A stretch of 64,000 bases of DNA from Paenibacillus sp. NAIST15-1 (GTDB lineage: Bacteria > Bacillota > Bacilli > Paenibacillales > Paenibacillaceae), in contig NZ_BBYF01000010.1 in the NCBI RefSeq assembly GCF_001894745.1, positions 1 to 64,000 of the forward strand. Reading direction: 5' to 3'. Of the stretch, positions 1-64,000 are shown one piece after another; the first letter of the stretch is position 1, and each line of letters begins with the position of its first letter. Both the position numbers and the translations under genes were made by a program. The notes under the pieces were generated by a model. The model saw only the letters and a list, made by a program, of their open reading frames with translations, made no database searches and was not told where the DNA came from.

Positions 1-33
1 CTGACCAATACTAATCGGTCGAGGGCTTATCCT
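1..33 (+). rRNA. 23S ribosomal RNA, 3' end (partial)
   Basis: The window opens inside the conserved 3' terminus of bacterial 23S rRNA (ctaatcggtcgagggctta). The gene continues off the left edge. The exact 3' end is uncertain by a few bases. It belongs to the same rRNA operon as the 5S gene that follows; the roughly 200-base spacer between them holds no tRNA. Confidence 0.9.
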
Positions 34-237
34 AAAAGATTAAACCCCAAAAAGTGACGTGAAGCTTTGCAGCAACACCGAAACCTTTTCGGGGGCCCCG
101 GATGAACAATTAGCACTAACTTTCGCATTCAGTTTTCAGGGTGCAATGTTTTGGAGTCTGACTAGTGCAGACGAAGAAACGCACACAGCACTTGGTCGTG
201 CTGAACCTGAATTTCATATTGGCTAATGCCAATGCTG

Positions 238-354
238 TTTGGTGGCGATGGCGGAGGGGTTCCACGCGTACCCATCCCGAACACGACCGTTAAGCCCTCC
301 AGCGCCGATGGTACTTGGACCGCAGGGTCCCGGGAGAGTAGGACGTCGCCAAGC
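238..354 (+). rRNA. rrf: 5S ribosomal RNA
   Basis: About 117 bases that start with a tttggtggcgatggcg-type 5' end and close with the complementary gtcgccaagc end. The internal cccatcccgaacacg loop is diagnostic of bacterial 5S rRNA. It lies about 200 bases after the 23S end and 9 bases before a tRNA-Asn gene, the usual rrn operon order in Bacillales. Confidence 0.93.
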
Positions 355-363
355 AGTTAATAT

Positions 364-439
364 TCCCTGATAGCTCAGTTGGTAGAGCACTCGACTGTTA
401 ATCGAGTTGTCACAGGTTCGAGTCCTGTTCGGGGAGCCA
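364..439 (+). tRNA. tRNA-Asn (GTT)
   Basis: 76-base cloverleaf with the acceptor stem tccctga/tcgggga, anticodon GTT at 397-399, a normal T-arm (ggttcgagtcc) and an encoded CCA end. First of ten tRNA genes directly downstream of the 5S gene, probably cotranscribed with the rRNA. Confidence 0.95.
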
Positions 440-440
440 T

Positions 441-533
441 GGAGAGATGTCCGAGTTTGGTCGAAGGAGCACGATTGGAAATCGTGTAGGCGCCACAAGC
501 GTCTCGAGGGTTCGAATCCCTCTCTCTCCGCCA
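441..533 (+). tRNA. tRNA-Ser (GGA)
   Basis: 93-base class II tRNA with a long variable arm and the acceptor stem ggagaga/tctctcc. The anticodon loop ttggaaa places GGA at 477-479. CCA is encoded. It starts two bases after the tRNA-Asn. Confidence 0.95.
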
Positions 534-537
534 GTTT

Positions 538-612
538 GGCCCGTTGGTCAAGGGGTTAAGACACCTCCCTTTCACGGAGGTAACAGGGGTTCGAATCCCC
601 TACGGGTCACCA
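538..612 (+). tRNA. tRNA-Glu (TTC), copy 1
   Basis: 75-base cloverleaf. Anticodon stem cctcc/ggagg encloses the loop ctttcac, giving TTC at 571-573. CCA is encoded. The gene is identical in sequence to a second copy at 1253-1327. Confidence 0.95.
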
Positions 613-719
613 TTTTATGAATGAAATTACGTAGTACAGGGTACTAGTCAACTAGATAGGAACCATCTGAACAGGGTGGGATCATTACATTCAAATTTGT
701 TAGTATCCAGCGTGAATAT

Positions 720-795
<76 letters not shown>

Positions 796-840
796 AATAT
801 GTAATCACTATCTTATATAGGATTGCGATTGAGTTGTTAA

Positions 841-916
841 GGACACTTAGCTCAGCTGGGAGAGCACCATCTTGACAGGGTGGGGGTCAGCGGTTCGAAC
901 CCGTTAGTGTCCACCA
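841..916 (+). tRNA. tRNA-Val (GAC)
   Basis: 76-base cloverleaf. Anticodon stem ccatc/ggtgg encloses the loop ttgacag, placing GAC in the anticodon, which decodes valine GUC/GUU. Body sequence closely matches the neighbouring tRNA-Val(TAC). CCA is encoded. Confidence 0.92.
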
Positions 917-979
917 TAAAGAGCTATGAAATAATTTTTGATAGATTAAGATACATAGCATTTATATGAAATATTATAT

Positions 980-1055
980 GGACGCTTAGCTCAGCTGGGA
1001 GAGCATCTGCCTTACAAGCAGAGGGTCGGCGGTTCGATCCCGTCAGCGTCCACCA
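980..1055 (+). tRNA. tRNA-Val (TAC)
   Basis: 76-base cloverleaf with the acceptor ggacgct/agcgtcc. Anticodon loop cttacaa gives TAC at 1013-1015. CCA is encoded. Confidence 0.95.
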
Positions 1056-1061
1056 TCATAT

Positions 1062-1137
<76 letters not shown>

Positions 1138-1142
1138 AATAT

Positions 1143-1219
1143 GGAGCTGTGGTGTAGAGGCCTAACATGCCTGCCTGTCACGCAGGAGACCGCGGGTTCG
1201 AATCCCGTCAGCTCCGCCA
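1143..1219 (+). tRNA. tRNA-Asp (GTC)
   Basis: 77-base cloverleaf. Anticodon stem cctgc/gcagg encloses the loop ctgtcac, giving GTC at 1177-1179. The discriminator base before the encoded CCA is G (position 1216). That matters because the T-box leader of hisS-aspS in this window appears to be built to read this tRNA. Confidence 0.95.
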
Positions 1220-1252
1220 TTTTTCTTCTTGAGAAATGATCAAATTGAATAA

Positions 1253-1327
1253 GGCCCGTTGGTCAAGGGGTTAAGACACCTCCCTTTCACGGAGGTAACA
1301 GGGGTTCGAATCCCCTACGGGTCACCA
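1253..1327 (+). tRNA. tRNA-Glu (TTC), copy 2
   Basis: Same 75-base sequence as the gene at 538-612, anticodon TTC, CCA encoded. Confidence 0.95.
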
Positions 1328-1341
1328 TTTCTCTCTTATGA

Positions 1342-1417
1342 GAGCCATTAGCTCAGTTGGTAGAGCACCTGACTTTTAATCAGGGTGTCGAAGGTTCGAG
1401 TCCTTCATGGCTCACCA
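1342..1417 (+). tRNA. tRNA-Lys (TTT)
   Basis: 76-base cloverleaf with the acceptor gagccat/atggctc. Anticodon loop cttttaa gives TTT at 1375-1377. CCA is encoded. Last tRNA of the cluster, followed at once by a terminator. Confidence 0.95.
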
Positions 1418-1432
1418 GTTTGTGCAATTTTC

Positions 1433-1463
1433 AGCCTGATGCGGAAGCGTCGGGCTTTTTTTG
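1433..1463 (+). terminator. Rho-independent terminator of the rrn/tRNA cluster
   Basis: Ten-pair stem agcctgatgc/gcgtcgggct around a ggaa tetraloop, followed by a run of seven T. It closes the rRNA-tRNA transcription unit. The roughly 200 bases from here to the ROK gene hold no other gene. Confidence 0.9.
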
Positions 1464-1631
1464 TCGTTGTTTGAACAAGGAGAGCTGATTCGAGAGAGCG
1501 TAAGATGCTCTGAGTACGCAATCTTTGATTTAAGGGTGCTAATTTGTACTACCCCTAGAATTATGATAAGGGCATGCTCTATTGATGTTTTATTCGAAAG
1601 ACATTATGATTAAAGGAATAGATAACTAACT

Positions 1632-1645
1632 CCTTTTATAAAAGG
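1632..1645. promoter_or_regulatory. Perfect palindrome upstream of the ROK gene (candidate operator)
   Basis: CCTTTTATAAAAGG is a perfect 14-base palindrome 22 bases before the ROK start codon. Its core TTTTATAAAA recurs in a second palindrome upstream of the dehydrogenase gene (2984-2995). The placement suggests an autoregulatory operator; the repressor assignment is inference. Confidence 0.45.
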
Positions 1646-1666
1646 GTTTCAATAAGGTGGGACGTT

Positions 1667-2788
1667 ATGGTGGTAGACAAAACCGTTAATATTAAGGAAT
1701 TCAATCGAAATCGAATATATATGCTGCTGCGGCAAGAAAAAAACTTATCTAAGCAGGATATTGTGCAGCATTTGCAGATTAGCTTACCAACCATTACGCA
1801 GAATTTAAATTATTTGCTGCAGGAGAAGCTGATTGCGAATACGGGGAAAATTGGTAATACCGGAGGACGCAATGCACAGGTCTATTCTTATATAAGCGAT
1901 GCCAAAATCGCTATTGGCTTAGATATTACGCGGAACCATGTCACAACAGTGGTTGTTGATTTAAATGGGGATATTATCCACATAAACAGAAGAAGACAAA
2001 AGTTTGAAACCTCGGATCCTTATTTTCAGTTATTGGGAAATATCATTCAGGAGGACATAAAAGAACTGGATATTGACGATTCGAAAATATTAGGTGTCGG
2101 CATCGGGGTGCCGGGATTGATTACGGAAGACCACCAGACTGTCTTTTACGGGAAGATCCTGAATTTCACCGGAGAGACGCTGCAGCGCTTCACCAAGTAC
2201 ATACCGTATCCGGCCATTCTTGTGAATGATGCGAATGCGGCTGGGTTCTCGGAAATATGGGCGACGCCGGACACGAAAAATGCATTTTATATTTCTCTTA
2301 GCAATAATATTGGCGGAGCCGTTTATATTGGAAATAAAGTGTTTGCCGGAGAGAATCAAAAGAGTGGGGAAATCGGGCATATTACGATCATTCCAGACGG
2401 TCTCCCTTGTTATTGCGGTCAAAAGGGCTGCCTTGAGGCATATTGCTCAGCTTCTTTATTAGCAGATACAGCTGATGGGAGTTTGGGGCGTTTTTTTGAG
2501 GAGGTACAGGGCGGCAATCGTGAAAAGCTGATCGTTTGGGACAACTATTTGCGCCATCTTTCGATCGCCATTAATAATATTCGCATGCTGTTCGACTGTG
2601 ACATTATCCTTGGCGGTTACGTAGGGGCTTATATGGAGAATTATATCGATACGTTGAAGAAGCTGGTGGCCAGCCGCAATACGTTCGAAGATCATGCAGA
2701 TTATGTGCGCATTTGCAGTTATAAAACGGAGGCTATTGCGGCTGGGGCTGCTCTGCCCTTCATCGATCAGTTCATTAATCAAATATAA
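1667..2788 (+). CDS. ROK-family transcriptional regulator (NagC/XylR type)
   Basis: The product has 373 residues, normal for ROK repressors. Residues about 10-65 form a winged helix-turn-helix. From about residue 82 a sugar-kinase-like ROK domain follows, with an IGLDIT phosphate-type motif, NDANAAG at 187-193, GEIGH at 234-238 and the zinc-binding CxCGxxGC cluster (C248, C250, C255). Known ROK repressors bind a sugar or sugar phosphate and release operator DNA. A ribosome binding site (aaggtggg) precedes the ATG. It lies just upstream of a dehydrogenase-kinase-permease set on the same strand, separated by a terminator and a promoter. I infer that it controls that set and itself through the shared palindromes. 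The ligand cannot be told from sequence. Confidence 0.88.
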   Translation: MVVDKTVNIKEFNRNRIYMLLRQEKNLSKQDIVQHLQISLPTITQNLNYLLQEKLIANTGKIGNTGGRNAQVYSYISDAKIAIGLDITRNHVTTVVVDLNGDIIHINRRRQKFETSDPYFQLLGNIIQEDIKELDIDDSKILGVGIGVPGLITEDHQTVFYGKILNFTGETLQRFTKYIPYPAILVNDANAAGFSEIWATPDTKNAFYISLSNNIGGAVYIGNKVFAGENQKSGEIGHITIIPDGLPCYCGQKGCLEAYCSASLLADTADGSLGRFFEEVQGGNREKLIVWDNYLRHLSIAINNIRMLFDCDIILGGYVGAYMENYIDTLKKLVASRNTFEDHADYVRICSYKTEAIAAGAALPFIDQFINQI

Positions 2789-2810
2789 GAAGATACCAAG
2801 CTTACAGCAT

Positions 2811-2867
2811 CGCATGGAGTAGGTCAAGAGGAGTCAAGTTCCTTTACCTGCTTCATGCGTTTTTTTT
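2811..2867 (+). terminator. Rho-independent terminator after the ROK gene
   Basis: Long stem with outer arms cgcatggagtaggt and acctgcttcatgcg (two G-U pairs), followed by eight T. It separates the ROK transcript from the dehydrogenase operon. Confidence 0.8.
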
Positions 2868-2943
2868 ATCTTTCAATCGGCTGACAAGCAGGAAATGCTT
2901 CGCATCTTGTACTGCAAAATAATACTTATTTTTTAATTGCATA

Positions 2944-2972
2944 TTGACAAGAAGGACGAGAGGGAATATCCT
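2944..2972 (+). promoter_or_regulatory. Candidate sigma-A promoter of the dehydrogenase operon
   Basis: TTGACA at 2944-2949, a 17-base spacer, then TATCCT at 2967-2972. The -35 is consensus and the -10 is weak (4 of 6). A palindrome lies just downstream, where a repressor would block initiation or early elongation. Confidence 0.5.
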
Positions 2973-2983
2973 TGCATTAAGTA

Positions 2984-2995
2984 GTTTTATAAAAC
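2984..2995. promoter_or_regulatory. Palindrome downstream of the operon promoter (candidate ROK operator)
   Basis: GTTTTATAAAAC is a perfect 12-base palindrome, extended imperfectly by aagt and actt on its flanks. It shares the TTTTATAAAA core with the palindrome ahead of the ROK gene and sits between the promoter and the ribosome binding site (ggggagg). Confidence 0.45.
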
Positions 2996-3038
2996 ACTTT
3001 AACAAAAGTAATTTACTTATTGGGGAGGCGGATGCATA

Positions 3039-4151
3039 ATGAATCAACAACAATCTACCAGCTTAAAAGCCACGACAGGGAACGTACCAGCAACTATGAA
3101 AGCGCTTGTAGCGTATGGGAAGCATGATTACCGCTTTGAAGCCAACTATCCTACGCCTGAATGCGGGCCAGACGATATGATCATTAAAACGGAAGCATGC
3201 GGCATTTGCGCAGGAGACTTGAAGTGCATGCATGGCGCAGCAATGTTCTGGGGCGACGAGACACAGCCAGAATGGGTGAAGCCTCCGTTTATTCCGGGGC
3301 ATGAATTTTTAGGAACAATCGTAGAAATTGGCGAAAATGTAACCGATTTCAAAATTGGGGATCGAGTAACTGCGGATCAGATCGTTCCTTGCCAAGAATG
3401 CAGATTTTGCAAAAGAGGGGAGTACTGGATGTGCCAGCCCCATAACATATTCGGTTTCCAAGGCTCGAACAACGGGGGAATGGCGGAATATGTTCGATAC
3501 CCGAAAACGGCGGTTGTCCATAAGGTGCCTGGACAGATGGAATTGGAGTCTGCGCTGCTGATTGAGCCTTATGCTTGCTCGAAGCATGCCGTGGATCGGG
3601 CGCAAATCGGATGCGAGGATGTCGTCGTTATCTCTGGGGCGGGGCCTCTGGGCTTAGGAATGATCACATATGCGAGAATGAAAAATCCAAAAAAATTGAT
3701 TGTGCTGGATTTGGTTGAGAACCGTTTGGAAAAGGCGAAGGAATTTGGCGCGGATATCGTCCTTAATCCGAAAGAGACGGATGTGGTTCAAGCGATTTTG
3801 GATATGACGGAGGGTTACGGTTGCGACATCTACATCGAAGCGACAGGACATCCTTCCAGCGTAACGCAAGGATTGAGCATGATTCGCAAGCTTGGACGCT
3901 TCGTGGAATTCAGCGTGTTCGGGGAGCCGACTATCGTGGATTGGTCCATCATCGGAGACCGCAAGGAGCTGGATGTATTGGGATCACATTTGAGCCCATA
4001 TTGTTACCCATTCGTCATTGAAAATGTTGCAAACGGCAATCTGAAAACGAACGGCATTGTGACTCGCAAGTTCCCGATTGAGCAATGGGAAGAAGCCTTT
4101 GAATATGCATCTGGTAAGCATGGTGATTTCAAGGTTGCAATTACGTTCTAA
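3039..4151 (+). CDS. Zinc-dependent medium-chain alcohol/polyol dehydrogenase
   Basis: The 370-residue product is a medium-chain dehydrogenase. Catalytic zinc ligands lie in the CGIC stretch (C54/C57) and GHE (H88-E89). The four structural-zinc cysteines are C118, C121, C124 and C132. The nucleotide-binding glycine motif GAGPLGLG is at 200-207. The family oxidises alcohols or polyols with NAD(P); the overall sequence resembles erythritol/threitol-type dehydrogenases. The ATG at 3039 has a strong ribosome binding site (ggggagg), which extends the N-terminus by about 19 residues before the usual MKALV start. It is followed 16 bases later by an AraB-like kinase, then by a polyol permease. I infer oxidation of an imported sugar alcohol to a ketose; the exact polyol is unknown. 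Confidence 0.85.
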   Translation: MNQQQSTSLKATTGNVPATMKALVAYGKHDYRFEANYPTPECGPDDMIIKTEACGICAGDLKCMHGAAMFWGDETQPEWVKPPFIPGHEFLGTIVEIGENVTDFKIGDRVTADQIVPCQECRFCKRGEYWMCQPHNIFGFQGSNNGGMAEYVRYPKTAVVHKVPGQMELESALLIEPYACSKHAVDRAQIGCEDVVVISGAGPLGLGMITYARMKNPKKLIVLDLVENRLEKAKEFGADIVLNPKETDVVQAILDMTEGYGCDIYIEATGHPSSVTQGLSMIRKLGRFVEFSVFGEPTIVDWSIIGDRKELDVLGSHLSPYCYPFVIENVANGNLKTNGIVTRKFPIEQWEEAFEYASGKHGDFKVAITF

Positions 4152-4167
4152 AAAGGGTGAATGCAAA

Positions 4168-5853
4168 ATGGAGAACTATGTAGTTGGAATTGATTATGGC
4201 ACATTAAGCGCCCGTACGATACTTGTTAACGTATCCACCGGAGAGATAAGTGCTTCTGCAGAGATGAATTATCCTCACGGCGTAATGGATCAGGTGCTGC
4301 CGGACGGCGTAACGAAGCTGGGGCCGGATTGGGCTTTGCAGCATCCGCAGGACTATTTACAATGCACCACTGCAACGCTGACAAAGGTTCTGGAAACGAG
4401 CGGCATTGATGCCCGCCAGATTATTGGCGTCGGCACCGATTTTACGGAATGTACGATGCTTCCCGTAAAGGCGGATGGAACGCCCCTATGCATGCTGGAT
4501 GCATACAAGAACAATCCGCATGCGTATGTGAAGCTGTGGAAGCACCATGCGGCAGCAGAGGAAGCCAACCGACTGAATGATATAGCCCGTATGCGGGGCG
4601 AGGAATTTTTGGACTTCTACGGTGGGAAAATTTCTTCAGAATGGATGTTTCCAAAAATATGGCAAATTCTTAATGAAGCACCCGAAATATATGAAGCCGC
4701 TGATCGGTTCATGGAGCTTGCCGATTGGATTACACTACAGCTAACTGGAACAGAAACACGAAATAGCTGCACAGCTGGATATAAGGCCATATGGCACAAG
4801 CAAAACGGATTTCCATCAAATTCATTTTTGAAAGCGCTCGATCCAAAGCTGGAACACGTCGTTGACGAGAAAATGTCGAGAACCATTTATCCGGTCGGCA
4901 CAAGAGCTGGATCAATTACAGAAGAGAGCGCAAAATGGACGGGACTGGCTGCGGGGACAGCGGTATCCGTAGGAATAGGCGATGCCCATTGCGCCGTAAT
5001 CGGCTGCGGGATTACGACTCCCGATATTTTACTAATGGTGATGGGGACATCCGGCTGCGACATGCTGGTCAGTGAAACGGCAGTGAAGGTGCCGGGCATT
5101 AGCGGCATTTGCGAGGACGGCATTTTGCCTGGGTTCTACGGCTATGAGGCAGGACAATCCTGCATGGGAGACCATTTCTCATGGTTCGCGAATCACTGTG
5201 TGCCAGAGCGCCTAGGGCAAGAGGCCAGAGCTGCGAACAAGCATGTGCTGCAGCTTCTCAATGAGAAGGCAGAGAAGATTAAGCCCGGCGCCAGCGGCTT
5301 GATTGCGCTGGATTGGTGGAATGGGAACCGTTCCGTTCTGGTGGATGCGGATCTGACAGGATCAATGTTCGGCATGACGACGGCTACGACAGCCGAAGAA
5401 ATGTACAAAGCATTGGTTGAAGCAGTTGCATTCGGGAAGCGGATGATTATTGAGAACTTTGTACAGCACGGAGTTCCGATTGCCAAAATCATGGCTACAG
5501 GCGGGATTGCGGAAAAAAGCCCATTCATTATGCAGACCTTCGCGGACATCATCGGCATGCCGATTCACGTCGCGGCAACTCAGCAAGGAACAGCGATGGG
5601 GGCCGCCATGCTCGGAGCCGTAGCGGCAGGCAGTACTAATGGAGGATACGACTCCATTCAGCAGGCTGGGAAAGCAATGGGTGGAGGCATTAAGAAAACG
5701 TATGAGCCGCAAGGTAAGCACCGGGAGATTTATAATCGACTCTATGCCCAGTATGTGCGGCTGCATGATTATTTTGGTCGCAATAAACAGAGTCCGATTA
5801 AACAATTGAAAGCGATTAAATTGGAAGTGATGGGTGGAGAGAGTTCAAATTAA
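4168..5853 (+). CDS. FGGY-family kinase, ribulokinase (AraB-like)
   Basis: The product has 561 residues, the length of Bacillus L-ribulokinase, and resembles it along its whole length. The N-terminal ATPase fold has GIDYGT at 7-12, then KISSEWM near 154-160, and the putative catalytic aspartate in GDAH (D272). A glycine-rich MATGGIAEKSPF segment lies in the C-terminal lobe. AraB phosphorylates L-ribulose and can accept other 2-ketopentoses. No araA or araD lies near. The neighbours are a polyol dehydrogenase and a polyol permease, so the substrate may be a ketose made from a sugar alcohol (inference). The ATG at 4168 was chosen for its aaaaaggg ribosome binding site; an upstream in-frame ATG lies inside the dehydrogenase gene. 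Confidence 0.85.
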   Translation: MENYVVGIDYGTLSARTILVNVSTGEISASAEMNYPHGVMDQVLPDGVTKLGPDWALQHPQDYLQCTTATLTKVLETSGIDARQIIGVGTDFTECTMLPVKADGTPLCMLDAYKNNPHAYVKLWKHHAAAEEANRLNDIARMRGEEFLDFYGGKISSEWMFPKIWQILNEAPEIYEAADRFMELADWITLQLTGTETRNSCTAGYKAIWHKQNGFPSNSFLKALDPKLEHVVDEKMSRTIYPVGTRAGSITEESAKWTGLAAGTAVSVGIGDAHCAVIGCGITTPDILLMVMGTSGCDMLVSETAVKVPGISGICEDGILPGFYGYEAGQSCMGDHFSWFANHCVPERLGQEARAANKHVLQLLNEKAEKIKPGASGLIALDWWNGNRSVLVDADLTGSMFGMTTATTAEEMYKALVEAVAFGKRMIIENFVQHGVPIAKIMATGGIAEKSPFIMQTFADIIGMPIHVAATQQGTAMGAAMLGAVAAGSTNGGYDSIQQAGKAMGGGIKKTYEPQGKHREIYNRLYAQYVRLHDYFGRNKQSPIKQLKAIKLEVMGGESSN

Positions 5854-5918
5854 CATCTTTATAGAATAGCTGCATTACGGACAGTAGAAGAAGGAATAGA
5901 TCATCCAGGAAAGAAGTG

Positions 5919-7199
5919 ATGCACTTGAAAGACAAACATATTTTGGACAAAATAGGTATTCCTTCATCTCTAGCTTGGGGCTATCTCGGCATTCTGATCT
6001 TTATGATGGGGGATGGTCTGGAGCAGGGATGGTTAAGCCCATATCTGGTTGAACAGGGACTCACCGTACAGCAATCCGGCATTTTATTTACGGTATACGG
6101 GGTTACGATTGCATTGTCTTCTTTCCTGTCCGGATTATTCGTTGACGCGATTGGACCTAAAAAAGCAATGTTGACCGGGTTAATTCTATACATTCTCGGT
6201 TCCGTAGGCTTTATTGGTTTAGGAATTACCCAGCTTTCATTTGCAACGATGCTGCCGACGTATGCGTTTAAGGGTCTCGGCTATCCTTTGTTCGCATACT
6301 CGTTCCTCGTCTGGATCGCTTATCAGACACCTCAGAAGAAGCTGGGAACGGCTGTCGGCTGGTTCTGGTTCGTGTTCACTGGGGGCATGAACGTACTCGG
6401 CGCATACTATTCCACCTGGGCATTGAAGCACCTGGGGCATATCAATACACTATGGAGTGCAATCGTATGGGTACTGCTTGGGGCATTGTTCGCACTGGTC
6501 ATCAATCCCGGCGGCAAGCTGGATAAGGCCAAGGCAGAACAGCATGACAACAAAGTAAAAGAGCTTGCCAAAGGATTGGCAATTGTCAAAAAGGAACCGA
6601 AAATCGTATTGGTCGGCTTAGTTCGCATCATCAATACGGCTGCACAATTCGGCTTCCCCATATATATGCCGCTATACATGGAGAGTCAAGGCATTAGCAT
6701 TTCATCCTGGCTGCATCTATGGGCTATGATTTTTATCGGAAACATCGCGTTCAACCTGCTGTTTGGCATTGTGGGCGATAAGCTTGGCTGGAGAAATACG
6801 GTAATGTGGTTTGGATGTGCAGGCTCGGCCTTCTTTACGATTTTACTCTTTTACGTTCCTCAACTTGCGGCAGGCAATGTATGGCTTGTGCAAATTGTCG
6901 GGATCTTGTGGGGCGGATGTCTGGCAGGCTTCGTGCCATTGTCTGCGATAGCCCCGTCTTTGGTAAAGGAAGAAAAGGGTGCAGCGATGTCAATCTTAAA
7001 CCTGGGCGCGGGATTGAGCGCATTCGTTGGTCCAGCTCTTGTTGCTTTATTTATTGGAAGCCTCGGTTACGCCGGCATTACGTGGCTATTCGCTGGGCTA
7101 TTTGCAGCAGCAGGCGTTATGATGATTTTTGTCACGCTCCCTGCTGAGGACAAAACAACGAAGGACGCGAGTGCACACACCGAAATTGTAAGCGCTTAA
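5919..7199 (+). CDS. MFS transporter, CsbX/RbtT/DalT polyol permease family
   Basis: The 426-residue product has about twelve hydrophobic segments with a charged central loop near residues 195-225. The opening matches the polyol-permease branch of the major facilitator superfamily, which includes the ribitol and D-arabitol permeases RbtT and DalT and Bacillus CsbX. It should be a proton-coupled sugar-alcohol importer. It is third in the operon, 65 bases after the kinase, and a strong terminator follows. Start: a GTG at 5916 and an ATG at 5919 are both possible; the ATG has better spacing from aggaaag. In B. subtilis csbX sits beside bofC; here bofC lies 4.3 kb downstream. Confidence 0.83.
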   Translation: MHLKDKHILDKIGIPSSLAWGYLGILIFMMGDGLEQGWLSPYLVEQGLTVQQSGILFTVYGVTIALSSFLSGLFVDAIGPKKAMLTGLILYILGSVGFIGLGITQLSFATMLPTYAFKGLGYPLFAYSFLVWIAYQTPQKKLGTAVGWFWFVFTGGMNVLGAYYSTWALKHLGHINTLWSAIVWVLLGALFALVINPGGKLDKAKAEQHDNKVKELAKGLAIVKKEPKIVLVGLVRIINTAAQFGFPIYMPLYMESQGISISSWLHLWAMIFIGNIAFNLLFGIVGDKLGWRNTVMWFGCAGSAFFTILLFYVPQLAAGNVWLVQIVGILWGGCLAGFVPLSAIAPSLVKEEKGAAMSILNLGAGLSAFVGPALVALFIGSLGYAGITWLFAGLFAAAGVMMIFVTLPAEDKTTKDASAHTEIVSA

Positions 7200-7210
7200 T
7201 AAGGTTACCT

Positions 7211-7251
7211 AAAAAAGCAGCTCTTCTCCACTTGGGAGAGGGCTGCTTTTA
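7211..7251. terminator. Bidirectional terminator between the permease and the AraC gene
   Basis: Stem aaaagcagct-cttctcc/gggagag-ggctgctttt with A-rich and T-rich flanks on opposite sides. It can terminate both the plus-strand permease operon and the minus-strand AraC gene. Confidence 0.85.
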
Positions 7252-7259
7252 TCATAATG

Positions 7260-8126
7260 CTAGCGATCAATTTTCTGGTAACTATTGTTTGTTCGGTATA
7301 AGGTAGGACTGATTCCATACACGTAGGTAAACTGATTTGAGAAGTAATGGATTGAATCGTAGCCCAACATTAGTGCGATTTCCGTAATTGATTGGCGGCT
7401 TTCCATCAACAAAACGGCCGCCTTTTTCATGCGAGCCTGCAGCAAATACGCTTTAGGCGATGCTCCTGTCTCTTGCTTGAAAAGCCGATAAAATTGGGAC
7501 TTTTCCAGCCCGCATTCGCTGCACCAGTAATCAACCGAATGCCGCTGCTCGGGATGTTCGTCCATTCGCTCCAAGATTCGAGCTATGCGATAATCCGTAG
7601 GATTGGGCAATCTGCTTGCATCGTACCATTGAATCAGCCAGGAGTAAAAACTAGCTGATGCAGCCTGCTTCGTATAGCAGCCGCGCCGATTATATGCGGT
7701 AAGCACATGCTTCATCAGCTCAATGAAGTAAGGATAAGGGCGAAGCGAAGTGCAGGTCGGCAATGATTCCAGTTCTGAGCAAGGGTTATGTGCGGTTAAC
7801 CACCTCGGATCGAATTCATCCCATTCATAAGCAAAGGTAGGCTGGTTCGGCGGAGGAGCCTCCCATAGATCGCAGTAGATATTACATGCATTCATCGTTT
7901 CATTTGGTGCATGCTCGAAGGAATGCCATTGTCCAGGGCGGACAAAGATGAGCGTGCCGTTCGCGACCGCATATCGTTGGTCATCTATCGTCATATGGCC
8001 ATGGCCGTCCAAGAATAAGTGGAATGCATAGCTGTATCCTCTGCGCAGCTGTTCCTCTCGCGTTCCTCGGTAATTATACATATGCGCTGCACGGATGTAT
8101 GGCCTTATATCCGCAATGGTCATCAT
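7260..8126 (-). CDS. AraC-family transcriptional regulator
   Basis: The product has 288 residues. Residues about 25-75 look like a cupin-type sensor domain (HLFLDGHGHMTIDD). Residues about 185-285 hold the double helix-turn-helix of the AraC family, ending in the typical YFSNQF and GISPTLYR elements. It is transcribed divergently from the asparaginase gene and convergently with the polyol operon, so it could regulate either; nothing decides between them. The start has ggaggg six bases upstream. A second ATG directly follows the first, and either could be used. Confidence 0.85.
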   Translation of the reverse strand: MMTIADIRPYIRAAHMYNYRGTREEQLRRGYSYAFHLFLDGHGHMTIDDQRYAVANGTLIFVRPGQWHSFEHAPNETMNACNIYCDLWEAPPPNQPTFAYEWDEFDPRWLTAHNPCSELESLPTCTSLRPYPYFIELMKHVLTAYNRRGCYTKQAASASFYSWLIQWYDASRLPNPTDYRIARILERMDEHPEQRHSVDYWCSECGLEKSQFYRLFKQETGASPKAYLLQARMKKAAVLLMESRQSITEIALMLGYDSIHYFSNQFTYVYGISPTLYRTNNSYQKIDR

Positions 8127-8157
8127 GCCTATCCCTCCGGTTCGTTAGCGGAAATTT

Positions 8158-8183
8158 TTATAACTGACAGGAACTTGTTATAA
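8158..8183. promoter_or_regulatory. Inverted repeat in the AraC-asparaginase divergent region
   Basis: Arms TTATAAC (8158-8164) and GTTATAA (8177-8183) are separated by 12 bases. They lie in the 163-base region between the divergent AraC and asparaginase genes. It may be a regulator site or overlap a -10 element; function is inferred from position only. Confidence 0.3.
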
Positions 8184-8289
8184 ATACGAGCAGCTAGGAA
8201 CATGATACTATGTTTGCAGAGTTATGTCATGATAGGGGAAGTCTTGAAATGAGAATGATGACAGCATGTGTTGGCGAGGAGGAACAATA

Positions 8290-9309
8290 ATGGTTGATTT
8301 GGGCAAGGTGTTAGTAGAGGAATCACGAGGCGGTTGGTTGGAATGTGCATATACAGGACATATTGTAGGTGTTAACGAACAAGCTGAGACACTATTCCAT
8401 GTTGGCGACCCTGACTATGTAAGCTTTATGCGCTCTTCTTCGAAGCCGGTGCAGGCGCTCCCTGCTTTGTTAGCAGGTGTTCCGGAGCATTACGGATTAA
8501 GTGAGGAAGAGATCGTCTTAATGACTGCATCTCATCGTGCACAGCAGTTCCATGTACAAGCACTGGAATCGTTCATGAAGAAGACGGGGATCACTGAGGA
8601 TCAATTCGTATGCAAGCCTACCTATCCACTGAATGGCGCTGCGAGGGACGAGCGGATTGCCAACGGGCAGCCACCGCGCTCCTTATATCACAACTGCTCG
8701 GGCAAGCACTTAGGTGTTCTGGCATTATGCAAGATGATGGGGTGGCCAACCGATAATTATGCAGAACCGGAGCATCCCGTTCAGCAGAAGGTGCTACGCT
8801 TGATGTCTCAGCTTGCTGATGTGCCAGCCCCGCAAATTAAATTAGGAACGGATGGCTGCGGGTTCCCGGTATATGCTATTCCAATTCGCAATATAGCCCT
8901 CTTGTATTTGAGATTGGCTTGTCCGGATTTAATTGCAGATGAGGAAGTGCGCAGAGCGATTACACGCTTGACGAGTCTAATGAACAAACATCCATTCTAT
9001 GTATCCGGAACGGAGCTTATTTGTCCAACACTGCTGCAGGATCCGAATATCGTAGCGAAAGGCGGAGCCAAAGGCATCTATTGCTTCGGCTTGCGCGAGC
9101 AGAGAATAGGGATAGCCTTCAAAGTGATGGACGGATCGGAAGATCAATGGCCGATCATTGCTGCTGACATTTTAGAGCAGATTCAATACCCGACGACAGC
9201 AACCATCGAACGCTTAAAAAAGCTGAGCCCTGCGGAGACGAAAAACGACAATTCGAGGGTAGTAGGAATTCGCAAGCCTGCTTTTACACTTGAGTGGGTT
9301 AGATCATAA
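8290..9309 (+). CDS. Asparaginase, Rhizobium etli type (class 3)
   Basis: The 339-residue product belongs to the asparaginase family typified by the Rhizobium etli enzymes, unrelated to E. coli AnsA/AnsB. Likely catalytic residues are visible: the SxxK motif at S49-K52, a second serine at S81 (TASH), and the metal-binding set C136, K139 (NCSGKH) and C190 (DGCG). It hydrolyses L-asparagine to aspartate and ammonia in the cytoplasm. The ATG at 8290 follows aggagg by 7 bases; an in-frame ATG at 8266 lies upstream of that ribosome binding site and is rejected. It is a single-gene unit with its own terminator, next to a divergent AraC regulator. Confidence 0.85.
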   Translation: MVDLGKVLVEESRGGWLECAYTGHIVGVNEQAETLFHVGDPDYVSFMRSSSKPVQALPALLAGVPEHYGLSEEEIVLMTASHRAQQFHVQALESFMKKTGITEDQFVCKPTYPLNGAARDERIANGQPPRSLYHNCSGKHLGVLALCKMMGWPTDNYAEPEHPVQQKVLRLMSQLADVPAPQIKLGTDGCGFPVYAIPIRNIALLYLRLACPDLIADEEVRRAITRLTSLMNKHPFYVSGTELICPTLLQDPNIVAKGGAKGIYCFGLREQRIGIAFKVMDGSEDQWPIIAADILEQIQYPTTATIERLKKLSPAETKNDNSRVVGIRKPAFTLEWVRS

Positions 9310-9331
9310 GAAACTAAGAACATACTATTAG

Positions 9332-9377
9332 AACCTGCTTGTATGAGCTGAGATATGGCTTGGCAAGCAGGTTTTTT
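9332..9377 (+). terminator. Rho-independent terminator after the asparaginase gene
   Basis: Ten-pair stem aacctgcttg/caagcaggtt followed by TTTTTT. Confidence 0.85.
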
Positions 9378-9522
9378 GACAAGAAAAAAATACCACCAAG
9401 AAATCTTTAAAAAAGATTTGCAATTCAATTATCAGTCTGATATATTATTACTTGTCCTTGTTGAACGGCAACGACGACAACGAAGCAAATGAAGTTGTAC
9501 AGATTGGTTAACACAATAATAT

Positions 9523-9597
9523 GCGGACATAGCTCAGTGGTAGAGTATCGCCTTGCCAAGGCGAGGGTCGCGAGTTCGAATCTCGTTGTCCGCTCCA
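9523..9597 (+). tRNA. tRNA-Gly (GCC)
   Basis: 75-base cloverleaf with the acceptor gcggaca/tgtccgc. Anticodon loop ttgccaa gives GCC at 9555-9557. CCA is encoded. First of a second, four-gene tRNA cluster. Confidence 0.95.
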
Positions 9598-9603
9598 GAA
9601 TAT

Positions 9604-9680
9604 GCGCCCTTAGCTCAGCTGGATAGAGCGTTTGACTACGAATCAAAAGGCCGGGAGTTCGAATCTCTCAGGGCGCGCCA
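9604..9680 (+). tRNA. tRNA-Arg (ACG)
   Basis: 77-base cloverleaf with the acceptor gcgccct/agggcgc. Anticodon loop ctacgaa gives ACG at 9638-9640, normally edited to ICG. CCA is encoded. Confidence 0.95.
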
Positions 9681-9710
9681 CTTAATTTCATAATGGATTA
9701 TTTCTACTAA

Positions 9711-9793
9711 GCCGGTGTGGCGGAATTGGCAGACGCGCGCGACTCAAAATCGTGAGGGAAACCGTGGAGGTTCGAGTCCTCTCACCGGCACCA
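9711..9793 (+). tRNA. tRNA-Leu (CAA)
   Basis: 83-base class II tRNA with a long variable arm and the acceptor gccggtg/caccggc. Anticodon loop ctcaaaa gives CAA at 9745-9747. CCA is encoded. Confidence 0.93.
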
Positions 9794-9799
9794 TCCATT

Positions 9800-9876
9800 C
9801 GGGACGTAGCTCAGCTTGGTAGAGCACCTGGTTTGGGACCAGGGGGTCGCATGTTCAAATCGTGTCGTCCCGACCA
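9800..9876 (+). tRNA. tRNA-Pro (TGG)
   Basis: 77-base cloverleaf with the acceptor cgggacg/cgtcccg. Anticodon stem cctgg/ccagg encloses tttggga, giving TGG. CCA is encoded. Last gene of the second tRNA cluster. Confidence 0.95.
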
Positions 9877-9884
9877 TTATCATC

Positions 9885-9912
9885 AACCGTCGGTTATAAC
9901 CGACGGTTTTTG
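9885..9912 (+). terminator. Rho-independent terminator of the second tRNA cluster
   Basis: Perfect stem aaccgtcggtt/aaccgacggtt with a tiny loop, followed by TTTTT. Confidence 0.88.
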
Positions 9913-9980
9913 CTATTCTAATCCTTCTTTTTTTCCACCCTTCCTTCCTAGATGATTTTTCAACTTTTTTCAATTTCCCT

Positions 9981-10006
9981 TGAACGATTCTTAATGCTAA
10001 TACGTA
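9981..10006 (+). promoter_or_regulatory. Candidate SigY-type autoregulatory promoter
   Basis: TGAACG (9981-9986), a 16-base spacer, then CGTA (10003-10006), about 60 bases ahead of the sigma gene. B. subtilis SigY is known to recognise TGAACG with a CGTC-type -10 and to transcribe its own operon. The match in sequence, spacing and position is good; function is inferred. Confidence 0.55.
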
Positions 10007-10065
10007 ATATAGATGCTTTGCGCAAAGCTCGTTGCGTTATGATATTAAAGAAAGGAGGCGAATAC

Positions 10066-10590
10066 ATGTCTGAGCAGCATCGGATAGAGCGAGCAGTCAG
10101 AGGAGACATGGATGAACTTGCTGTGCTGCTGCATGAGAATTACTCCTTTCTATATAAATATGCCTTGAAATTAACGATGAGTTCTTCGAATGCTGAAGAT
10201 TTGGTTCAAGACACGATGGTGAGGTGTATGGAGAAGATTCATACGTACAATGGGAGTTCACGATTCTCGTCATGGCTAATTACGATTGCGACACGCCTGT
10301 TTTATGACAAGATGCGCCGCAAGAAAGTGGAGAGCAAATGGCGAGAGCAGGAACAAGCTGTACGTCAGCTGCGCTATCAAATGGAATCAAGCAATATGGA
10401 GTGGACGGCAGCGCTGGAGCTCCTTGGTGAGTTGTCCTACGAACAGAGGACTCCAATTGTGTTGAAATATTATTATGGATATCAGGTTAATGAAATTGCA
10501 GAAATGTTGAACGTTCAAGCAGGTACGATAAAATCACGCATGCACTATGGCTTGGAGAAGCTGCGGAAGGAGTGGAAGCAAGATGAGTGA
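10066..10590 (+). CDS. sigY: ECF sigma factor, SigY-like
   Basis: The 174-residue product has two sigma-70 domains. Region 2 covers about residues 20-85, with AEDLVQDTM and the -10 recognition stretch SSRFSSWLITIATRLFYD. Region 4 covers about 115-170, with a helix-turn-helix at NEIAEMLNVQAGTIKSRMH. It has no N- or C-terminal extension, as expected for an ECF factor. It resembles B. subtilis SigY and heads an operon with YxlC-like and YxlD/YxlE-like membrane proteins, the same arrangement as the sigY operon. The ATG at 10066 follows aaaggagg; an upstream in-frame start lacks a ribosome binding site. The signal is not visible from sequence. Confidence 0.82.
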   Translation: MSEQHRIERAVRGDMDELAVLLHENYSFLYKYALKLTMSSSNAEDLVQDTMVRCMEKIHTYNGSSRFSSWLITIATRLFYDKMRRKKVESKWREQEQAVRQLRYQMESSNMEWTAALELLGELSYEQRTPIVLKYYYGYQVNEIAEMLNVQAGTIKSRMHYGLEKLRKEWKQDE

Positions 10591-10984
10591 GAAGCAAGAT
10601 AACAAGAAAGGACATGTAGATTCTCTACATCAAGTACCGATGTCCAATCATGCTACACATCCGGAACAGGACTCGGTGTGGGAGGAGAGACTGCATCCTC
10701 ACTGGGAACACTTAGATGAATGGAGTGATCGCCATTCTCCGCATCCGAGTGCTGCCCACATCCAGCAGGTATTGCTTCAGGCGAAGAAGAGGAACCGTAA
10801 ACGGCTGTGGAAAGAACTGCTTGTCTTATGGAGTGCTGCATTGCTGCTAGTTGGCGGCGGGTGCAGTCTTGCCCAAGCGAATTGGTATATCTATGTCTGG
10901 ATGCAGCTCATTTCCCTGTGTGGCGCAGTTCTTATTTGGGCAATTTGTATCCATCCGAGCAATGGGAGTGAGCAGAATGAATAA
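10583..10984 (+). CDS. YxlC-like membrane protein, putative SigY anti-sigma component
   Basis: The 133-residue product has a charged, histidine-rich cytoplasmic half (residues 1-85) followed by two hydrophobic segments at about 87-105 and 108-126. It overlaps the end of the sigma gene by 8 bases, with aaggag upstream of the ATG, so translation is probably coupled. In B. subtilis the gene after sigY is yxlC, a two-helix membrane protein that restrains SigY with YxlD. Length and topology agree; sequence similarity could not be measured, so the assignment rests mainly on position and layout. Confidence 0.6.
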   Translation: MSEKQDNKKGHVDSLHQVPMSNHATHPEQDSVWEERLHPHWEHLDEWSDRHSPHPSAAHIQQVLLQAKKRNRKRLWKELLVLWSAALLLVGGGCSLAQANWYIYVWMQLISLCGAVLIWAICIHPSNGSEQNE

Positions 10985-11183
10985 TGGTACTGAGAATGTC
11001 CCTTGGTGGGTCTGGGTTCTAATTGGAATCATTCTGCTCATTCAAGGAACTTGGTTGTTTTTGGATGCTCGCAGGCGGAATAAGTACCCTTGGTTCTGGG
11101 GGATCTGGGGATTCACGGGAACCCCTCTCCCGCTGCTTGTCTATATATGCTTCGTTATTCGGCCGTGGAGAAAATTGAAATGA
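10977..11183 (+). CDS. Small YxlD/YxlE-like membrane protein
   Basis: The 68-residue product has two membrane helices, about residues 9-29 and 40-62. A basic connecting loop carries LDARRRNK and WFWGIWGFTG, a pattern seen in the small YxlD/YxlE and PLD-N-like membrane proteins of sigY operons. The ATG at 10977 overlaps the previous stop by 8 bases, again suggesting coupling. It probably partners the preceding protein as a negative regulator of the sigma factor. The ABC-transporter genes (yxlF, yxlG) that end the B. subtilis operon are absent; a split terminator follows instead. Confidence 0.6.
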   Translation: MNNGTENVPWWVWVLIGIILLIQGTWLFLDARRRNKYPWFWGIWGFTGTPLPLLVYICFVIRPWRKLK

Positions 11184-11237
11184 AGGAACAGACAGATTAA
11201 TTGTATAACTTCCCCTTTATCTGGGCCACACTATAAG

Positions 11238-11467
11238 AAAAGCCTCCAAGTATATAAGTGCGTGTTCAAAAAGACCGGTTTTCAGCACCGAGAAGATTGG
11301 ATGAAGCTAGGGCCTGAGGAGCGGAATGTACGTTTTAGGTACATGAGCACCGGAAGGTCCGGCTGAATTCAAGATTCGATGCCGAGTCCACTTCATGATT
11401 TACTTCGTGATCAAAAGCGGACTTTTTGAACAACATCTATAAGTGATGATTCTGGCGGCTTTTTCTT
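11238..11467 (+). terminator. sigY-operon terminator split by a MITE-like insertion
   Basis: The arms aaaagcctcca (11238-11248) and tggcggctttt (11453-11463) pair at 10 of 11 positions and are followed by T residues. Without the intervening 170-base repeat they would form an ordinary terminator with a short loop. The repeat occupies the loop, flanked by two copies of tataagtg. Confidence 0.55.
11263..11432. repeat. MITE-like element with 20-base terminal inverted repeats
   Basis: The element is 170 bases long and has no coding capacity. Its ends, TGTTCAAAAAGACCGGTTTT and AAAAGCGGACTTTTTGAACA, are inverted repeats matching at 18 of 20 positions. The 8-base sequence tataagtg lies on both sides (11253-11260 and 11438-11445), a few bases out from the repeats, and may be a target-site duplication. 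The interior carries further short inverted segments (gtacgttttaggtac). It could be a non-autonomous transposable element or a structured repeat family. No transposase is present in the window, and the family name is unknown to me. Confidence 0.6.
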
Positions 11468-11546
11468 GTGAGCAAAGCAAGATGATTCTGGCATCGTGGA
11501 ATCAAATGCTTTACTCAAATTAACAAGCAGTTAGAGGGGATTACTT

Positions 11547-12287
11547 ATGGCTCGAGAACACCGTACCGTCTCTAGGTTCTATTTTCGAGTGAAGCAATGG
11601 AAGAAGCGTTTGCGGCGCTTCCGCAAGCCGATATGGTCTTTGGCTGCAATTGTGTTGTTCGTAGCGGTAGTTGCCATTGGGATACAGTTGTCTGATCGTG
11701 TGCGCAGTATGCTGGCGGACTATGATAAGCCATCTTCGATTGAGACCTTCGCCTTATGGAAGGATAATGAGTCTAAGCTTAATGAATCAGCCCAGCTTGT
11801 GATCGCGCAGTTGGTTCAGCAGGATGAACAGCGTGAAGTTATTGCTCGCAAGCAATATATATGCGGAAAAAATGATGAAGTGTTGGGTGCAAAGCCAACA
11901 CGTGACATTATTCAGCTCGTGCTCAACCATCCAGACTGGTCGGTATCCATGGATGCAAACGGACGGGTGATCCTGGAGGAACAGGTTGAAGAGTTGTCAG
12001 GTACATGCAAGGATAAGGCGCATATTAGTCTCGATAAGGATGGGAATCTGACGTTGTATGACGGTCCGCCTGAAGGTGGAAAGGTGATACGTACATTTTT
12101 CCAATTGGATGTAGAGTCCATGGAGAGTTCGCTTCCTCCGAAGGTAATGAAGCAGCTATATCAAGGGATCCGCATTACAGATGTCGATGCTTATCATAGT
12201 GTGCTGTCTACGTTTAGCGATTATGCGATCGAAGAGACGAAGAAAGTCATGAAACCAACCCACTCGAATGAACGTATTACAAAATAG
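11547..12287 (+). CDS. bofC: BofC-like sporulation checkpoint protein
   Basis: The 246-residue product has a basic N-terminus, one membrane segment at about residues 30-50, and an extracytoplasmic region. That region carries an ICGKNDEVLG stretch and a C-terminal domain (about 170-235) rich in the LPPKVMKQLYQGI and ITDVDAYHSVLSTF elements of the BofC C-terminal family. In B. subtilis BofC is made in the forespore and restrains SpoIVB signalling to the sigma-K checkpoint. The gene keeps its place upstream of the ruv genes as in B. subtilis, although an antiporter gene lies between. The N-terminal half is divergent and longer than in B. subtilis. Confidence 0.72.
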   Translation: MAREHRTVSRFYFRVKQWKKRLRRFRKPIWSLAAIVLFVAVVAIGIQLSDRVRSMLADYDKPSSIETFALWKDNESKLNESAQLVIAQLVQQDEQREVIARKQYICGKNDEVLGAKPTRDIIQLVLNHPDWSVSMDANGRVILEEQVEELSGTCKDKAHISLDKDGNLTLYDGPPEGGKVIRTFFQLDVESMESSLPPKVMKQLYQGIRITDVDAYHSVLSTFSDYAIEETKKVMKPTHSNERITK

Positions 12288-12301
12288 AGGCAGTAACAAG
12301 T

Positions 12302-12332
12302 AGGACGCCGTAACCGACGTCCTTCTTTTTTT
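12302..12332 (+). terminator. Terminator after bofC
   Basis: Imperfect stem aggacgccg/cgacgtcct followed by a long T run. Confidence 0.65.
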
Positions 12333-12458
12333 GTATATTCTCGGGTTTAGGTCATGAAATGTAACATAAAGAAAAATGGTATGGATTGCCCTTAGCCACC
12401 TACAAAAAAAATGTCGGTTTGCGGTCATAATAATTGTACAGCGGAAAGGGGAATGCCA

Positions 12459-13634
12459 ATGGAACTTATTCTCATGTTGCTCATCATTTTGGCTTCGACA
12501 AAGATCGCAGGTGATCTCACTGTACGATTGGGTCAACCAGCCGTACTTGGTAAACTCATTGTGGGGATAATTATCGGCCCAGCTGTGCTCGGATGGGTTT
12601 CAGACGGTGAACTAATTAAGGAAATGGCGGAAGTTGGCGTCATTTTGCTTATGTTCATTGCTGGTCTGGAGACAGATTTGGATGAATTGAAGAAGAATTG
12701 GAAGGCGGCGTTCGCAGTAGCAATCGGCGGGGTCATTCTTCCTTTTATCGGTGGATATAGTGGTGGTCTGTTGTTCGGATTAGATTCGAACCAATCCATG
12801 TTTGTTGGTCTGCTGCTCTGCGCTACATCGGTAAGTATTTCGGTACAGACACTGAAGGATCTAGGACAGCTTAGCACTAGGGAAGGTACGACCATTCTTG
12901 GTGCAGCCGTCGTGGATGACATCCTGGTTGTCATACTTCTTGCCTTCATGCTCAGCTTGCTCGGTGCAGGCGGTGGCGCTTCAATCGGACTTATTATCGG
13001 GAAAAAAGTTCTTTTCTTCGTAGTAGCAATACTAGCAGGGATTTATGTAGTGCCTCGAGTGATGAAGTGGCTTGCACCGCTTCGCGTTACCGAAGCTGTT
13101 ATTAGTGCGGCACTTATTATTTGTTTTGCCTTTTCTTACTTTGCAGACTATTTGGGCGTTGCAGGCATTATCGGTGCATTCGCTGCCGGGATTGCCATCT
13201 CGCAGACGAAGTTCAAGCATGAGGTAGAACATCGCCTTGAGCCAATTGCTTACGGTATCTTCGTACCAATCTTCTTCGTAAGTGTTGGGATTAATGTCAA
13301 CTTCGAAGGCCTCGGGGAGTATGTATGGTTTATTGTACTGTTTACCGTTATTGCAATTGTAACGAAGCTGTTCGGCTGTGGATTGGGAGCTCGACTGACT
13401 GGATTTGATCGCAAGAGTGCGATCGGGATCGGCTCCGGAATGGTATCCCGCGGTGAGGTTGCACTTATTATTGCAACGACGGGTCTTGAAGGCGCCTTGT
13501 TCGATAAAGTGTATTTCACACCATTCGTTATTGTCATCATTATGACGACATTGGTGACGCCTCCGATGTTGAAGATAGCATTCCGTCATTCTACAACTGA
13601 GACAGCGGCAAATCAAGTATCAGCTGGGAAGTAA
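12459..13634 (+). CDS. Cation:proton antiporter, CPA2/KefB-like
   Basis: The 391-residue product has about twelve membrane segments. It carries the features of the CPA2 Na+/K+:H+ antiporter domain: a GQPAVLGKLIVGIIIGP motif near the start, LMFIAGLETD, and the ion-binding aspartate in AAVVDDILVV. There is no C-terminal RCK/TrkA domain, so it is closer to NapA/YjbQ-like short forms than to full KefB. It probably exchanges Na+ or K+ for protons at the membrane. The ATG at 12459 has aaagggg seven bases upstream; an ATG two codons earlier is too close to it. It lies between bofC and ruvC as a separate unit. Confidence 0.82.
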   Translation: MELILMLLIILASTKIAGDLTVRLGQPAVLGKLIVGIIIGPAVLGWVSDGELIKEMAEVGVILLMFIAGLETDLDELKKNWKAAFAVAIGGVILPFIGGYSGGLLFGLDSNQSMFVGLLLCATSVSISVQTLKDLGQLSTREGTTILGAAVVDDILVVILLAFMLSLLGAGGGASIGLIIGKKVLFFVVAILAGIYVVPRVMKWLAPLRVTEAVISAALIICFAFSYFADYLGVAGIIGAFAAGIAISQTKFKHEVEHRLEPIAYGIFVPIFFVSVGINVNFEGLGEYVWFIVLFTVIAIVTKLFGCGLGARLTGFDRKSAIGIGSGMVSRGEVALIIATTGLEGALFDKVYFTPFVIVIIMTTLVTPPMLKIAFRHSTTETAANQVSAGK

Positions 13635-13769
13635 TCGGCCGTAAGTAGGCTGTTTTCCCTGCAAACATCATAGGAATGACTCATTCTCTTCTTCACGATC
13701 TATGTTATAATGGAGTGAACACATATGTTCGCTTACTGGTACATGGATGCGGTGAGGGAGAGATTTTTT

Positions 13770-14273
13770 TTGCGTATTTTGGGGATTGACCCAGGGATTG
13801 CGATTGCAGGATTTGGGTTTGTAGATAAACAAGGAAGTCGGATTGTACCTGTACAATATGGCTGTATTCAGACAGAACCTTCGACAGCGCCGGAGATGCG
13901 GCTGCTGCAGGTGTATGAAGCTACGGAGCAGCTGCTAGACAAGTATAAACCAGATTCTATGGGAATAGAGAAATTGTTCTTCAATCGAAATGTCACGAAT
14001 GCGTTTGCTGTTGGACAAGCACGCGGTGTTATCATTCTAGCAGCTGCCAAGCGCGGCATACCGATTGCAGAATATACGCCCATGCAGGTGAAGCAGGCTG
14101 TTGTTGGTTATGGGAAGGCAGAGAAGAAGCAGGTTCAAGAGATGGTGAAGCTGTTCTTGAAGCTGAAGGAGATACCGAAGCCCGATGATGTTGCTGATGC
14201 TCTTGCGGTGGCGATATGCCATGCGCATTCGAGTGGGCTTAATGACAAATTGAATGGAGTATGGCGATCATGA
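13770..14273 (+). CDS. ruvC: Holliday junction resolvase RuvC
   Basis: The 167-residue product has the RNase H-like fold of RuvC. The acidic catalytic residues are in GIDPG near the N-terminus, GIEKLFF (about residue 65) and KPDDVADALAVA (two aspartates near 140). It cuts Holliday junctions with RuvAB. I chose the TTG start at 13770 because it gives the canonical MRILGIDPG opening and follows ggtgagggag by 9 bases; an in-frame ATG at 13725 has no ribosome binding site. A TATAAT at 13706-13711 may be the -10 of the ruv operon. B. subtilis itself lacks ruvC, using RecU instead. Confidence 0.92.
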   Translation: MRILGIDPGIAIAGFGFVDKQGSRIVPVQYGCIQTEPSTAPEMRLLQVYEATEQLLDKYKPDSMGIEKLFFNRNVTNAFAVGQARGVIILAAAKRGIPIAEYTPMQVKQAVVGYGKAEKKQVQEMVKLFLKLKEIPKPDDVADALAVAICHAHSSGLNDKLNGVWRS

Positions 14274-14896
14274 TCGATTTTTTGCGTGGACAGGTTGCTC
14301 ATTTAGAAACCGAATATATCGTCTTGGATGTTCAAGGCGTTGGGTACCGTGTCTTTACCCCGAATCCCTATGCTTTTGCAAAGCAGGAAGGGGCAGTCAC
14401 CGTATATATTCATTATCATGTGCGTGAGGATGCAACATTGCTCTTTGGATTCAGCTCGCGAGAGGAGCAGAAGCTATTCCGCAGGCTGATCGATGTGAAC
14501 GGAGTAGGGCCGAAGGTAGCGCTTGGCATTCTAGCAGGCTGTGGCAAGCCGGAAGCAGTTGTAACTGCCATTCAGCAAGAGAATATTGTGTTCTTAACGA
14601 AGCTGCCGGGTATCGGCAAGAAGACGGCTCAGCGTATCATTCTGGATCTGAAGGATAAGCTGGACGGTATCGGACTGGATATCCATCCGGACGCCTTGTT
14701 CATGAATGTCACAGTAGCAGACGATGACAGTGTGGACGGCAATGTATGGTCAGAGGCTAGAGAAGCACTCAAAGCATTGGGATATACAGAGACAGAACTT
14801 GATCGTGTATGGAATGACTTGCAACATCGCATTCATGCGGATGAAAGTGTAGATTCTTTAATGAAGAAGGCGCTGCAGGCGTTGTTTAAAGGATAA
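14270..14896 (+). CDS. ruvA: Holliday junction branch migration protein RuvA
   Basis: The 208-residue product matches RuvA: an N-terminal OB-fold domain (MIDFLRGQV), then paired helix-hairpin-helix motifs ([13 protein letters not shown] at about 80 and [16 protein letters not shown] at about 115), and a C-terminal domain that contacts RuvB. It binds four-way junctions as a tetramer. The ATG at 14270 overlaps the ruvC stop (ATGA), so the two are translationally coupled; an ATG three codons earlier sits too close to its ggag. Confidence 0.93.
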
Positions 14897-14910
14897 GAAA
14901 GGCGGTTAAG

Positions 14911-15921
14911 ATGGAAGAGCACGAACGCATCATATCAGCCAATTGCATGATGGAAGATCAGGCAGTCGAGTTAAGCCTAAGACCGCGTTATTTGTCCGAG
15001 TATATCGGTCAGTCGCAGGTGAAGGATAATTTGAAGGTTTTCATTGAAGCTGCTAAGCTCCGCAAGGAAGCGCTTGACCATGTCCTGCTGTATGGACCTC
15101 CTGGTCTTGGAAAGACGACCTTATCTAACATTATTGCCAATGAGCTTGGCGTAAATATTCGTACGACTTCGGGGCCGGCGATTGAGAGACCGGGCGATCT
15201 CGCGGCATTGCTAACGAACTTGCAGGAAGGGGATGTCCTCTTCATAGACGAGATTCATAGACTGCATCGGACTGTAGAAGAAGTATTGTATCCGGCTATG
15301 GAGGACTTTGCACTCGATATTATTATCGGGAAGGGGCCGAGCGCCAGATCCGTTCGTCTGGATCTGCCGAAGTTCACCTTGATCGGTGCCACAACTAGAG
15401 CGGGATTACTCTCGGCTCCGCTTCGTGATCGCTTCGGTGTTGTGAGCCGCTTGGAGTTCTACAATAAGGATGAATTGAGCTATATCGTGTCGCGTGCCGC
15501 GGACATATTGGAAGTCCAAATTGTGGGGGAAGCAGCGGATGAGATTGCTGTTCGATCAAGAGGGACGCCGCGGATTGCTAACCGATTATTAAAGCGGGTG
15601 AGAGATTTTGCGCAAGTACGTGGTGATGGCATCATTACCGCAGCCATTGCGAAGGAATCGCTGCGCCTTATTCAGGTTGATCCACTTGGCCTTGATCAAA
15701 TTGATCACAAAATGCTGCGCACGATGATTACGAATTTCCGTGGAGGCCCAGTAGGGCTGGATACGATTGCGGCAACGATTGGCGAAGAGAGCCAGACCAT
15801 CGAGGATGTATACGAGCCGTATTTGCTGCAAATCGGTTTTCTTCAGCGGACACCTCGGGGTAGAATGGTTACCCCTCAAGCCTATACTCATTTAGGATTG
15901 CCTATACCGGAACAAAATTAA
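14911..15921 (+). CDS. ruvB: Holliday junction branch migration helicase RuvB
   Basis: The 336-residue AAA+ motor has Walker [10 protein letters not shown], Walker B FIDEIHRL, sensor IGATTRAG, the arginine-finger region APLRDRFG, and a C-terminal winged helix ending in [10 protein letters not shown]. It drives branch migration on RuvA-bound junctions. It lies 14 bases after ruvA with aaaggcgg as the ribosome binding site. Third gene of the ruvCAB operon. Confidence 0.96.
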
Positions 15922-15983
15922 GTAAAACGCGTACAAATTGGCGTATGCAGAGGAGACGTGACAGAGGAAAGGAATGGGGAAAC

Positions 15984-18149
15984 TTGAATAACAACAGGAA
16001 CGTTATCCGATCCGTTGCAAGTGTGCTTACGGGGGCTCTGCTGCTATGTGGAGCTCCGTATGCTCTTATACAGCCAGCTAACGTCGCGTATGCGGCAGCA
16101 AGTAACGAAGCAAGACCTGAGCAAGCTGCTCTTCAGAATCATATCCGAGTGGCTTTGTTCGCTAATTTGAGCAAAGGATCACCTGGGCAAACATCGCTCC
16201 TGTCTCTGGCCTCCACAGCATCGCTGCAATTGGAAGCACGAATTGGAGCGAGTTCCAAAGGCAGCATTGATGTGGATGGTGGACAAGCTCGCTTTAGTGC
16301 GGATGATTATAAAGTGAAATTACTCGAAACCGATGATTTATCTGAGGCGCAATCGGTTATGAAGAAGGCACAGTCTTCAGGGCCAGCATATATTACCCAG
16401 ATTCCAAGACGTGGAACGACATTCTTCGCTGTCTATGCTGGCAGCTATACAACCAGCAAATCTGCCTCCCAAGCTATGGACAAGATGCGTGGAATGACGG
16501 TGAAGGGATATGAACCATCCGTCGTTGGCCCCCATTATGTGCAAGCTGGCACATATGGCTCCCAAGATGAGGCCAAAAATGTACAACAATCCTTGTTGGA
16601 TGCAGATCTTGATGCTTATGTGGTTACATTGGCAACGGATAGTGGAGTGCGGACAGCGGTCTGGGCAGGACAAGCTGCTTCGGATGCACAGCTTAGCGGG
16701 ATACAATCGGTAGTCGCATCGAAGGGATATGCGGCGGGTGCTGTACAAGCCCAAGGTGCTGCTGTACATAGCATGGAATCGACTGGCAACGCGCTTACTC
16801 CTCATTACCGCGTATACGGCAGTGCGAAGTGGATTGTGAAGCCGAAAACGACGACGACGATTAAGGTAAGCGAACGAAGCGGAAGAGCGTACCGCGGCGT
16901 GATGGAGGTTAGTCTATATAAGGACAAGCTGGCGCTGGTTAATGAAGTGCCGCTTGAAGAATATTTGATATCGGTCGTTGGTGGAGAGGTCTATTCCAGC
17001 TGGCCGATGGATGCATTGAAAGCACAGGCAGTAGCCGCTCGTACATTTGCACTGTATCAAGGGGACAAATTCGAGATTGCTAATGTGGTAGATACAACAT
17101 TAAGCCAAGCCTACTTCGGCGTGGAGAAAGAGCATCCAGACATTAAGAGAGCCGTGGAAGAGACTGCTGGAGAAGTGTTGATGCAGAACGGCAAGCTAAT
17201 CGAGGCCATTTTCAATTCCAATGCAGGCGGCAAGACGGCTGATCCGATGGAAGTCTGGGGGGGCTCTTACGATTACTTCCAAGTTGTCGATAGTCCAGAC
17301 GATGTCGCAGAGGCAGGTTCCAAATCATGGTATCGCGTATCCTTGCCAGATGGTAAGACAGGATATGTTCGTGAGGATGTAGTGAGTCTATCCGGGCAGA
17401 CGGCAACCGTTCTTGAAAATGGTACGAATGTACGCCCAACACCGGCTATTCAGACAGACGTTCAGCCTGTAGGGAAGGTCGATAAGGGTACAAAGTTAAC
17501 TGTGCTTGAAACGATTAAAGAAAATAATGAAATGAATTGGGTACGAGGCCCTTATACAGCGGAGCAGATTACCAGCTGGCTGAAGGATCGGACAGACACG
17601 ACATTAAGCGGAACGATTAAGACTCTAGCGGTTACGGAAAGAGGTCCATCTGGACGTGCTGTCAAGATCGAAGCTAATGGCAAGCCTGTCGCGGTTAGTT
17701 ATCCAGACAACTTCCGTTATGCATTTGGCGGTCTGCCGAGTACATTGTTCGATATCGTTCCTGGCGGATCAGGTGTGGTGTCTGATGTCCTCAGCAATGG
17801 CAGCGGGACAGGCACATCCTCGATTTCTATCGTTGGGGCAGACGGCAAATTACAATCCGTTAAAGATACCTCACAGCTTCGTGTTGTCAGCGGCAGCAGC
17901 AAGACAAGCGGGAAGCTCCCAAGCAGCATGGTAGCTGTGAATGGGAAAGGTACGACAAGCAAAGTGTCGCCTACCAAGGAAGAGCAGAAGCCAGTCGTAG
18001 AAGCGACATCGTTCTTGTTTGTTGGCAAAGGTAATGGGCACGGAATCGGAATGTCGCAATGGGGTGCCAAGGGATTAGCCGATCAAGGGTATGACTATAA
18101 AGCGATTTTGCAATACTATTACAAAAATGTAGAGCTAGTGAAGCGTTAG
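15984..18149 (+). CDS. Exported SpoIID/LytB-domain protein with SPOR-like and SH3-like modules
   Basis: The 721-residue product has an N-terminal signal sequence (basic start, then SVLTGALLLCGAPYALI). Two SPOR-like segments, about residues 100-215, carry FAVYAGSY and YVQAGTYGS. The SpoIID core begins near 275 with PLEEYLISVVGGEVYSSWP and LKAQAVAARTFAL, which holds the expected catalytic glutamate of this lytic-transglycosylase fold. An SH3-like stretch (about 440-530) interrupts it. The closing motif GNGHGIGMSQWGAKGLA is near 675-692. SpoIID proteins strip peptidoglycan stems during engulfment; this one may act in sporulation or vegetative walls. Start: TTG at 15984, preceded by ggaaagga; an ATG at 15945 has no ribosome binding site and would spoil the signal peptide. 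It sits between ruvB and queA. Confidence 0.8.
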   Translation: MNNNRNVIRSVASVLTGALLLCGAPYALIQPANVAYAAASNEARPEQAALQNHIRVALFANLSKGSPGQTSLLSLASTASLQLEARIGASSKGSIDVDGGQARFSADDYKVKLLETDDLSEAQSVMKKAQSSGPAYITQIPRRGTTFFAVYAGSYTTSKSASQAMDKMRGMTVKGYEPSVVGPHYVQAGTYGSQDEAKNVQQSLLDADLDAYVVTLATDSGVRTAVWAGQAASDAQLSGIQSVVASKGYAAGAVQAQGAAVHSMESTGNALTPHYRVYGSAKWIVKPKTTTTIKVSERSGRAYRGVMEVSLYKDKLALVNEVPLEEYLISVVGGEVYSSWPMDALKAQAVAARTFALYQGDKFEIANVVDTTLSQAYFGVEKEHPDIKRAVEETAGEVLMQNGKLIEAIFNSNAGGKTADPMEVWGGSYDYFQVVDSPDDVAEAGSKSWYRVSLPDGKTGYVREDVVSLSGQTATVLENGTNVRPTPAIQTDVQPVGKVDKGTKLTVLETIKENNEMNWVRGPYTAEQITSWLKDRTDTTLSGTIKTLAVTERGPSGRAVKIEANGKPVAVSYPDNFRYAFGGLPSTLFDIVPGGSGVVSDVLSNGSGTGTSSISIVGADGKLQSVKDTSQLRVVSGSSKTSGKLPSSMVAVNGKGTTSKVSPTKEEQKPVVEATSFLFVGKGNGHGIGMSQWGAKGLADQGYDYKAILQYYYKNVELVKR

Positions 18150-18161
18150 GACGGATAGCAG

Positions 18162-19208
18162 ATGAATGTGGACTTATATGATTTTCATTTACCAGAGCAT
18201 TTGATTGCGCAGACACCGTTGGCAGTACGGACTGCATCTCGATTATTAACATTGAATCGCCAGACTGGTGAAATGGAGCACCATACATTCCCTGAAATCA
18301 TTAATTATTTACAGCCGGGCGATTTATTGGTACTGAACGACACTCGGGTTATCCCTGCGCGGTTGTTCGGAGTTAAGGAAGATACGGGAGCTAAGGTGGA
18401 AGTTCTCTTGCTCAAGCAGGAAGAGAATGATTGCTGGGAAGCGCTCGTGAAGCCAGGGAAGAAAGTCAAGCTGGGAACGGTTGTAGTGTTCGGTGATAAG
18501 TTGAAAGCGGAAGTGTTGGAAGAGCGTGAGATGGGGGCGAGATTGCTACGCTTCACATATGAGGGCATTTTCAATGAAATATTGGATGAGCTTGGACAAA
18601 TGCCTCTTCCTCCATATATTAAAGAACAGCTGGATGATCGTGAACGTTATCAGACCGTGTATGCGAAGCACGAGGGATCTGCTGCTGCACCTACGGCAGG
18701 ATTGCACTTTACGAAAGAGCTCTTAGCAGAAGTGGAAAATAAGGGAGCTCGAATTGCTTATGTCACCCTCCATGTAGGATTGGGCACGTTCCGGCCTATG
18801 TCTTCTGATACGATTGAAGAGCATGTCATGCATTCGGAATATTATGAAGTGAGTGCAGAGACGGCACGAACAATTAATGAAACGAAAGAGAAAGGCGGCC
18901 GTATAGTTGCAGTAGGAACTACATCAGCAAGAACACTAGAAACGGTTGCAGGGAGATTCGTCGGAAAGGCGATTGAGCCGTGTTCGGGCTGGACAGACAT
19001 TTTTATCTATCCAGGTTATGAATTCAAGCTTGTGAACTCGCTACTAACGAACTTTCACCTCCCGAAATCGACATTAGTGATGCTTGTCAGCGCACTAGCT
19101 GGCCGTGAACATATTATGGCTGCCTATCAGGAAGCAATTGAGCAGGAATATCGCTTCTTCAGCTTTGGCGACGCCATGTTCATTTATGATAATGCACCGG
19201 AAACCTAA
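18162..19208 (+). CDS. queA: tRNA preQ1(34) S-adenosylmethionine ribosyltransferase-isomerase QueA
   Basis: The 348-residue product opens with [17 protein letters not shown] and carries [21 protein letters not shown] and HVGLGTFRP, all diagnostic of QueA. It transfers the ribosyl group of SAM to 7-aminomethyl-7-deazaguanine at tRNA position 34, making epoxyqueuosine. It lies directly upstream of tgt, whose product supplies its substrate tRNA, and 12 bases after the SpoIID-like gene, so all three may be cotranscribed. Confidence 0.96.
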
Positions 19209-19219
19209 TACAAGGATGA

Positions 19220-20365
<1,146 letters not shown>

Positions 20366-20467
20366 CAGTAGACATGCTGCCTGCTGAATCGTTCACATTC
20401 GTGGATGCTTCAGCTCGTTCGGCAGTCTATACATAATAATTTCATTATTTGAAAGGGGGATACATAC

Positions 20468-20782
20468 ATGTTGATAGCAGGAGCAGAGGCAGGAGGAACT
20501 GGTGGGTTTCTTCAAATGTTGTTGCCGTTCGTCTTGATGTTTGCAGTATTTTACTTCTTGTTAATCCGTCCTCAGCAGAAGAAGCAGAAGCAGCGGAACT
20601 CAATGCTTGGTGCATTGAAAAAGGGAGACAAGATCGTAACGATTGGCGGTCTTCATGGCAGCATCATGGAAATTACGGACGACACAGTCGTGTTGCGTGT
20701 AAATGACGTTACAAAAATGACATTCGATCGCAGTGCAATTAGTCAAGTTGTATCTGTAGATGAATCTTCAAGCGCATCCTAA
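20468..20782 (+). CDS. yajC: Sec translocase accessory protein YajC
   Basis: The 104-residue product has one N-terminal membrane helix (about residues 15-35) ending in FYFLLIRPQQKKQKQ, then a small KOW-like domain (GDKIVTIGGLHGSI). This is the standard YajC layout. YajC associates with SecD and SecF, which are encoded about 6 kb downstream. A good ribosome binding site (gaaaggggg) precedes it and a strong terminator follows, ending the queA-tgt-yajC unit. Confidence 0.95.
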   Translation: MLIAGAEAGGTGGFLQMLLPFVLMFAVFYFLLIRPQQKKQKQRNSMLGALKKGDKIVTIGGLHGSIMEITDDTVVLRVNDVTKMTFDRSAISQVVSVDESSSAS

Positions 20783-20797
20783 GATGCCAAGCATAGG

Positions 20798-20847
20798 AGA
20801 AGGGGCTCACCGTTGCATGAGATGCAATTGGCGAGCCCCTTCTTTCA
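20798..20847. terminator. Terminator after yajC, possibly bidirectional
   Basis: Stem agaaggggctc/gagccccttct with additional inner pairing, followed by tttc on the plus strand. It lies between yajC and the convergent PAP2 gene. Confidence 0.8.
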
Positions 20848-20887
20848 TTGCATCATGCGCCGTATGCCGAAGGGAGTAGGAGCATGA

Positions 20888-21748
20888 TTAGCTTATGTCG
20901 TTGGAATTGGTATAAGACTTGCTGAATGTCTTCTGCCGATCTGGCAGCAAGCTGAGCTTGGGTTGAACACCAGCAAGCTTCAAGCCTACCCATGATGCAA
21001 CCATAGCAAGTACAGTTCCAGCCAGCATATCAGTTAACCAGTGAATGCCGAGGTAGAAGATCGAGAACACAATAATAATTGCACTTGCGGCCGTAAAGAT
21101 GGCCCATCTGCGATTGCCAGACTGTGAAGCGAGCAGAGCGACCGTTACGGAGATCGACGTATGCAAGCTTGGGAAGCAATTATCGATACCAGAGAATGCG
21201 CGATATTGCTCCTCGAAGTTCGGGAACACCTCCAGCATGCGGAAGCTGACCCCGGCTGGTGCATACGACCATACCTCATTAACTGGGAAAAATAAATAGA
21301 ATGGGATAGCTACGATGTAGTTAATCATAATGGCATAGCATACAGCGTGCGCCATTCGGATATTCCCGTTTGTTGTATAAATCCCGAGTGAGGCTACGAT
21401 AAGTGCTTGAAAGACAACAATATAGAAAAAGGAAACAAATTGCGTTAATAACGGATGATTAAAAATCTGCTGTACACTGTATACGAATTGCCCTTCGAGT
21501 TGATGAATATTGGAAGTGAAATCCCAATTAATCTGCAGCATTTTTTCGAGCGTAAGCTCCATGCCGTTGACCATGAGAATAAGCACCATCGCAATGAGAG
21601 CAATAAGAAAAGAACGTGATGTCCACAGTGATCGTAGAAATGCTCCAGCGACAGCTAGCGGCTGTCTGCGTGAACCGAACCAGACGAGCACAATGACGGT
21701 TACGATGGTCCACAGCGTGACAGTCTGCATGGATTGAAATAGAACCAC
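20888..21748 (-). CDS. PAP2-family membrane phosphatase
   Basis: The 286-residue product has about six membrane segments. The active-site histidines lie in FPSLHTSISVTVALL and GIHWLTDMLAG, the second and third motifs of the PAP2 superfamily in its inositolphosphotransferase-like branch. It probably dephosphorylates or transfers lipid phosphates at the membrane; the substrate is unknown. A GTG start at 21748 follows aggggga by 5-6 bases on the minus strand. It is transcribed against yajC and in the same direction as the YrzE-like gene. Confidence 0.8.
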   Translation of the reverse strand: MVLFQSMQTVTLWTIVTVIVLVWFGSRRQPLAVAGAFLRSLWTSRSFLIALIAMVLILMVNGMELTLEKMLQINWDFTSNIHQLEGQFVYSVQQIFNHPLLTQFVSFFYIVVFQALIVASLGIYTTNGNIRMAHAVCYAIMINYIVAIPFYLFFPVNEVWSYAPAGVSFRMLEVFPNFEEQYRAFSGIDNCFPSLHTSISVTVALLASQSGNRRWAIFTAASAIIIVFSIFYLGIHWLTDMLAGTVLAMVASWVGLKLAGVQPKLSLLPDRQKTFSKSYTNSNDIS

Positions 21749-21857
21749 GAGAATCCCCCTAATGTAATGTCACATTGCCGTTTTGTAAACTCCAATAGTA
21801 TAACACAATTGGGTGGGGATTACATGATGCGATCATTCGAACTCAAGGCTTCCCTCC

Positions 21858-22256
21858 TTACTGGCCGGACTTGCTCATATTTACACCGATAATACCCCCA
21901 ATTGCACTGATAGCGAACGCTGCTACTGTTTGGACGAGTTTTTGTACGCTTACCCCTGCATCCATTGCCAAAAAACCAATCAGCATGACGAGCAGCACGT
22001 AGAAGATTCCTGTCATTCCTCCATAGTACCAGCCCTTTTTGCCGCTTCTTCTGCCAGAAGTCCATCCACCGATAAAAAGAGCGATACAATGGATAATATA
22101 AATATAGCCTTTCATTTCGTCCTCACTAGTTGAGCTTGAATATAGCAAGACTGACAAGGCGAGTGCACCGAGAGCCATCCAAACGAAGGCGTAGACGATT
22201 CCCGCCACTAGCGGGTGGCCTAATTTCCAGCGCGTTACATTCTGAATCGCATTCAT
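21858..22256 (-). CDS. TIGR04086 (YrzE-like) membrane protein
   Basis: The 132-residue product has about four membrane helices, a basic WTSGRRSGKKGWYYGG turn near the middle, and a glycine-rich C-terminal helix. It matches the YrzE/TIGR04086 family of small Bacillales membrane proteins of unknown function. In B. subtilis yrzE lies between yajC and yrbG on the same strand; here it keeps the neighbourhood but is inverted. The ATG at 22256 follows ggaggag by 8 bases; upstream ATGs lie before that site. Confidence 0.78.
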   Translation of the reverse strand: MNAIQNVTRWKLGHPLVAGIVYAFVWMALGALALSVLLYSSSTSEDEMKGYIYIIHCIALFIGGWTSGRRSGKKGWYYGGMTGIFYVLLVMLIGFLAMDAGVSVQKLVQTVAAFAISAIGGIIGVNMSKSGQ

Positions 22257-22330
22257 CTTACACGCTCCTCCCATCATTTCTATGATTAGTATTCATCGTA
22301 TGGGCAAGCTATCCAATTTAGTACAAGGCA

Positions 22331-22359
22331 TAGACGAAAAAAAAAGACAGCGTTATAAT
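22331..22359 (+). promoter_or_regulatory. Candidate sigma-A promoter for the ArsB/NhaD gene
   Basis: TAGACG (22331-22336), a 17-base spacer, then a consensus TATAAT (22354-22359). It lies about 70 bases before the GTG start. Confidence 0.5.
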
Positions 22360-22430
22360 GTGTGAACAAAAGGTCAGTAAAGAAGAAAGTTGCAATCAGA
22401 GCCTTATAAGGTAGAGAGGGATGGAGTCTT

Positions 22431-23744
22431 GTGGGACATACTGTAGCAAATTGGCAAGTGACCGCGGCGGTCATTGTGTTTTTAATCACGTATGCCATCA
22501 TTATTTCGGAGAAGATTAACCGAGCCGTTATTGCGCTCTTAGGCGCAGTTGCGATGCTCGTCCTGCAGATTGTAGATGTACATATGGCATTTACAACCTA
22601 TATCGAGTGGAATACGCTGTTCCTGCTCGTTGGTATGATGATTCTGGTAGGGATTACGAACAAGAGCGGGATCTTCTCATACGCTGCTGTCAAGGCAGCA
22701 CAGCGGGCTAAGGGACATCCGAAGCGCATCATGCTCATTATGTTCCTGCTCACAGCGGTAGGATCTGCATTTTTGGATAATGTAACGACGGTGCTGCTCA
22801 TGGTGCCGATTACGTTTTCCATTACACGTATGTTGAAAATCAACCCAGTGCCATTTCTAATCGCGGAGGTTATCGCATCGAATGTAGGGGGAACAGCAAC
22901 CCTAATAGGCGATCCGCCGAATATTATGATTGGATCTGCCAATAAGCATCTGACTTTCAATATGTTTTTGACGCATCTGGCTCCAATTGTGTTTGTCATC
23001 GCAATCGTCATAATCGGCTGCTTGCTGTTCATCTACCGCAAACAGTTGCATGTGTCGGACGAGCAGCGGCAAGCATTGATGGAGCTGTCTGCAGCTTCAT
23101 ACATTACAGACGCTAAGCTTGTAAAGAAGTCCCTTACTGTGCTTATTTTTACGATTCTTGGCTTCGCACTCCATTCAGTCATTCACGTTGAGGCAGCTGT
23201 TGTCGCAATGGCAGGAGCAACAATCTTGATGCTCATCGGATTGAAAAATGAGGAGGAGCTTGAAGAGGCACTTCATCAAGTCGAGTGGGTTACGATCCTA
23301 TTCTTTATCGGATTGTTCATCCTTGTTGGCGGCTTGATTCAAGTAGGTGTCATCAATCGTCTTGCAGAACTTACGCTCGGACTTACGAACGGAGATATGA
23401 CCAAGACTTCGATGCTCGTCCTGTGGGTATCCGGTATTGCATCGGCTACGATTGACAACATCCCGTTCGTCGCGACAATGATTCCTCTCTTGCAGGATAT
23501 CGGGACGCAGATGGGGATTACAGACCCGAACCAATTGAATCCACTCTGGTGGTCACTTGCGCTTGGTGCATGTCTTGGCGGAAACGGAACGCTGATAGGT
23601 GCATCTGCCAACGTCATTGTGGCGGGTATGGCCCAGCGTGAGGGTCATGGTTTTAGCTATATGGACTTTTTGAAAATAGGTGCGCCGATTACGATTATCT
23701 CGCTTTTGATTTCGACAGGATACATTTTGCTGTTCATCCTATAA
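22431..23744 (+). CDS. ArsB/NhaD-family permease
   Basis: The 437-residue product has about eleven or twelve membrane segments. It carries the ion-transporter family marks FLDNVTTVLLMVPIT and VGGTATLIGDPPNIMIG in the first half. A second-half counterpart, LGGNGTLIGASANVIVAG, shows the internal duplication of the family. Members export arsenite, exchange Na+ for H+, or move dicarboxylates; the sequence does not decide, and no ars genes lie near. A GTG start with ggag six bases upstream was chosen. The gene interrupts the yajC-yrzE-yrbG block known from B. subtilis. Confidence 0.82.
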   Translation: MGHTVANWQVTAAVIVFLITYAIIISEKINRAVIALLGAVAMLVLQIVDVHMAFTTYIEWNTLFLLVGMMILVGITNKSGIFSYAAVKAAQRAKGHPKRIMLIMFLLTAVGSAFLDNVTTVLLMVPITFSITRMLKINPVPFLIAEVIASNVGGTATLIGDPPNIMIGSANKHLTFNMFLTHLAPIVFVIAIVIIGCLLFIYRKQLHVSDEQRQALMELSAASYITDAKLVKKSLTVLIFTILGFALHSVIHVEAAVVAMAGATILMLIGLKNEEELEEALHQVEWVTILFFIGLFILVGGLIQVGVINRLAELTLGLTNGDMTKTSMLVLWVSGIASATIDNIPFVATMIPLLQDIGTQMGITDPNQLNPLWWSLALGACLGGNGTLIGASANVIVAGMAQREGHGFSYMDFLKIGAPITIISLLISTGYILLFIL

Positions 23745-23884
23745 TTACAATCGTCCATTTGTAAGATACAGGATGGGAACAATTCAATAATAAAGAAGCA
23801 GTATGCTTCACGATCACGGCGGTCAGAATACCAATGAAAGCGGCTATCGCAATGCGACAATCGGCAGCGAGGGAGGCGTAACAT

Positions 23885-24652
23885 ATGGGACTTTGGACCG
23901 TCGTTTTTCGTACAGTGTTGATGTATTTTGCGGTATTAATTGTTCTTCGAGTAATGGGTAAGCGTGAAATCGGCAAGCTGTCTGTTTTTGACCTCGTCAT
24001 CTCGATCATGATTGCAGATATTGCAGTAATGACGATTGACGATTCAGAGCGTCCCATTCTTGTGGAATTTGCTCCGATCATTGTACTGCTCGTCATCCAG
24101 GTTACACTTGCCTTCGTAACGTTAAAGAGCCCGAAAATGCGCGAAGTATTTGACGGGAGTCCAAGTATTATTATTGCCAATGGAGTGCTGCAGCAGGACG
24201 TTATGAAGAAGCAGCGATACAATCTGGATGATTTAATGCTGCAACTGCGGGGACAAGGGATCGACAACGTCAATGATGTTACCTACGCGATTTTAGAATC
24301 AACAGGGGAATTGTCCGTATTTAAGGCAAGTGAGGAAAAGCCAAACCAGAACTCATCGAGCTCGAATGCAAGCAAGCAGGAAGGGCAAAAGGAAAGCAAG
24401 TCCAAACCATCCAATACACAGCCCGCCCTGCCGGAAGCACACCAATATCAATTCACATCCCTTCCCTTGCCGCTCATTATGGAGGGGAAGGTACAGGATC
24501 AGAATTTGTTAAGCATCGAAAAGACACGGTTCTGGTTGAAAAATCAAATTCAACAAAAGGGTGTCCATGATTTTAAGCAAGTGTTCTTCTGTTCCATAGA
24601 CCATAAAGGTCATATTTACGTTAACAGCAACCCGAGCGAGCTCAAGCGCTGA
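23885..24652 (+). CDS. DUF421 (YetF/YrbG-like) membrane protein
   Basis: The 255-residue product has three N-terminal membrane helices and the family motif RVMGKREIGKLSVFDLVI. A small soluble domain follows (GVLQQDVMKKQRYNLDDLMLQLRGQG and an ILESTGELSVF strand). A polar low-complexity stretch rich in S, N, K and Q, about residues 148-182, splits that soluble domain. YrbG occupies the matching place in B. subtilis, next to spoVB. The function is unknown; relatives have been linked to spore membranes. A strong ribosome binding site (ggagg) precedes the ATG. It converges with spoVB, the stops being only a few bases apart. Confidence 0.82.
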   Translation: MGLWTVVFRTVLMYFAVLIVLRVMGKREIGKLSVFDLVISIMIADIAVMTIDDSERPILVEFAPIIVLLVIQVTLAFVTLKSPKMREVFDGSPSIIIANGVLQQDVMKKQRYNLDDLMLQLRGQGIDNVNDVTYAILESTGELSVFKASEEKPNQNSSSSNASKQEGQKESKSKPSNTQPALPEAHQYQFTSLPLPLIMEGKVQDQNLLSIEKTRFWLKNQIQQKGVHDFKQVFFCSIDHKGHIYVNSNPSELKR

Positions 24653-24654
24653 GA

Positions 24655-26301
24655 TTATTTTGGATCAGGCTTCGCATGAAAGAAGCGTCGAAAGAACGGA
24701 AAGCGGGAAAGATCACTGCGATCGATTAATTTCATCATGATAAGAAGCAGAATATAGACAACAATCCCAACAATACAAGAAATAATGAATCGAAGTACAA
24801 GATGCTCGTCCGTAGAACCTGGAAAATGAATATATGTTGCTTGTATGCATCCGGCCGTAATGATCATTGCGGCTCCAACCTTGATGAAATCCAGCCAAGG
24901 AAGCTTAAGGCCAACATGGCGAACGACACTGTATGCGTGCATGGTTGTTACGACAACGATGTTCACATTGATGGCGATGACCGCGCCGGTAATGCCTAAT
25001 TTTGGATCTGCCGCGAGCCATAGAATCAACCCAATTTTAAGAAATGCCCCTATGAAGGTATTGACGAGAGCTGTTCCCGGACGTTCTAGCGCTTGGAGAG
25101 CAGCTTGGAGCGGGGCTTGCAGGTAAATGAAAATAGCAACAGGCGCCATCCATTTCAACATTGGAGCAACGGTTGCATCATTGTATAGCAGAGAACATAA
25201 GGGAAAAGCCAGTACGAACATAACAACAGCAAAAGGTGCTCCGCTTACGAGCGCAAGCCGGAGAGCCTGATGAATGCGCTTCTGAATGGTGGTCGTATCT
25301 CTGCGGCCAAGTGCTTCGGACAGGGCAGGGACGAGTGAGACCGCAAGAGAGTAAGTAAGTGCTCCTGGCAAGGTGAGAATAGGAATAATCATGCCTTGAA
25401 GTGCTCCGTATTGCGCCGTTGCGACTGCGGTAATGATACCGGCTGCTGCAAGACTGCGTGCGATTGTGATGGACTCCAATAAATAGGACAGAGATCCAAC
25501 CAGTTTGCCTCCTGTAACAGGAATCGCGATTTGCAGCAATCTTTGTAAAACATTGCCCTGAGCTGGGGAAGAGGTTGCGAACGTTGGTTCTTGTCCACCT
25601 TTAATTGGTTGCTGCACTGCATTGAGCTGTTGAGCGCTGCTCTGAGAGTGACGTTTTCGAGCCGTGTGATACATCCAAGCAAGTACGGCAAATCCTCCGA
25701 TCTCTCCAATCACTACACCTGCCATGGCGCCAGCGGCCGCCCATTCTAAGCCGTAAGGCAAGCCCATATAAGCAAATAAAATGACGGTAAATATCCGTAT
25801 TATGGTCTCAGTAACTTGAGACATCGCGGTTGGTATCATGTTCTGCATGCCCTGGAAATACCCTCGAAGCACGGATGAGGCAGCAATCACGATAATGATG
25901 GGGGTCATCACCATGAACGTATAATATACTCTGCTGTCCGTTAGAACGTGCGTCGTAATCCATGGTGCAAGAACAAGTAAGGCAACTGAAAATAATAGGG
26001 ATGCCCCAATCGTTATTTTGAGTGATAATGACAATATCCGTCTTACTCGTTGTTGATCGCCTGTAGCATCTGCCTCCGCGATAAGCTTGGCCACTGCTAG
26101 TGGAATCCCACCCGTTATTAACGTAATGATCACGATGAGGAAGGGGTATCCCAGCTGATAAATGCCTACGCCCTCTGCTCCAATGATGCGCGGCAGCATA
26201 ATGCGTGGGATGAATCCAAGGATGCGGTTCACGATGCCGGCTGCCAATAAAATAAGTGTTCCTTGAATAAATGTTTGTTTTTGTAAGGTGTTTTTTGACA
26301 A
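24655..26301 (-). CDS. spoVB: Stage V sporulation protein B (MOP/flippase family)
   Basis: The product of about 548 residues has roughly fourteen membrane segments. Its opening, QTFIQGTLILLAAGIVNRILGF, matches SpoVB, a MurJ-like polysaccharide flippase needed for spore cortex. A polar loop at about 215-245 is longer than usual. Gene order (yrbG-spoVB-comN-secDF) agrees with B. subtilis, but here the gene is on the opposite strand from comN. Start choice: aagaggg lies 6 bases before a TTG at 26301, whereas an ATG two codons upstream touches the ribosome binding site; the TTG is therefore preferred. Confidence 0.85.
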   Translation of the reverse strand: MSKNTLQKQTFIQGTLILLAAGIVNRILGFIPRIMLPRIIGAEGVGIYQLGYPFLIVIITLITGGIPLAVAKLIAEADATGDQQRVRRILSLSLKITIGASLLFSVALLVLAPWITTHVLTDSRVYYTFMVMTPIIIVIAASSVLRGYFQGMQNMIPTAMSQVTETIIRIFTVILFAYMGLPYGLEWAAAGAMAGVVIGEIGGFAVLAWMYHTARKRHSQSSAQQLNAVQQPIKGGQEPTFATSSPAQGNVLQRLLQIAIPVTGGKLVGSLSYLLESITIARSLAAAGIITAVATAQYGALQGMIIPILTLPGALTYSLAVSLVPALSEALGRRDTTTIQKRIHQALRLALVSGAPFAVVMFVLAFPLCSLLYNDATVAPMLKWMAPVAIFIYLQAPLQAALQALERPGTALVNTFIGAFLKIGLILWLAADPKLGITGAVIAINVNIVVVTTMHAYSVVRHVGLKLPWLDFIKVGAAMIITAGCIQATYIHFPGSTDEHLVLRFIISCIVGIVVYILLLIMMKLIDRSDLSRFPFFRRFFHAKPDPK

Positions 26302-26483
26302 TAGCATCCCTCTTCTCGCGCAAACTTCAGCACGTAATTGCTGCCCAATATCATTCATATGCGGTTGTCCACAAACCATACCGAAAGTGTTGAGGAGATT
26401 TTCAGCCTAGAGCTTGCGTATTAGCAGGAATTCAAGAGGAGAGGGTCGAATTATGACTAACGTGGAGAAGGGAGTTATGCGGC

Positions 26484-26738
26484 ATGACAGAACTGATTAG
26501 TGATGCGGAACGTATCGAGGCAATTGAACTGTGCTGTGAGAGCAAAGCAGAAGAATTGCGCTTGATTGGGTATGAGCACGTTACCGGTAAGGATGTATGG
26601 GAATGTGTAAGTTCGAAGTATGTAAAAAATGGAATCGAACCTGCGCTGCATAAGGTTGTAAATGATATTTTATCGCTTAAAGCAACGCAATTTATGAATT
26701 ATATGACAGTTGCCGCATATCGGGGCGCTCCCTTTTAA
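26484..26738 (+). CDS. comN: Post-transcriptional regulator ComN
   Basis: The 84-residue product has the helical layout of the ComN/YrzD family, with LCCESKAEELRLIGYEHVTGKDVWECV and a C-terminal IEPALHKVVNDIL region. In B. subtilis ComN affects localisation and stability of comE mRNA. Its place between spoVB and secDF is conserved. Ribosome binding site aaggga lies nine bases upstream. A short hairpin (aaggc-gag-gcctt) plus seven T directly after the stop may terminate it. Confidence 0.8.
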   Translation: MTELISDAERIEAIELCCESKAEELRLIGYEHVTGKDVWECVSSKYVKNGIEPALHKVVNDILSLKATQFMNYMTVAAYRGAPF

Positions 26739-26781
26739 TAAGGCGAGGCCTTTTTTTGTTTGTTTGCCATGATTCTTAAAA

Positions 26782-26810
26782 TTGACGCGAAAAATGAGCG
26801 CCGATATAAT
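26782..26810 (+). promoter_or_regulatory. Sigma-A promoter of secD-secF
   Basis: TTGACG (26782-26787), a 17-base spacer, then a perfect TATAAT (26805-26810), 35 bases before the secD start. Confidence 0.75.
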
Positions 26811-26845
26811 AGGAATATTGAATATGAAAGGGGACTAGGGACGAT

Positions 26846-28114
26846 ATGAAAAGGGTGACCGCATTCCTGCTCATCGTTGTCGTTTCGCTAGGCGTCATTT
26901 TTTGGACAAGCCCTTCGATCGTCAACAGCATACGTCTTGGGCTCGATTTGAAGGGCGGCTTTGAAATATTGTATCAAGCATCGCCGCTTGAATCGGGTGG
27001 CAAAATTACAAATGAGGCGTTGAAACAAACGGCGAAGAGCTTGGCTAAGCGTATTGATGCTAACGGCACGAGCGAACCGGAGATCATCATTGAAGGTTCG
27101 GATCGGATTCGTGTCAAGCTTGCCGATGTGAAGAATGAGGAAGAAGTTCGCAAGAAATTGAAGGAGCCTTCTGTGCTGACCTTCCGTAGTTCTGACGGCT
27201 GCAAGGAAGCCACGGACTACTGTAAGGTGGAATTGCAGGGAACAGACTTCAAGGAGGGTGGCGCGAGCGTCGTATTTAACGAGTTGCACCAACCAATTGT
27301 AGCTATCAAGATGAAGGATGCAGGCAAATTCTCTGAATTGACGAAACGTCTTGCTTCACTTGCCGGTGAGCAGCGCAATCATTTGGCAATCTTCATGGAT
27401 GAGAATATGATCTCTGATCCGGCTGTTAACTACGAGATTCCGGGTGGAGAGGCGACGATTACTGGTCAGCGCACGGTTGAGGAAGCGAATGACCTTCGCG
27501 ACAAAATCAACCTTGGCGCATTGCCGCTGAAACTGACAGAAAAATACTCCCAAAGTGTTGCTGCAACACTAGGTAAGTTGTCGTTGGAACAAACGGTGAA
27601 AGCCGGCTTGATCGGATCGGCACTGATTCTCGTGTTCATGCTGCTTGTTTACCGTTTGCCAGGGGTAATTGCGAGCTTCTCGCTCGTCTTGTTCACATGG
27701 CTTCTGCTGGTGTTGTTCTGGTTGGCTGATATTACACTGACATTGCCGGGTATTGCAGCATTCATTCTCGGTCTCGGTATGGCAGTCGATGCGAACATCA
27801 TTACTTATGAACGGATTAAGGAAGAGCTGCGCAGCGGTAAATCGATTAACTCCGCACTCAAGGCCGGTTCAAAGAACTCGTTCAGAACCATTATGGATGC
27901 AAACGTAACGACGATTATTGCGGGTGTTGTTATGTACATCATGGGTGAAAGCTCCGTTAAAGGTTTCGCACTCATCTTGATGATGACAGTCATTTGCAGT
28001 ATTTTCACAAACGTATTCTTGTCTCGTGTGTTCCTACATCTGCTTGCGAAATCGAAGTTATTGAGCAAGCCAGGATATTTTGGCGTAAAGGAGAGTGAAA
28101 TCCGTGCGCTTTAA
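26846..28114 (+). CDS. secD: Protein translocase subunit SecD
   Basis: The 422-residue product has one N-terminal helix, the LGLDLKGGFEI motif, an extracellular head domain (about residues 45-235), and a five-helix RND module from about 250. That module contains LGMAVDANIITYERIKEEL and FRTIMDANVTTIIA. With SecF and YajC it uses the proton gradient to aid protein export. Here secD and secF are separate genes, unlike the fused secDF of B. subtilis. The ATG follows gaaaggggac. Confidence 0.95.
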   Translation: MKRVTAFLLIVVVSLGVIFWTSPSIVNSIRLGLDLKGGFEILYQASPLESGGKITNEALKQTAKSLAKRIDANGTSEPEIIIEGSDRIRVKLADVKNEEEVRKKLKEPSVLTFRSSDGCKEATDYCKVELQGTDFKEGGASVVFNELHQPIVAIKMKDAGKFSELTKRLASLAGEQRNHLAIFMDENMISDPAVNYEIPGGEATITGQRTVEEANDLRDKINLGALPLKLTEKYSQSVAATLGKLSLEQTVKAGLIGSALILVFMLLVYRLPGVIASFSLVLFTWLLLVLFWLADITLTLPGIAAFILGLGMAVDANIITYERIKEELRSGKSINSALKAGSKNSFRTIMDANVTTIIAGVVMYIMGESSVKGFALILMMTVICSIFTNVFLSRVFLHLLAKSKLLSKPGYFGVKESEIRAL

Positions 28115-29015
28115 GGGAACATTCAACTTTGTTCATCAGAGTAAATATTTCTTTATCTTCTCGATCGTGATTACCATTCTCGGTGCGTTGTCTCTATCGA
28201 TATTCGGATTGAACTATGGAGTTGATTTCAGCTCTGGTACGAATGTGGATATCAACCTAACTAAGAAAATTGAGAAATCACAAGTGGAAGAACTGCTGAA
28301 AACATATAATTTCAAAAAAGAACCTACGATTACGATGGGGGCGGAACGTATTACCGTACGCTTCACTGAAGTTCTTGATGAGCAGCACGAAAAGCAGTTC
28401 AAGGCGGACATGAAGAAGATTGATGAAGGCTCTTCCATGGAAATCAATACGGTTGATGTAGAGATTGCCCGCGAATTGCAGCGTAATGCACTGCTCGCTG
28501 TATTGATCGCGAGTATCGGGATTATTATCTATGTCAGCATCCGCTTTGAGTGGCGCTTTGCCGTATCAGCGGTTGTCGCCCTGCTGCACGATGCATTTAT
28601 GGTTATCAGCTTGTTCTCCATCTTCCGGTTGGAGGTCACGCTGCCGTTTATTATTGCGGTGCTGACGATCATCGGTTATTCCATTAACGATACGATCGTT
28701 ATTTTTGACCGGATTCGTGAGAATTTACGTTTTTCGAAGATCAAGAGTATGGATGACTTGGCTCATTTGGTTAACGACAGTATCTACCAAACGCTCACTC
28801 GCTCCATCAATACAGTATTGACTGTATTGGTAACGGCGCTCTGCCTGTTCATCTTCGGTAGTGAGTCAATCCGGATGTTCTCACTTGCGATTCTATTCGG
28901 TCTCGGCTTCGGTGCTTACTCGTCCATCTTCATTGCAAGCCCGCTGTGGGTCGTATTGAAGAACAAAGAGAGCAAGAAACCAAAAGCTTCTGCTAAACCG
29001 CAGGAAGCGAAGTAA
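28104..29015 (+). CDS. secF: Protein translocase subunit SecF
   Basis: The 303-residue product has the SecF signatures NYGVDFSSGTNVDI after the first helix and IGYSINDTIVIFDRIREN in the RND module, with six predicted helices and a basic, proline/alanine-rich tail. The GTG at 28104 was chosen because aaaggaga lies 9 bases upstream; a GTG at 28095 abuts that site. The gene overlaps the end of secD by 11 bases. Confidence 0.93.
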   Translation: MRFKGTFNFVHQSKYFFIFSIVITILGALSLSIFGLNYGVDFSSGTNVDINLTKKIEKSQVEELLKTYNFKKEPTITMGAERITVRFTEVLDEQHEKQFKADMKKIDEGSSMEINTVDVEIARELQRNALLAVLIASIGIIIYVSIRFEWRFAVSAVVALLHDAFMVISLFSIFRLEVTLPFIIAVLTIIGYSINDTIVIFDRIRENLRFSKIKSMDDLAHLVNDSIYQTLTRSINTVLTVLVTALCLFIFGSESIRMFSLAILFGLGFGAYSSIFIASPLWVVLKNKESKKPKASAKPQEAK

Positions 29016-29082
29016 TTTATTTTGTAAAGAAACCATTTGTTTTTCTTTTCTCTCATAATCTGGAGTTAAGAAACATACGATA

Positions 29083-29110
29083 AAGCCGCGTCCGTTTGTG
29101 ACGCGGTTTT
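29083..29110 (+). terminator. Terminator after secF
   Basis: Stem aaaGCCGCGTC/GACGCGGTttt with a seven-base loop and trailing T residues. Confidence 0.8.
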
Positions 29111-29162
29111 GGCGTTATGTAAGCCGCCATGATCACAATGATGATTAAACGAGGGATGCTGC

Positions 29163-30113
29163 ATGTCTACTGACCGATTTGCCAAGGCGGAGACGGGAGC
29201 CTGGGTAGGAATTATTGGGAATATCTTATTAGCTGGAGTCAAGGGAATAGCCGGATTTTTGTCCGGGAGCCAGGCGCTTATCGCAGATGCCTTTCATTCT
29301 GCTTCGGATGTAGCGGGTTCATTCGCTGTTCTAGTCGGTTTGAAGGCGGCTAAGCGTCCTCCAGACAAAGATCATCCATATGGTCACGGCAAGGCAGAAT
29401 CGATTGCTGCAATTGTCGTATCTGTACTGCTGCTGGTCGTGGGAATAGAACTGGCAATCTCTGCGGCTAAGTCAATATGGAATGGAAAAGTCGTCGTGCC
29501 AGAGTGGTATGCGCTGGCAGCTATTATTTTGTCCATCGTAGCGAAGGAGAGTATGTTCCAGTACAAGTTCCGATTGGGCAAACGCTTATCGTCCCAGGCA
29601 TTAATTGCGAATGCGTGGGAGCATCGATCTGATGTATACTCGTCTATTGCGGCACTAGTAGGTGTTGGGGGAGCAATGATTGGCGGCAGACTAGGCATTA
29701 GCTGGCTTCTCTATTTAGATCCGATCGCGGGTGCTGTTGTAGCTCTGCTCGTCCTACGAATGGGGTATCGGCTCGTACTGGACTCCATCCACTCCACCAT
29801 GGATCACGTCCTGCATGATGAGGATGCGAATCCACTGATTCGAGCAGTGCAATCCGTTGACGGTGTGATTACTGTTGATGAGCTGCGAGCGCGCGAGCAT
29901 GGACATTATGTGATTGTAGATGTCAAAATTAGCGTCAATCCTCGCTTGACGGTAGCGGAAGGGCATGCGGTTGCCAAGCGAGTCAAAAAACATTTATTGC
30001 AGCGGTTTATCCATGTAGCGGATGTATTCGTGCATGTGAATCCATTCGATCCGGGATTCCCTTATCGATCTCAGGAAGCACGTGGTGACGATGCCTCCAC
30101 ATTGCTGCAATAA
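29163..30113 (+). CDS. Cation diffusion facilitator (CDF) metal exporter
   Basis: The 316-residue product has about six membrane helices. The metal-binding pairs are in IADAFHSASD (helix II) and ANAWEHRSDVYSS (helix V). The histidine-rich loop element DHPYGHGKAES is present, and a cytoplasmic dimerisation domain covers about 210-295. CDF proteins export Zn2+, Mn2+, Fe2+ or Cd2+ in exchange for protons; the metal is not fixed by the motifs seen. It lies just upstream of recJ (21-base gap), possibly on one transcript. Confidence 0.88.
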   Translation: MSTDRFAKAETGAWVGIIGNILLAGVKGIAGFLSGSQALIADAFHSASDVAGSFAVLVGLKAAKRPPDKDHPYGHGKAESIAAIVVSVLLLVVGIELAISAAKSIWNGKVVVPEWYALAAIILSIVAKESMFQYKFRLGKRLSSQALIANAWEHRSDVYSSIAALVGVGGAMIGGRLGISWLLYLDPIAGAVVALLVLRMGYRLVLDSIHSTMDHVLHDEDANPLIRAVQSVDGVITVDELRAREHGHYVIVDVKISVNPRLTVAEGHAVAKRVKKHLLQRFIHVADVFVHVNPFDPGFPYRSQEARGDDASTLLQ

Positions 30114-30134
30114 GGATAATAAAGGAGATAAAGA

Positions 30135-32564
30135 ATGCTTCATCCACGTTCACGGTGGATCTGCGCGGCAACGTCAGACGAGCAAGTGAGTCAATTGGCA
30201 CAAGAAGCCAAATTATCGCCATTGTTGGCTCGTATGATGGTCGTACGTGGGATTGACACTGCGGAGCAGATCCAGCAGTTTTTACATGCTGATGTCAACC
30301 AGCTGCATGACCCGTTCCTCATGGCAGGGATGGAAGAAGCGGTGGAACGGATAAGACGGGCGTTAAATAGCGGAGAGAAAATTCGGATTTATGGTGACTA
30401 TGATGCGGATGGCGTATCGAGTACTTCGCTTATGATTTACCTGATGAGAGAGTTAGAGGCGAACTTCGATTACTATATCCCGCATCGTGCGAATGAAGGA
30501 TATGGACTCAACAATGGCGCGATTGATGATGCGAAGGCACAAGGCTGTACGCTTATCGTAACCGTCGATACTGGCATTAGTGCCGTAGAGCAGGTTGCCT
30601 ATGCGAAGGAGCTTGGCATTGATATCGTTGTTACGGATCACCATGAGCCGCCTGAGCAGCTTCCAGAAGCATATGCCCTCGTCAATCCGAAGCTTCCTTA
30701 TTGCCCCTACCCATTCAAGGGATTGGCTGGGGTGGGCGTAGCTTTTAAGCTGGCTCATGCATTACTCGGCAATGTGCCGGAACATTATCTGGAGCTTGCT
30801 GCGATTGGAACAGTGGCTGACTTGATGCCGCTGCTTGGAGAGAATCGAGTCATTGTTCAGGAAGCATTGAAACGCATGGCTCGTTCCCAATATGCGGGCA
30901 TTCGCGCTTTGATGACCATTGGCGCGATAGATCCAGCAGAAGTAACATCGACAAGTATTGCCTTCTCAATGGCCCCGCGCATAAATGCAAGCGGTCGGCT
31001 CGATCATGCCGATATCGCGGTTCAATTGTTAACGGCTGATGAGGATGAGACAGCTATCGCTTATGCATCTGAACTGGATCGATTGAATAAGGAGCGGCAG
31101 AAGATCGTAGAAGGAATCGTGAAGGAAGCAGAGGCGCAGTTGACGGAGAAGATGACTGATACAGGCGAGGTTCCGAATGTCATCGTTCTCGCAGCAGAGG
31201 GCTGGAATGTCGGCGTTATCGGCATTGTTGCTTCGAAGATTGTAGAACGCTATTATCGGCCTACCTTCGTGCTTGGGATTGATGAAGAATCAGGACTTTG
31301 CAAGGGCTCGGCTCGTTCGATTGCAGGGTTTGATTTATATGAATCGATGACGGAATGCGCAGAGGTGTTCGAACACTATGGCGGTCACCAGGCTGCCGCC
31401 GGGATGACGATTCATCGCGATCGATTATCCGAGCTGGAGGAACGCTTGAATAAGACGGCTGCGGAGAGATTGACCGAGGATGATTACATTCCATGCACGG
31501 AAGTCGATGCGGAATGTGAGCTTGATGATGTTCCGCTGGAAGTAATTGAGCAATTAGGGCGTCTAGCGCCGTTCGGAATGGGCAATCCTAGTCCGCGTGT
31601 GGTTATTCGCAACGCGGTAGTACGCGATAAGCGCACGATGGGGAAAGAAGGACAACATTTAAAGTTGATGTTAGGCAAAGAGCGTGCTACATTGGATGCG
31701 GTGGCATTTCATAAAGGGGCATTGTCCTTCCGAATTGCCAATGATGTGCAGGTTGATGTGCTTGGAGAGCTGTCGATCAATGAATGGAATGGACAGCGCA
31801 AGCCGCAGTTGATGATGCAGGATATCCAGATTACAGAACGACAGCTATTCGATCGTCGCGCAACTGCTCGTCCACTCGAATCAGCGATTGAGTTGGCAAG
31901 AACACTCGAGCAGGATGAACCGCAGACGAGCGCTCTACTTATGACACGAGAGCAAGCAGGAGTGTACGCCGCTGAACCGTTCGTCTGGTTGTATAGCGAT
32001 GAGCTTGAAGGGCCTACCGTCATACCGAGTTCCTGGGCATGGGCAGCGGATGAATCCATGCTTGGGAACGTGTCGAAGCATATCCATGAGCTCGTGCTGT
32101 GCAGTATCCCTCCATCGGAATGGGAGCTGAAGCGGTTGGCAGATCAGCTTCCGAATGTAGGAAGAATACATGCCATACTCCCGCGCCAGCCGGAAGGCGG
32201 GCGGCTGTTTACTCCTAGTCGTGATCGAATGGCCCATGCATATAGCGAACTGAAGCGAGTCGGCACTTGGGATATGGAAGTGTCAACGATGTCTTCGCTT
32301 GCGAAGAGATTGCGTATGAATGAACGAGAACTGCTGATGCTGATGGAAGTATTTAAGGAATTGGACTTTATTACTTGTACATCTTCTTCGAACAACAGCG
32401 TATACAGCATTGTACAGCAACCGAACAAAACATCACTTGAACAATCACAGCGCTATCAGGATTGGATGACCGCAGCAGCCTGGGAATCTCGCTGGTACGA
32501 ACCAGTGACTGAGGAATTAGCGGCATGGATATGGTCATATTGGGATGAAGCGCGTTGCAAGTAA
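30135..32564 (+). CDS. recJ: Single-stranded-DNA-specific exonuclease RecJ
   Basis: The 809-residue product carries the DHH phosphoesterase motifs: DYDADG near residue 95, a VTVDTG motif, and VTDHHEPP near 175. A DHHA1 domain with GGHQAAAGMT near 420 and an OB-like domain follow. A Bacillales-type C-terminal extension of about 230 residues completes it. It degrades single-stranded DNA 5' to 3' in recombination and repair. An excellent ribosome binding site (aaaggagat) precedes the start. The order CDF-recJ-apt-relA resembles B. subtilis. Confidence 0.94.
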   Translation: MLHPRSRWICAATSDEQVSQLAQEAKLSPLLARMMVVRGIDTAEQIQQFLHADVNQLHDPFLMAGMEEAVERIRRALNSGEKIRIYGDYDADGVSSTSLMIYLMRELEANFDYYIPHRANEGYGLNNGAIDDAKAQGCTLIVTVDTGISAVEQVAYAKELGIDIVVTDHHEPPEQLPEAYALVNPKLPYCPYPFKGLAGVGVAFKLAHALLGNVPEHYLELAAIGTVADLMPLLGENRVIVQEALKRMARSQYAGIRALMTIGAIDPAEVTSTSIAFSMAPRINASGRLDHADIAVQLLTADEDETAIAYASELDRLNKERQKIVEGIVKEAEAQLTEKMTDTGEVPNVIVLAAEGWNVGVIGIVASKIVERYYRPTFVLGIDEESGLCKGSARSIAGFDLYESMTECAEVFEHYGGHQAAAGMTIHRDRLSELEERLNKTAAERLTEDDYIPCTEVDAECELDDVPLEVIEQLGRLAPFGMGNPSPRVVIRNAVVRDKRTMGKEGQHLKLMLGKERATLDAVAFHKGALSFRIANDVQVDVLGELSINEWNGQRKPQLMMQDIQITERQLFDRRATARPLESAIELARTLEQDEPQTSALLMTREQAGVYAAEPFVWLYSDELEGPTVIPSSWAWAADESMLGNVSKHIHELVLCSIPPSEWELKRLADQLPNVGRIHAILPRQPEGGRLFTPSRDRMAHAYSELKRVGTWDMEVSTMSSLAKRLRMNERELLMLMEVFKELDFITCTSSSNNSVYSIVQQPNKTSLEQSQRYQDWMTAAAWESRWYEPVTEELAAWIWSYWDEARCK

Positions 32565-32603
32565 GCTATATTATATTTGGATAATTCCAAGGGAGGATTT
32601 TTG

Positions 32604-33119
32604 ATGGATTTAAAACAGCATATTCGGGTGATTCCTGATTTCCCACAACCAGGCATCAGCTTCAAGGACATAACAACATTGTTGAAGGATGGCCAAGCCT
32701 ACAAGGCGACCATTGAAGCGATGCATGAACTCGTAAAGGATAAGCAGATTGATCTCGTAGCAGGACCAGAAGCGCGCGGATTCGTAGTAGGTGCTCCATT
32801 GGCATTGTCTATCGGAGCTGGCTTCATTCCTGTCCGCAAGAGTGGTAAACTTCCAGGAGAGACGATTGAGGTCGGTTATGACTTGGAGTATGGCAAGGAT
32901 AAGCTTGCTATGCACAAGGATGCCATTCAGCCTGGCCAAAAAGTGCTTATCGCAGATGACCTGCTCGCTACGGGCGGTACAATCAAGTCTACGATTGATC
33001 TCGTTCGTCAGTTGGGCGGCGAAGTCGTTGGTGCGGTATTCCTGATTGAGCTTAGTGAATTGAACGGCCGTGACAAATTGGGCGAAGGCATCGACGTTAT
33101 TTCGCTCGTTCAATATTAA
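32604..33119 (+). CDS. apt: Adenine phosphoribosyltransferase
   Basis: The 171-residue product matches Apt in length and motifs: [18 protein letters not shown] at the N-terminus, GPEARGFV, and the PRPP-binding loop [12 protein letters not shown]. It salvages adenine to AMP. The ATG at 32604 has gggagg seven to eight bases upstream; an in-frame ATG at 32577 precedes this site and is rejected. A bidirectional terminator follows. Confidence 0.96.
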
Positions 33120-33146
33120 TTCGTTCTCTTGTGAAGCAACGATAAT

Positions 33147-33206
33147 AAAAATCCCCTGCCGCCTCTTCTTCCGTGATAGATGAAGATGCGTGCAAGGGAT
33201 TTTTTT
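33147..33206. terminator. Bidirectional terminator between apt and the uracil permease
   Basis: Outer stem aaaaatccc/gggattttt with A and T runs on both sides, plus an internal ttcttc/gaaga hairpin. It serves the convergent apt and permease genes. Confidence 0.7.
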
Positions 33207-33219
33207 GTATGATTCAATA

Positions 33220-34482
33220 TTATTCGTTAGACAAATGAAGCTTGTCCAAAATAATGAAGAACAGGTTCAGTACAATCGCAAGCACAGTTGCGAGCGCCAT
33301 CCCTTTCAATTCAACAGCACCGAACTGGAGTTTGGCACCGCTGATCCCGATGACGATGACGAGTGTTGTCAACAGCAGATTCTTCGGCTTGCTGAAGTCA
33401 ACCTTGGAGTCCACAAGAACGCGGAGACCAGATGCAGCAATGACCCCGAACAAGAGCAGGGATACGCCGCCCATAACGGGAACAGGAATGTTCGCAATCA
33501 ATGCGGACACGTTGCCGAAGAACGACAGGATAACTGCGAATACAGCAGCGCCGCCGACAACCCATACGGAGTATACGCGTGTCAGCGCCATAACGCCGAT
33601 ATTTTCACCATATGTTGTATTCGGTGTGGAACCCATGAAGCCAGAAATGACAGTAGAAATACCATTACCAAGCAAGGAACGATGCAAGCCAGGTTCTTTG
33701 GATAAGTCTTTTCCTACAATGTTGCTCGTTACCATCAAGTGACCGATATGCTCCACGACAACGACGAGCGCCGCGGGAATGATGGTAAGTATGGCAGTCA
33801 TATTCCATTCTGGAGTTGTAACCGTAGGCAGTGAGATGAACGATGCCTCAACGACCTTATCCATATTCACATAGCCCATAAGGTAAGCCGACACATAACC
33901 AGTAATAATACCGATCAATATCGGGATAATCTTAAAGAATCCTCGGAACATAACATTACCGATTACGGTCACACCCAATGTGATCAATGCGAGCGTTACT
34001 GCTTTCCCATCCAATGGGGCATCTGGGCCAGCAGGAATGAAGCCAGACATGTTGGCAGCAACCGGTACAAGCTCCAAACCGATAACCGCAACAATGGCGC
34101 CCATTGCTGCAGGAGGGAACAATACGTCAAGCCAGCGAGTGCCTGCCATTTGGACAATGAGAGCCACTACGATAAATATAATACCTGATACGATAAAACC
34201 GCCAAGTGCTTGTGCATAATTCTCCGCATGACCAGAGAGAACGACCATAACCGGAGAAATGAAGGCGAAGCTCGATCCCAAATAAGCAGGAATCATACCG
34301 CGGCACAGAATGAGATAGAATAGTGTACCTAGTCCGTTCATCAGCAGTACAATCCCTGGATCGACCCCAAATAGGTTAGGTACAAGCACGGTTGAACCGA
34401 ACATGGCGAACAAATGTTGAATGCTGAGCAGCAGTCCTGGAGCGAAGCCAGGTTTTTCATGCACTTGAATTTCGCGTTGCAA
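33220..34482 (-). CDS. Uracil permease (NCS2 family)
   Basis: The 420-residue product has the 14-segment NCS2 layout with LSIQHLFAMFGSTVLVP in the first helix, the functional glutamate in VVVEHIGH, and the NTTYGENIG motif. These fit the uracil transporters UraA/PyrP more closely than xanthine permeases. It imports uracil with protons. The TTG at 34482 gives a normal N-terminus and follows aaaggag by 9 bases on the minus strand; longer in-frame forms lack this. I saw no PyrR-binding leader, and it stands alone next to apt, another salvage gene. Confidence 0.85.
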   Translation of the reverse strand: MQREIQVHEKPGFAPGLLLSIQHLFAMFGSTVLVPNLFGVDPGIVLLMNGLGTLFYLILCRGMIPAYLGSSFAFISPVMVVLSGHAENYAQALGGFIVSGIIFIVVALIVQMAGTRWLDVLFPPAAMGAIVAVIGLELVPVAANMSGFIPAGPDAPLDGKAVTLALITLGVTVIGNVMFRGFFKIIPILIGIITGYVSAYLMGYVNMDKVVEASFISLPTVTTPEWNMTAILTIIPAALVVVVEHIGHLMVTSNIVGKDLSKEPGLHRSLLGNGISTVISGFMGSTPNTTYGENIGVMALTRVYSVWVVGGAAVFAVILSFFGNVSALIANIPVPVMGGVSLLLFGVIAASGLRVLVDSKVDFSKPKNLLLTTLVIVIGISGAKLQFGAVELKGMALATVLAIVLNLFFIILDKLHLSNE

Positions 34483-34732
34483 GCGAATGCACTCCTTTTT
34501 CAAATATGTAGTTGTATTCGGGCGTGTAAACAATCAGTGTTCAAAAAGTTCGAGCTTCTTGAATTACCGCTTTCAGACCCAACTATATAATTTACAGGTT
34601 AAGCCCCCTTCATTTCAACAACATTTTACTCGATTTGCATAAAAAAACGTCAAATGCCCATAAGAATCGAGATTATTCTGCAAATTTCGACATATATAAA
34701 CACCACTCACGGATGATAAGGATCGGAAACCA

Positions 34733-34762
34733 TTGACGAGTGACACCGAATAAAGGCATAAT
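34733..34762 (+). promoter_or_regulatory. Candidate sigma-A promoter of relA
   Basis: TTGACG (34733-34738), an 18-base spacer, then CATAAT (34757-34762), about 40 bases before the start codon. Confidence 0.5.
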
Positions 34763-34783
34763 TATAGGATACTCTGTAATCTA

Positions 34784-34796
34784 GGGGAGGTGCCCC
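34784..34796 (+). promoter_or_regulatory. Small hairpin covering the relA ribosome binding site
   Basis: GGGG (34784-34787) can pair with CCCC (34793-34796) across the loop AGGTG. The purine-rich ribosome binding site ggggagg lies in the 5' arm and loop, only a few bases before the ATG at 34800. Confidence 0.4.
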
Positions 34797-34799
34797 CGG

Positions 34800-37007
34800 A
34801 TGAAGAAAGGAACCGAGTCGACTCCAATGGGTATCGAGCATTTAATTGAGAAAGCTGCGACCTATATGAAAGAACCGGATCTCGATCGCATCCGCGATGC
34901 ATACGAATTTGCGGACAAAGCGCATACCGGACAAGTCCGGAAATCCGGTGAACCTTATATATTGCATCCGTTGGCCGTTGCAGACATCGTTGTTGGCATG
35001 CAGATGGATCCTACCTCTGTCGTTGCGGCCTTGCTGCACGACGTCGTAGAAGATACATCTGTATCCCTGGAGGAAGTGCGAGCTAAGTTCGGGGAGACAT
35101 GCGCGATGCTCGTTGACGGACTGACGAAGCTGGAACGCATCCAATTCCGCTCTAAAGAAGAGCAGCAAAATGAAAACTATCGCAAAATGTTCGTAGCTAT
35201 GGCAAATGATATCCGAGTCATCGTCATTAAGCTGGCGGACAGACTGCATAATATGAGAACGCTCAAATATCAGTCGGAGGAAAGCCAGCGCCGTATCGCG
35301 TATGAAACGTTGGAAATCTTCTGTCCGATTGCGCATCGTCTGGGTATTTCCGCGATCAAATGGGAGATGGAGGACATTGCGCTTCGGTATTTGAATCCGC
35401 AGCAGTATTATCGCATTGCGAATTTGATGCATAAGAAGCGGGCAGAACGTGAGCAGTACATTTCGGATGTCATTTCCCGGATCAAAGAAAAACTCGATGA
35501 GATGGGAATTACAGCTGATCTGTCAGGACGCCCAAAACATATTTATAGTGTGTACAAAAAAATGACGGCGAAGAGCAAGCAGTTCAACGAGATCTATGAT
35601 TTGCTTGCCATTCGAATTATTGTCGACAATATTAAAGACTGTTATGCGACCTTAGGGATTATCCACACACTGTGGAAGCCGATGCCAGGTAGATTCAAAG
35701 ACTATATTGCGATGCCGAAGACGAACATGTATCAGTCCTTGCATACAACGGTCATCGGACCTACGGGCGAGCCTACGGAAGTTCAGATTCGCACTTGGGA
35801 CATGCACCGTACGGCCGAGTACGGTATCGCAGCTCATTGGGCCTACAAAGAGGGGAATGGCACGATTGGCGGCAGCTTCGAAGAGAAGATGCACTTCTTG
35901 CGTGAAATCTTGGATTTGCAACAGGAAACCAAGGATGCCCAGGAGTTTGTAGAGTCGCTCAAAATGGACTTCTTCTCTGATCTCGTATTTGTATTTACGC
36001 CGAAGGGAGAAGTTATTGAGCTTCCATCCGGTTCAGTACCGCTCGACTTCGCCTTCCGCATCCATACGGAAGTTGGAAATCGGACGATAGGTGCGAAGGT
36101 GAATGGACGGATCGTACCGCTTGATCATCAGCTGAAGACTGGGGATATCGTTGAGATCTTAACTTCAAAGCATTCCTATGGTCCTAGCCCGGACTGGATT
36201 AAGATCGCACAATCTTCGCATGCGCGCTCCAAGATTAAGCAATGGTTCAAGAAGGAGAAGCGAGAAGAGAATGTGCAGAAGGGCCGGGAATCCATTGAAC
36301 GTGAACTGAAGCGTCTTGGGCTCGAGACATCCGTATGGATGGCCGATGAGAAGCTGATGGAAGCAGCCAAGAAATTCAATTTCAACGATATTGAAGATAT
36401 GATGTCTGCCGTAGGCTTCAGCGGGATTACTGCAGCGCAGGTATGCACCCGCATGACGGAGAAGATGCGCAAGGAAGCCGAGGAAGCAAGTCAGATTGAA
36501 TTAACGCATGAAGTGAAGGAAGTCAAGAAGGAGCCTGTTCGCAAGCATCGTCCGACTCACGGCATTACCGTTAAGGGAATTGACAATCTCCTCGTTCGCT
36601 TTGCACGGTGCTGCAATCCAGTGCCGGGGGACGATATTGTCGGCTATGTAACCCGCGGCAGAGGTGTATCTGTCCATCGGGCAGATTGCGTGAATGTCGT
36701 ATCGACAACGGATGGCGAAGACGCTGCACGGATGATTGATGTGGAATGGGGAGAGTCTGCTGAGGCGAATTATAGTGTCGATATCGAGATTACCGGGATG
36801 GATCGACGTGGTTTCTTGAACGAAGTGCTGCAGGCTGTATCCGAGAGCAAGACCAATATTGCAGCAGTATCAGGCCGTTCTGACCGTAATAAGCTGGCGA
36901 TGATTCATATGACGATTCTCATTCGAAATACGGATCATCTTCAGTCTGTAGTAGAGAAGATCAAACGAGTAAAAGACGTATATACAGTGCAGCGAATTAT
37001 GCAATAA
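34800..37007 (+). CDS. relA: Bifunctional (p)ppGpp synthetase/hydrolase RelA/SpoT (Rel)
   Basis: The 735-residue product has the full long-RSH layout. An HD hydrolase domain lies at about residues 30-185 (ALLHDVVED, KLADRLHNMRTL). The synthetase domain follows at about 230-360 (GRPKHIYSVYKKM, FKDYIAMPKTNMYQSLHT). TGS is at about 395-460, a zinc-finger-like CCNPVPGDDIVGYVTRGRGVSVHR stretch at about 600-625, and ACT at about 660-735. Both active-site sets look intact, so it should make and degrade the alarmone. The order apt-relA-dtd-hisS is conserved in Bacillales. The start has a ribosome binding site partly held in a small hairpin. Confidence 0.96.
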   Translation: MKKGTESTPMGIEHLIEKAATYMKEPDLDRIRDAYEFADKAHTGQVRKSGEPYILHPLAVADIVVGMQMDPTSVVAALLHDVVEDTSVSLEEVRAKFGETCAMLVDGLTKLERIQFRSKEEQQNENYRKMFVAMANDIRVIVIKLADRLHNMRTLKYQSEESQRRIAYETLEIFCPIAHRLGISAIKWEMEDIALRYLNPQQYYRIANLMHKKRAEREQYISDVISRIKEKLDEMGITADLSGRPKHIYSVYKKMTAKSKQFNEIYDLLAIRIIVDNIKDCYATLGIIHTLWKPMPGRFKDYIAMPKTNMYQSLHTTVIGPTGEPTEVQIRTWDMHRTAEYGIAAHWAYKEGNGTIGGSFEEKMHFLREILDLQQETKDAQEFVESLKMDFFSDLVFVFTPKGEVIELPSGSVPLDFAFRIHTEVGNRTIGAKVNGRIVPLDHQLKTGDIVEILTSKHSYGPSPDWIKIAQSSHARSKIKQWFKKEKREENVQKGRESIERELKRLGLETSVWMADEKLMEAAKKFNFNDIEDMMSAVGFSGITAAQVCTRMTEKMRKEAEEASQIELTHEVKEVKKEPVRKHRPTHGITVKGIDNLLVRFARCCNPVPGDDIVGYVTRGRGVSVHRADCVNVVSTTDGEDAARMIDVEWGESAEANYSVDIEITGMDRRGFLNEVLQAVSESKTNIAAVSGRSDRNKLAMIHMTILIRNTDHLQSVVEKIKRVKDVYTVQRIMQ

Positions 37008-37135
37008 TTCGCTGCCTTTTTACATGCAGGTGTGTTGGTAATAGAAGGATAAAATGGCGTATGACAGGAACGCTTAACTAGCGCCGCCCCCTGTGTGTTG
37101 TGACTGCAATATGGGACTGCAAGGAGGATGACGAC

Positions 37136-37582
37136 ATGAAGGTAGTTGTACAGCGCTGCAAGGAGGCGCATGTGGATGTTGATGGAGCAACGGTTGGCAG
37201 CATAGGACAGGGTTTAATGCTTCTTGTGGGCATTACACACGAAGATACAGATCGAGATATCGAATGGATGGCGGATAAACTTGCAGGTCTTCGTATTTTT
37301 GAAGATGAATCTGGAAAAATGAACAGCTCAGTGCAGGATGTAGGCGGCAGCATTTTATCGGTGTCTCAGTTTACCCTATACGGGGATTGTCGGAAGGGAA
37401 GACGCCCGAACTTCATGGCAGCGGCTCGTCCTGAGCAGGCTGAACCACTATATGATTTATTCAATGAACGTCTCCGTACACTAGGGTTGGAAGTTGCGAC
37501 TGGGAAGTTCGGAGCCATGATGGATGTGCATCTTATTAATGATGGACCGGTTACGCTAGTCGTCGATAGCCGTACCGAATAA
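37136..37582 (+). CDS. dtd: D-aminoacyl-tRNA deacylase
   Basis: The 148-residue product has the DTD motifs [10 protein letters not shown] (residues about 77-86) and the C-terminal NDGPVT cross-subunit motif. It removes D-amino acids from mischarged tRNAs. The ATG at 37136 follows aaggagg by 8 bases; an in-frame ATG twelve codons upstream lacks such a site. It sits in its conserved place after relA. Confidence 0.95.
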
Positions 37583-37647
37583 CAGCTACCTGGCTGGCTA
37601 TACTAGAACTGGCACTTCTGTGACGCACAAGGCAAAGGAGCGATTCG

Positions 37648-37791
37648 ATGCGCCAGTCCCTGCATCAGTTAGCAATCCAGTACAGCTGCTTGTCAGGAAT
37701 GCAGTCGCTGCGTGAATCCGCTGCGGCATTGCAGCAAGAGGAAGAGCACAGGCAAGCGACACGCCGAAATGGCGAAGGCATGAAGCGGTAA
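37648..37791 (+). CDS. Possible 47-residue small protein
   Basis: An open frame of 48 codons including the stop starts with ATG seven bases after aaaggag and ends before a clear terminator (37821-37847). The product would be hydrophilic and rich in Q, E, A and R, with no membrane helix; I recognise no family. It fills part of the otherwise empty 890 bases between dtd and hisS. The good ribosome binding site and the terminator placement support it; short length and lack of homology evidence argue for caution. Confidence 0.4.
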   Translation: MRQSLHQLAIQYSCLSGMQSLRESAAALQQEEEHRQATRRNGEGMKR

Positions 37792-37820
37792 ACTAATCGA
37801 AGTCTGCATCACACCAGTGG

Positions 37821-37847
37821 ATGCGCCCTTTTGGGGCGTATTTTTTT
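37821..37847 (+). terminator. Rho-independent terminator after dtd / small ORF
   Basis: Stem tgcgccc/gggcgta with a tttg-type loop, followed by seven T. Confidence 0.8.
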
Positions 37848-37990
37848 GCTTTGATGTTGGAGAGGAAGAGCCAGAAATAAAGCGCTTTATTTTTTGTAAT
37901 CTTATTGTAATCTTTGTTTCATGTTTCCTTAACATTGGATACCTATAATAACAGACATGACCCCCTTTTAATAATATATCTTATTGATAA

Positions 37991-38015
37991 ACCTACAGTG
38001 ATGTAGGTTTTTTTC
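37991..38015 (+). terminator. Short hairpin with T run upstream of the hisS promoter
   Basis: aacctac-agtgat-gtaggtt followed by TTTTTT, immediately before the -35 of the hisS leader promoter. It probably insulates the leader from upstream transcription. The bases between the previous terminator and here hold an aaagcgcttt palindrome and AT-rich sequence but no gene. Confidence 0.55.
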
Positions 38016-38044
38016 TTGACTTTAGCGTGCTACATCCTTACAAT
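38016..38044 (+). promoter_or_regulatory. Sigma-A promoter of the hisS-aspS leader
   Basis: TTGACT (38016-38021), a 17-base spacer, then TACAAT (38039-38044). Transcription would begin near 38051, at the start of the T-box leader. Confidence 0.75.
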
Positions 38045-38050
38045 GTTCTT

Positions 38051-38437
38051 TATATTCCGACTTTACAGTAAATGAAAATGATGATTTGATGACAGGAACA
38101 AGTAATTCGTACCCACATATGCAGAGAGAGGTTCCACGGCTGGAAGAACCTTGATGATGGACGGATGAATGACATCCTCGAGAACCTGCGGCGAAGCGAG
38201 AAGCATCGATCTTGGATAAAGCATTGAGCTCTCAAGGTAGGACACCTAATGTCCAAGTAGCCGTATGGCGTATGACGTACGTTACACGTGAATGAAGCGT
38301 AATCGGAGATTTCAATGTGCAGCCGATATAGGGCACAATGCTTGCGATTGCGGAATGTGGGTGGCACCACGGGTGAATGGAACATACCATCTCTCGTCCC
38401 TTTGCAAATGAATCATTTGCGGGGCGGGAGATTTTTT
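38051..38437 (+). promoter_or_regulatory. T-box riboswitch controlling hisS-aspS, predicted to sense tRNA-Asp
   Basis: The leader of about 390 bases has T-box hallmarks: the AGTA turn (38101-38104), a Stem I distal section with gcagagag and ggctggaag, the T-box bulge TGGCACC at 38362-38368, and a terminator of ctctcgtccc/ggggcgggag type ending in TTTTTT at 38431-38436. The stretch after the Stem I helix reads GAATGACAT, placing GAC (aspartate, 38171-38173) in the specifier position; CAT (histidine) overlaps it by one base. The variable T-box base is C (38365), which pairs with a G discriminator. The tRNA-Asp in this window has G there; bacterial tRNA-His normally has C. Both signs point to tRNA-Asp. 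Leader identity is secure; the specifier call is inference by alignment with the alaS leader. Confidence 0.88.
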
Positions 38438-38472
38438 ATTTTATAGACAAAACGATTAGGAGGTTAGCGCTC

Positions 38473-39723
38473 ATGGCATATCAAAAACCTACGGGTACGC
38501 AGGATTTGCTGCCTGGCACGGTTGAAATTTGGCAAACGGTTGAGCAAAAAGCTCGGGATATCTGCCGTCGTTTCAACTTTAAGGAAATCCGGACTCCAAT
38601 CTTCGAACAGACTGAGCTGTTCGAGCGTGGTGTTGGTGAAACAACGGATATCGTTGAGAAGGAAATGTATACGTTCCAGGATAAGGGCGACCGCAGCATG
38701 ACACTGCGTCCAGAGAATACTGCAGGCGTAGTTCGCTCGTATGTAGAGAACAAGCTGTATGGTGAACCGGACTTGACGAAGCTGTATTACATGGGGCCGA
38801 TGTTCCGGTATGAACGCCCGCAGGCGGGTCGCTATCGCCAGTTCCACCAATTCGGCGTGGAAGCCTTCGGGTCTGTTGATCCGAGCTTAGACGCTGAAAT
38901 TGTTGCTCTTGGCTATCAGTTCATGAAGGATATTGGCTTGAGCGGTGTTCGCGTCGAGATTAACTCTGTCGGCAACGCACCGAGCCGTGCAGCTTACCGC
39001 GAGACTTTGCTTGGCTTCCTGATGCCGATGAAGGAGACACTGTGCAAGGATTGTCAATCCCGGATGGAGCGTAATCCGCTGCGTGTGCTCGACTGTAAGG
39101 TCGATCAGGACAAGTTCACGAATGCACCATCGATTCTGGACAGCTTGGATGAAGAATGTGCAACACACTTCGAGAAGGTGAAGCAGCACTTAACGGCGAT
39201 GGGCGTCGAGTATGAAGTGAACCACCGTCTTGTGCGCGGCTTGGATTACTATACGCATACGGCATTCGAATATAAGGCCCAAGGGATTGGAGCCATTGAT
39301 ACCGTGGGGGGCGGAGGCCGCTACAATGGTCTAGTCGCTGATATCGGCGGTCCTGAGCAGACAGGTATTGGCTTCGGTATAGGGATGGAGCGAATTGTGC
39401 TTCTGCTTGATAAGCAAGGCATTGCCTGCAATGAGCAGCCGCCGCTTGATATTTATCTCGTAGGACTTGGTGAACAAGCAGAGGATGAGGTGACGAAGCT
39501 GTTGTACGCATTGCGTACAGCTGGCATCGCTGCCGAGAAGGACTACCAAGGACGCAAGATGAAGGCGCAAATGAAATCAGCCGATCGCATGAAGGCTCGG
39601 TATGCAGGAATTCTCGGCGATGACGAATTGGCACGTGGAGAGATCGCGTTGAAGCATCTGGAAACAGGAGAGCAGCAGTTCGTGAAGCTGGAGCAATTGG
39701 CTGAAGCAATCGAAAGAGCTTAA
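38473..39723 (+). CDS. hisS: Histidyl-tRNA synthetase
   Basis: The 416-residue class II synthetase has motif 2 ([22 protein letters not shown]), the histidine-specific [14 protein letters not shown] motif, and a motif 3 region [17 protein letters not shown]-terminal anticodon-binding domain covers about 325-416. The ATG at 38473 follows taggagg; an upstream in-frame ATG lies within the leader terminator and is rejected. It is the first gene of the T-box-controlled hisS-aspS operon. Confidence 0.97.
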
Positions 39724-39782
39724 CTAGGCTCAATTCCATTCGTAAATGGATGAACTATATTAATGTGAGGAGCGTGCATCCT

Positions 39783-41591
39783 ATGATGTACAAAACGCAT
39801 CAGTGCGGAAAAATTACAAAAGAACGAATTGGCGAAACGGTTACCCTGAATGGATGGGTACAACGTCGTCGTGACTTGGGCGGGGTATTATTTATCGATT
39901 TGCGCGACAGAAGTGGTCTTGTACAGGTCGTATTCAACCCTGATTTCTCTCAAGAGGCTCACGACATTGCAGATCGTGCGCGTAACGAGTATGTGCTTGC
40001 TGTTCGCGGTACAGTCGTTGAACGCGATGCAGAAACGGTGAACCCGAACCTGCCAACAGGAGAGGTAGAAGTACGCGTAACGGAAATTGAAATCTTAAAT
40101 GCAGCGAAGAACCCGCCATTCTTCATCGAAGACGGCATTGAAATTGATGAGTCCCTTCGTTTGAAATATCGTTACCTCGATCTTCGTCGTCCGGAAATGC
40201 AAAAGACACTGATGCTTCGTTCCAAAGCAACAAAAGTATTCCGTGATTTCCTGGAAGAGAACGAGTTCATCGATGTAGAAACACCAATCTTGACGATGAT
40301 TACGCCAGAAGGCGCACGTGACTACCTAGTACCAAGCCGTGTGCATCCAGGCGAATTCTATGCACTTCCGCAATCGCCACAAATTTTCAAGCAGCTGCTT
40401 ATGGTATCCGGCGTTGAGCGTTACTATCAGATTGCGCGCTGCTTCCGCGATGAAGACTTGCGTGCAGACCGTCAACCAGAATTCACTCAGGTGGACATCG
40501 AAACGTCCTTCATGTCTACAGAGCAATTGCATGAAATGATGGAGCAATTGATGGTTCGTTTGTTCAAGACAACATTAGGAGTAGATATTCCTACGCCATT
40601 CCAACGCATTACGTATCAAGACGCAATGGAGAAATACGGCTCCGATAAGCCGGATCTTCGCTTTGGCCTTGAGCTTGTGGATGTGTGTGATATCGTACAG
40701 AACAGCGGCGTTAAAGTATTCGGGTCTGTTATTGAAAAAGGCGGCGTTGTAAAAGTATTGAATGCAAAAGGCTGCGGAACATGGAGCCGTAAGGACATCG
40801 ACGACTTGGCACCGTATGCAGCACGCTATGGTGCGAAAGGCTTGGCTTGGATTCAAGTGAAGGACGGCGAATTCCGCGGTCCGATCGTGAAGTTCATGAG
40901 CGAGGAAGAAATCGCATCCCTTCGTGAGCGCACAGGCGCAGAAGAGGGAGACTTGCTGCTCTTCTCTGCGGACAAGCGTAAAGTGGTATACGATGTGCTC
41001 GGCAACCTTCGTCTCTTGATCGGCCGCCGCTTGAACCTGATCGATGACAATGCGTTCAAGTTCGCATGGGTTGTTGACTTCCCATTGCTTGGCTACGACG
41101 AAGAAGCGAAGCGTTATGTAGCGGAACACCATCCGTTCACACGTCCGAAGGACGAAGACTTGGCATTGTTCGATACTGATCCAGGTCAAATCCGCGCTCA
41201 AGCTTATGACCTTGTCTTGAATGGTTATGAAATCGGCGGCGGTTCGATGCGTATTTACAACCGCGATGTACAAGAGAAGATGTTCGCGGCGCTTGGCTTC
41301 ACACCAGAAGAAGCACAACAAAAATTCGGCTTCTTGATGAATGCCTTCGAATATGGTACGCCTCCACACGGCGGTATTGCATTCGGCTTGGATCGCCTCG
41401 TAATGCTGCTTGCAGGACGTACGAACTTGCGCGAGACGATCGCATTCCCGAAAACGGCAAGCGCAACAGACTTGATGACAGATGCGCCTAACGTAGTTGA
41501 TAAGTCTCAGTTGGATGTTTTGCATATTAAGTCGACGTACAAGAAGAAAGAAAAAGAAGAGAAGACTCAAGAGAATAACGAAGAGCAATAA
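39783..41591 (+). CDS. aspS: Aspartyl-tRNA synthetase
   Basis: The 602-residue product has an N-terminal OB-fold anticodon domain ([22 protein letters not shown] region), the class II core with [24 protein letters not shown], and the GAD insertion domain at about 290-420 that marks bacterial AspRS. Motif 3 ([17 protein letters not shown]) follows. The tail is lysine/glutamate rich. Two adjacent ATGs (39783, 39786) follow gaggag. It is cotranscribed with hisS across a 59-base gap that holds no second T-box. Confidence 0.97.
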
Positions 41592-41634
41592 GCCGGACGG
41601 CTGAAAAGAAGCTGTTAGCATATAACGCCCCTCG

Positions 41635-41676
41635 CCCGAAATTCCTATCTAGCGGATGCTTGGGCAAGGGGCGTTC
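41635..41676 (+). terminator. Stem-loop after aspS
   Basis: aacgcccctcgccc pairs perfectly with gggcaaggggcgtt over 14 bases. No T run follows, so termination is likely but not certain. The 283 bases between aspS and tcdA contain this hairpin, a small gtctat/atagac hairpin and a 20-base tandem repeat. Confidence 0.55.
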
Positions 41677-41760
41677 CGCTATGTTCTTGAGCCCGTCTAT
41701 GGTACGATAGACGGTAGTAGATTAAGCATCTAAGATGCGAACTTGATGCATGATGGCTTT

Positions 41761-41799
41761 TTGTGCAGAAGTGTTGCCATTTGTGCAGAAGTGTGCCAA
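41761..41799. repeat. 20-base tandem duplication upstream of tcdA
   Basis: ttgtgcagaagtgttgccat is followed directly by ttgtgcagaagtgtgccaat, two near-identical units. It lies in the region between aspS and tcdA. Confidence 0.7.
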
Positions 41800-41874
41800 T
41801 TGACGGGCAATATTGCACATCACACGATGCATAAACCATGCATGGATAATGAGACGCAGGAGGAAAAGGACGTT

Positions 41875-42618
41875 ATGCTGCATCAATTTTCACGTACGGA
41901 ACTCGCAATTGGACCTGAAGGATTAGAGAAGCTGAAAAACAGCACAGTTGCAGTTCTAGGAATCGGCGGTGTCGGCTCAATGGCTGCAGAGGCATTGGCA
42001 CGCACCGGTGTAGGGCGAATTATTCTCATTGATAAAGATACAGTCGATATTACGAACATTAACCGGCAAATTCACGCCTTGACGACAACAGTAGGTCAGA
42101 AGAAGGCGGAGTTGATGCGTGAGCGGATTAAGCTAATTAATCCAGATTGCGACGCGATCGCGCTTAACATGTTCTATACGGAAGAAACCTATGAGGAACT
42201 GTTCAAGTATGAGCTAGATTATGTTGTCGATGCATCAGATACGATTGTATATAAAATTCACTTGATCAAAGAATGTTTGAAACGTAAAATACCTATCATT
42301 TCTAGCATGGGTGCGGCGAACAAGATGGATCCCTCGCGCTTCCAAGTGGCTGATATTTCACAGACATCTTACGACCCGATTGCCCGCGTCATTCGGCAAA
42401 AGCTGCGCAAGGATGGCATTCGCAAAGGGGTCAAGGTTGTGTTCTCTACAGAGGAGCCGATCAAGCCGCGTGAGGATGTTACGGAGCGCATCGTACCGGA
42501 TACTGCCCCTGATATTCGCAAGGCGAAGCAGCCGCCATCCAGTAACGCATTCGTACCGCCGGTAGCCGGGCTTATTATGGTCAGTGTCGTGATTCGCGAT
42601 ATGCTGGCAGACTTGTAA
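41875..42618 (+). CDS. tcdA: tRNA threonylcarbamoyladenosine dehydratase (TcdA/YrvM)
   Basis: The 247-residue E1-like protein has an adenylation motif VLGIGGVGSMAAEALARTGVG near the N-terminus, then IDKDTVDITNINRQIHA and the catalytic-type ISSMGAANKMDPSRF region. This is the TcdA/CsdL branch, which cyclises t6A to ct6A at tRNA position 37 using ATP. The ATG at 41875 follows aggagg; a longer in-frame form begins inside the tandem repeat region and lacks a ribosome binding site. The order aspS-tcdA-rarA matches B. subtilis aspS-yrvM-yrvN. Confidence 0.9.
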   Translation: MLHQFSRTELAIGPEGLEKLKNSTVAVLGIGGVGSMAAEALARTGVGRIILIDKDTVDITNINRQIHALTTTVGQKKAELMRERIKLINPDCDAIALNMFYTEETYEELFKYELDYVVDASDTIVYKIHLIKECLKRKIPIISSMGAANKMDPSRFQVADISQTSYDPIARVIRQKLRKDGIRKGVKVVFSTEEPIKPREDVTERIVPDTAPDIRKAKQPPSSNAFVPPVAGLIMVSVVIRDMLADL

Positions 42619-42633
42619 TTCGTGGTGACAGAT

Positions 42634-43962
42634 ATGGATCTATTCTCTTATGGGGAAGAACAGCAGCATCCGACGATGCGATTGCTGGCTGATCGAATAC
42701 GGCCAAGAACATTGGAAGAATATATTGGCCAAGAACATATTGTAGGGCCGGGGAGACTGCTGCGGAGAGCGATTGAAGCGGATCGGGTCTCCTCGATATT
42801 ACTGTATGGCCCCCCAGGCTGCGGCAAGACAACGCTCGCGAATATCATCTCGGAGCAGACAAAGGGTGAATTCGTTCGTTTAAATGCTGTCGATGCATCA
42901 GTTAAGGATGTTCGAGCTGTAATTGAACAGGCGGATACGAACAAGAAGATGTACAACACCAAGACCATTCTGTTCTTGGATGAGGTTCATCGCTTCAATC
43001 GATCGCAGCAGGATGCCTTGCTGCCTGCCGTTGAGAAGGGGACGATTATATTCATCGGCGCAACAACGGAAAATCCATTCCATCATGTAAATGGAGCGTT
43101 GATCAGTCGTTCGACCTTGTTCCAATTAAAGCCGCTCACGAAGGAGCACTCGCTGATGGCGATGAAGCGTGCTTTGGTGGATAAGGAGCGTGGGCTTGGC
43201 TTCATGCCGATTCAGGCAGACCCGGATGCGCTTGAACATATCGCTTCCATGGCGAATGGTGACATACGCCGGGCATTGAACGCGCTGGAGATGGCGGCAA
43301 TGACGACGACACCGGAGGAAGACGGGACAGTCCACATTACGCTGGAAGTGGCGGAAGAATCCGTTCGGCGGCCGACTGTGCAGGCAGATGAATCTGTACA
43401 GTATGACGTCTTGTCCGCCTTCCACAAGAGTATTCGCGGCTCCAGTGATGCGGCATTGTACTGGTTCCTGTATGCGGTAGAGAAGCTGGGCATGGATCCA
43501 ATGACGTTCATTCGCAGATTAACCGTTGCATGCAGCGAGGATATCGGATTGGCGAACCCGCAAGCAATGGTGCAGGCTGTGAGCGCATTGGAGGCCTATC
43601 ATCGAATTGGCTGGCCGGAGTCGAAGTACATCGTGGCACAAGCTATCTTATTCGCGGTAGAAAGTCCGAAGTCCAACTCAATACCGCTTGCCATTGCTCG
43701 CGTCATGCAGGCGTTTGAAGATATTAAGACTGCTGAAGTGCCATTGCATTTGCGAGATACCCATTATAAAGGCGCGGACAAGCTCGGACACAAGGGCTAT
43801 CAGTATCCACACGACTACCCAGGACACTATGTAGAGCAGCAATACCTGCCTGACCTAATCAAGAAGCGGGTATTCTTTATGGCGAACGAGCAGGGGACAG
43901 AAGCGAAGATGCGCATCAACCAAGAGCGGAGAAGAGGCTCGCATGGGCGAGGCGACGTTTAG
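42634..43962 (+). CDS. rarA: Replication-associated recombination protein RarA (MgsA)
   Basis: The 442-residue AAA+ ATPase has Walker A LLYGPPGCGKTT, Walker B ILFLDEVHRF, a sensor IGATTENPF, and the C-terminal tetramerisation domain with YQYPHDYPGHYVEQQYLP. It is related to clamp loaders and acts at stalled replication forks. It follows tcdA by 15 bases. ATG 42634 is preferred; GTGs at 42622 and 42625 are alternatives. Confidence 0.94.
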   Translation: MDLFSYGEEQQHPTMRLLADRIRPRTLEEYIGQEHIVGPGRLLRRAIEADRVSSILLYGPPGCGKTTLANIISEQTKGEFVRLNAVDASVKDVRAVIEQADTNKKMYNTKTILFLDEVHRFNRSQQDALLPAVEKGTIIFIGATTENPFHHVNGALISRSTLFQLKPLTKEHSLMAMKRALVDKERGLGFMPIQADPDALEHIASMANGDIRRALNALEMAAMTTTPEEDGTVHITLEVAEESVRRPTVQADESVQYDVLSAFHKSIRGSSDAALYWFLYAVEKLGMDPMTFIRRLTVACSEDIGLANPQAMVQAVSALEAYHRIGWPESKYIVAQAILFAVESPKSNSIPLAIARVMQAFEDIKTAEVPLHLRDTHYKGADKLGHKGYQYPHDYPGHYVEQQYLPDLIKKRVFFMANEQGTEAKMRINQERRRGSHGRGDV

Positions 43963-44024
43963 TACGTTTAATGTAGACAGACCTGTACTGAATTTGAAAT
44001 GAATACTTTGATGGAGGTATTTTC

Positions 44025-44588
44025 ATGTTCATTCGTAGGCACAGAGCTAACAGAAACAAAGGACATCGTCTGAATCGACTCGCACCATTTTCATTGGTTA
44101 TTGGTCTTATCGCATTAACAATTGTCGCAGGCTGTGGCAGTTCTCCTGCGGGCAAAGAAGGCGCAGAACATGCCGGACAAGCATCAGGAGATCATGAACG
44201 TCTGATGAAGAATGGCGATCTGCGTCAAACGACGGCATCGGTTGCCGAACTTCCGCCTTTTTTGAATGACAAACAGAAGGAAATGCGACAAATTTATCAA
44301 CTGGCTGCTGCGAACAGTGAATTACTTCAATATATTCCTTGTTATTGCGGATGCGGAGAAGTAGCTGGCCACCAGAGCAATTTAAATTGCTTCGTCGCCT
44401 CGAAGGAAGAGGCGAAGATCGAATGGGATGATCACGGCACTCGCTGTGGTGTGTGCCTTGATATTGCCGTAGAGGCGTCCCTCATGCTGAGGGACGGGAA
44501 GTCGGTCAAAGACATCCGCCAAGCTATTGATACCAAATACAAAGAGGGATATGCAGAACCTACTCCTACACCACTTCCTGCTGTGTAG
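44025..44588 (+). CDS. PCYCGC-motif lipoprotein
   Basis: The 187-residue product has a basic N-terminus, a hydrophobic stretch and a lipobox ending in VAGC, giving a lipidated cysteine near residue 37. The exported part carries the family motif PCYCGCGEVAGH and later cysteines in NLNCF and GTRCGVCLD, six in a metal-site-like pattern. The tail is proline/threonine rich. The family is common in Bacillales and of unknown function; copper or other metal binding is a reasonable guess from the cysteines. Ribosome binding site gatggagg. The following gene is an ArsR-like regulator, beyond a terminator. Confidence 0.8.
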   Translation: MFIRRHRANRNKGHRLNRLAPFSLVIGLIALTIVAGCGSSPAGKEGAEHAGQASGDHERLMKNGDLRQTTASVAELPPFLNDKQKEMRQIYQLAAANSELLQYIPCYCGCGEVAGHQSNLNCFVASKEEAKIEWDDHGTRCGVCLDIAVEASLMLRDGKSVKDIRQAIDTKYKEGYAEPTPTPLPAV

Positions 44589-44621
44589 GAGCAGGCTTCA
44601 TGCATGCTCTGAATCAATTGG

Positions 44622-44653
44622 CATGGATTCCTTCGGAATCCATGTTTATTTTT
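44622..44653 (+). terminator. Terminator after the PCYCGC lipoprotein
   Basis: Perfect stem catggattcc/ggaatccatg around ttc, followed by tttattttt. Confidence 0.82.
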
Positions 44654-44767
44654 CTTCGCTTTGTCATAACCTACAGGCAACAGGGCCATACATATGTAGG
44701 TATGTTCATCTCGTTCCCACGCATAAGCAGCCAGATATAGATGAACAACACAAAGGAGAAGAAGAAG

Positions 44768-45076
44768 ATGAATTATTTCCTGGGAAAAGATTTGGATGCA
44801 GATGTACTGGAGCGGGTATCGCAAACGTTCAAAGCGTTGGGTGATCCGACACGTATTCGAATTTTGTCACTTCTTGCGCGTGAGGAATGCGCCGTAAATC
44901 AAGTCGCTGACGCTCTGCAATTGTCACAATCGGCAGTATCTCATCAGTTGAAAACACTTCGTGCATATCGCTTCGTCAGATATCGCAGAGAAGGTCAAAA
45001 TATTTTATATATTTGCGATGATGCTTATATACTTGAGCTGTTAAATGAAGCAGTTCGATACGCGATTGAGCAATAA
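44768..45076 (+). CDS. ArsR/SmtB-family transcriptional regulator
   Basis: The 102-residue winged helix-turn-helix protein has FKALGDPTRIRILSLL and the recognition helix LSQSAVSHQLKTLR. The usual ArsR alpha-3 CxC metal site is reduced to a single cysteine (EECAVNQV). The alpha-5 aspartate/histidine set of SmtB/CzrA is not seen (DDAYILELL). It may therefore sense something other than a classic metal, or use another site. The ATG at 44768 follows aaaggag by 9 bases. No efflux gene is adjacent; upstream are the PCYCGC lipoprotein and a possible operator (acatatgt). Confidence 0.85.
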   Translation: MNYFLGKDLDADVLERVSQTFKALGDPTRIRILSLLAREECAVNQVADALQLSQSAVSHQLKTLRAYRFVRYRREGQNILYICDDAYILELLNEAVRYAIEQ

Positions 45077-45316
45077 TTTCGCGAAAGCGCAGACTGATTG
45101 TTCCGATTCATATTCAACAAAAATGGTGATAGGACGATATAAAGAAAGAATATACATAAAGACAACAAATCCCGCTAATTCTCATATGTTCAACGATGAG
45201 GCGTATGGGAGTAGGATTCTTATGTATTTTCTTATATAATATATATATATGTCTTTATTTTATTGTATGGGGAGGTGTTCCTGTCCGTTTCGAAGTGGGA
45301 GTGGGCAGGAGATCGG

Positions 45317-46669
45317 GTGAGTAGTGATCCGTTACCGATATTTTGGGGATTGTTGTTTGTACTGCTATTAGTATTTTTGAATGGCTTTTTCGTTGCGGCA
45401 GAGTTCGCGATGGTGAAGGTGCGCGGAAGTCGTCTGGATACACTCGTGCAGGAGGGGAATGCGAAAGCGAAGCTGACTCGGCATGTGACAGAGCATTTGG
45501 ATGCTTACTTGTCTGCCTGCCAATTGGGAATTACGCTTGCTTCTCTTGGTCTCGGATGGATCGGGGAGAAGACTGTCGCACAGCTGCTGTATGAACCGTT
45601 GACGGCACTTGGTGCAAGTAATGCGGTGATTACATCGATATCTACTGCTATCGCCTTCATTATCATTACCGTGCTGCATATCGTTCTCGGCGAGCTTGCG
45701 CCTAAGACGCTTGCGATACGCAAATCGGAACGTGTAGCATTGTGGACTGCAGGACCATTAAGCTTATTCTACAAAGTGATGTATCCGTTCATCTGGCTAT
45801 TGAATGGTACGGCTAACATGGTGCTGAAGGTATTCGGCATCGAGCCGGCTTCTGAGCATGAATCAGCTCATACGGAAGAAGAGATTCGTATCCTAGTGAA
45901 GGAAAGCCATAAGAGCGGTCTCATTGATAATACTGAATTGGCACTTGTAGACAACATTTTCGACTTTACGGAAACGCATGCACGGGAAATTATGATTCCA
46001 AGAACCGATATGGTCTGTTTGTATGCAGAGGATTCATTTGAAGTAAACAAGACCAAAGTGCTGACGGAAATGCATACTCGTTATCCGGTATGCGATAACG
46101 ATAAGGATAATATTATCGGCTTTATCCATATTCGCGACATTGTGAAGGCTCCTGATGATTTGGAGAGCATTCATTCGATTGTTCGGCCAATGTTAAGTGT
46201 CCCAGAATCGATGTCAATTAGTGCCTTGTTGAAACTGATGCAGAAAAATAAGGTGCAAATCGCGCTGCTTATTGATGAATTCGGTGGGACAGCCGGTTTG
46301 GTCACATTAGAAGATATTATGGAAGAGATCGTTGGCGAGATTCAGGATGAATTTGATGAAGAGCGTCCGCAAATTGAGAAGAAAAATGAAACCAATTATT
46401 CGATTGATGGACGTTTGCTGATTGAAGAAGTGAATGCGTACTTCGGGACGAATATTTCTTCCGAGGATTATGATACAATTGGCGGCTGGATGTATGCCAT
46501 GGTGGAGGTGCCTCCGAGAGTGGGGCTGCGAACTCGAGTGGAAGGCGCCTTTGAGTACGAATTCATCATTGAGGAGACAGATCATTTCCGGATTGCGCGA
46601 CTTCATGTGAAGAAGCTGGGGGCGGCAACCAGCCATGATGCGATGCTGAATCCAGCATCAAGCATTTAG
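45317..46669 (+). CDS. CNNM/CBS-domain membrane protein (HlyC/CorC family)
   Basis: The 450-residue product has an N-terminal CNNM domain with four membrane helices (about residues 5-195, including LNGFFVAAEFAMVKVR and LGELAPKTLAIRKSERVA). Two CBS domains follow (about 215-340: REIMIPRTDMVCLY, ALLIDEFGGTAGLVTLEDIMEEIVGEI), then a CorC-associated C-terminal domain (about 355-435). The family is linked to Mg2+ efflux; the old name hemolysin is misleading. The GTG at 45317 follows aggag by 5 bases; a TTG at 45263 precedes another ggggagg and is less likely. Upstream is AT-rich and promoter-like. Confidence 0.86.
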   Translation: MSSDPLPIFWGLLFVLLLVFLNGFFVAAEFAMVKVRGSRLDTLVQEGNAKAKLTRHVTEHLDAYLSACQLGITLASLGLGWIGEKTVAQLLYEPLTALGASNAVITSISTAIAFIIITVLHIVLGELAPKTLAIRKSERVALWTAGPLSLFYKVMYPFIWLLNGTANMVLKVFGIEPASEHESAHTEEEIRILVKESHKSGLIDNTELALVDNIFDFTETHAREIMIPRTDMVCLYAEDSFEVNKTKVLTEMHTRYPVCDNDKDNIIGFIHIRDIVKAPDDLESIHSIVRPMLSVPESMSISALLKLMQKNKVQIALLIDEFGGTAGLVTLEDIMEEIVGEIQDEFDEERPQIEKKNETNYSIDGRLLIEEVNAYFGTNISSEDYDTIGGWMYAMVEVPPRVGLRTRVEGAFEYEFIIEETDHFRIARLHVKKLGAATSHDAMLNPASSI

Positions 46670-46682
46670 AACCAATGACGAA

Positions 46683-46732
46683 GGGGGTTATCCTGCACCG
46701 TGTGAAAATTCCACAGTGCGGGATAACCCCCT
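46683..46732. terminator. Long stem-loop between convergent CNNM and mnmA genes
   Basis: gggggttatcc-tgcac pairs with gtgcg-ggataaccccc, a stem of about 16 pairs. No T run is present on either strand, so it may be a bidirectional transcript end or stabilising hairpin. Confidence 0.5.
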
Positions 46733-46759
46733 GTATTCGTTCAGCAATCCTGCTGAGTA

Positions 46760-47950
<1,191 letters not shown>

Positions 47951-48014
47951 CTAATACAGGCTTGATACAAAAGTGAGTTTTATTCACTTCCTTTAGTATT
48001 GTACCATAAGGGCT

Positions 48015-48043
48015 TGTATACCGGAAATAAGAGATGATGTCAA
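48015..48043 (-). promoter_or_regulatory. Sigma-A promoter of mnmA
   Basis: On the minus strand TTGACA (48043-48038) is followed by a 17-base spacer and TATACA (48020-48015). The leader to mnmA includes an inverted repeat aagtga/tcactt at 47971-47989. The rest of the 320-base divergent region holds no gene. Confidence 0.75.
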
Positions 48044-48186
48044 GGAATTTTCAAGCAAATGGAAATAATTCGGGAATAGCACATCAGTTTATTGTCCATA
48101 AAGAGAAGAGTTATGTTACGATATACAGGGAACCTTAATCGGAATACATTGGATTTATACGATAATAAAACTATGAGGTGTATAAT

Positions 48187-48606
48187 ATGAAAATTTCAAC
48201 GAAAGGCCGTTATGGCCTGACGATTATGATGGAGCTGGCAAAGAGCTGTGGAGAAGGCCCAACGTCGCTAAAGAGTATTGCAGAGAAGAACCAACTGTCC
48301 GAGCATTATTTGGAGCAGCTGATTGCGCCGCTACGCAATGCTGGATTGGTTAAGAGTATTCGCGGCGCATACGGCGGCTATATACTGGCGGGCGTTCCTG
48401 AACATATTACAGCAGGTGAAATTATTCGCGTGCTGGAAGGGCCAATCTCCCCAGTCGACTTCACGGAAGAGGATGATCCGGCTAAGCGTGACTTGTGGCT
48501 GCGTATCCGGGACAGCATTGCGCAGGTACTTGATTCCACGACTCTTGCCGATCTGGTTAACTATAAGGATGTGGGAAGCCAGGACAGCTACATGTTCTAT
48601 ATCTAG
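48187..48606 (+). CDS. cymR: Rrf2-family regulator, CymR-like
   Basis: The 139-residue product has the winged helix of Rrf2 proteins (MKISTKGRYGLTIMMELA, LSEHYLEQLIAPLRNAGLVKSIRGAYGGY). It lacks the three cysteines that hold the iron-sulfur cluster in IscR, which fits CymR, the cysteine metabolism repressor that works with CysK. Its position directly before a cysteine desulfurase gene and near mnmA matches B. subtilis cymR-yrvO-mnmA. The ATG at 48187 follows gaggtg. An atcggaat element at 48138-48145 resembles part of the known CymR box and may be autoregulatory, but this is weak. Confidence 0.88.
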   Translation: MKISTKGRYGLTIMMELAKSCGEGPTSLKSIAEKNQLSEHYLEQLIAPLRNAGLVKSIRGAYGGYILAGVPEHITAGEIIRVLEGPISPVDFTEEDDPAKRDLWLRIRDSIAQVLDSTTLADLVNYKDVGSQDSYMFYI

Positions 48607-48708
48607 ACGATGGATGGATAGCAAGCTATAGGTTGACGACCACTTATCTTGAGAGTGAAGTTTGATATTGTTATTTGTCATACGGATTAGCAGAAACGAG
48701 GGAATACA

Positions 48709-49911
48709 ATGGAACGCATCTATTTTGACCATGCAGCGACGACTCCGCTTCATCCAGACGTACTACAAGCCATGACCGACAGTATGCATCAAGTGTTCGG
48801 AAACGCTTCCAGCGTTCATGCGTTCGGACGTGAAGCGAAGCTCGCCTTGAATCAAGCTCGTGATAGTATTGCCGCCCAGCTGGGATGCCAGCCGCAGGAG
48901 CTTGTCTTCACGAGTGGAGGAACGGAAGGGGATAATGCTGCCATCTTCGGTGCAGCATGGTCTGCCTGGCTGCAGCAATCGTCAGAAACTGCTGCTCAGC
49001 TAGGAAGCAGTGGCGATGCATCCGCACGCAAGCCGCATATCGTGACGACTCAATTGGAGCATCATGCAGTGCTGCATGCGTGCGAGCGCTTGGAGAAGTT
49101 GGGCTTCGAGGTTACTTATGTTGCGCCGGATCAGATGGGTCGAGTATCGGTTGAGGCAATTGAAGCTGCGCTGCGCCCGCATACTTGTCTCATTAGTGTC
49201 ATGTATGGCAACAACGAGGTGGGCACACTTCAGCCGATAGAAGAAATTGGCCGCTTGGCACGTGAGCGTGGCATTCTGATGCATACGGATGCTGTTCAGG
49301 TGCTCGGGCATTTGAAGCTCGAACTGCACGCGTTGCCGGTTGACTTTGCCAGCTTTTCTGCCCATAAGATTAATGGACCCAAGGGAGTAGGCGTTCTCTA
49401 TGCTCGCGCAGGTGTTCACTGGGATCCTCTGCTGTATGGTGGAAGTCAAGAACGCAAGCGCAGAGCAGGGACGGAGAATGCAGCAGGGATTGCCGGAATG
49501 GCGAAGGCAATGGAGATAGCGAATGGCTCACTTCCAGCGAAGCTGGAGGAACTTGCGCAGGTGCGCAGCACGCTGTGGACAGAGTTGTCAGCAGTTCTCG
49601 GCGATCGAGTGGTCATGAATGGCCATCCTACTGAGCATTTGCCGCATATATTGAATGTTAGTTTCTTGGATGTGCCTACGGAGACAATGCTGATGAATTT
49701 GGACTTGGCGGGAATTATGGCTTCGAGCGGATCTGCCTGCACATCAGGCTCGCTTGAATTGTCGCATGTGCTAGAGGCTATGGATTTACCAGATGAGCGC
49801 AAGAGAACGGCTGTACGATTCAGCTTCGGTTTGGGCAATACTAGGGAAGAGGCTGCTTGCGCTGCGCAACAAATTGCAACCATCGTATCACGTGTTCGTA
49901 CTAGACAGTAA
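48709..49911 (+). CDS. Cysteine desulfurase (NifS/IscS family)
   Basis: The 400-residue PLP enzyme opens with IYFDHAATTPLHP. It has the cofactor lysine in FSAHKINGPKGVG, the histidine region TTQLEHHAVLHACE, and the catalytic cysteine in SSGSACTSGSLELS. It converts cysteine to alanine plus enzyme-bound persulfide, in this setting probably for MnmA (compare B. subtilis YrvO). An extra polar loop of about 25 residues near 85-110 (SSETAAQLGSSGDASARK) is longer than in most relatives. It lies 102 bases after cymR; mnmA is here divergent rather than downstream. Confidence 0.92.
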   Translation: MERIYFDHAATTPLHPDVLQAMTDSMHQVFGNASSVHAFGREAKLALNQARDSIAAQLGCQPQELVFTSGGTEGDNAAIFGAAWSAWLQQSSETAAQLGSSGDASARKPHIVTTQLEHHAVLHACERLEKLGFEVTYVAPDQMGRVSVEAIEAALRPHTCLISVMYGNNEVGTLQPIEEIGRLARERGILMHTDAVQVLGHLKLELHALPVDFASFSAHKINGPKGVGVLYARAGVHWDPLLYGGSQERKRRAGTENAAGIAGMAKAMEIANGSLPAKLEELAQVRSTLWTELSAVLGDRVVMNGHPTEHLPHILNVSFLDVPTETMLMNLDLAGIMASSGSACTSGSLELSHVLEAMDLPDERKRTAVRFSFGLGNTREEAACAAQQIATIVSRVRTRQ

Positions 49912-50060
49912 GGGAACTGTCACAGCGTGAAAGGAGGGGCGTTTGAAGATAACGCGGCATGTTGGCCGGGGACGTACGTGAAATGAGAATCTCCCTGATT
50001 CTGATGAGGAACGTCCTGCATTTGGAAGTGAATGCCGTTAGCTGAAGAGGGGGCCCCGAT

Positions 50061-50543
50061 ATGAAGCTGTTGGAACTAATCGGCCTTCCCGTATACGGAA
50101 TCGAGACGGGGAAGCGGTTGACCAAGGTAAAGGATATCCGCATTTCGAATGATTGGACTATCACACATATAGAGCTTGAAGGTCGTTCCCGCAAGGGATC
50201 ACCACCTCCTTCTGTGAGCTGGGAAGAGGTAACGGCTTGTGGTGAGGATGCAATAATGATCGCGAATGATACAGCCATCCGGCATACGGAGGCTATCCAT
50301 ATAGAGAGGGCTTTCTTGACAGGGAATGGAGCGTTGAAGGATTTGCCTGTCATGACAAGTGAAGGATCGCAATTAGGATGGGTCGCCGATGTTTATTTTC
50401 AGCCAAATATGGGTAACCAAGTAACAGGTCTGGAAATTTCAGACGGTTTGCTGTCTGACTTGTTGGAAGGCAGACGGCGGATAGATGGGACAAGCCGCTT
50501 GAAATGGGGATCAGATGTTATCATCTTCGAAGATGGCGGATAA
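50061..50543 (+). CDS. PRC-barrel domain protein (YrrD-like)
   Basis: The 160-residue product seems to contain two PRC-barrel units. The first (residues about 1-80) begins LIGLPVYGIETGKRLTKVKDI; the second (about 85-155) holds KDLPVMTSEGSQLGWVADVYF. PRC barrels bind RNA or proteins, as in RimM. B. subtilis YrrD, of unknown function, occupies the equivalent place near alaS. A ribosome binding site (gaggggg) precedes the ATG. Confidence 0.78.
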   Translation: MKLLELIGLPVYGIETGKRLTKVKDIRISNDWTITHIELEGRSRKGSPPPSVSWEEVTACGEDAIMIANDTAIRHTEAIHIERAFLTGNGALKDLPVMTSEGSQLGWVADVYFQPNMGNQVTGLEISDGLLSDLLEGRRRIDGTSRLKWGSDVIIFEDGG

Positions 50544-50590
50544 CCTGAACGGTACGAACAAATTAGTCAATGGACGGAATGGTGAATACG

Positions 50591-50806
50591 ATGTTGCGAT
50601 GCCCGAATTGCAATTCCAAAGATATCGGGAAAATTGGTTCCCACCAATTTTATTGCTGGGGATGTTATATAGAGCTGACGGTGAACGGGGACAAGATGTC
50701 AGTTTACCAGGTCGAAGAGGATGGCACATTAAGCTCTCTAGATGACTTGTTTTTTGGTGATGAATTTGCTGCACCTTCGTTCCCAGAGGCGCAGGCTTCA
50801 TCGTAA
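50591..50806 (+). CDS. Small zinc-ribbon protein
   Basis: The 71-residue product carries two CxxC knuckles, LRCPNCNSKDIG and FYCWGCYIEL, spaced like a zinc ribbon, followed by an acidic tail. The start is uncertain: ATGs at 50570, 50579 and 50591 are in frame. The last gives the usual MLRCPNC opening and has ggtga five bases upstream. It follows the PRC-barrel gene by 47 bases and precedes a terminator, so the two may form an operon. Function unknown. Confidence 0.7.
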   Translation: MLRCPNCNSKDIGKIGSHQFYCWGCYIELTVNGDKMSVYQVEEDGTLSSLDDLFFGDEFAAPSFPEAQASS

Positions 50807-50838
50807 GGGTCAGGCAGAAATATCCACCATATGGAACA

Positions 50839-50884
50839 TAAGCGCTCGTAACCGCCTTATAGAGGCGATTGCGGGCGCTTTTTG
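50839..50884 (+). terminator. Terminator after the zinc-ribbon gene
   Basis: Stem aagcgctcg/cgggcgctt with an inner cgcc/ggcg hairpin, followed by TTTTT. Confidence 0.8.
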
Positions 50885-50940
50885 CATGCTCGGCCATTTG
50901 TCCGTGATGAATCTCATATTGTGAGAAAAAGAGTTCGTTC

Positions 50941-50988
50941 ATAATGCATATTGTGCTCATTTTCAAATAACAACACTAGATATAGTTA
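50941..50988. promoter_or_regulatory. Two NrdR-like boxes upstream of nrdD
   Basis: The second box acactagatatagtta (50973-50988) matches the known NrdR consensus acaCwAtATaTwGwgt at 13 of 16 positions. The first, ataatgcatattgtgc (50941-50956), matches at 11 of 16. Their starts are 32 bases apart, close to three DNA turns, the usual NrdR arrangement. They lie between the previous terminator and the nrdD start. Confidence 0.6.
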
Positions 50989-51045
50989 ACATAGACAAAT
51001 TGCACTGAAAATGATGGTACATAAAGAGAAAGGAATGAGTTTGAT

Positions 51046-52941
51046 ATGACGATGGTATCCATGAAACGGACGAACGCAGTATGGGATCGGAGCAATCGGA
51101 CCAGTACAGAGCGGCTGACGGCATCGCTGCATGAGATTGTTGACGGTGGCAATCAGGATCTGATGCAGGAAAATGCGAATGTAGATGGAAGATCGCCAAT
51201 GGGTATGATGGGGAAGATCGCTAGCGAAAGCGCACGCTGGTATGCGGTTCAACATCTGCTGTCTGCAGACGTAAGAGATGCAGTGGAGCAGAACCTGATG
51301 TATCCACATGATCTTGATTTCTATGCCTCCGGTACGACAACGTGCTGCCAGATTCCTCTGGGCAAGATGTTGAAGCAGGGGTTCAACACAGGTCATGGAT
51401 ATATGCGCGAGCCGCAGGATATTAAGAGCGCGCTTGCGCTGGCATCGATTATATTGCAGGCGAACCAGAACCAGCAGCATGGCGGACAGGCGTATCCGAT
51501 GTTCGATTATGATGTGGCCCCTTATGTGCGCAAGACATTCAATCGCCATATTCGCTATATGGAATCACTGCCGCTGCAAGCAGACTTCGATCTAGAGACA
51601 GAGGCGTGGAGACTAACGGAGCGTGACGTATATCAGGCTTGCGAGGCATTCATTCATAATGCGAACTCGATGCATTCTAGAGGCGGTGGGCAGGTACCGT
51701 TCATTTCATTGAACTATGGCACGGACACCTCTGTGGAGGGGAGAATGCTGATTAAACAGTTTCTTCTCGCAACGCAGGCCGGTCTTGGTAGAGGAGAAAC
51801 ACCTATCTTCCCGATTCAAATATTCAAAGTGAAGAAAGGCGTCAACTTCGATCCTGCTGATCCGAATTACGATCTGTACCAGCTTGCCTTGCAAACGACA
51901 GCGCAGCGGCTGTTCCCTAACTTTGCCTTTCTCGATGCTCCGTTCAATTCGCAGTACGATAACGGCACACCCGAGAGCGAGGCATGCTACATGGGCTGCA
52001 GAACGCGCGTCATGGGCAATGTGAACGGGGACGAAACGGCGATCGGCAGAGGGAACTTGTCATTTACCTCTTTGAATCTTGTTCGCCTTGCTATGATGTC
52101 GTCCAGTGTGGATGATTTCTTTGGCCGATTGGACTCGCTTCTGTCCTTGACAGTGAAGCAGTTGAGGGAGCGATTCGACTATCAATCGAAGAAGCAGGTG
52201 CGTGACTTTGCTTTTCTTATGAAGCAAGGGGTATGGCGCGGAAGTGAGGACTTGCAACCCGAGGATGAGCTGGGAGATATCCTGAAGCAGGGGACACTTA
52301 GTGTTGGCTTTATCGGACTTGCTGAGGCGCTTGTAGCGCTTGTTGGTTCCCATCATGGCCAGTCTGAGGATGCACGCAATCTAGGCATGCGCATCGTGTC
52401 TCATATGCGTATGCGAATGGATGAGGCGATTGAAGCGACAGGTCTTAATTTCTCCTTAATCGCGACGCCGGCTGAAGGTCTATCGGGTAAATTTACGAGC
52501 CGGGATCGAGATGATTTTGGAGTGAGACAAGGAATTACGGATCGGAAATATTACACCAACTCGTTTCATGTACCCGTCTATTACTCGTTGAAAGCAATCG
52601 ACAAGATTCAAATCGAAGGGCCGTTCCATGAGCTGTGCAATGCCGGGCATATCACGTATGTTGAGCTGGATGGAAGCGCGAAAGCCAACCCACAGGCACT
52701 TGACCGTATCGTGCGTGCAATGGCGATGAGCGGGATTGGGTATGGTTCTCTTAATCATCCTGTTGATCGCTGTCGTACATGCGGCCATCAAGATACGATT
52801 GAAGATAGCTGTCCGATGTGTGGAAGCTCAGGTTCGCAGATTGAGCGCATTCGCCGCATTACCGGTTATTTGGTAGGGGATATGGATAAGTGGAACTCTG
52901 CGAAGCGGAAGGAAGAGACGGAGCGGGTGAAGCATCGATGA
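51046..52941 (+). CDS. nrdD: Anaerobic ribonucleoside-triphosphate reductase NrdD
   Basis: The 631-residue product matches class III reductases. It has LDFYASGTTTCCQIPLGKML with the active-site cysteine region, RGGGQVPFISLNYG, and a C-terminal zinc site CRTCGHQ and CPMCG. The glycyl-radical glycine lies in RRITGYLVGD near residue 605. It reduces NTPs to dNTPs without oxygen after activation by NrdG. The N-terminal ATP-cone of the E. coli enzyme is missing, as seen from the shorter length. The upstream NrdR-like boxes suggest control by dNTP status. Ribosome binding site aaaggaat. Confidence 0.93.
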   Translation: MTMVSMKRTNAVWDRSNRTSTERLTASLHEIVDGGNQDLMQENANVDGRSPMGMMGKIASESARWYAVQHLLSADVRDAVEQNLMYPHDLDFYASGTTTCCQIPLGKMLKQGFNTGHGYMREPQDIKSALALASIILQANQNQQHGGQAYPMFDYDVAPYVRKTFNRHIRYMESLPLQADFDLETEAWRLTERDVYQACEAFIHNANSMHSRGGGQVPFISLNYGTDTSVEGRMLIKQFLLATQAGLGRGETPIFPIQIFKVKKGVNFDPADPNYDLYQLALQTTAQRLFPNFAFLDAPFNSQYDNGTPESEACYMGCRTRVMGNVNGDETAIGRGNLSFTSLNLVRLAMMSSSVDDFFGRLDSLLSLTVKQLRERFDYQSKKQVRDFAFLMKQGVWRGSEDLQPEDELGDILKQGTLSVGFIGLAEALVALVGSHHGQSEDARNLGMRIVSHMRMRMDEAIEATGLNFSLIATPAEGLSGKFTSRDRDDFGVRQGITDRKYYTNSFHVPVYYSLKAIDKIQIEGPFHELCNAGHITYVELDGSAKANPQALDRIVRAMAMSGIGYGSLNHPVDRCRTCGHQDTIEDSCPMCGSSGSQIERIRRITGYLVGDMDKWNSAKRKEETERVKHR

Positions 52942-53423
52942 GTATGCGTGTTCTATCTATTTTGCATGACAGTGTCGTTGACGGCGAAGGGCTGCGTACA
53001 GTTGTGTTCTTCAGCGGCTGCCCTCATCAGTGCGAGGGGTGTCATAACCCGCAATCGTGGAACATGATGAACGGCACGGAAATGAGTGTAGCGGAGGTGG
53101 CAGCCGAGTTGCTGTCCAATCCGCTTACGGATGTCACACTGTCCGGTGGAGAACCGTTCATGCAAGCAAAGGAAGTGAAGGAATTGACCCGGCTGCTGCG
53201 TCAGTCGGGTCGACATATATGGGTATATACGGGATATACGGTGGAGCAGCTGCTTGAAAGAGGAACAGCTGACCAGCAAGAGCTGCTTCGCTGTGTGGAT
53301 GTATTGGTTGATGGTCCGTTCGTAGCGGAGCGCCGTTGTCCAGGACTTCCCTTCCGCGGCAGTGACAATCAGCGCATATGGCGGATGGAGGAAGGGATAC
53401 CAGTTGGATTAATTTCTCTCTAG
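52938..53423 (+). CDS. nrdG: Anaerobic ribonucleotide reductase activating protein NrdG
   Basis: The 161-residue radical-SAM protein has the cluster motif CPHQCEGC and the SAM-binding LSGGEPFMQ. It generates the glycyl radical on NrdD. Its ATG at 52938 overlaps the nrdD stop (ATGA), so the pair is translationally coupled. Confidence 0.94.
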   Translation: MSMRVLSILHDSVVDGEGLRTVVFFSGCPHQCEGCHNPQSWNMMNGTEMSVAEVAAELLSNPLTDVTLSGGEPFMQAKEVKELTRLLRQSGRHIWVYTGYTVEQLLERGTADQQELLRCVDVLVDGPFVAERRCPGLPFRGSDNQRIWRMEEGIPVGLISL

Positions 53424-53492
53424 GCTACACATACTTTACTGTATTGCAAGCATTCTACATCACAAGCGTACATGAACGGAGTGTGTAATACA

Positions 53493-54557
53493 GTGGAGCG
53501 TTTTTGGAAGAACCGTCTTTTTATAATGGCTATCTATTGTCTGCTTGGTCTTATCATCCTCTATTTTCTATTTATGATGAAACCTCTTATCGGGCATGTA
53601 TATGGCTTCCTCAAGGCCGTGCTTGCCCCCTTCTTCGTGGCCATGATCATTGCCTATGTGTTAAATCCGATCGTAATCCTGCTCAATGAACGGAAAGTGC
53701 CGCGAACGATGGCAGTGCTGCTTATTTATGCAGTGTTTATTGCGGTAGTCACCGTGATTTTAGTCAATATCATCCCCATGCTGGTGAGGCAGCTTGCTGA
53801 GCTTAACAATCAGATGCCCCACCTAAATGCGAAGGCGGAACAGATGATGGACGGGGTTAGCAAGACGATGCCGTCATCTGTACGTTCCGGATTAAATGAC
53901 TCCATTTATGCTCTAGAGGAGCGCATAGGCAAAGCGATATCGGACTTTATGGAGAATATTGGGGCCGCCATTAATTTGCTCTTCATTGCGCTTATCGTAC
54001 CATTCCTCATTTTCTACATATTGAAAGATTTTGACGTATTCGAGAGGGCGGTAATAGCTTATGTGCCGCGTTCGCATCGCAAGCATACGGTGATGCTATT
54101 CCGAGAAATTGATGCTGCACTAGGAAGCTACGTCCGAGGTCAATTTCTCGTATGCCTTATTATCGGTGTGCTTGCATATATCGGCTATTGGATAATTGGC
54201 ATGCCCTATGCGCTCCTGCTTGCGTTATGTGTAGCCGTGTTCAATATTATTCCTTATCTCGGGCCATACTTCGGTGCTGCTCCCGCACTTATCTTCGCAG
54301 CGACGGTATCGCTCAAAATGATTATTTTGGTCATCGTTGTAAATACCATCTGCCAAATTGTAGAGGGGAATATTATTTCTCCACAGATCGTGGGCAAGAC
54401 GCTTCATATGCATCCGCTGACGATCATTTTCGCCCTGCTTGTGGGCGGGGAGATTGCTGGAGTTGTGGGGCTAATCCTTGCGGTTCCTTTCTTTGCAGTC
54501 GTAAAAGTAATCTGTCAGCATATTGTAGCCTATCAAATCCGAAGAAAGACAGTGTGA
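53493..54557 (+). CDS. AI-2E family (YrrI-like) membrane transporter
   Basis: The product of about 354 residues has eight predicted membrane helices with a polar domain at about 100-150. The C-terminal half carries the family motifs NIIPYLGPYFGAAPALI and QIVEGNIISPQIVG. The family includes autoinducer-2 exporters and Na+/H+ antiporters; the substrate here is unknown. B. subtilis YrrI sits in the same position upstream of alaS. Start: GTG 53493, preceded by ggag; an ATG seven codons earlier has no clear site but cannot be excluded. Confidence 0.8.
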   Translation: MERFWKNRLFIMAIYCLLGLIILYFLFMMKPLIGHVYGFLKAVLAPFFVAMIIAYVLNPIVILLNERKVPRTMAVLLIYAVFIAVVTVILVNIIPMLVRQLAELNNQMPHLNAKAEQMMDGVSKTMPSSVRSGLNDSIYALEERIGKAISDFMENIGAAINLLFIALIVPFLIFYILKDFDVFERAVIAYVPRSHRKHTVMLFREIDAALGSYVRGQFLVCLIIGVLAYIGYWIIGMPYALLLALCVAVFNIIPYLGPYFGAAPALIFAATVSLKMIILVIVVNTICQIVEGNIISPQIVGKTLHMHPLTIIFALLVGGEIAGVVGLILAVPFFAVVKVICQHIVAYQIRRKTV

Positions 54558-54778
54558 GCATTTATCGGTAGTAAAGGGAAATCACGGCAACGTAACATCC
54601 TACTTAAGACCTATTTTTCAGAAAGTTTCGCAATTATGAACAACAAATATGTTGTTCGGCGCGTTTAAAGAATTGGATACGGCGGTAATGAAGGATGGAC
54701 GCCGTATATTTTATTCGTGAAACTATGCGAAGCTGCGTCCTGGGGAACGAAAGGGAAATTAAGGGAGGAGAGTTCTAC

Positions 54779-57700
54779 GTGAAACGAACACTTGCGATAT
54801 TGCTCACCATTGCTTTAGCGATGGAACTTTCTGCGAATGCCGCAATGGCATTGCCGCAGACAGACTCAAGCACAGTGCTTAAAGACTCAGTGAAAGACAA
54901 AATAGAGGGCTTGAAAACAATTAAGGTGGCATCCATGTCTCCAGCTGCTGGAGCGACGGATGTCAATGTCGGAACTGAACTTATTCTTACGTTTACAAGT
55001 GAAGTGGAAAAAGGAAGCGGGAACATCACCGTAAGAAAGAAAAATGGCGATAAGGTAGAGGATGTTGCAGTAGACAGCAGCCAAGTTCGGCTCGATGATA
55101 CGAAGAAAAAAGCAACGATTACGCTATCCAAGCCGTTGGATTCTGGGGCTTCCTATCGGGTTCAAGCAGATTTCGGCACGTTCAAGTCTGGCAGCTCTGA
55201 GTTCCTGGGTATTTATGACCCTACAGAATGGACGTTCACGACAGCAGCTGATACTGGAGCGCCTCAGTTGGATACGGTATCGCCAGCGATCGGGCAACGG
55301 GACGTCCGTGTGGATTCCAAGCTTGTGTTGACTTTCAAGGAGAAGGTATGGAAGCAATCCGGCGGGAGCGTCATTATGAAGCAGGCGAAGGACGGCAAAG
55401 TGCTCGAAGCGCTGCCGATGTCCTCTAACCGGGTTACGGGAGACGGAACAAATACAATTACGATTGACCCCGTTCAACAATTGAAGCCCAATATGGATTA
55501 CACGATTGAGATTGCGGCAGATTCTCTGTGCAATGCAAGTGGGAAGTCTTATGCTGGATTGAATACATGGAAATTCACAACAGGCAATCCGGATACAGCG
55601 GCTCCATCGTTGAAGTCCGCTGCGCTGAGCAAGGTGGACACGATTCGCTTAACGTTCGATAAGGAATTGAAGAAGACCTCGGTTCCACCAGCTGCAAGCT
55701 TTGAAGTATGGGTAAATGGTGACACACGCCGTGTAACGGGTACAGCAATGGGCAGCGATTATGTGGATGTAAGCCTGGAGAATGGAGTCTCTGCGGGTCA
55801 GAGCATTTCCATTTCCTATCGTCCTAGTGCTGACCGCAAGTCTATTCAGGATACGGCAGGCAATGCGGCTGCTGCATTTGAGAAATTATCAGTAAGCAAT
55901 GAGGTTGACCGTACGCCTCCTGTTGTGAAGTCAGCCAATGCGCAAGGCATGAAGGTAGTGTTGGATATGTCGGAGCCGCTGGATACAGTGTCGGCGCGTG
56001 CTTATGAGCAATTCAAGGTGACCGTGGATGGAAGCGAGAAGACAGTCAGCCGCATATCTGTGGACGGCTCGAAGGTAACGCTGTCGCTTATTTATGTAAT
56101 CCGCGATAATCAAACGGTGCGAGTAAGTTACAAGCCAGATCGATATCCGTTGACGGATCGGAGCGGCAACAAGCTTGAAGCATTTACAGATGTGCTGGCG
56201 CGCAATGATGCGGATACGAAGGCGCCAGTGCTTCAACGGGCAGAAGTAAGCGGGAGCCTGCTGACGTTGACTTATAATGAGCAATTAGACACGAGCAAAG
56301 TACCGCCGCGCGGTCATTTCTCGGTGTATGTCAATCGCTCATCCCGAAATGTCGATTCTGTTCAAGTGCGTGATAACGTGGTTAATCTGATCTTGAGCTC
56401 CAGTGTTAGCGATGGTGATGATGTCACGGTATCCTATGTGCCAGGTACGGGTGAACCTCGTATTTCGGATCTGGCGGGGAACAAGGCTCCTGTATTTACC
56501 TTGAAGAAGGTGGATAATGGTTCTGACCGAACGGCTCCAACTTTGCGTTCAGCTTCTGTGAAGGGCAGCACGATGACACTTGTCTTCTCCGAGCGCTTGA
56601 AGGAATTGCCTTCGCCGGATGAATCTCAATTCGTGGTACACTCGGACAATCGGGTGATTAAGGTAAAGCGTGCTTCGACACGCAATGAAGAAGTTACCTT
56701 GACGCTGGACGAAGCGGTCAATGCATACAGTGCGGTAACAGTTGCTTACTTGCAGGGTAAAAATCCGATTAAGGACTTGGCAGGGAATTCGCTGCAGTCG
56801 TTTGCTTCTACGACCGTTACGAATAAAACTGATGGTTCCACGACACGTCCCGGAGATTTGCAACCGGCTACGTTCCGCTGGTTCTTGGATGATGGATGGT
56901 ATTTGCTCTCCAGTTCGGCAGCGGACACAAGCTCTGATCGTTCCTTGAGCGGAAGCACTGCGAAGCGTTATACAATACCGGCAACAAAGTTGAAATCATC
57001 TTTTGAATATGTACTCAAGAACGGCACGCGTAATCATCTGGCATTTGATGTGCCGACATCCGAGCGCGGAGCAGTGGTTGCTGTTCCATTGCAAACGTTG
57101 AATGAAGTATACAATAAGGCGAATGATGCGATTTTCTCCATTCGTTATGGCGATATATTGATGTCGGTACCGCTTCGTGAGCTGGATTTCCGTGCGCTTG
57201 AACGCGAGTGGGGAAACAATCAGGCATATCTGCTGCTTCAAGCAGAATCACAGTCGGGATCGGATTCCAATGCATTGCTGCGCAGCCTGAACGATACAGG
57301 TGCACGCGTGCGTGTCAATCCGATTGAATTCCGCTTGTCGGCATTTGCTGGCTCCGCTACGCCGCGTACAATTGAGGCTAACTTGAAATATAAAGTGCGC
57401 AACGCACAATTGATACAGCGTAGTAATGCATCAGCCGTTCGTTATGATTCCGTGCTGAACAAGGCGGGATATGTGCCTACAGTGACGAAGCAGGAGCTAG
57501 GCGTTGCGGTATACGCCCTCCAGTTCAAGGGCAATCGTTCCGTTGCTATGATGGATCGCTCGAAGGACTTCTCGGACATTAAAGACCACTGGGGACGAGA
57601 CGCCATCCGCGAATTGGCATCAAAGTATATCATTGAGGGTGTCAGCAATAATGCATTTGCACCAAACGCCAACATTACGCGCGGGCAATTCGCGATTTTG

Positions 57701-58123
57701 CTGGCACGCTCGCTGGGGCTTCAAGCTGATGCATCCGGTGCTTCCGCTTATCGTGATGTGAATCAGACCAGCATGATGGCTCCCTATATTGGGGCTGCGA
57801 CCAAGGCAGGAATTATTGGCGGTTATGAAAATGGCACGTTCCGTCCGAACGAGTCGATCAACCGTGAACAAATGGCAATTATGCTCGTTCGAGCTATGGA
57901 ATATACAGGACGCAATGTGGCTTCGAACCCAAGCGCACTCAACAAGTTCAATGATCGCGGACAAGTGAGCGGCTACGCTCGCGACGGCGTAGGCAAGGCA
58001 GTATCCGCAGGGATCGTGCAAGGGATGACCGCGAATACATTCCAGCCTAAGGCTACCGCGACACGTGCGCAGGCAGCAGTTATGCTGAAACGCATGCTAG
58101 AGCAAATTGAATATTTAGGATAA
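54779..58123 (+). CDS. Surface protein with Ig-like, SwmB-like repeats and three SLH domains
   Basis: The product has 1114 residues. A signal peptide (KRTLAILLTIALAMELSANAAMA) is followed by two SbsA-type Ig-like domains (about 50-150 and 160-265; each ends in TFTT-like strands). Four repeats of about 100 residues (about 270-680) each contain a DTAGN/DRSGN/DLAGN motif and resemble SwmB-type domains. A region of about 250 residues (about 695-945) is unlike anything I recognise. Three SLH domains complete it (from about 950: DFSDIKDHWGRDAIREL, ITRGQFAILLARSLGL, INREQMAIMLVRAM). It should be anchored to the secondary cell-wall polymer. The GTG start follows gggaggag. It is a single-gene unit inserted between the AI-2E permease and alaS. 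Confidence 0.85.
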   Translation: MKRTLAILLTIALAMELSANAAMALPQTDSSTVLKDSVKDKIEGLKTIKVASMSPAAGATDVNVGTELILTFTSEVEKGSGNITVRKKNGDKVEDVAVDSSQVRLDDTKKKATITLSKPLDSGASYRVQADFGTFKSGSSEFLGIYDPTEWTFTTAADTGAPQLDTVSPAIGQRDVRVDSKLVLTFKEKVWKQSGGSVIMKQAKDGKVLEALPMSSNRVTGDGTNTITIDPVQQLKPNMDYTIEIAADSLCNASGKSYAGLNTWKFTTGNPDTAAPSLKSAALSKVDTIRLTFDKELKKTSVPPAASFEVWVNGDTRRVTGTAMGSDYVDVSLENGVSAGQSISISYRPSADRKSIQDTAGNAAAAFEKLSVSNEVDRTPPVVKSANAQGMKVVLDMSEPLDTVSARAYEQFKVTVDGSEKTVSRISVDGSKVTLSLIYVIRDNQTVRVSYKPDRYPLTDRSGNKLEAFTDVLARNDADTKAPVLQRAEVSGSLLTLTYNEQLDTSKVPPRGHFSVYVNRSSRNVDSVQVRDNVVNLILSSSVSDGDDVTVSYVPGTGEPRISDLAGNKAPVFTLKKVDNGSDRTAPTLRSASVKGSTMTLVFSERLKELPSPDESQFVVHSDNRVIKVKRASTRNEEVTLTLDEAVNAYSAVTVAYLQGKNPIKDLAGNSLQSFASTTVTNKTDGSTTRPGDLQPATFRWFLDDGWYLLSSSAADTSSDRSLSGSTAKRYTIPATKLKSSFEYVLKNGTRNHLAFDVPTSERGAVVAVPLQTLNEVYNKANDAIFSIRYGDILMSVPLRELDFRALEREWGNNQAYLLLQAESQSGSDSNALLRSLNDTGARVRVNPIEFRLSAFAGSATPRTIEANLKYKVRNAQLIQRSNASAVRYDSVLNKAGYVPTVTKQELGVAVYALQFKGNRSVAMMDRSKDFSDIKDHWGRDAIRELASKYIIEGVSNNAFAPNANITRGQFAILLARSLGLQADASGASAYRDVNQTSMMAPYIGAATKAGIIGGYENGTFRPNESINREQMAIMLVRAMEYTGRNVASNPSALNKFNDRGQVSGYARDGVGKAVSAGIVQGMTANTFQPKATATRAQAAVMLKRMLEQIEYLG

Positions 58124-58147
58124 TCGCATTTCAGCGAAAATCCGTTG

Positions 58148-58197
58148 AGCAGGCAGATGGGATCAAACGAAAGAAGTTTGACAACCGTCTGCCTGCT
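58148..58197. terminator. Long hairpin after the SLH gene, overlapping the alaS promoter
   Basis: Outer arms agcaggcagatgg (58148-58160) and ccgtctgcctgct (58185-58197) pair at 12 of 13 positions. An inner hairpin, tcaaac/gtttga, is perfect. No T run follows. The alaS -35 element lies in the 3' half. Confidence 0.55.
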
Positions 58198-58206
58198 GCT
58201 TATACT
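58178..58206 (+). promoter_or_regulatory. Sigma-A promoter of the alaS leader
   Basis: TTGACA (58178-58183), a 17-base spacer, then TATACT (58201-58206). Transcription would begin near 58213. Confidence 0.8.
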
Positions 58207-58212
58207 AAATTA

Positions 58213-58529
58213 TTGGATAGGTATATGGAACAAAACGAAGACGAAAACGAGTAAGCTGAAGCCCTAGGAACAGAGAGAAGATTCCGGATCGGCATATGCC
58301 GGCTGGCTGCAAGAATCTTCACCTTGAAGAACAGCTGAACGCTAATTTCTGAGTGTGAATGGAACTTCACCGGGACGTACCCGTTATCAACGTCGAGGCG
58401 ATCGCAGACGCTTTTCTTGCCCTTGCTTGCATGATACGCAGGCTTGATAAAATGGGGGATGATGTATGCGATAACCAGGGTGGTACCGCGATATATGAAT
58501 CGTCCCTGATTTTCAGGGGCGATTTTTTT
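58213..58529 (+). promoter_or_regulatory. T-box riboswitch of alaS (tRNA-Ala)
   Basis: Stem I elements include cgagta, cagagagaagattc and the matching ggctgcaagaatcttc. The specifier stretch after the cagct helix reads GAACGCTA, giving GCT (alanine) at 58341-58343. The T-box bulge is TGGTACC at 58481-58487; its variable T pairs with the A discriminator expected of tRNA-Ala. The terminator tcgtccctga/tcaggggcga plus TTTTTTT ends the leader. Uncharged tRNA-Ala should relieve termination and raise AlaRS. Confidence 0.9.
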
Positions 58530-58564
58530 ATTTTTATATAACAAACTATTGGGGGCGTTTACTC

Positions 58565-61201
58565 ATGAAAGCTAGTGAAATTCGCGAAAAATGGTTGAAA
58601 TTCTTTGAAAGCAAAGGGCATCACATTGAGCCAAGCGCATCGCTTGTACCACACAATGACCCATCCTTGCTCTGGATTAATGCGGGTATGGCACCGCTCA
58701 AGCCTTATTTTGACGGACGCGTGAAGCCTGAGAACCCGCGTATCGCAAACTCGCAAAAATGTATTCGTACGAACGATATCGAGAATGTCGGCAAGACTCG
58801 CCGTCACCATACGTTCTTCGAAATGCTGGGGAACTTCTCCATCGGCGATTATTTCAAAGAGGAAGCTATTACATGGGCTTGGGAGTTCTTGACAAGCAAA
58901 GAATGGATTGGCTTCGATCCGAATCGTCTCTATGTTACTGTCCATAACGATGATGAAGAAGCGTACAAGCTGTGGAATGAGAAGATCGGCCTTCCTGCTG
59001 ACCACATTGTGAAGACAGGCGACGACAACTTCTGGGATATCGGGGAAGGCCCTTGCGGTCCTTGTACAGAGATCTTCTACGATCGCGGAGAGAAGTACGG
59101 AACATTGGAAGAGGATCCAGAATGCTATCCAAGCGGAGAGAACGAGCGCTACTTGGAAGTATGGAACAATGTATTCTCACAATACAATCATAACAAGGAC
59201 GGCAGCTACACGCCGCTTCCGAACAAAAATATTGATACAGGCGCCGGCTTGGAGCGCTTCGCTTCAATCTTGCAGGATGTCGACTCCAACTTCGATACAG
59301 ACTTGTTCCAGCCGATCATTCAAGCAACATGCCGCATTGCAGGCGTGAAGTATAATGAGCGTCCAGAGTTCGACGTTGCCTTGAAAGTAATCGCAGACCA
59401 TGTTCGTACCGTAACATTCGCTGTAGGCGATGGCGTTCTGCCATCGAATGAAGGCCGTGGTTATGTAATCCGCCGCTTGCTGCGTCGTGCAGTCCGTTAC
59501 GGCAAGATCCTCGGTATCGACCGTCCATTCATGGTAGAGCTGGTACAGACGGTATGTGAAGTAATGGGCTCACATTACAACGAAATCGTTGAAAAACGCG
59601 AGTTCATTGAGAAGGTAATCAAAAACGAGGAAGAGCGATTCCATGAGACGCTTGTAGAAGGCTTGGCGATTCTGGAAAGCTTGGCATCTGCTGCGAAGCA
59701 GGAAGGACGCACGCAAATTGGCGGACAAGAAGCGTTCAAATTGTATGACACGTATGGATTCCCATTCGATTTGACAGAAGATTATGCTTCTGAACATGGA
59801 TTGACGGTTGATCGTGAAGGTTTCGACCAGGCGATGCAAGAACAGCGTGATCGTGCCCGTGCAGCTCGTCAAGATACGGGAAGCATGAAGGTACAAGGCG
59901 GGCCACTTGCTGATTACACGACTAAAAGCGAGTTCGTTGGATATAATGAGTTGGTAACTGAATCCAGTGTACTGGCACTGATCGTGGATAACGAAATGGC
60001 AGAAGAAGCACAAGTAGGATCGACTTGCCAAGTAGTGCTTGATCGCACGCCATTCTATGCGGAGAGCGGCGGTCAAGTAAGCGACAGCGGTGTCCTTACA
60101 GCAGCTGGATTCAAAGGAGCAGTTGAAGATGTATGGAAAGCTCCTCATGGTCAGCATATCGCAGTAGTGCGCGTGGAAGAAGGAACACTGCGTGTCGGCA
60201 TGCAAGTACAAGCTGCAGTAGCTCGCGCGATTCGTGAGGATATTATTAAGAATCATACTGCGACACACTTGCTTCATAAGGCGCTCAAGATTGTATTGGG
60301 TGAGCATGCGAACCAAGCAGGATCTCTCGTGCAGCCTGACCGTCTTCGCTTCGACTTCACACATTTGGGCAGCATTAGCGAAGAGGAGCTTGTGGACATC
60401 GAGCATCGTGTCAACGAGCAAATCTGGAAAGGCACACAGCTTGTTATCGAATCGAAATCGATTGATGAGGCCAAAGAAATGGGCGCAATGGCGTTGTTCG
60501 GCGAAAAGTACGGCGATGTTGTACGTGTCGTACAAGTTGGCGATTACAGCATTGAGCTATGCGGTGGCTGCCATGTTAGCAGCACCTCAGAAATCGGTCT
60601 CTTCAAGATCGTAAGCGAGAGCGGCATCGGTTCTGGTGTACGCCGTATTGAGGCTGTAACGGGCCGTCATGCGTATCAGTATATGGAGGCGCAATTGGAG
60701 CTGTTGAAGCAAGCAGGTTCCTTGCTTAAATCGAATGTAGCGGATGTACCGAAGCGTATTGAAGCTATGTTCTCACGTGAGAAGGAGCTGTCCCGCGAGA
60801 ATGAATCGCTTAAGAGCAAGCTGAGCAGCATTGAAGCAGGACAATTGACAGACCAAGTTAGAACAGTTGCTGGTGTTCAAGTGCTGGCTGCACAAGTCGA
60901 TGCAGGCGGTATGGATGCACTTCGTACGACGGCAGACGAACTGAAGGCGAAGCTTCCAGAAGCGATTATCGCACTCGGTGCAGTAAATGAAGATAAAGTG
61001 AACTTCGTTGTTGCTGTTGCTCCAGAGCTTGTAAAGAAGGGGCTTCATGCCGGCAAGTTGATTAAAGAGCTCGCTTCTGTGTGCGGCGGTGGCGGTGGCG
61101 GCCGTCCTGATATGGCGCAAGCTGGAGGCAAAGACGCTTCCAAGCTGCCAGAGGCATTGGCTCTCGTGGATGAGCTTGTTGGGAAGCAGCTTGGCGTATA
61201 A
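58565..61201 (+). CDS. alaS: Alanyl-tRNA synthetase
   Basis: The 878-residue product has the class II core ([34 protein letters not shown] region, then [23 protein letters not shown]), the editing domain with zinc motifs [11 protein letters not shown] and [13 protein letters not shown], and the C-terminal C-Ala domain with a [17 protein letters not shown] element. It follows its own T-box leader. Ribosome binding site ggggg. A 9-pair hairpin after the stop (ggggagccct/ggggctccc) lacks a T run. Confidence 0.97.
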
Positions 61202-61211
61202 TATAAGAGAG

Positions 61212-61235
61212 GGGAGCCCTGCAATAGGGGCTCCC
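61212..61235 (+). terminator. Hairpin after alaS
   Basis: gggagccct pairs with ggggctccc around a short loop. No T run, so termination here may be weak and the downstream genes may be read through. Confidence 0.4.
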
Positions 61236-61357
61236 TGATCCGATTCCATAGGGAGGTTATTGTCGTCAAATTTGTGAACAATGCCAAGCTTTGGATCGGA
61301 ATATTTTCTAGTTTGTTCGGGTATGTGTTATGATAAGAGTAAAGCGAGGTGTTAGCG

Positions 61358-61618
61358 ATGAATTCCATGGATAAGACGATGAAGTTCAATGTAAAAGCGG
61401 AGGAACAGCAAGCTTCCAACGAAGATATCCTGTTGTCTGTCTATGATGCGCTTCTCGAGAAGGAATACAATCCTATTAACCAAATCGTTGGTTATCTTCT
61501 ATCCGGGGATCCCGCTTATATCCCGCGGCATAACAATGCTCGAAGTATCGTGAGGAAGAAAGAGCGGGACGAACTGATTGAAGAATTAGTTCGCTTCTAC
61601 TTGAATCATCACCGATAA
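61358..61618 (+). CDS. IreB-family regulatory phosphoprotein (YrzL-like)
   Basis: The 86-residue product matches IreB/YrzL: the DKTMKF motif with the threonine phosphorylated by PASTA kinases, then [38 protein letters not shown]. In Enterococcus IreB is a substrate of the Stk-type kinase IreK and affects envelope stress resistance. The conserved context alaS-ireB-ruvX is present. The ATG at 61358 follows agcgagg; a GTG three codons upstream abuts it. Confidence 0.92.
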
Positions 61619-61685
61619 GTCGCGAGGATGAATGCAGCACGGATAGAGAAGTAAGCATCACTGGATGAATACTGGGAGAGACTGA

Positions 61686-62102
61686 ATGAAGATTCTTGGC
61701 TTGGATTACGGAGATCGACGGATCGGTGTCGCGATAAGCGATGCTTTTGGTTGGACGGCACAAGGACTTGAAGTCATTGAGCGTCGCAAACCAGAGAATG
61801 ATCTGAAGCGACTTGGTGACATTGTGAAGGAGCACGGCGTGGAAGCCTTCGTCCTTGGACTGCCGAAGAACATGAATGGCACAGTCGGACCTCGGGGCGA
61901 GCTAAGCATGTCATTTGCAGAACAGTTGAAGCAGTCGTTCGGATTGCCCGTTCACCTGTGGGATGAACGCTTGAGTACGGTGTCGGCAGAACGCGCATTG
62001 CTGGAAGCTGACGTCAGTCGCAAGAAGCGTCGACAAGTCATCGATAAGATGGCGGCAACCATTATATTACAAACATATCTTGACTATCAATCAAGAAGGT
62101 GA
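61686..62102 (+). CDS. Holliday junction resolvase-like protein RuvX/YqgF
   Basis: The 138-residue RNase H-like protein opens with MKILGLDYGDRRIGVAISD and has VLGLPKNMNGTVGPR and VHLWDERLSTVSAE, as in the YqgF/RuvX family. It is proposed to process 16S rRNA 5' ends and may act on junctions. It follows ireB by 67 bases and precedes the DUF1292 pair by 9. Confidence 0.93.
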   Translation: MKILGLDYGDRRIGVAISDAFGWTAQGLEVIERRKPENDLKRLGDIVKEHGVEAFVLGLPKNMNGTVGPRGELSMSFAEQLKQSFGLPVHLWDERLSTVSAERALLEADVSRKKRRQVIDKMAATIILQTYLDYQSRR

Positions 62103-62111
62103 GGGGTTACT

Positions 62112-62411
62112 ATGACACGAGATGAACATTTGCAAGAAGAACCGGAGATCATTTATATTCCGGACGACGAGGGCAACGAGGAAGAATTCGAAGTCATTAT
62201 GAAGTTCGATGTAGATGGCACGGACAAAAAATATATGATGGTCGTACCTGTCGATTCTGATGATGAAGATGCGGATGAAGTGTATGCGTTCCGTTATGAA
62301 GAAGAGGATGACGATTTGAAGCTGTTTACCATTACGGACGAAGAAGAATGGAATATTGTCGAGGAAACGTTCAATACGTTATTTACAGCGGATGAGGAGA
62401 ATGAAGGGTGA
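62112..62411 (+). CDS. DUF1292 acidic protein (YrzB-like)
   Basis: The 99-residue product is very acidic and has the DUF1292 pattern: IIYIPDDEGNEEEFEVIMKF, then KKYMMVVPVDS and VYAFRYEEE, ending in a DEEEWNIVEETFNTL helix. YrzB of B. subtilis occupies this place between ruvX and mltG. Function unknown. Ribosome binding site gtgagggg. A second DUF1292-like gene overlaps its stop. Confidence 0.88.
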   Translation: MTRDEHLQEEPEIIYIPDDEGNEEEFEVIMKFDVDGTDKKYMMVVPVDSDDEDADEVYAFRYEEEDDDLKLFTITDEEEWNIVEETFNTLFTADEENEG

Positions 62412-62707
62412 CCGAACGACTTGAACTTCAATTGACAGAACAGCTAAAGAATGCCTTCGGTCAATTCGTTGAGATGACGGATGAGGCCGGTCACAGTCGT
62501 GTCCTATCGTTAATCGCTGAATTCCGGCTTGATGATCGAGCGTATGCAGTACTTCTTCCAGAAGGTGCTCAAGAACCGGAGCAGGAACTGTATCGCATTA
62601 TCGGGAGCGAAGCAGAAGGCTGGGAGCTCGAAACGATCGAAGATGATGACGAGTGGGAAGAAGTAGCTGAGCTGTATGATGAATTAACGTACCGAGACGA
62701 ATTTTAA
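62408..62707 (+). CDS. Second DUF1292-like protein
   Basis: The 99-residue product follows the same plan as its neighbour: an N-terminal strand pair (FVEMTDEAGHSRVLSLIAEF), AYAVLLPEG, YRIIGSE, and an acidic WEEVAELYDEL helix. It is probably a diverged tandem copy. The GTG start overlaps the preceding stop (GTGA) with gaggag upstream, so translation is coupled. The terminator ending the unit follows. Confidence 0.78.
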   Translation: MTERLELQLTEQLKNAFGQFVEMTDEAGHSRVLSLIAEFRLDDRAYAVLLPEGAQEPEQELYRIIGSEAEGWELETIEDDDEWEEVAELYDELTYRDEF

Positions 62708-62757
62708 TTTGTCGTTTGTAGAGTCGGTGGATGGCATCGGCTAACTGATATTTTACG

Positions 62758-62786
62758 GAAAAAGGGCGGATTTCCGCTCTTTTTCC
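62758..62786 (+). terminator. Terminator before mltG
   Basis: ggaaaaagggcgga/tccgctctttttcc forms a long A/T-flanked stem with trailing T residues. Confidence 0.8.
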
Positions 62787-62804
62787 ATGTAGGAGAGTGT
62801 GTGG

Positions 62805-63866
62805 ATGAAGAAAGGCTCGAAGGTGCTGCTCACGATCAGCCTTGTGCTTCTACTCGTAGCTGGCGCTGGTGTTGGTTATATATGGAGCGGAATGCGTCCG
62901 CTCGCGCAAGAAGAACGGGAGATTCCCGTTTCGATCCAACAGGGCTCTGGAACAGCAGCAATCGCATCACAGCTGGAGGAGCAGGGAATTATTCGCAATG
63001 CACTCATTTTTAAAGTGTATTTGAAATGGAACGGGGAGGGAAGCCGCTTCCAAGCGGGGAAATACACGTTCCGTCCCGGTGTTACCTATGACGACATTAT
63101 CGCGAAGCTCAACAGCGGGGAAGTCGTTCCGGAAGAAATGGTTCGCTTCACAATTCCAGAAGGTTATACCGTAGAACAAATTGCGGACAAACTAAGCAAT
63201 GATGGCGTTGTGGATAAGAATCGCTTCTTGAAGCTGGCGAATGATACGGCTTGGCTTAAGGGACAGGCCCCGATCGCTGCGCATATTCCGACTGACGCCA
63301 AGTTGAAGCATCGACTTGAAGGATACTTGTTCCCTGAGACCTATGAGTTGAAGAAGGGGAGCTCTGAGGAAGAGATTATTGCACGGATGGTGCAAGAGAC
63401 AGAGAAGCGATTGTCGCAGGCTTCCCCAACTTGGGAATCCGATTTGAAGACACGTGGTCTGACGCTGCACGATATGCTGACCTTGGCTTCGCTTGTTGAG
63501 CGAGAAGCGGTTGTGGATGAAGAGCGTCCATTGATTGCGGGCGTCATCGATAATCGAATTGCGAAGGGGATGCGCCTGCAAATTGATGCCACCGTTCAAT
63601 ATGCACTGGACAAGCCGAAGGAACGTTTGTATTATAAGGACTTGGAAATCGACAGTCCTTACAATACGTATAAAATAGATAAATTGCCGCCAGGGCCTAT
63701 TTCCAGTCCAAGTACGGCCTCCATTCAAGCAGTATTGAAGCCGGAGGCTTCAGAATATTTGTATTATGTGACGAAAAAAGACGGCACTCACACGCATCTG
63801 TTCGCCAAGACATTCCCAGAGCATCAGCGTAATATCGAACAGAGCAAGAAAACGGCAGCACAATAG
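62805..63866 (+). CDS. mltG: Endolytic murein transglycosylase MltG
   Basis: The 353-residue product has one N-terminal membrane helix (about residues 7-27) and a LysM-like section (about 30-110). The YceG catalytic domain follows, with the catalytic glutamate in LASLVEREA and motifs QIDATVQYAL, YNTY and LPPGPISSPS. It cleaves nascent glycan strands at the membrane. The ATG at 62805 follows aggaga by 8 bases; a GTG two codons earlier is too close. The order ruvX-yrzB-mltG matches B. subtilis. Confidence 0.93.
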   Translation: MKKGSKVLLTISLVLLLVAGAGVGYIWSGMRPLAQEEREIPVSIQQGSGTAAIASQLEEQGIIRNALIFKVYLKWNGEGSRFQAGKYTFRPGVTYDDIIAKLNSGEVVPEEMVRFTIPEGYTVEQIADKLSNDGVVDKNRFLKLANDTAWLKGQAPIAAHIPTDAKLKHRLEGYLFPETYELKKGSSEEEIIARMVQETEKRLSQASPTWESDLKTRGLTLHDMLTLASLVEREAVVDEERPLIAGVIDNRIAKGMRLQIDATVQYALDKPKERLYYKDLEIDSPYNTYKIDKLPPGPISSPSTASIQAVLKPEASEYLYYVTKKDGTHTHLFAKTFPEHQRNIEQSKKTAAQ

Positions 63867-63883
63867 AAAGCGGTGAAATGAAC

Positions 63884-64000
63884 ATGACTTATCAACCTGA
63901 ATTGCTTGTTACCGCAGGCAGTGTTGAGGAATTGGAACGCTTGCTTCAAGCAGGCGCGAATGCAGTCCTCGTCGGGGAAGAAAAATATAGCATGCGCATG
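63884..64000 (+). CDS. U32-family peptidase, 5' part (YrrN-like)
   Basis: The frame runs off the right edge after 39 codons. The visible start, PELLVTAGSVEELERLLQAG then ANAVLVGEEKYSMR, matches the N-terminal strand-helix unit of U32 peptidases (PELLAPAG type). In B. subtilis yrrN and yrrO follow mltG and yrrM; the methyltransferase yrrM is absent from this gap of 17 bases. ATG 63884 or 63878 may be the start. Confidence 0.75.
   Translation, partial: MTYQPELLVTAGSVEELERLLQAGANAVLVGEEKYSMRM

Follow-up and report, generated by a model that had tools for sequence, protein, structure and literature searches.

An aspartate specifier in the T-box leader of the hisS-aspS operon of Paenibacillus sp. 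NAIST15-1, and asparagine codons in the same position in other Bacilli

The T-box leader ahead of the hisS-aspS operon of Paenibacillus sp. NAIST15-1 carries the aspartate codon GAC in its specifier position, and we consider, with a probability of roughly 0.9, that it acts as a transcriptional attenuator tuned to tRNA-Asp and controlling both synthetase genes. We infer the binding and the switching from what is established for T-boxes; the anatomy of the leader, the register of its specifier, the ends of the tRNAs and the conservation among relatives are direct observations. The histidine codon CAT that overlaps the specifier is probably incidental, a by-product of T-box spelling. The core idea of an Asp/His T-box in front of hisS-aspS is already published (Gutierrez-Preciado 2009, as represented in the papers that cite it).

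Anatomy of the leader and its operon

All positions refer to the window, that is, the whole stretch of 64,000 nucleotides that was analysed. Its relevant features are the following.

38016..38044, + strand: probable sigma-A promoter, TTGACT-17 nt-TACAAT, read by eye
38080..38404, + strand: T-box leader, covariance-model match to RF00230 (full model 1-219), 73.1 bits, E 6.4e-16
38094..38097, + strand: 5' strand of the lower Stem I helix, AGGA, pairing with 38175-38178
38101-38104, + strand: AGTA motif, 3' of the AGGA strand with three bases between
38171..38173, + strand: specifier codon GAC (Asp), in the covariance-model columns of the calibrated register
38173..38175, + strand: overlapping CAT (His codon), with U38175 paired to A38097 in the model
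38175..38178, + strand: 3' strand of the lower Stem I helix, TCCT, 4 bp with AGGA at the usual spacing
38362..38365, + strand: T-box UGGC, variable base C38365, complementary to the tRNA-Asp GCCA end (G73)
38389..38437, + strand: intrinsic terminator hairpin and U run, from a free-energy fold
38473..39723, + strand: hisS, histidyl-tRNA synthetase (TIGR00442, 1.2e-151)
39783..41591, + strand: aspS, aspartyl-tRNA synthetase (TIGR00459, 1.6e-246)
1143..1219, + strand: tRNA-Asp(GUC), G73, the predicted ligand, from the gene sequence
58229..58510, + strand: alaS T-box leader used for comparison, GCT specifier, UGGU

The original prediction of a T-box followed by hisS and then aspS is confirmed by the covariance model and the protein family matches. 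Its coordinates for GAAT (38167-38170), GAC, A38174, the overlapping CAT and TGGC with its final C38365 are correct, as is its comparison with the alaS leader, which reads GAAC-GCT-A and TGGT. In a genome-wide search the hisS leader is matched at E 1.6e-15. Its score lies below the Rfam gathering score of 93 for RF00230, as do those of 15 of the 30 T-box matches in the genome, the alaS leader among these.

The terminator folds at -26.1 kcal/mol (z -5.9), a value equalled in none of 200 shuffles. Free-energy folding by itself does not recover Stem I, 119 of 200 shuffles folding equally well, and the antiterminator, which is paired in the covariance-model alignment, folds otherwise by free energy when its stretch is isolated (z -0.8); the structure of these two elements is therefore drawn from the covariance model and from comparison. 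Just upstream of the operon lies a gene for D-Tyr-tRNA deacylase (window 37100-37579), and a ThiF-family gene (41743-42615) lies downstream.

How would such a leader operate? Uncharged tRNA-Asp(GUC) would make two contacts: the anticodon would pair with GAC in the specifier loop of Stem I, and the GCCA end with UGGC in the bulge of the antiterminator. The paired tRNA would stabilise the antiterminator over the terminator at 38389-38437, and hisS and aspS would both be transcribed; charged tRNA-Asp would be unable to make the second contact, and transcription would stop. Because hisS shares its operon with aspS, it would come under regulation by aspartate status. The original proposal of one tRNA-Asp signal for both synthetases is supported in that the leader, judged from its sequence, looks like an Asp-specifier T-box.

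The specifier and the overlapping histidine codon

The register was calibrated on ten chosen leaders of the same genome, the amino acid of each being set by the downstream gene. The specifier columns of the covariance model hold the cognate codon in all ten, namely CUC (leuS), UGG (trpS), UAC (tyrS), CAA (glnS), AUC (brnQ), GUC (valS), UUC (pheS), AUC (ileS), AUG (metS) and GGC (glyQ), and in the hisS leader of the window they hold GAC. The T-box database TBDB, in the portion of its description used here (PMC7778990), gives preference within the specifier bulge to bases 2-4, counted from its 3' end; these too are GAC in the window leader, and CAU lies two bases beyond, using the paired U38175. 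The Asp register makes 4 bp in the lower helix, whereas the fold that the original prediction named as contrary to it, with CAT or CAC in the specifier slot, forms no base pair at the usual spacing and never more than 2 bp.

A caller that used structure and ignored codon identity points the same way. Its tighter version, run on 201 leaders, ranked GAC (98) or AAC (37) first in 135 and other codons first in 66; the next commonest codon after these two numbered 8, CAC came first once and CAT never. A noisier version gave the top rank to GAC or AAC in 76 of 204 leaders and to CAT in 6, which include the four closest kin of the window leader, where CAT was tied with GAC. Covariance-model alignments of 30 hisS leaders gave 18 GAC and 9 AAC, with three slipped and unread (L141, L186, L194); L172 had no T-box covariance-model match at 1e-4.

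Within the Paenibacillus group, 79 named leaders (L048-L127, L116 being without a leader) were compared together with that of the window. All 80 have GAC as specifier; 69 of these calls were scripted and 11, with two candidates each, were settled by eye, under a pattern in which the second and third bases of the codon were preset, and a stricter script seeking GAC reproduced 80/80. The nearest named relatives by HisS identity are Paenibacillus apiarius (89%), P. profundus (88%), P. dendritiformis (88%) and P. popilliae (86%). The Asp specifier of the original prediction is thus upheld both by the calibrated columns and by the group, and the window leader is an ordinary, well-conserved Asp T-box.

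GAC is followed by A in five leaders of the group (the window and its closest kin, L048-L051), by U in 53 and by C in 22; CAY is accordingly present in those five and absent in 75. A pyrimidine right after the specifier in 75/80 leaders runs contrary to the T-box rule, stated in the relevant passage of PMC7583486, of a conserved purine as the usual base 3' of the codon. After this base the lower helix begins.

The ends of the tRNAs are as originally claimed. The tRNA-Asp genes read (n=3) end in GCCA with G73, both tRNA-His genes in CCCA with C73, and tRNA-Ala in ACCA with A73, so C38365 pairs with G73 and not with C73. The original prediction took this variable base as independent evidence for aspartate. 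The fit to G73 stands, but the evidence is weaker than was implied, since U replaces C in 50 of the 80 group leaders (C in 30, the window included) and TBDB leaves the discriminator unused for His T-boxes, noting in the part of its text drawn on here that in tRNA-His this base may be engaged in internal pairing (PMC7778990). Both C and U are able to pair with G73 and neither pairs with C73; G, which would be the partner of C73, is found in none of the 80.

What, then, is the standing of the overlapping CAT? Any C-ending specifier followed by A and then a pyrimidine contains CAY automatically. We read specifiers in 26 of the 30 T-box matches of the genome, with gene names partly assigned by eye (L015, L028, L029 and L030 were left out). 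Among the 17 other C-ending specifiers, A follows the codon in nine and CAY is present in eight of these nine: the leaders of tyrS, brnQ, valS, pheS, ileS, ilvB, glyQ and one thrS. The alaS, tyrS, pheS and other T-boxes of the genome share with the hisS leader a common grammar (GAA, codon, usually a purine, helix), UGGN and a terminator; they differ from it in the specifier amino acid, and most precede a gene of matching amino acid. The original suggestion that the GACAT overlap hints at reading by tRNA-His is not supported by these counts, the same overlap occurring in 8/17 other leaders and missing in 75/80 of the group.

Several of the other T-boxes merit mention in their own right. L015 (G000:C3:49427-49631) precedes a 261-aa ORF with no NCBIfam (1e-10) or Pfam (1e-5) match. 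An adjacent pair with CTC (Leu), L004/L011 (G000:C1:407314-407939), stands before a leuA-like gene, and an adjacent strong and weak T-box with a TTC specifier, L001/L030 (G000:C34:3176-3580), before a transporter-like gene, both genes being named by eye. L018 (G000:C26:59558-59791) is a Phe-type T-box (TTC) whose next ORF encodes a copper-amine-oxidase-N domain protein, not the product of an amino acid gene.

Competing readings of the leader

The published alternative is a leader that senses both amino acids, GACAU being read as GAC by tRNA-Asp and as CAU by tRNA-His in a shifted Stem I, with either starvation inducing the operon. Two structures sensing both tRNAs were suggested for the hisS-aspS T-box by Gutierrez-Preciado (2009), as cited in PMC4342826, and a two-codon T-box binding two tRNAs is cited in PMC4206432. 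Another paper citing that study (PMC5313534) credits it with the suggestion that aspartyl-tRNA is the main partner of the GACAC in the hisS-aspS T-box. A figure legend of Wels (2008) singles out ligase genes occupying the second place in an operon that they share with another ligase gene and that has a T-box of different specificity (PMC2494555). As far as the citing papers describe them, the hisS-aspS T-boxes of bacilli and lactobacilli resemble the window in operon, leader and an Asp codon overlapped by a His codon. They differ in reading GACAC where the window has GACAU; moreover, the overlap is not kept within the genus of the window, and AAC takes the place of GAC in many families.

Dual reading would require a shifted helix, and registers were compared over 212 hisS leaders on this point, a register being counted when its lower Stem I helix had 4 bp or more, with a spacer of 2-3 or, more loosely, 1-4 bases to the AGUR motif. 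At a spacing of 2-3 the Asp/Asn register reaches this length in 160/212 leaders and the His register, displaced by two bases in the 3' direction, in 6/212; the 160 is not a blind count, since the features that it scores also guided the choice of positions, which was made partly by eye. Among the 110 leaders with CAY the corresponding numbers are 77 and 4, and the His-register helix is the longer in seven, three of them in family f10. When the spacing is relaxed to 1-4, the Asp/Asn register is found in 161/212, the His register in 74/212, and registers -1 and +1 in 49 and 63. These His-register helices occur in 58/102 leaders without CAY, whose shifted slot shows no His codon, as against 16/110 with it: although many leaders allow a shifted Stem I to be drawn, it does not accompany a His codon. 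The lower helix is preserved across leaders through A-U, G-C, U-A and C-G pairs.

Some of this leaves room for dual reading. Each of the four closest kin can form 4 bp in either register, the His one needing one extra spacer base and displaying CAU, and outside Paenibacillaceae CAY is kept in 51/64 GAC leaders, where a second reading could be accommodated. In C. acetobutylicum, Asn-related and two-codon T-boxes reportedly studied by Saad in 2012 and 2013 likewise offer two candidate codons; both tRNAs are said to have been shown to bind, and tRNA-Asn is said to be read there by a leader of the tRNA-dependent amidation pathway. The second codon of the window leader, unlike the one in that two-codon T-box, lies half in the helix, and dual binding would here be putative. 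For the window we regard dual sensing as improbable: the shifted helix has 2 bp at most, such helices are commoner where CAY is lacking, the overlap recurs in leaders of other amino acids in the same genome, the two codons are not conserved together in the group, and a T-box G to match C73 occurs in 0/80 group leaders and 0/140 wider ones.

A leader in which CAU is the true specifier and GAC the incidental codon would suit the position of hisS as first gene of the operon, and the S. aureus hisS-aspS T-box has been called a histidine T-box in the cited portion of PMC7927825. We judge this very unlikely, given that the covariance-model register and the helix register of the window both favour GAC, that CAY is absent in 75/80 group leaders and that UGGC mismatches C73. 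Still less credible is a degenerate T-box remnant answering to no tRNA. The score below the Rfam cut-off and the weakness of the Stem I and antiterminator folds by free energy could be taken for decay, but half of the genome's T-box matches also fall below that cut-off, and the window leader retains an intact terminator, UGGC, specifier and lower helix, all conserved in relatives. Control by tRNA-Asp is the reading that we retain.

Asparagine codons in the specifier slot of wider Bacilli

A hand-read table across the wider Bacilli comprises 141 hisS leaders from 170 loci, 29 loci having been dropped (17 that lacked a T-box core and 12 in which no specifier could be read). Outside Paenibacillaceae, 64 leaders have GAC (34 families) and 72 have AAC (19 families), two families being common to both. 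The Asn codon in the specifier slot of 19/51 family groups other than that of the window was unforeseen, and we found no earlier report of AAC specifiers in hisS-aspS leaders in the accessible passages of open-licence papers. CAY follows AAC in 57/72 of these leaders, about the same rate as for GAC. The gene order is stable, with aspS following hisS in the same orientation in 244/250 loci. L130 has no T-box base within the allowed distance, and that base is G in none of the 140 hand-read leaders. G73 is present in tRNA-Asn of all 13 genomes where it was read (14 genomes examined), and C or U at the T-box base therefore suits tRNA-Asn as well.

On a HisS tree covering 104/140 sequences the GAC/AAC label changes 8 times, and none of 500 label shuffles gave a number as low. 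We would give even odds to the hypothesis that the hisS-aspS specifier of Bacilli has switched repeatedly between tRNA-Asp (GAC) and tRNA-Asn (AAC), following the tRNAs charged by AspRS, the product of the second gene, and not those of the enzyme encoded by the first.

S. aureus is reported to make asparagine solely by the tRNA-dependent route (Mladenova 2014, as cited in PMC4206432). Genomes lacking both AsnA and AsnB number 16/39 with AAC leaders vs 1/41 with GAC leaders (AsnB limit E 1e-60, one partial match counted as present). The notion of AAC leaders as a sign that a genome lacks asparagine synthetase is only partly borne out: the 16 cases are confined to three families, and AsnB occurs in every sampled genome of 15/19 AAC families. 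AsnRS is absent alike in 3/39 AAC and 3/41 GAC genomes.

Family f4 (L206-L235) stands apart, with A as the T-box base in 29/29 leaders read. Its UGGA pairs neither with G73 of tRNA-Asn and tRNA-Asp nor with C73 of tRNA-His in the genomes read; a contested His T-box with UGGA is mentioned for C. glutamicum in the cited section of PMC3896937. The f4 leaders, which combine UGGA with AACAC, may represent drift to tRNA-His. Several other T-boxes in one f4 genome look matched.

For Paenibacillus, these results speak to the published ambiguity over whether the hisS-aspS switch senses aspartate, histidine or both. They also carry a general caution: where a specifier ends in C, the spelling of T-boxes leads one to expect an overlapping CAY, whose presence is by itself no evidence of dual sensing. 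The part most worth following is the putative repeated switch between GAC and AAC. If it is true, the AAC leaders would form a tie between tRNA-Asn and a non-discriminating AspRS, and leaders with an Asn specifier make the link between the tRNA specificity of AspRS and its own regulation testable.
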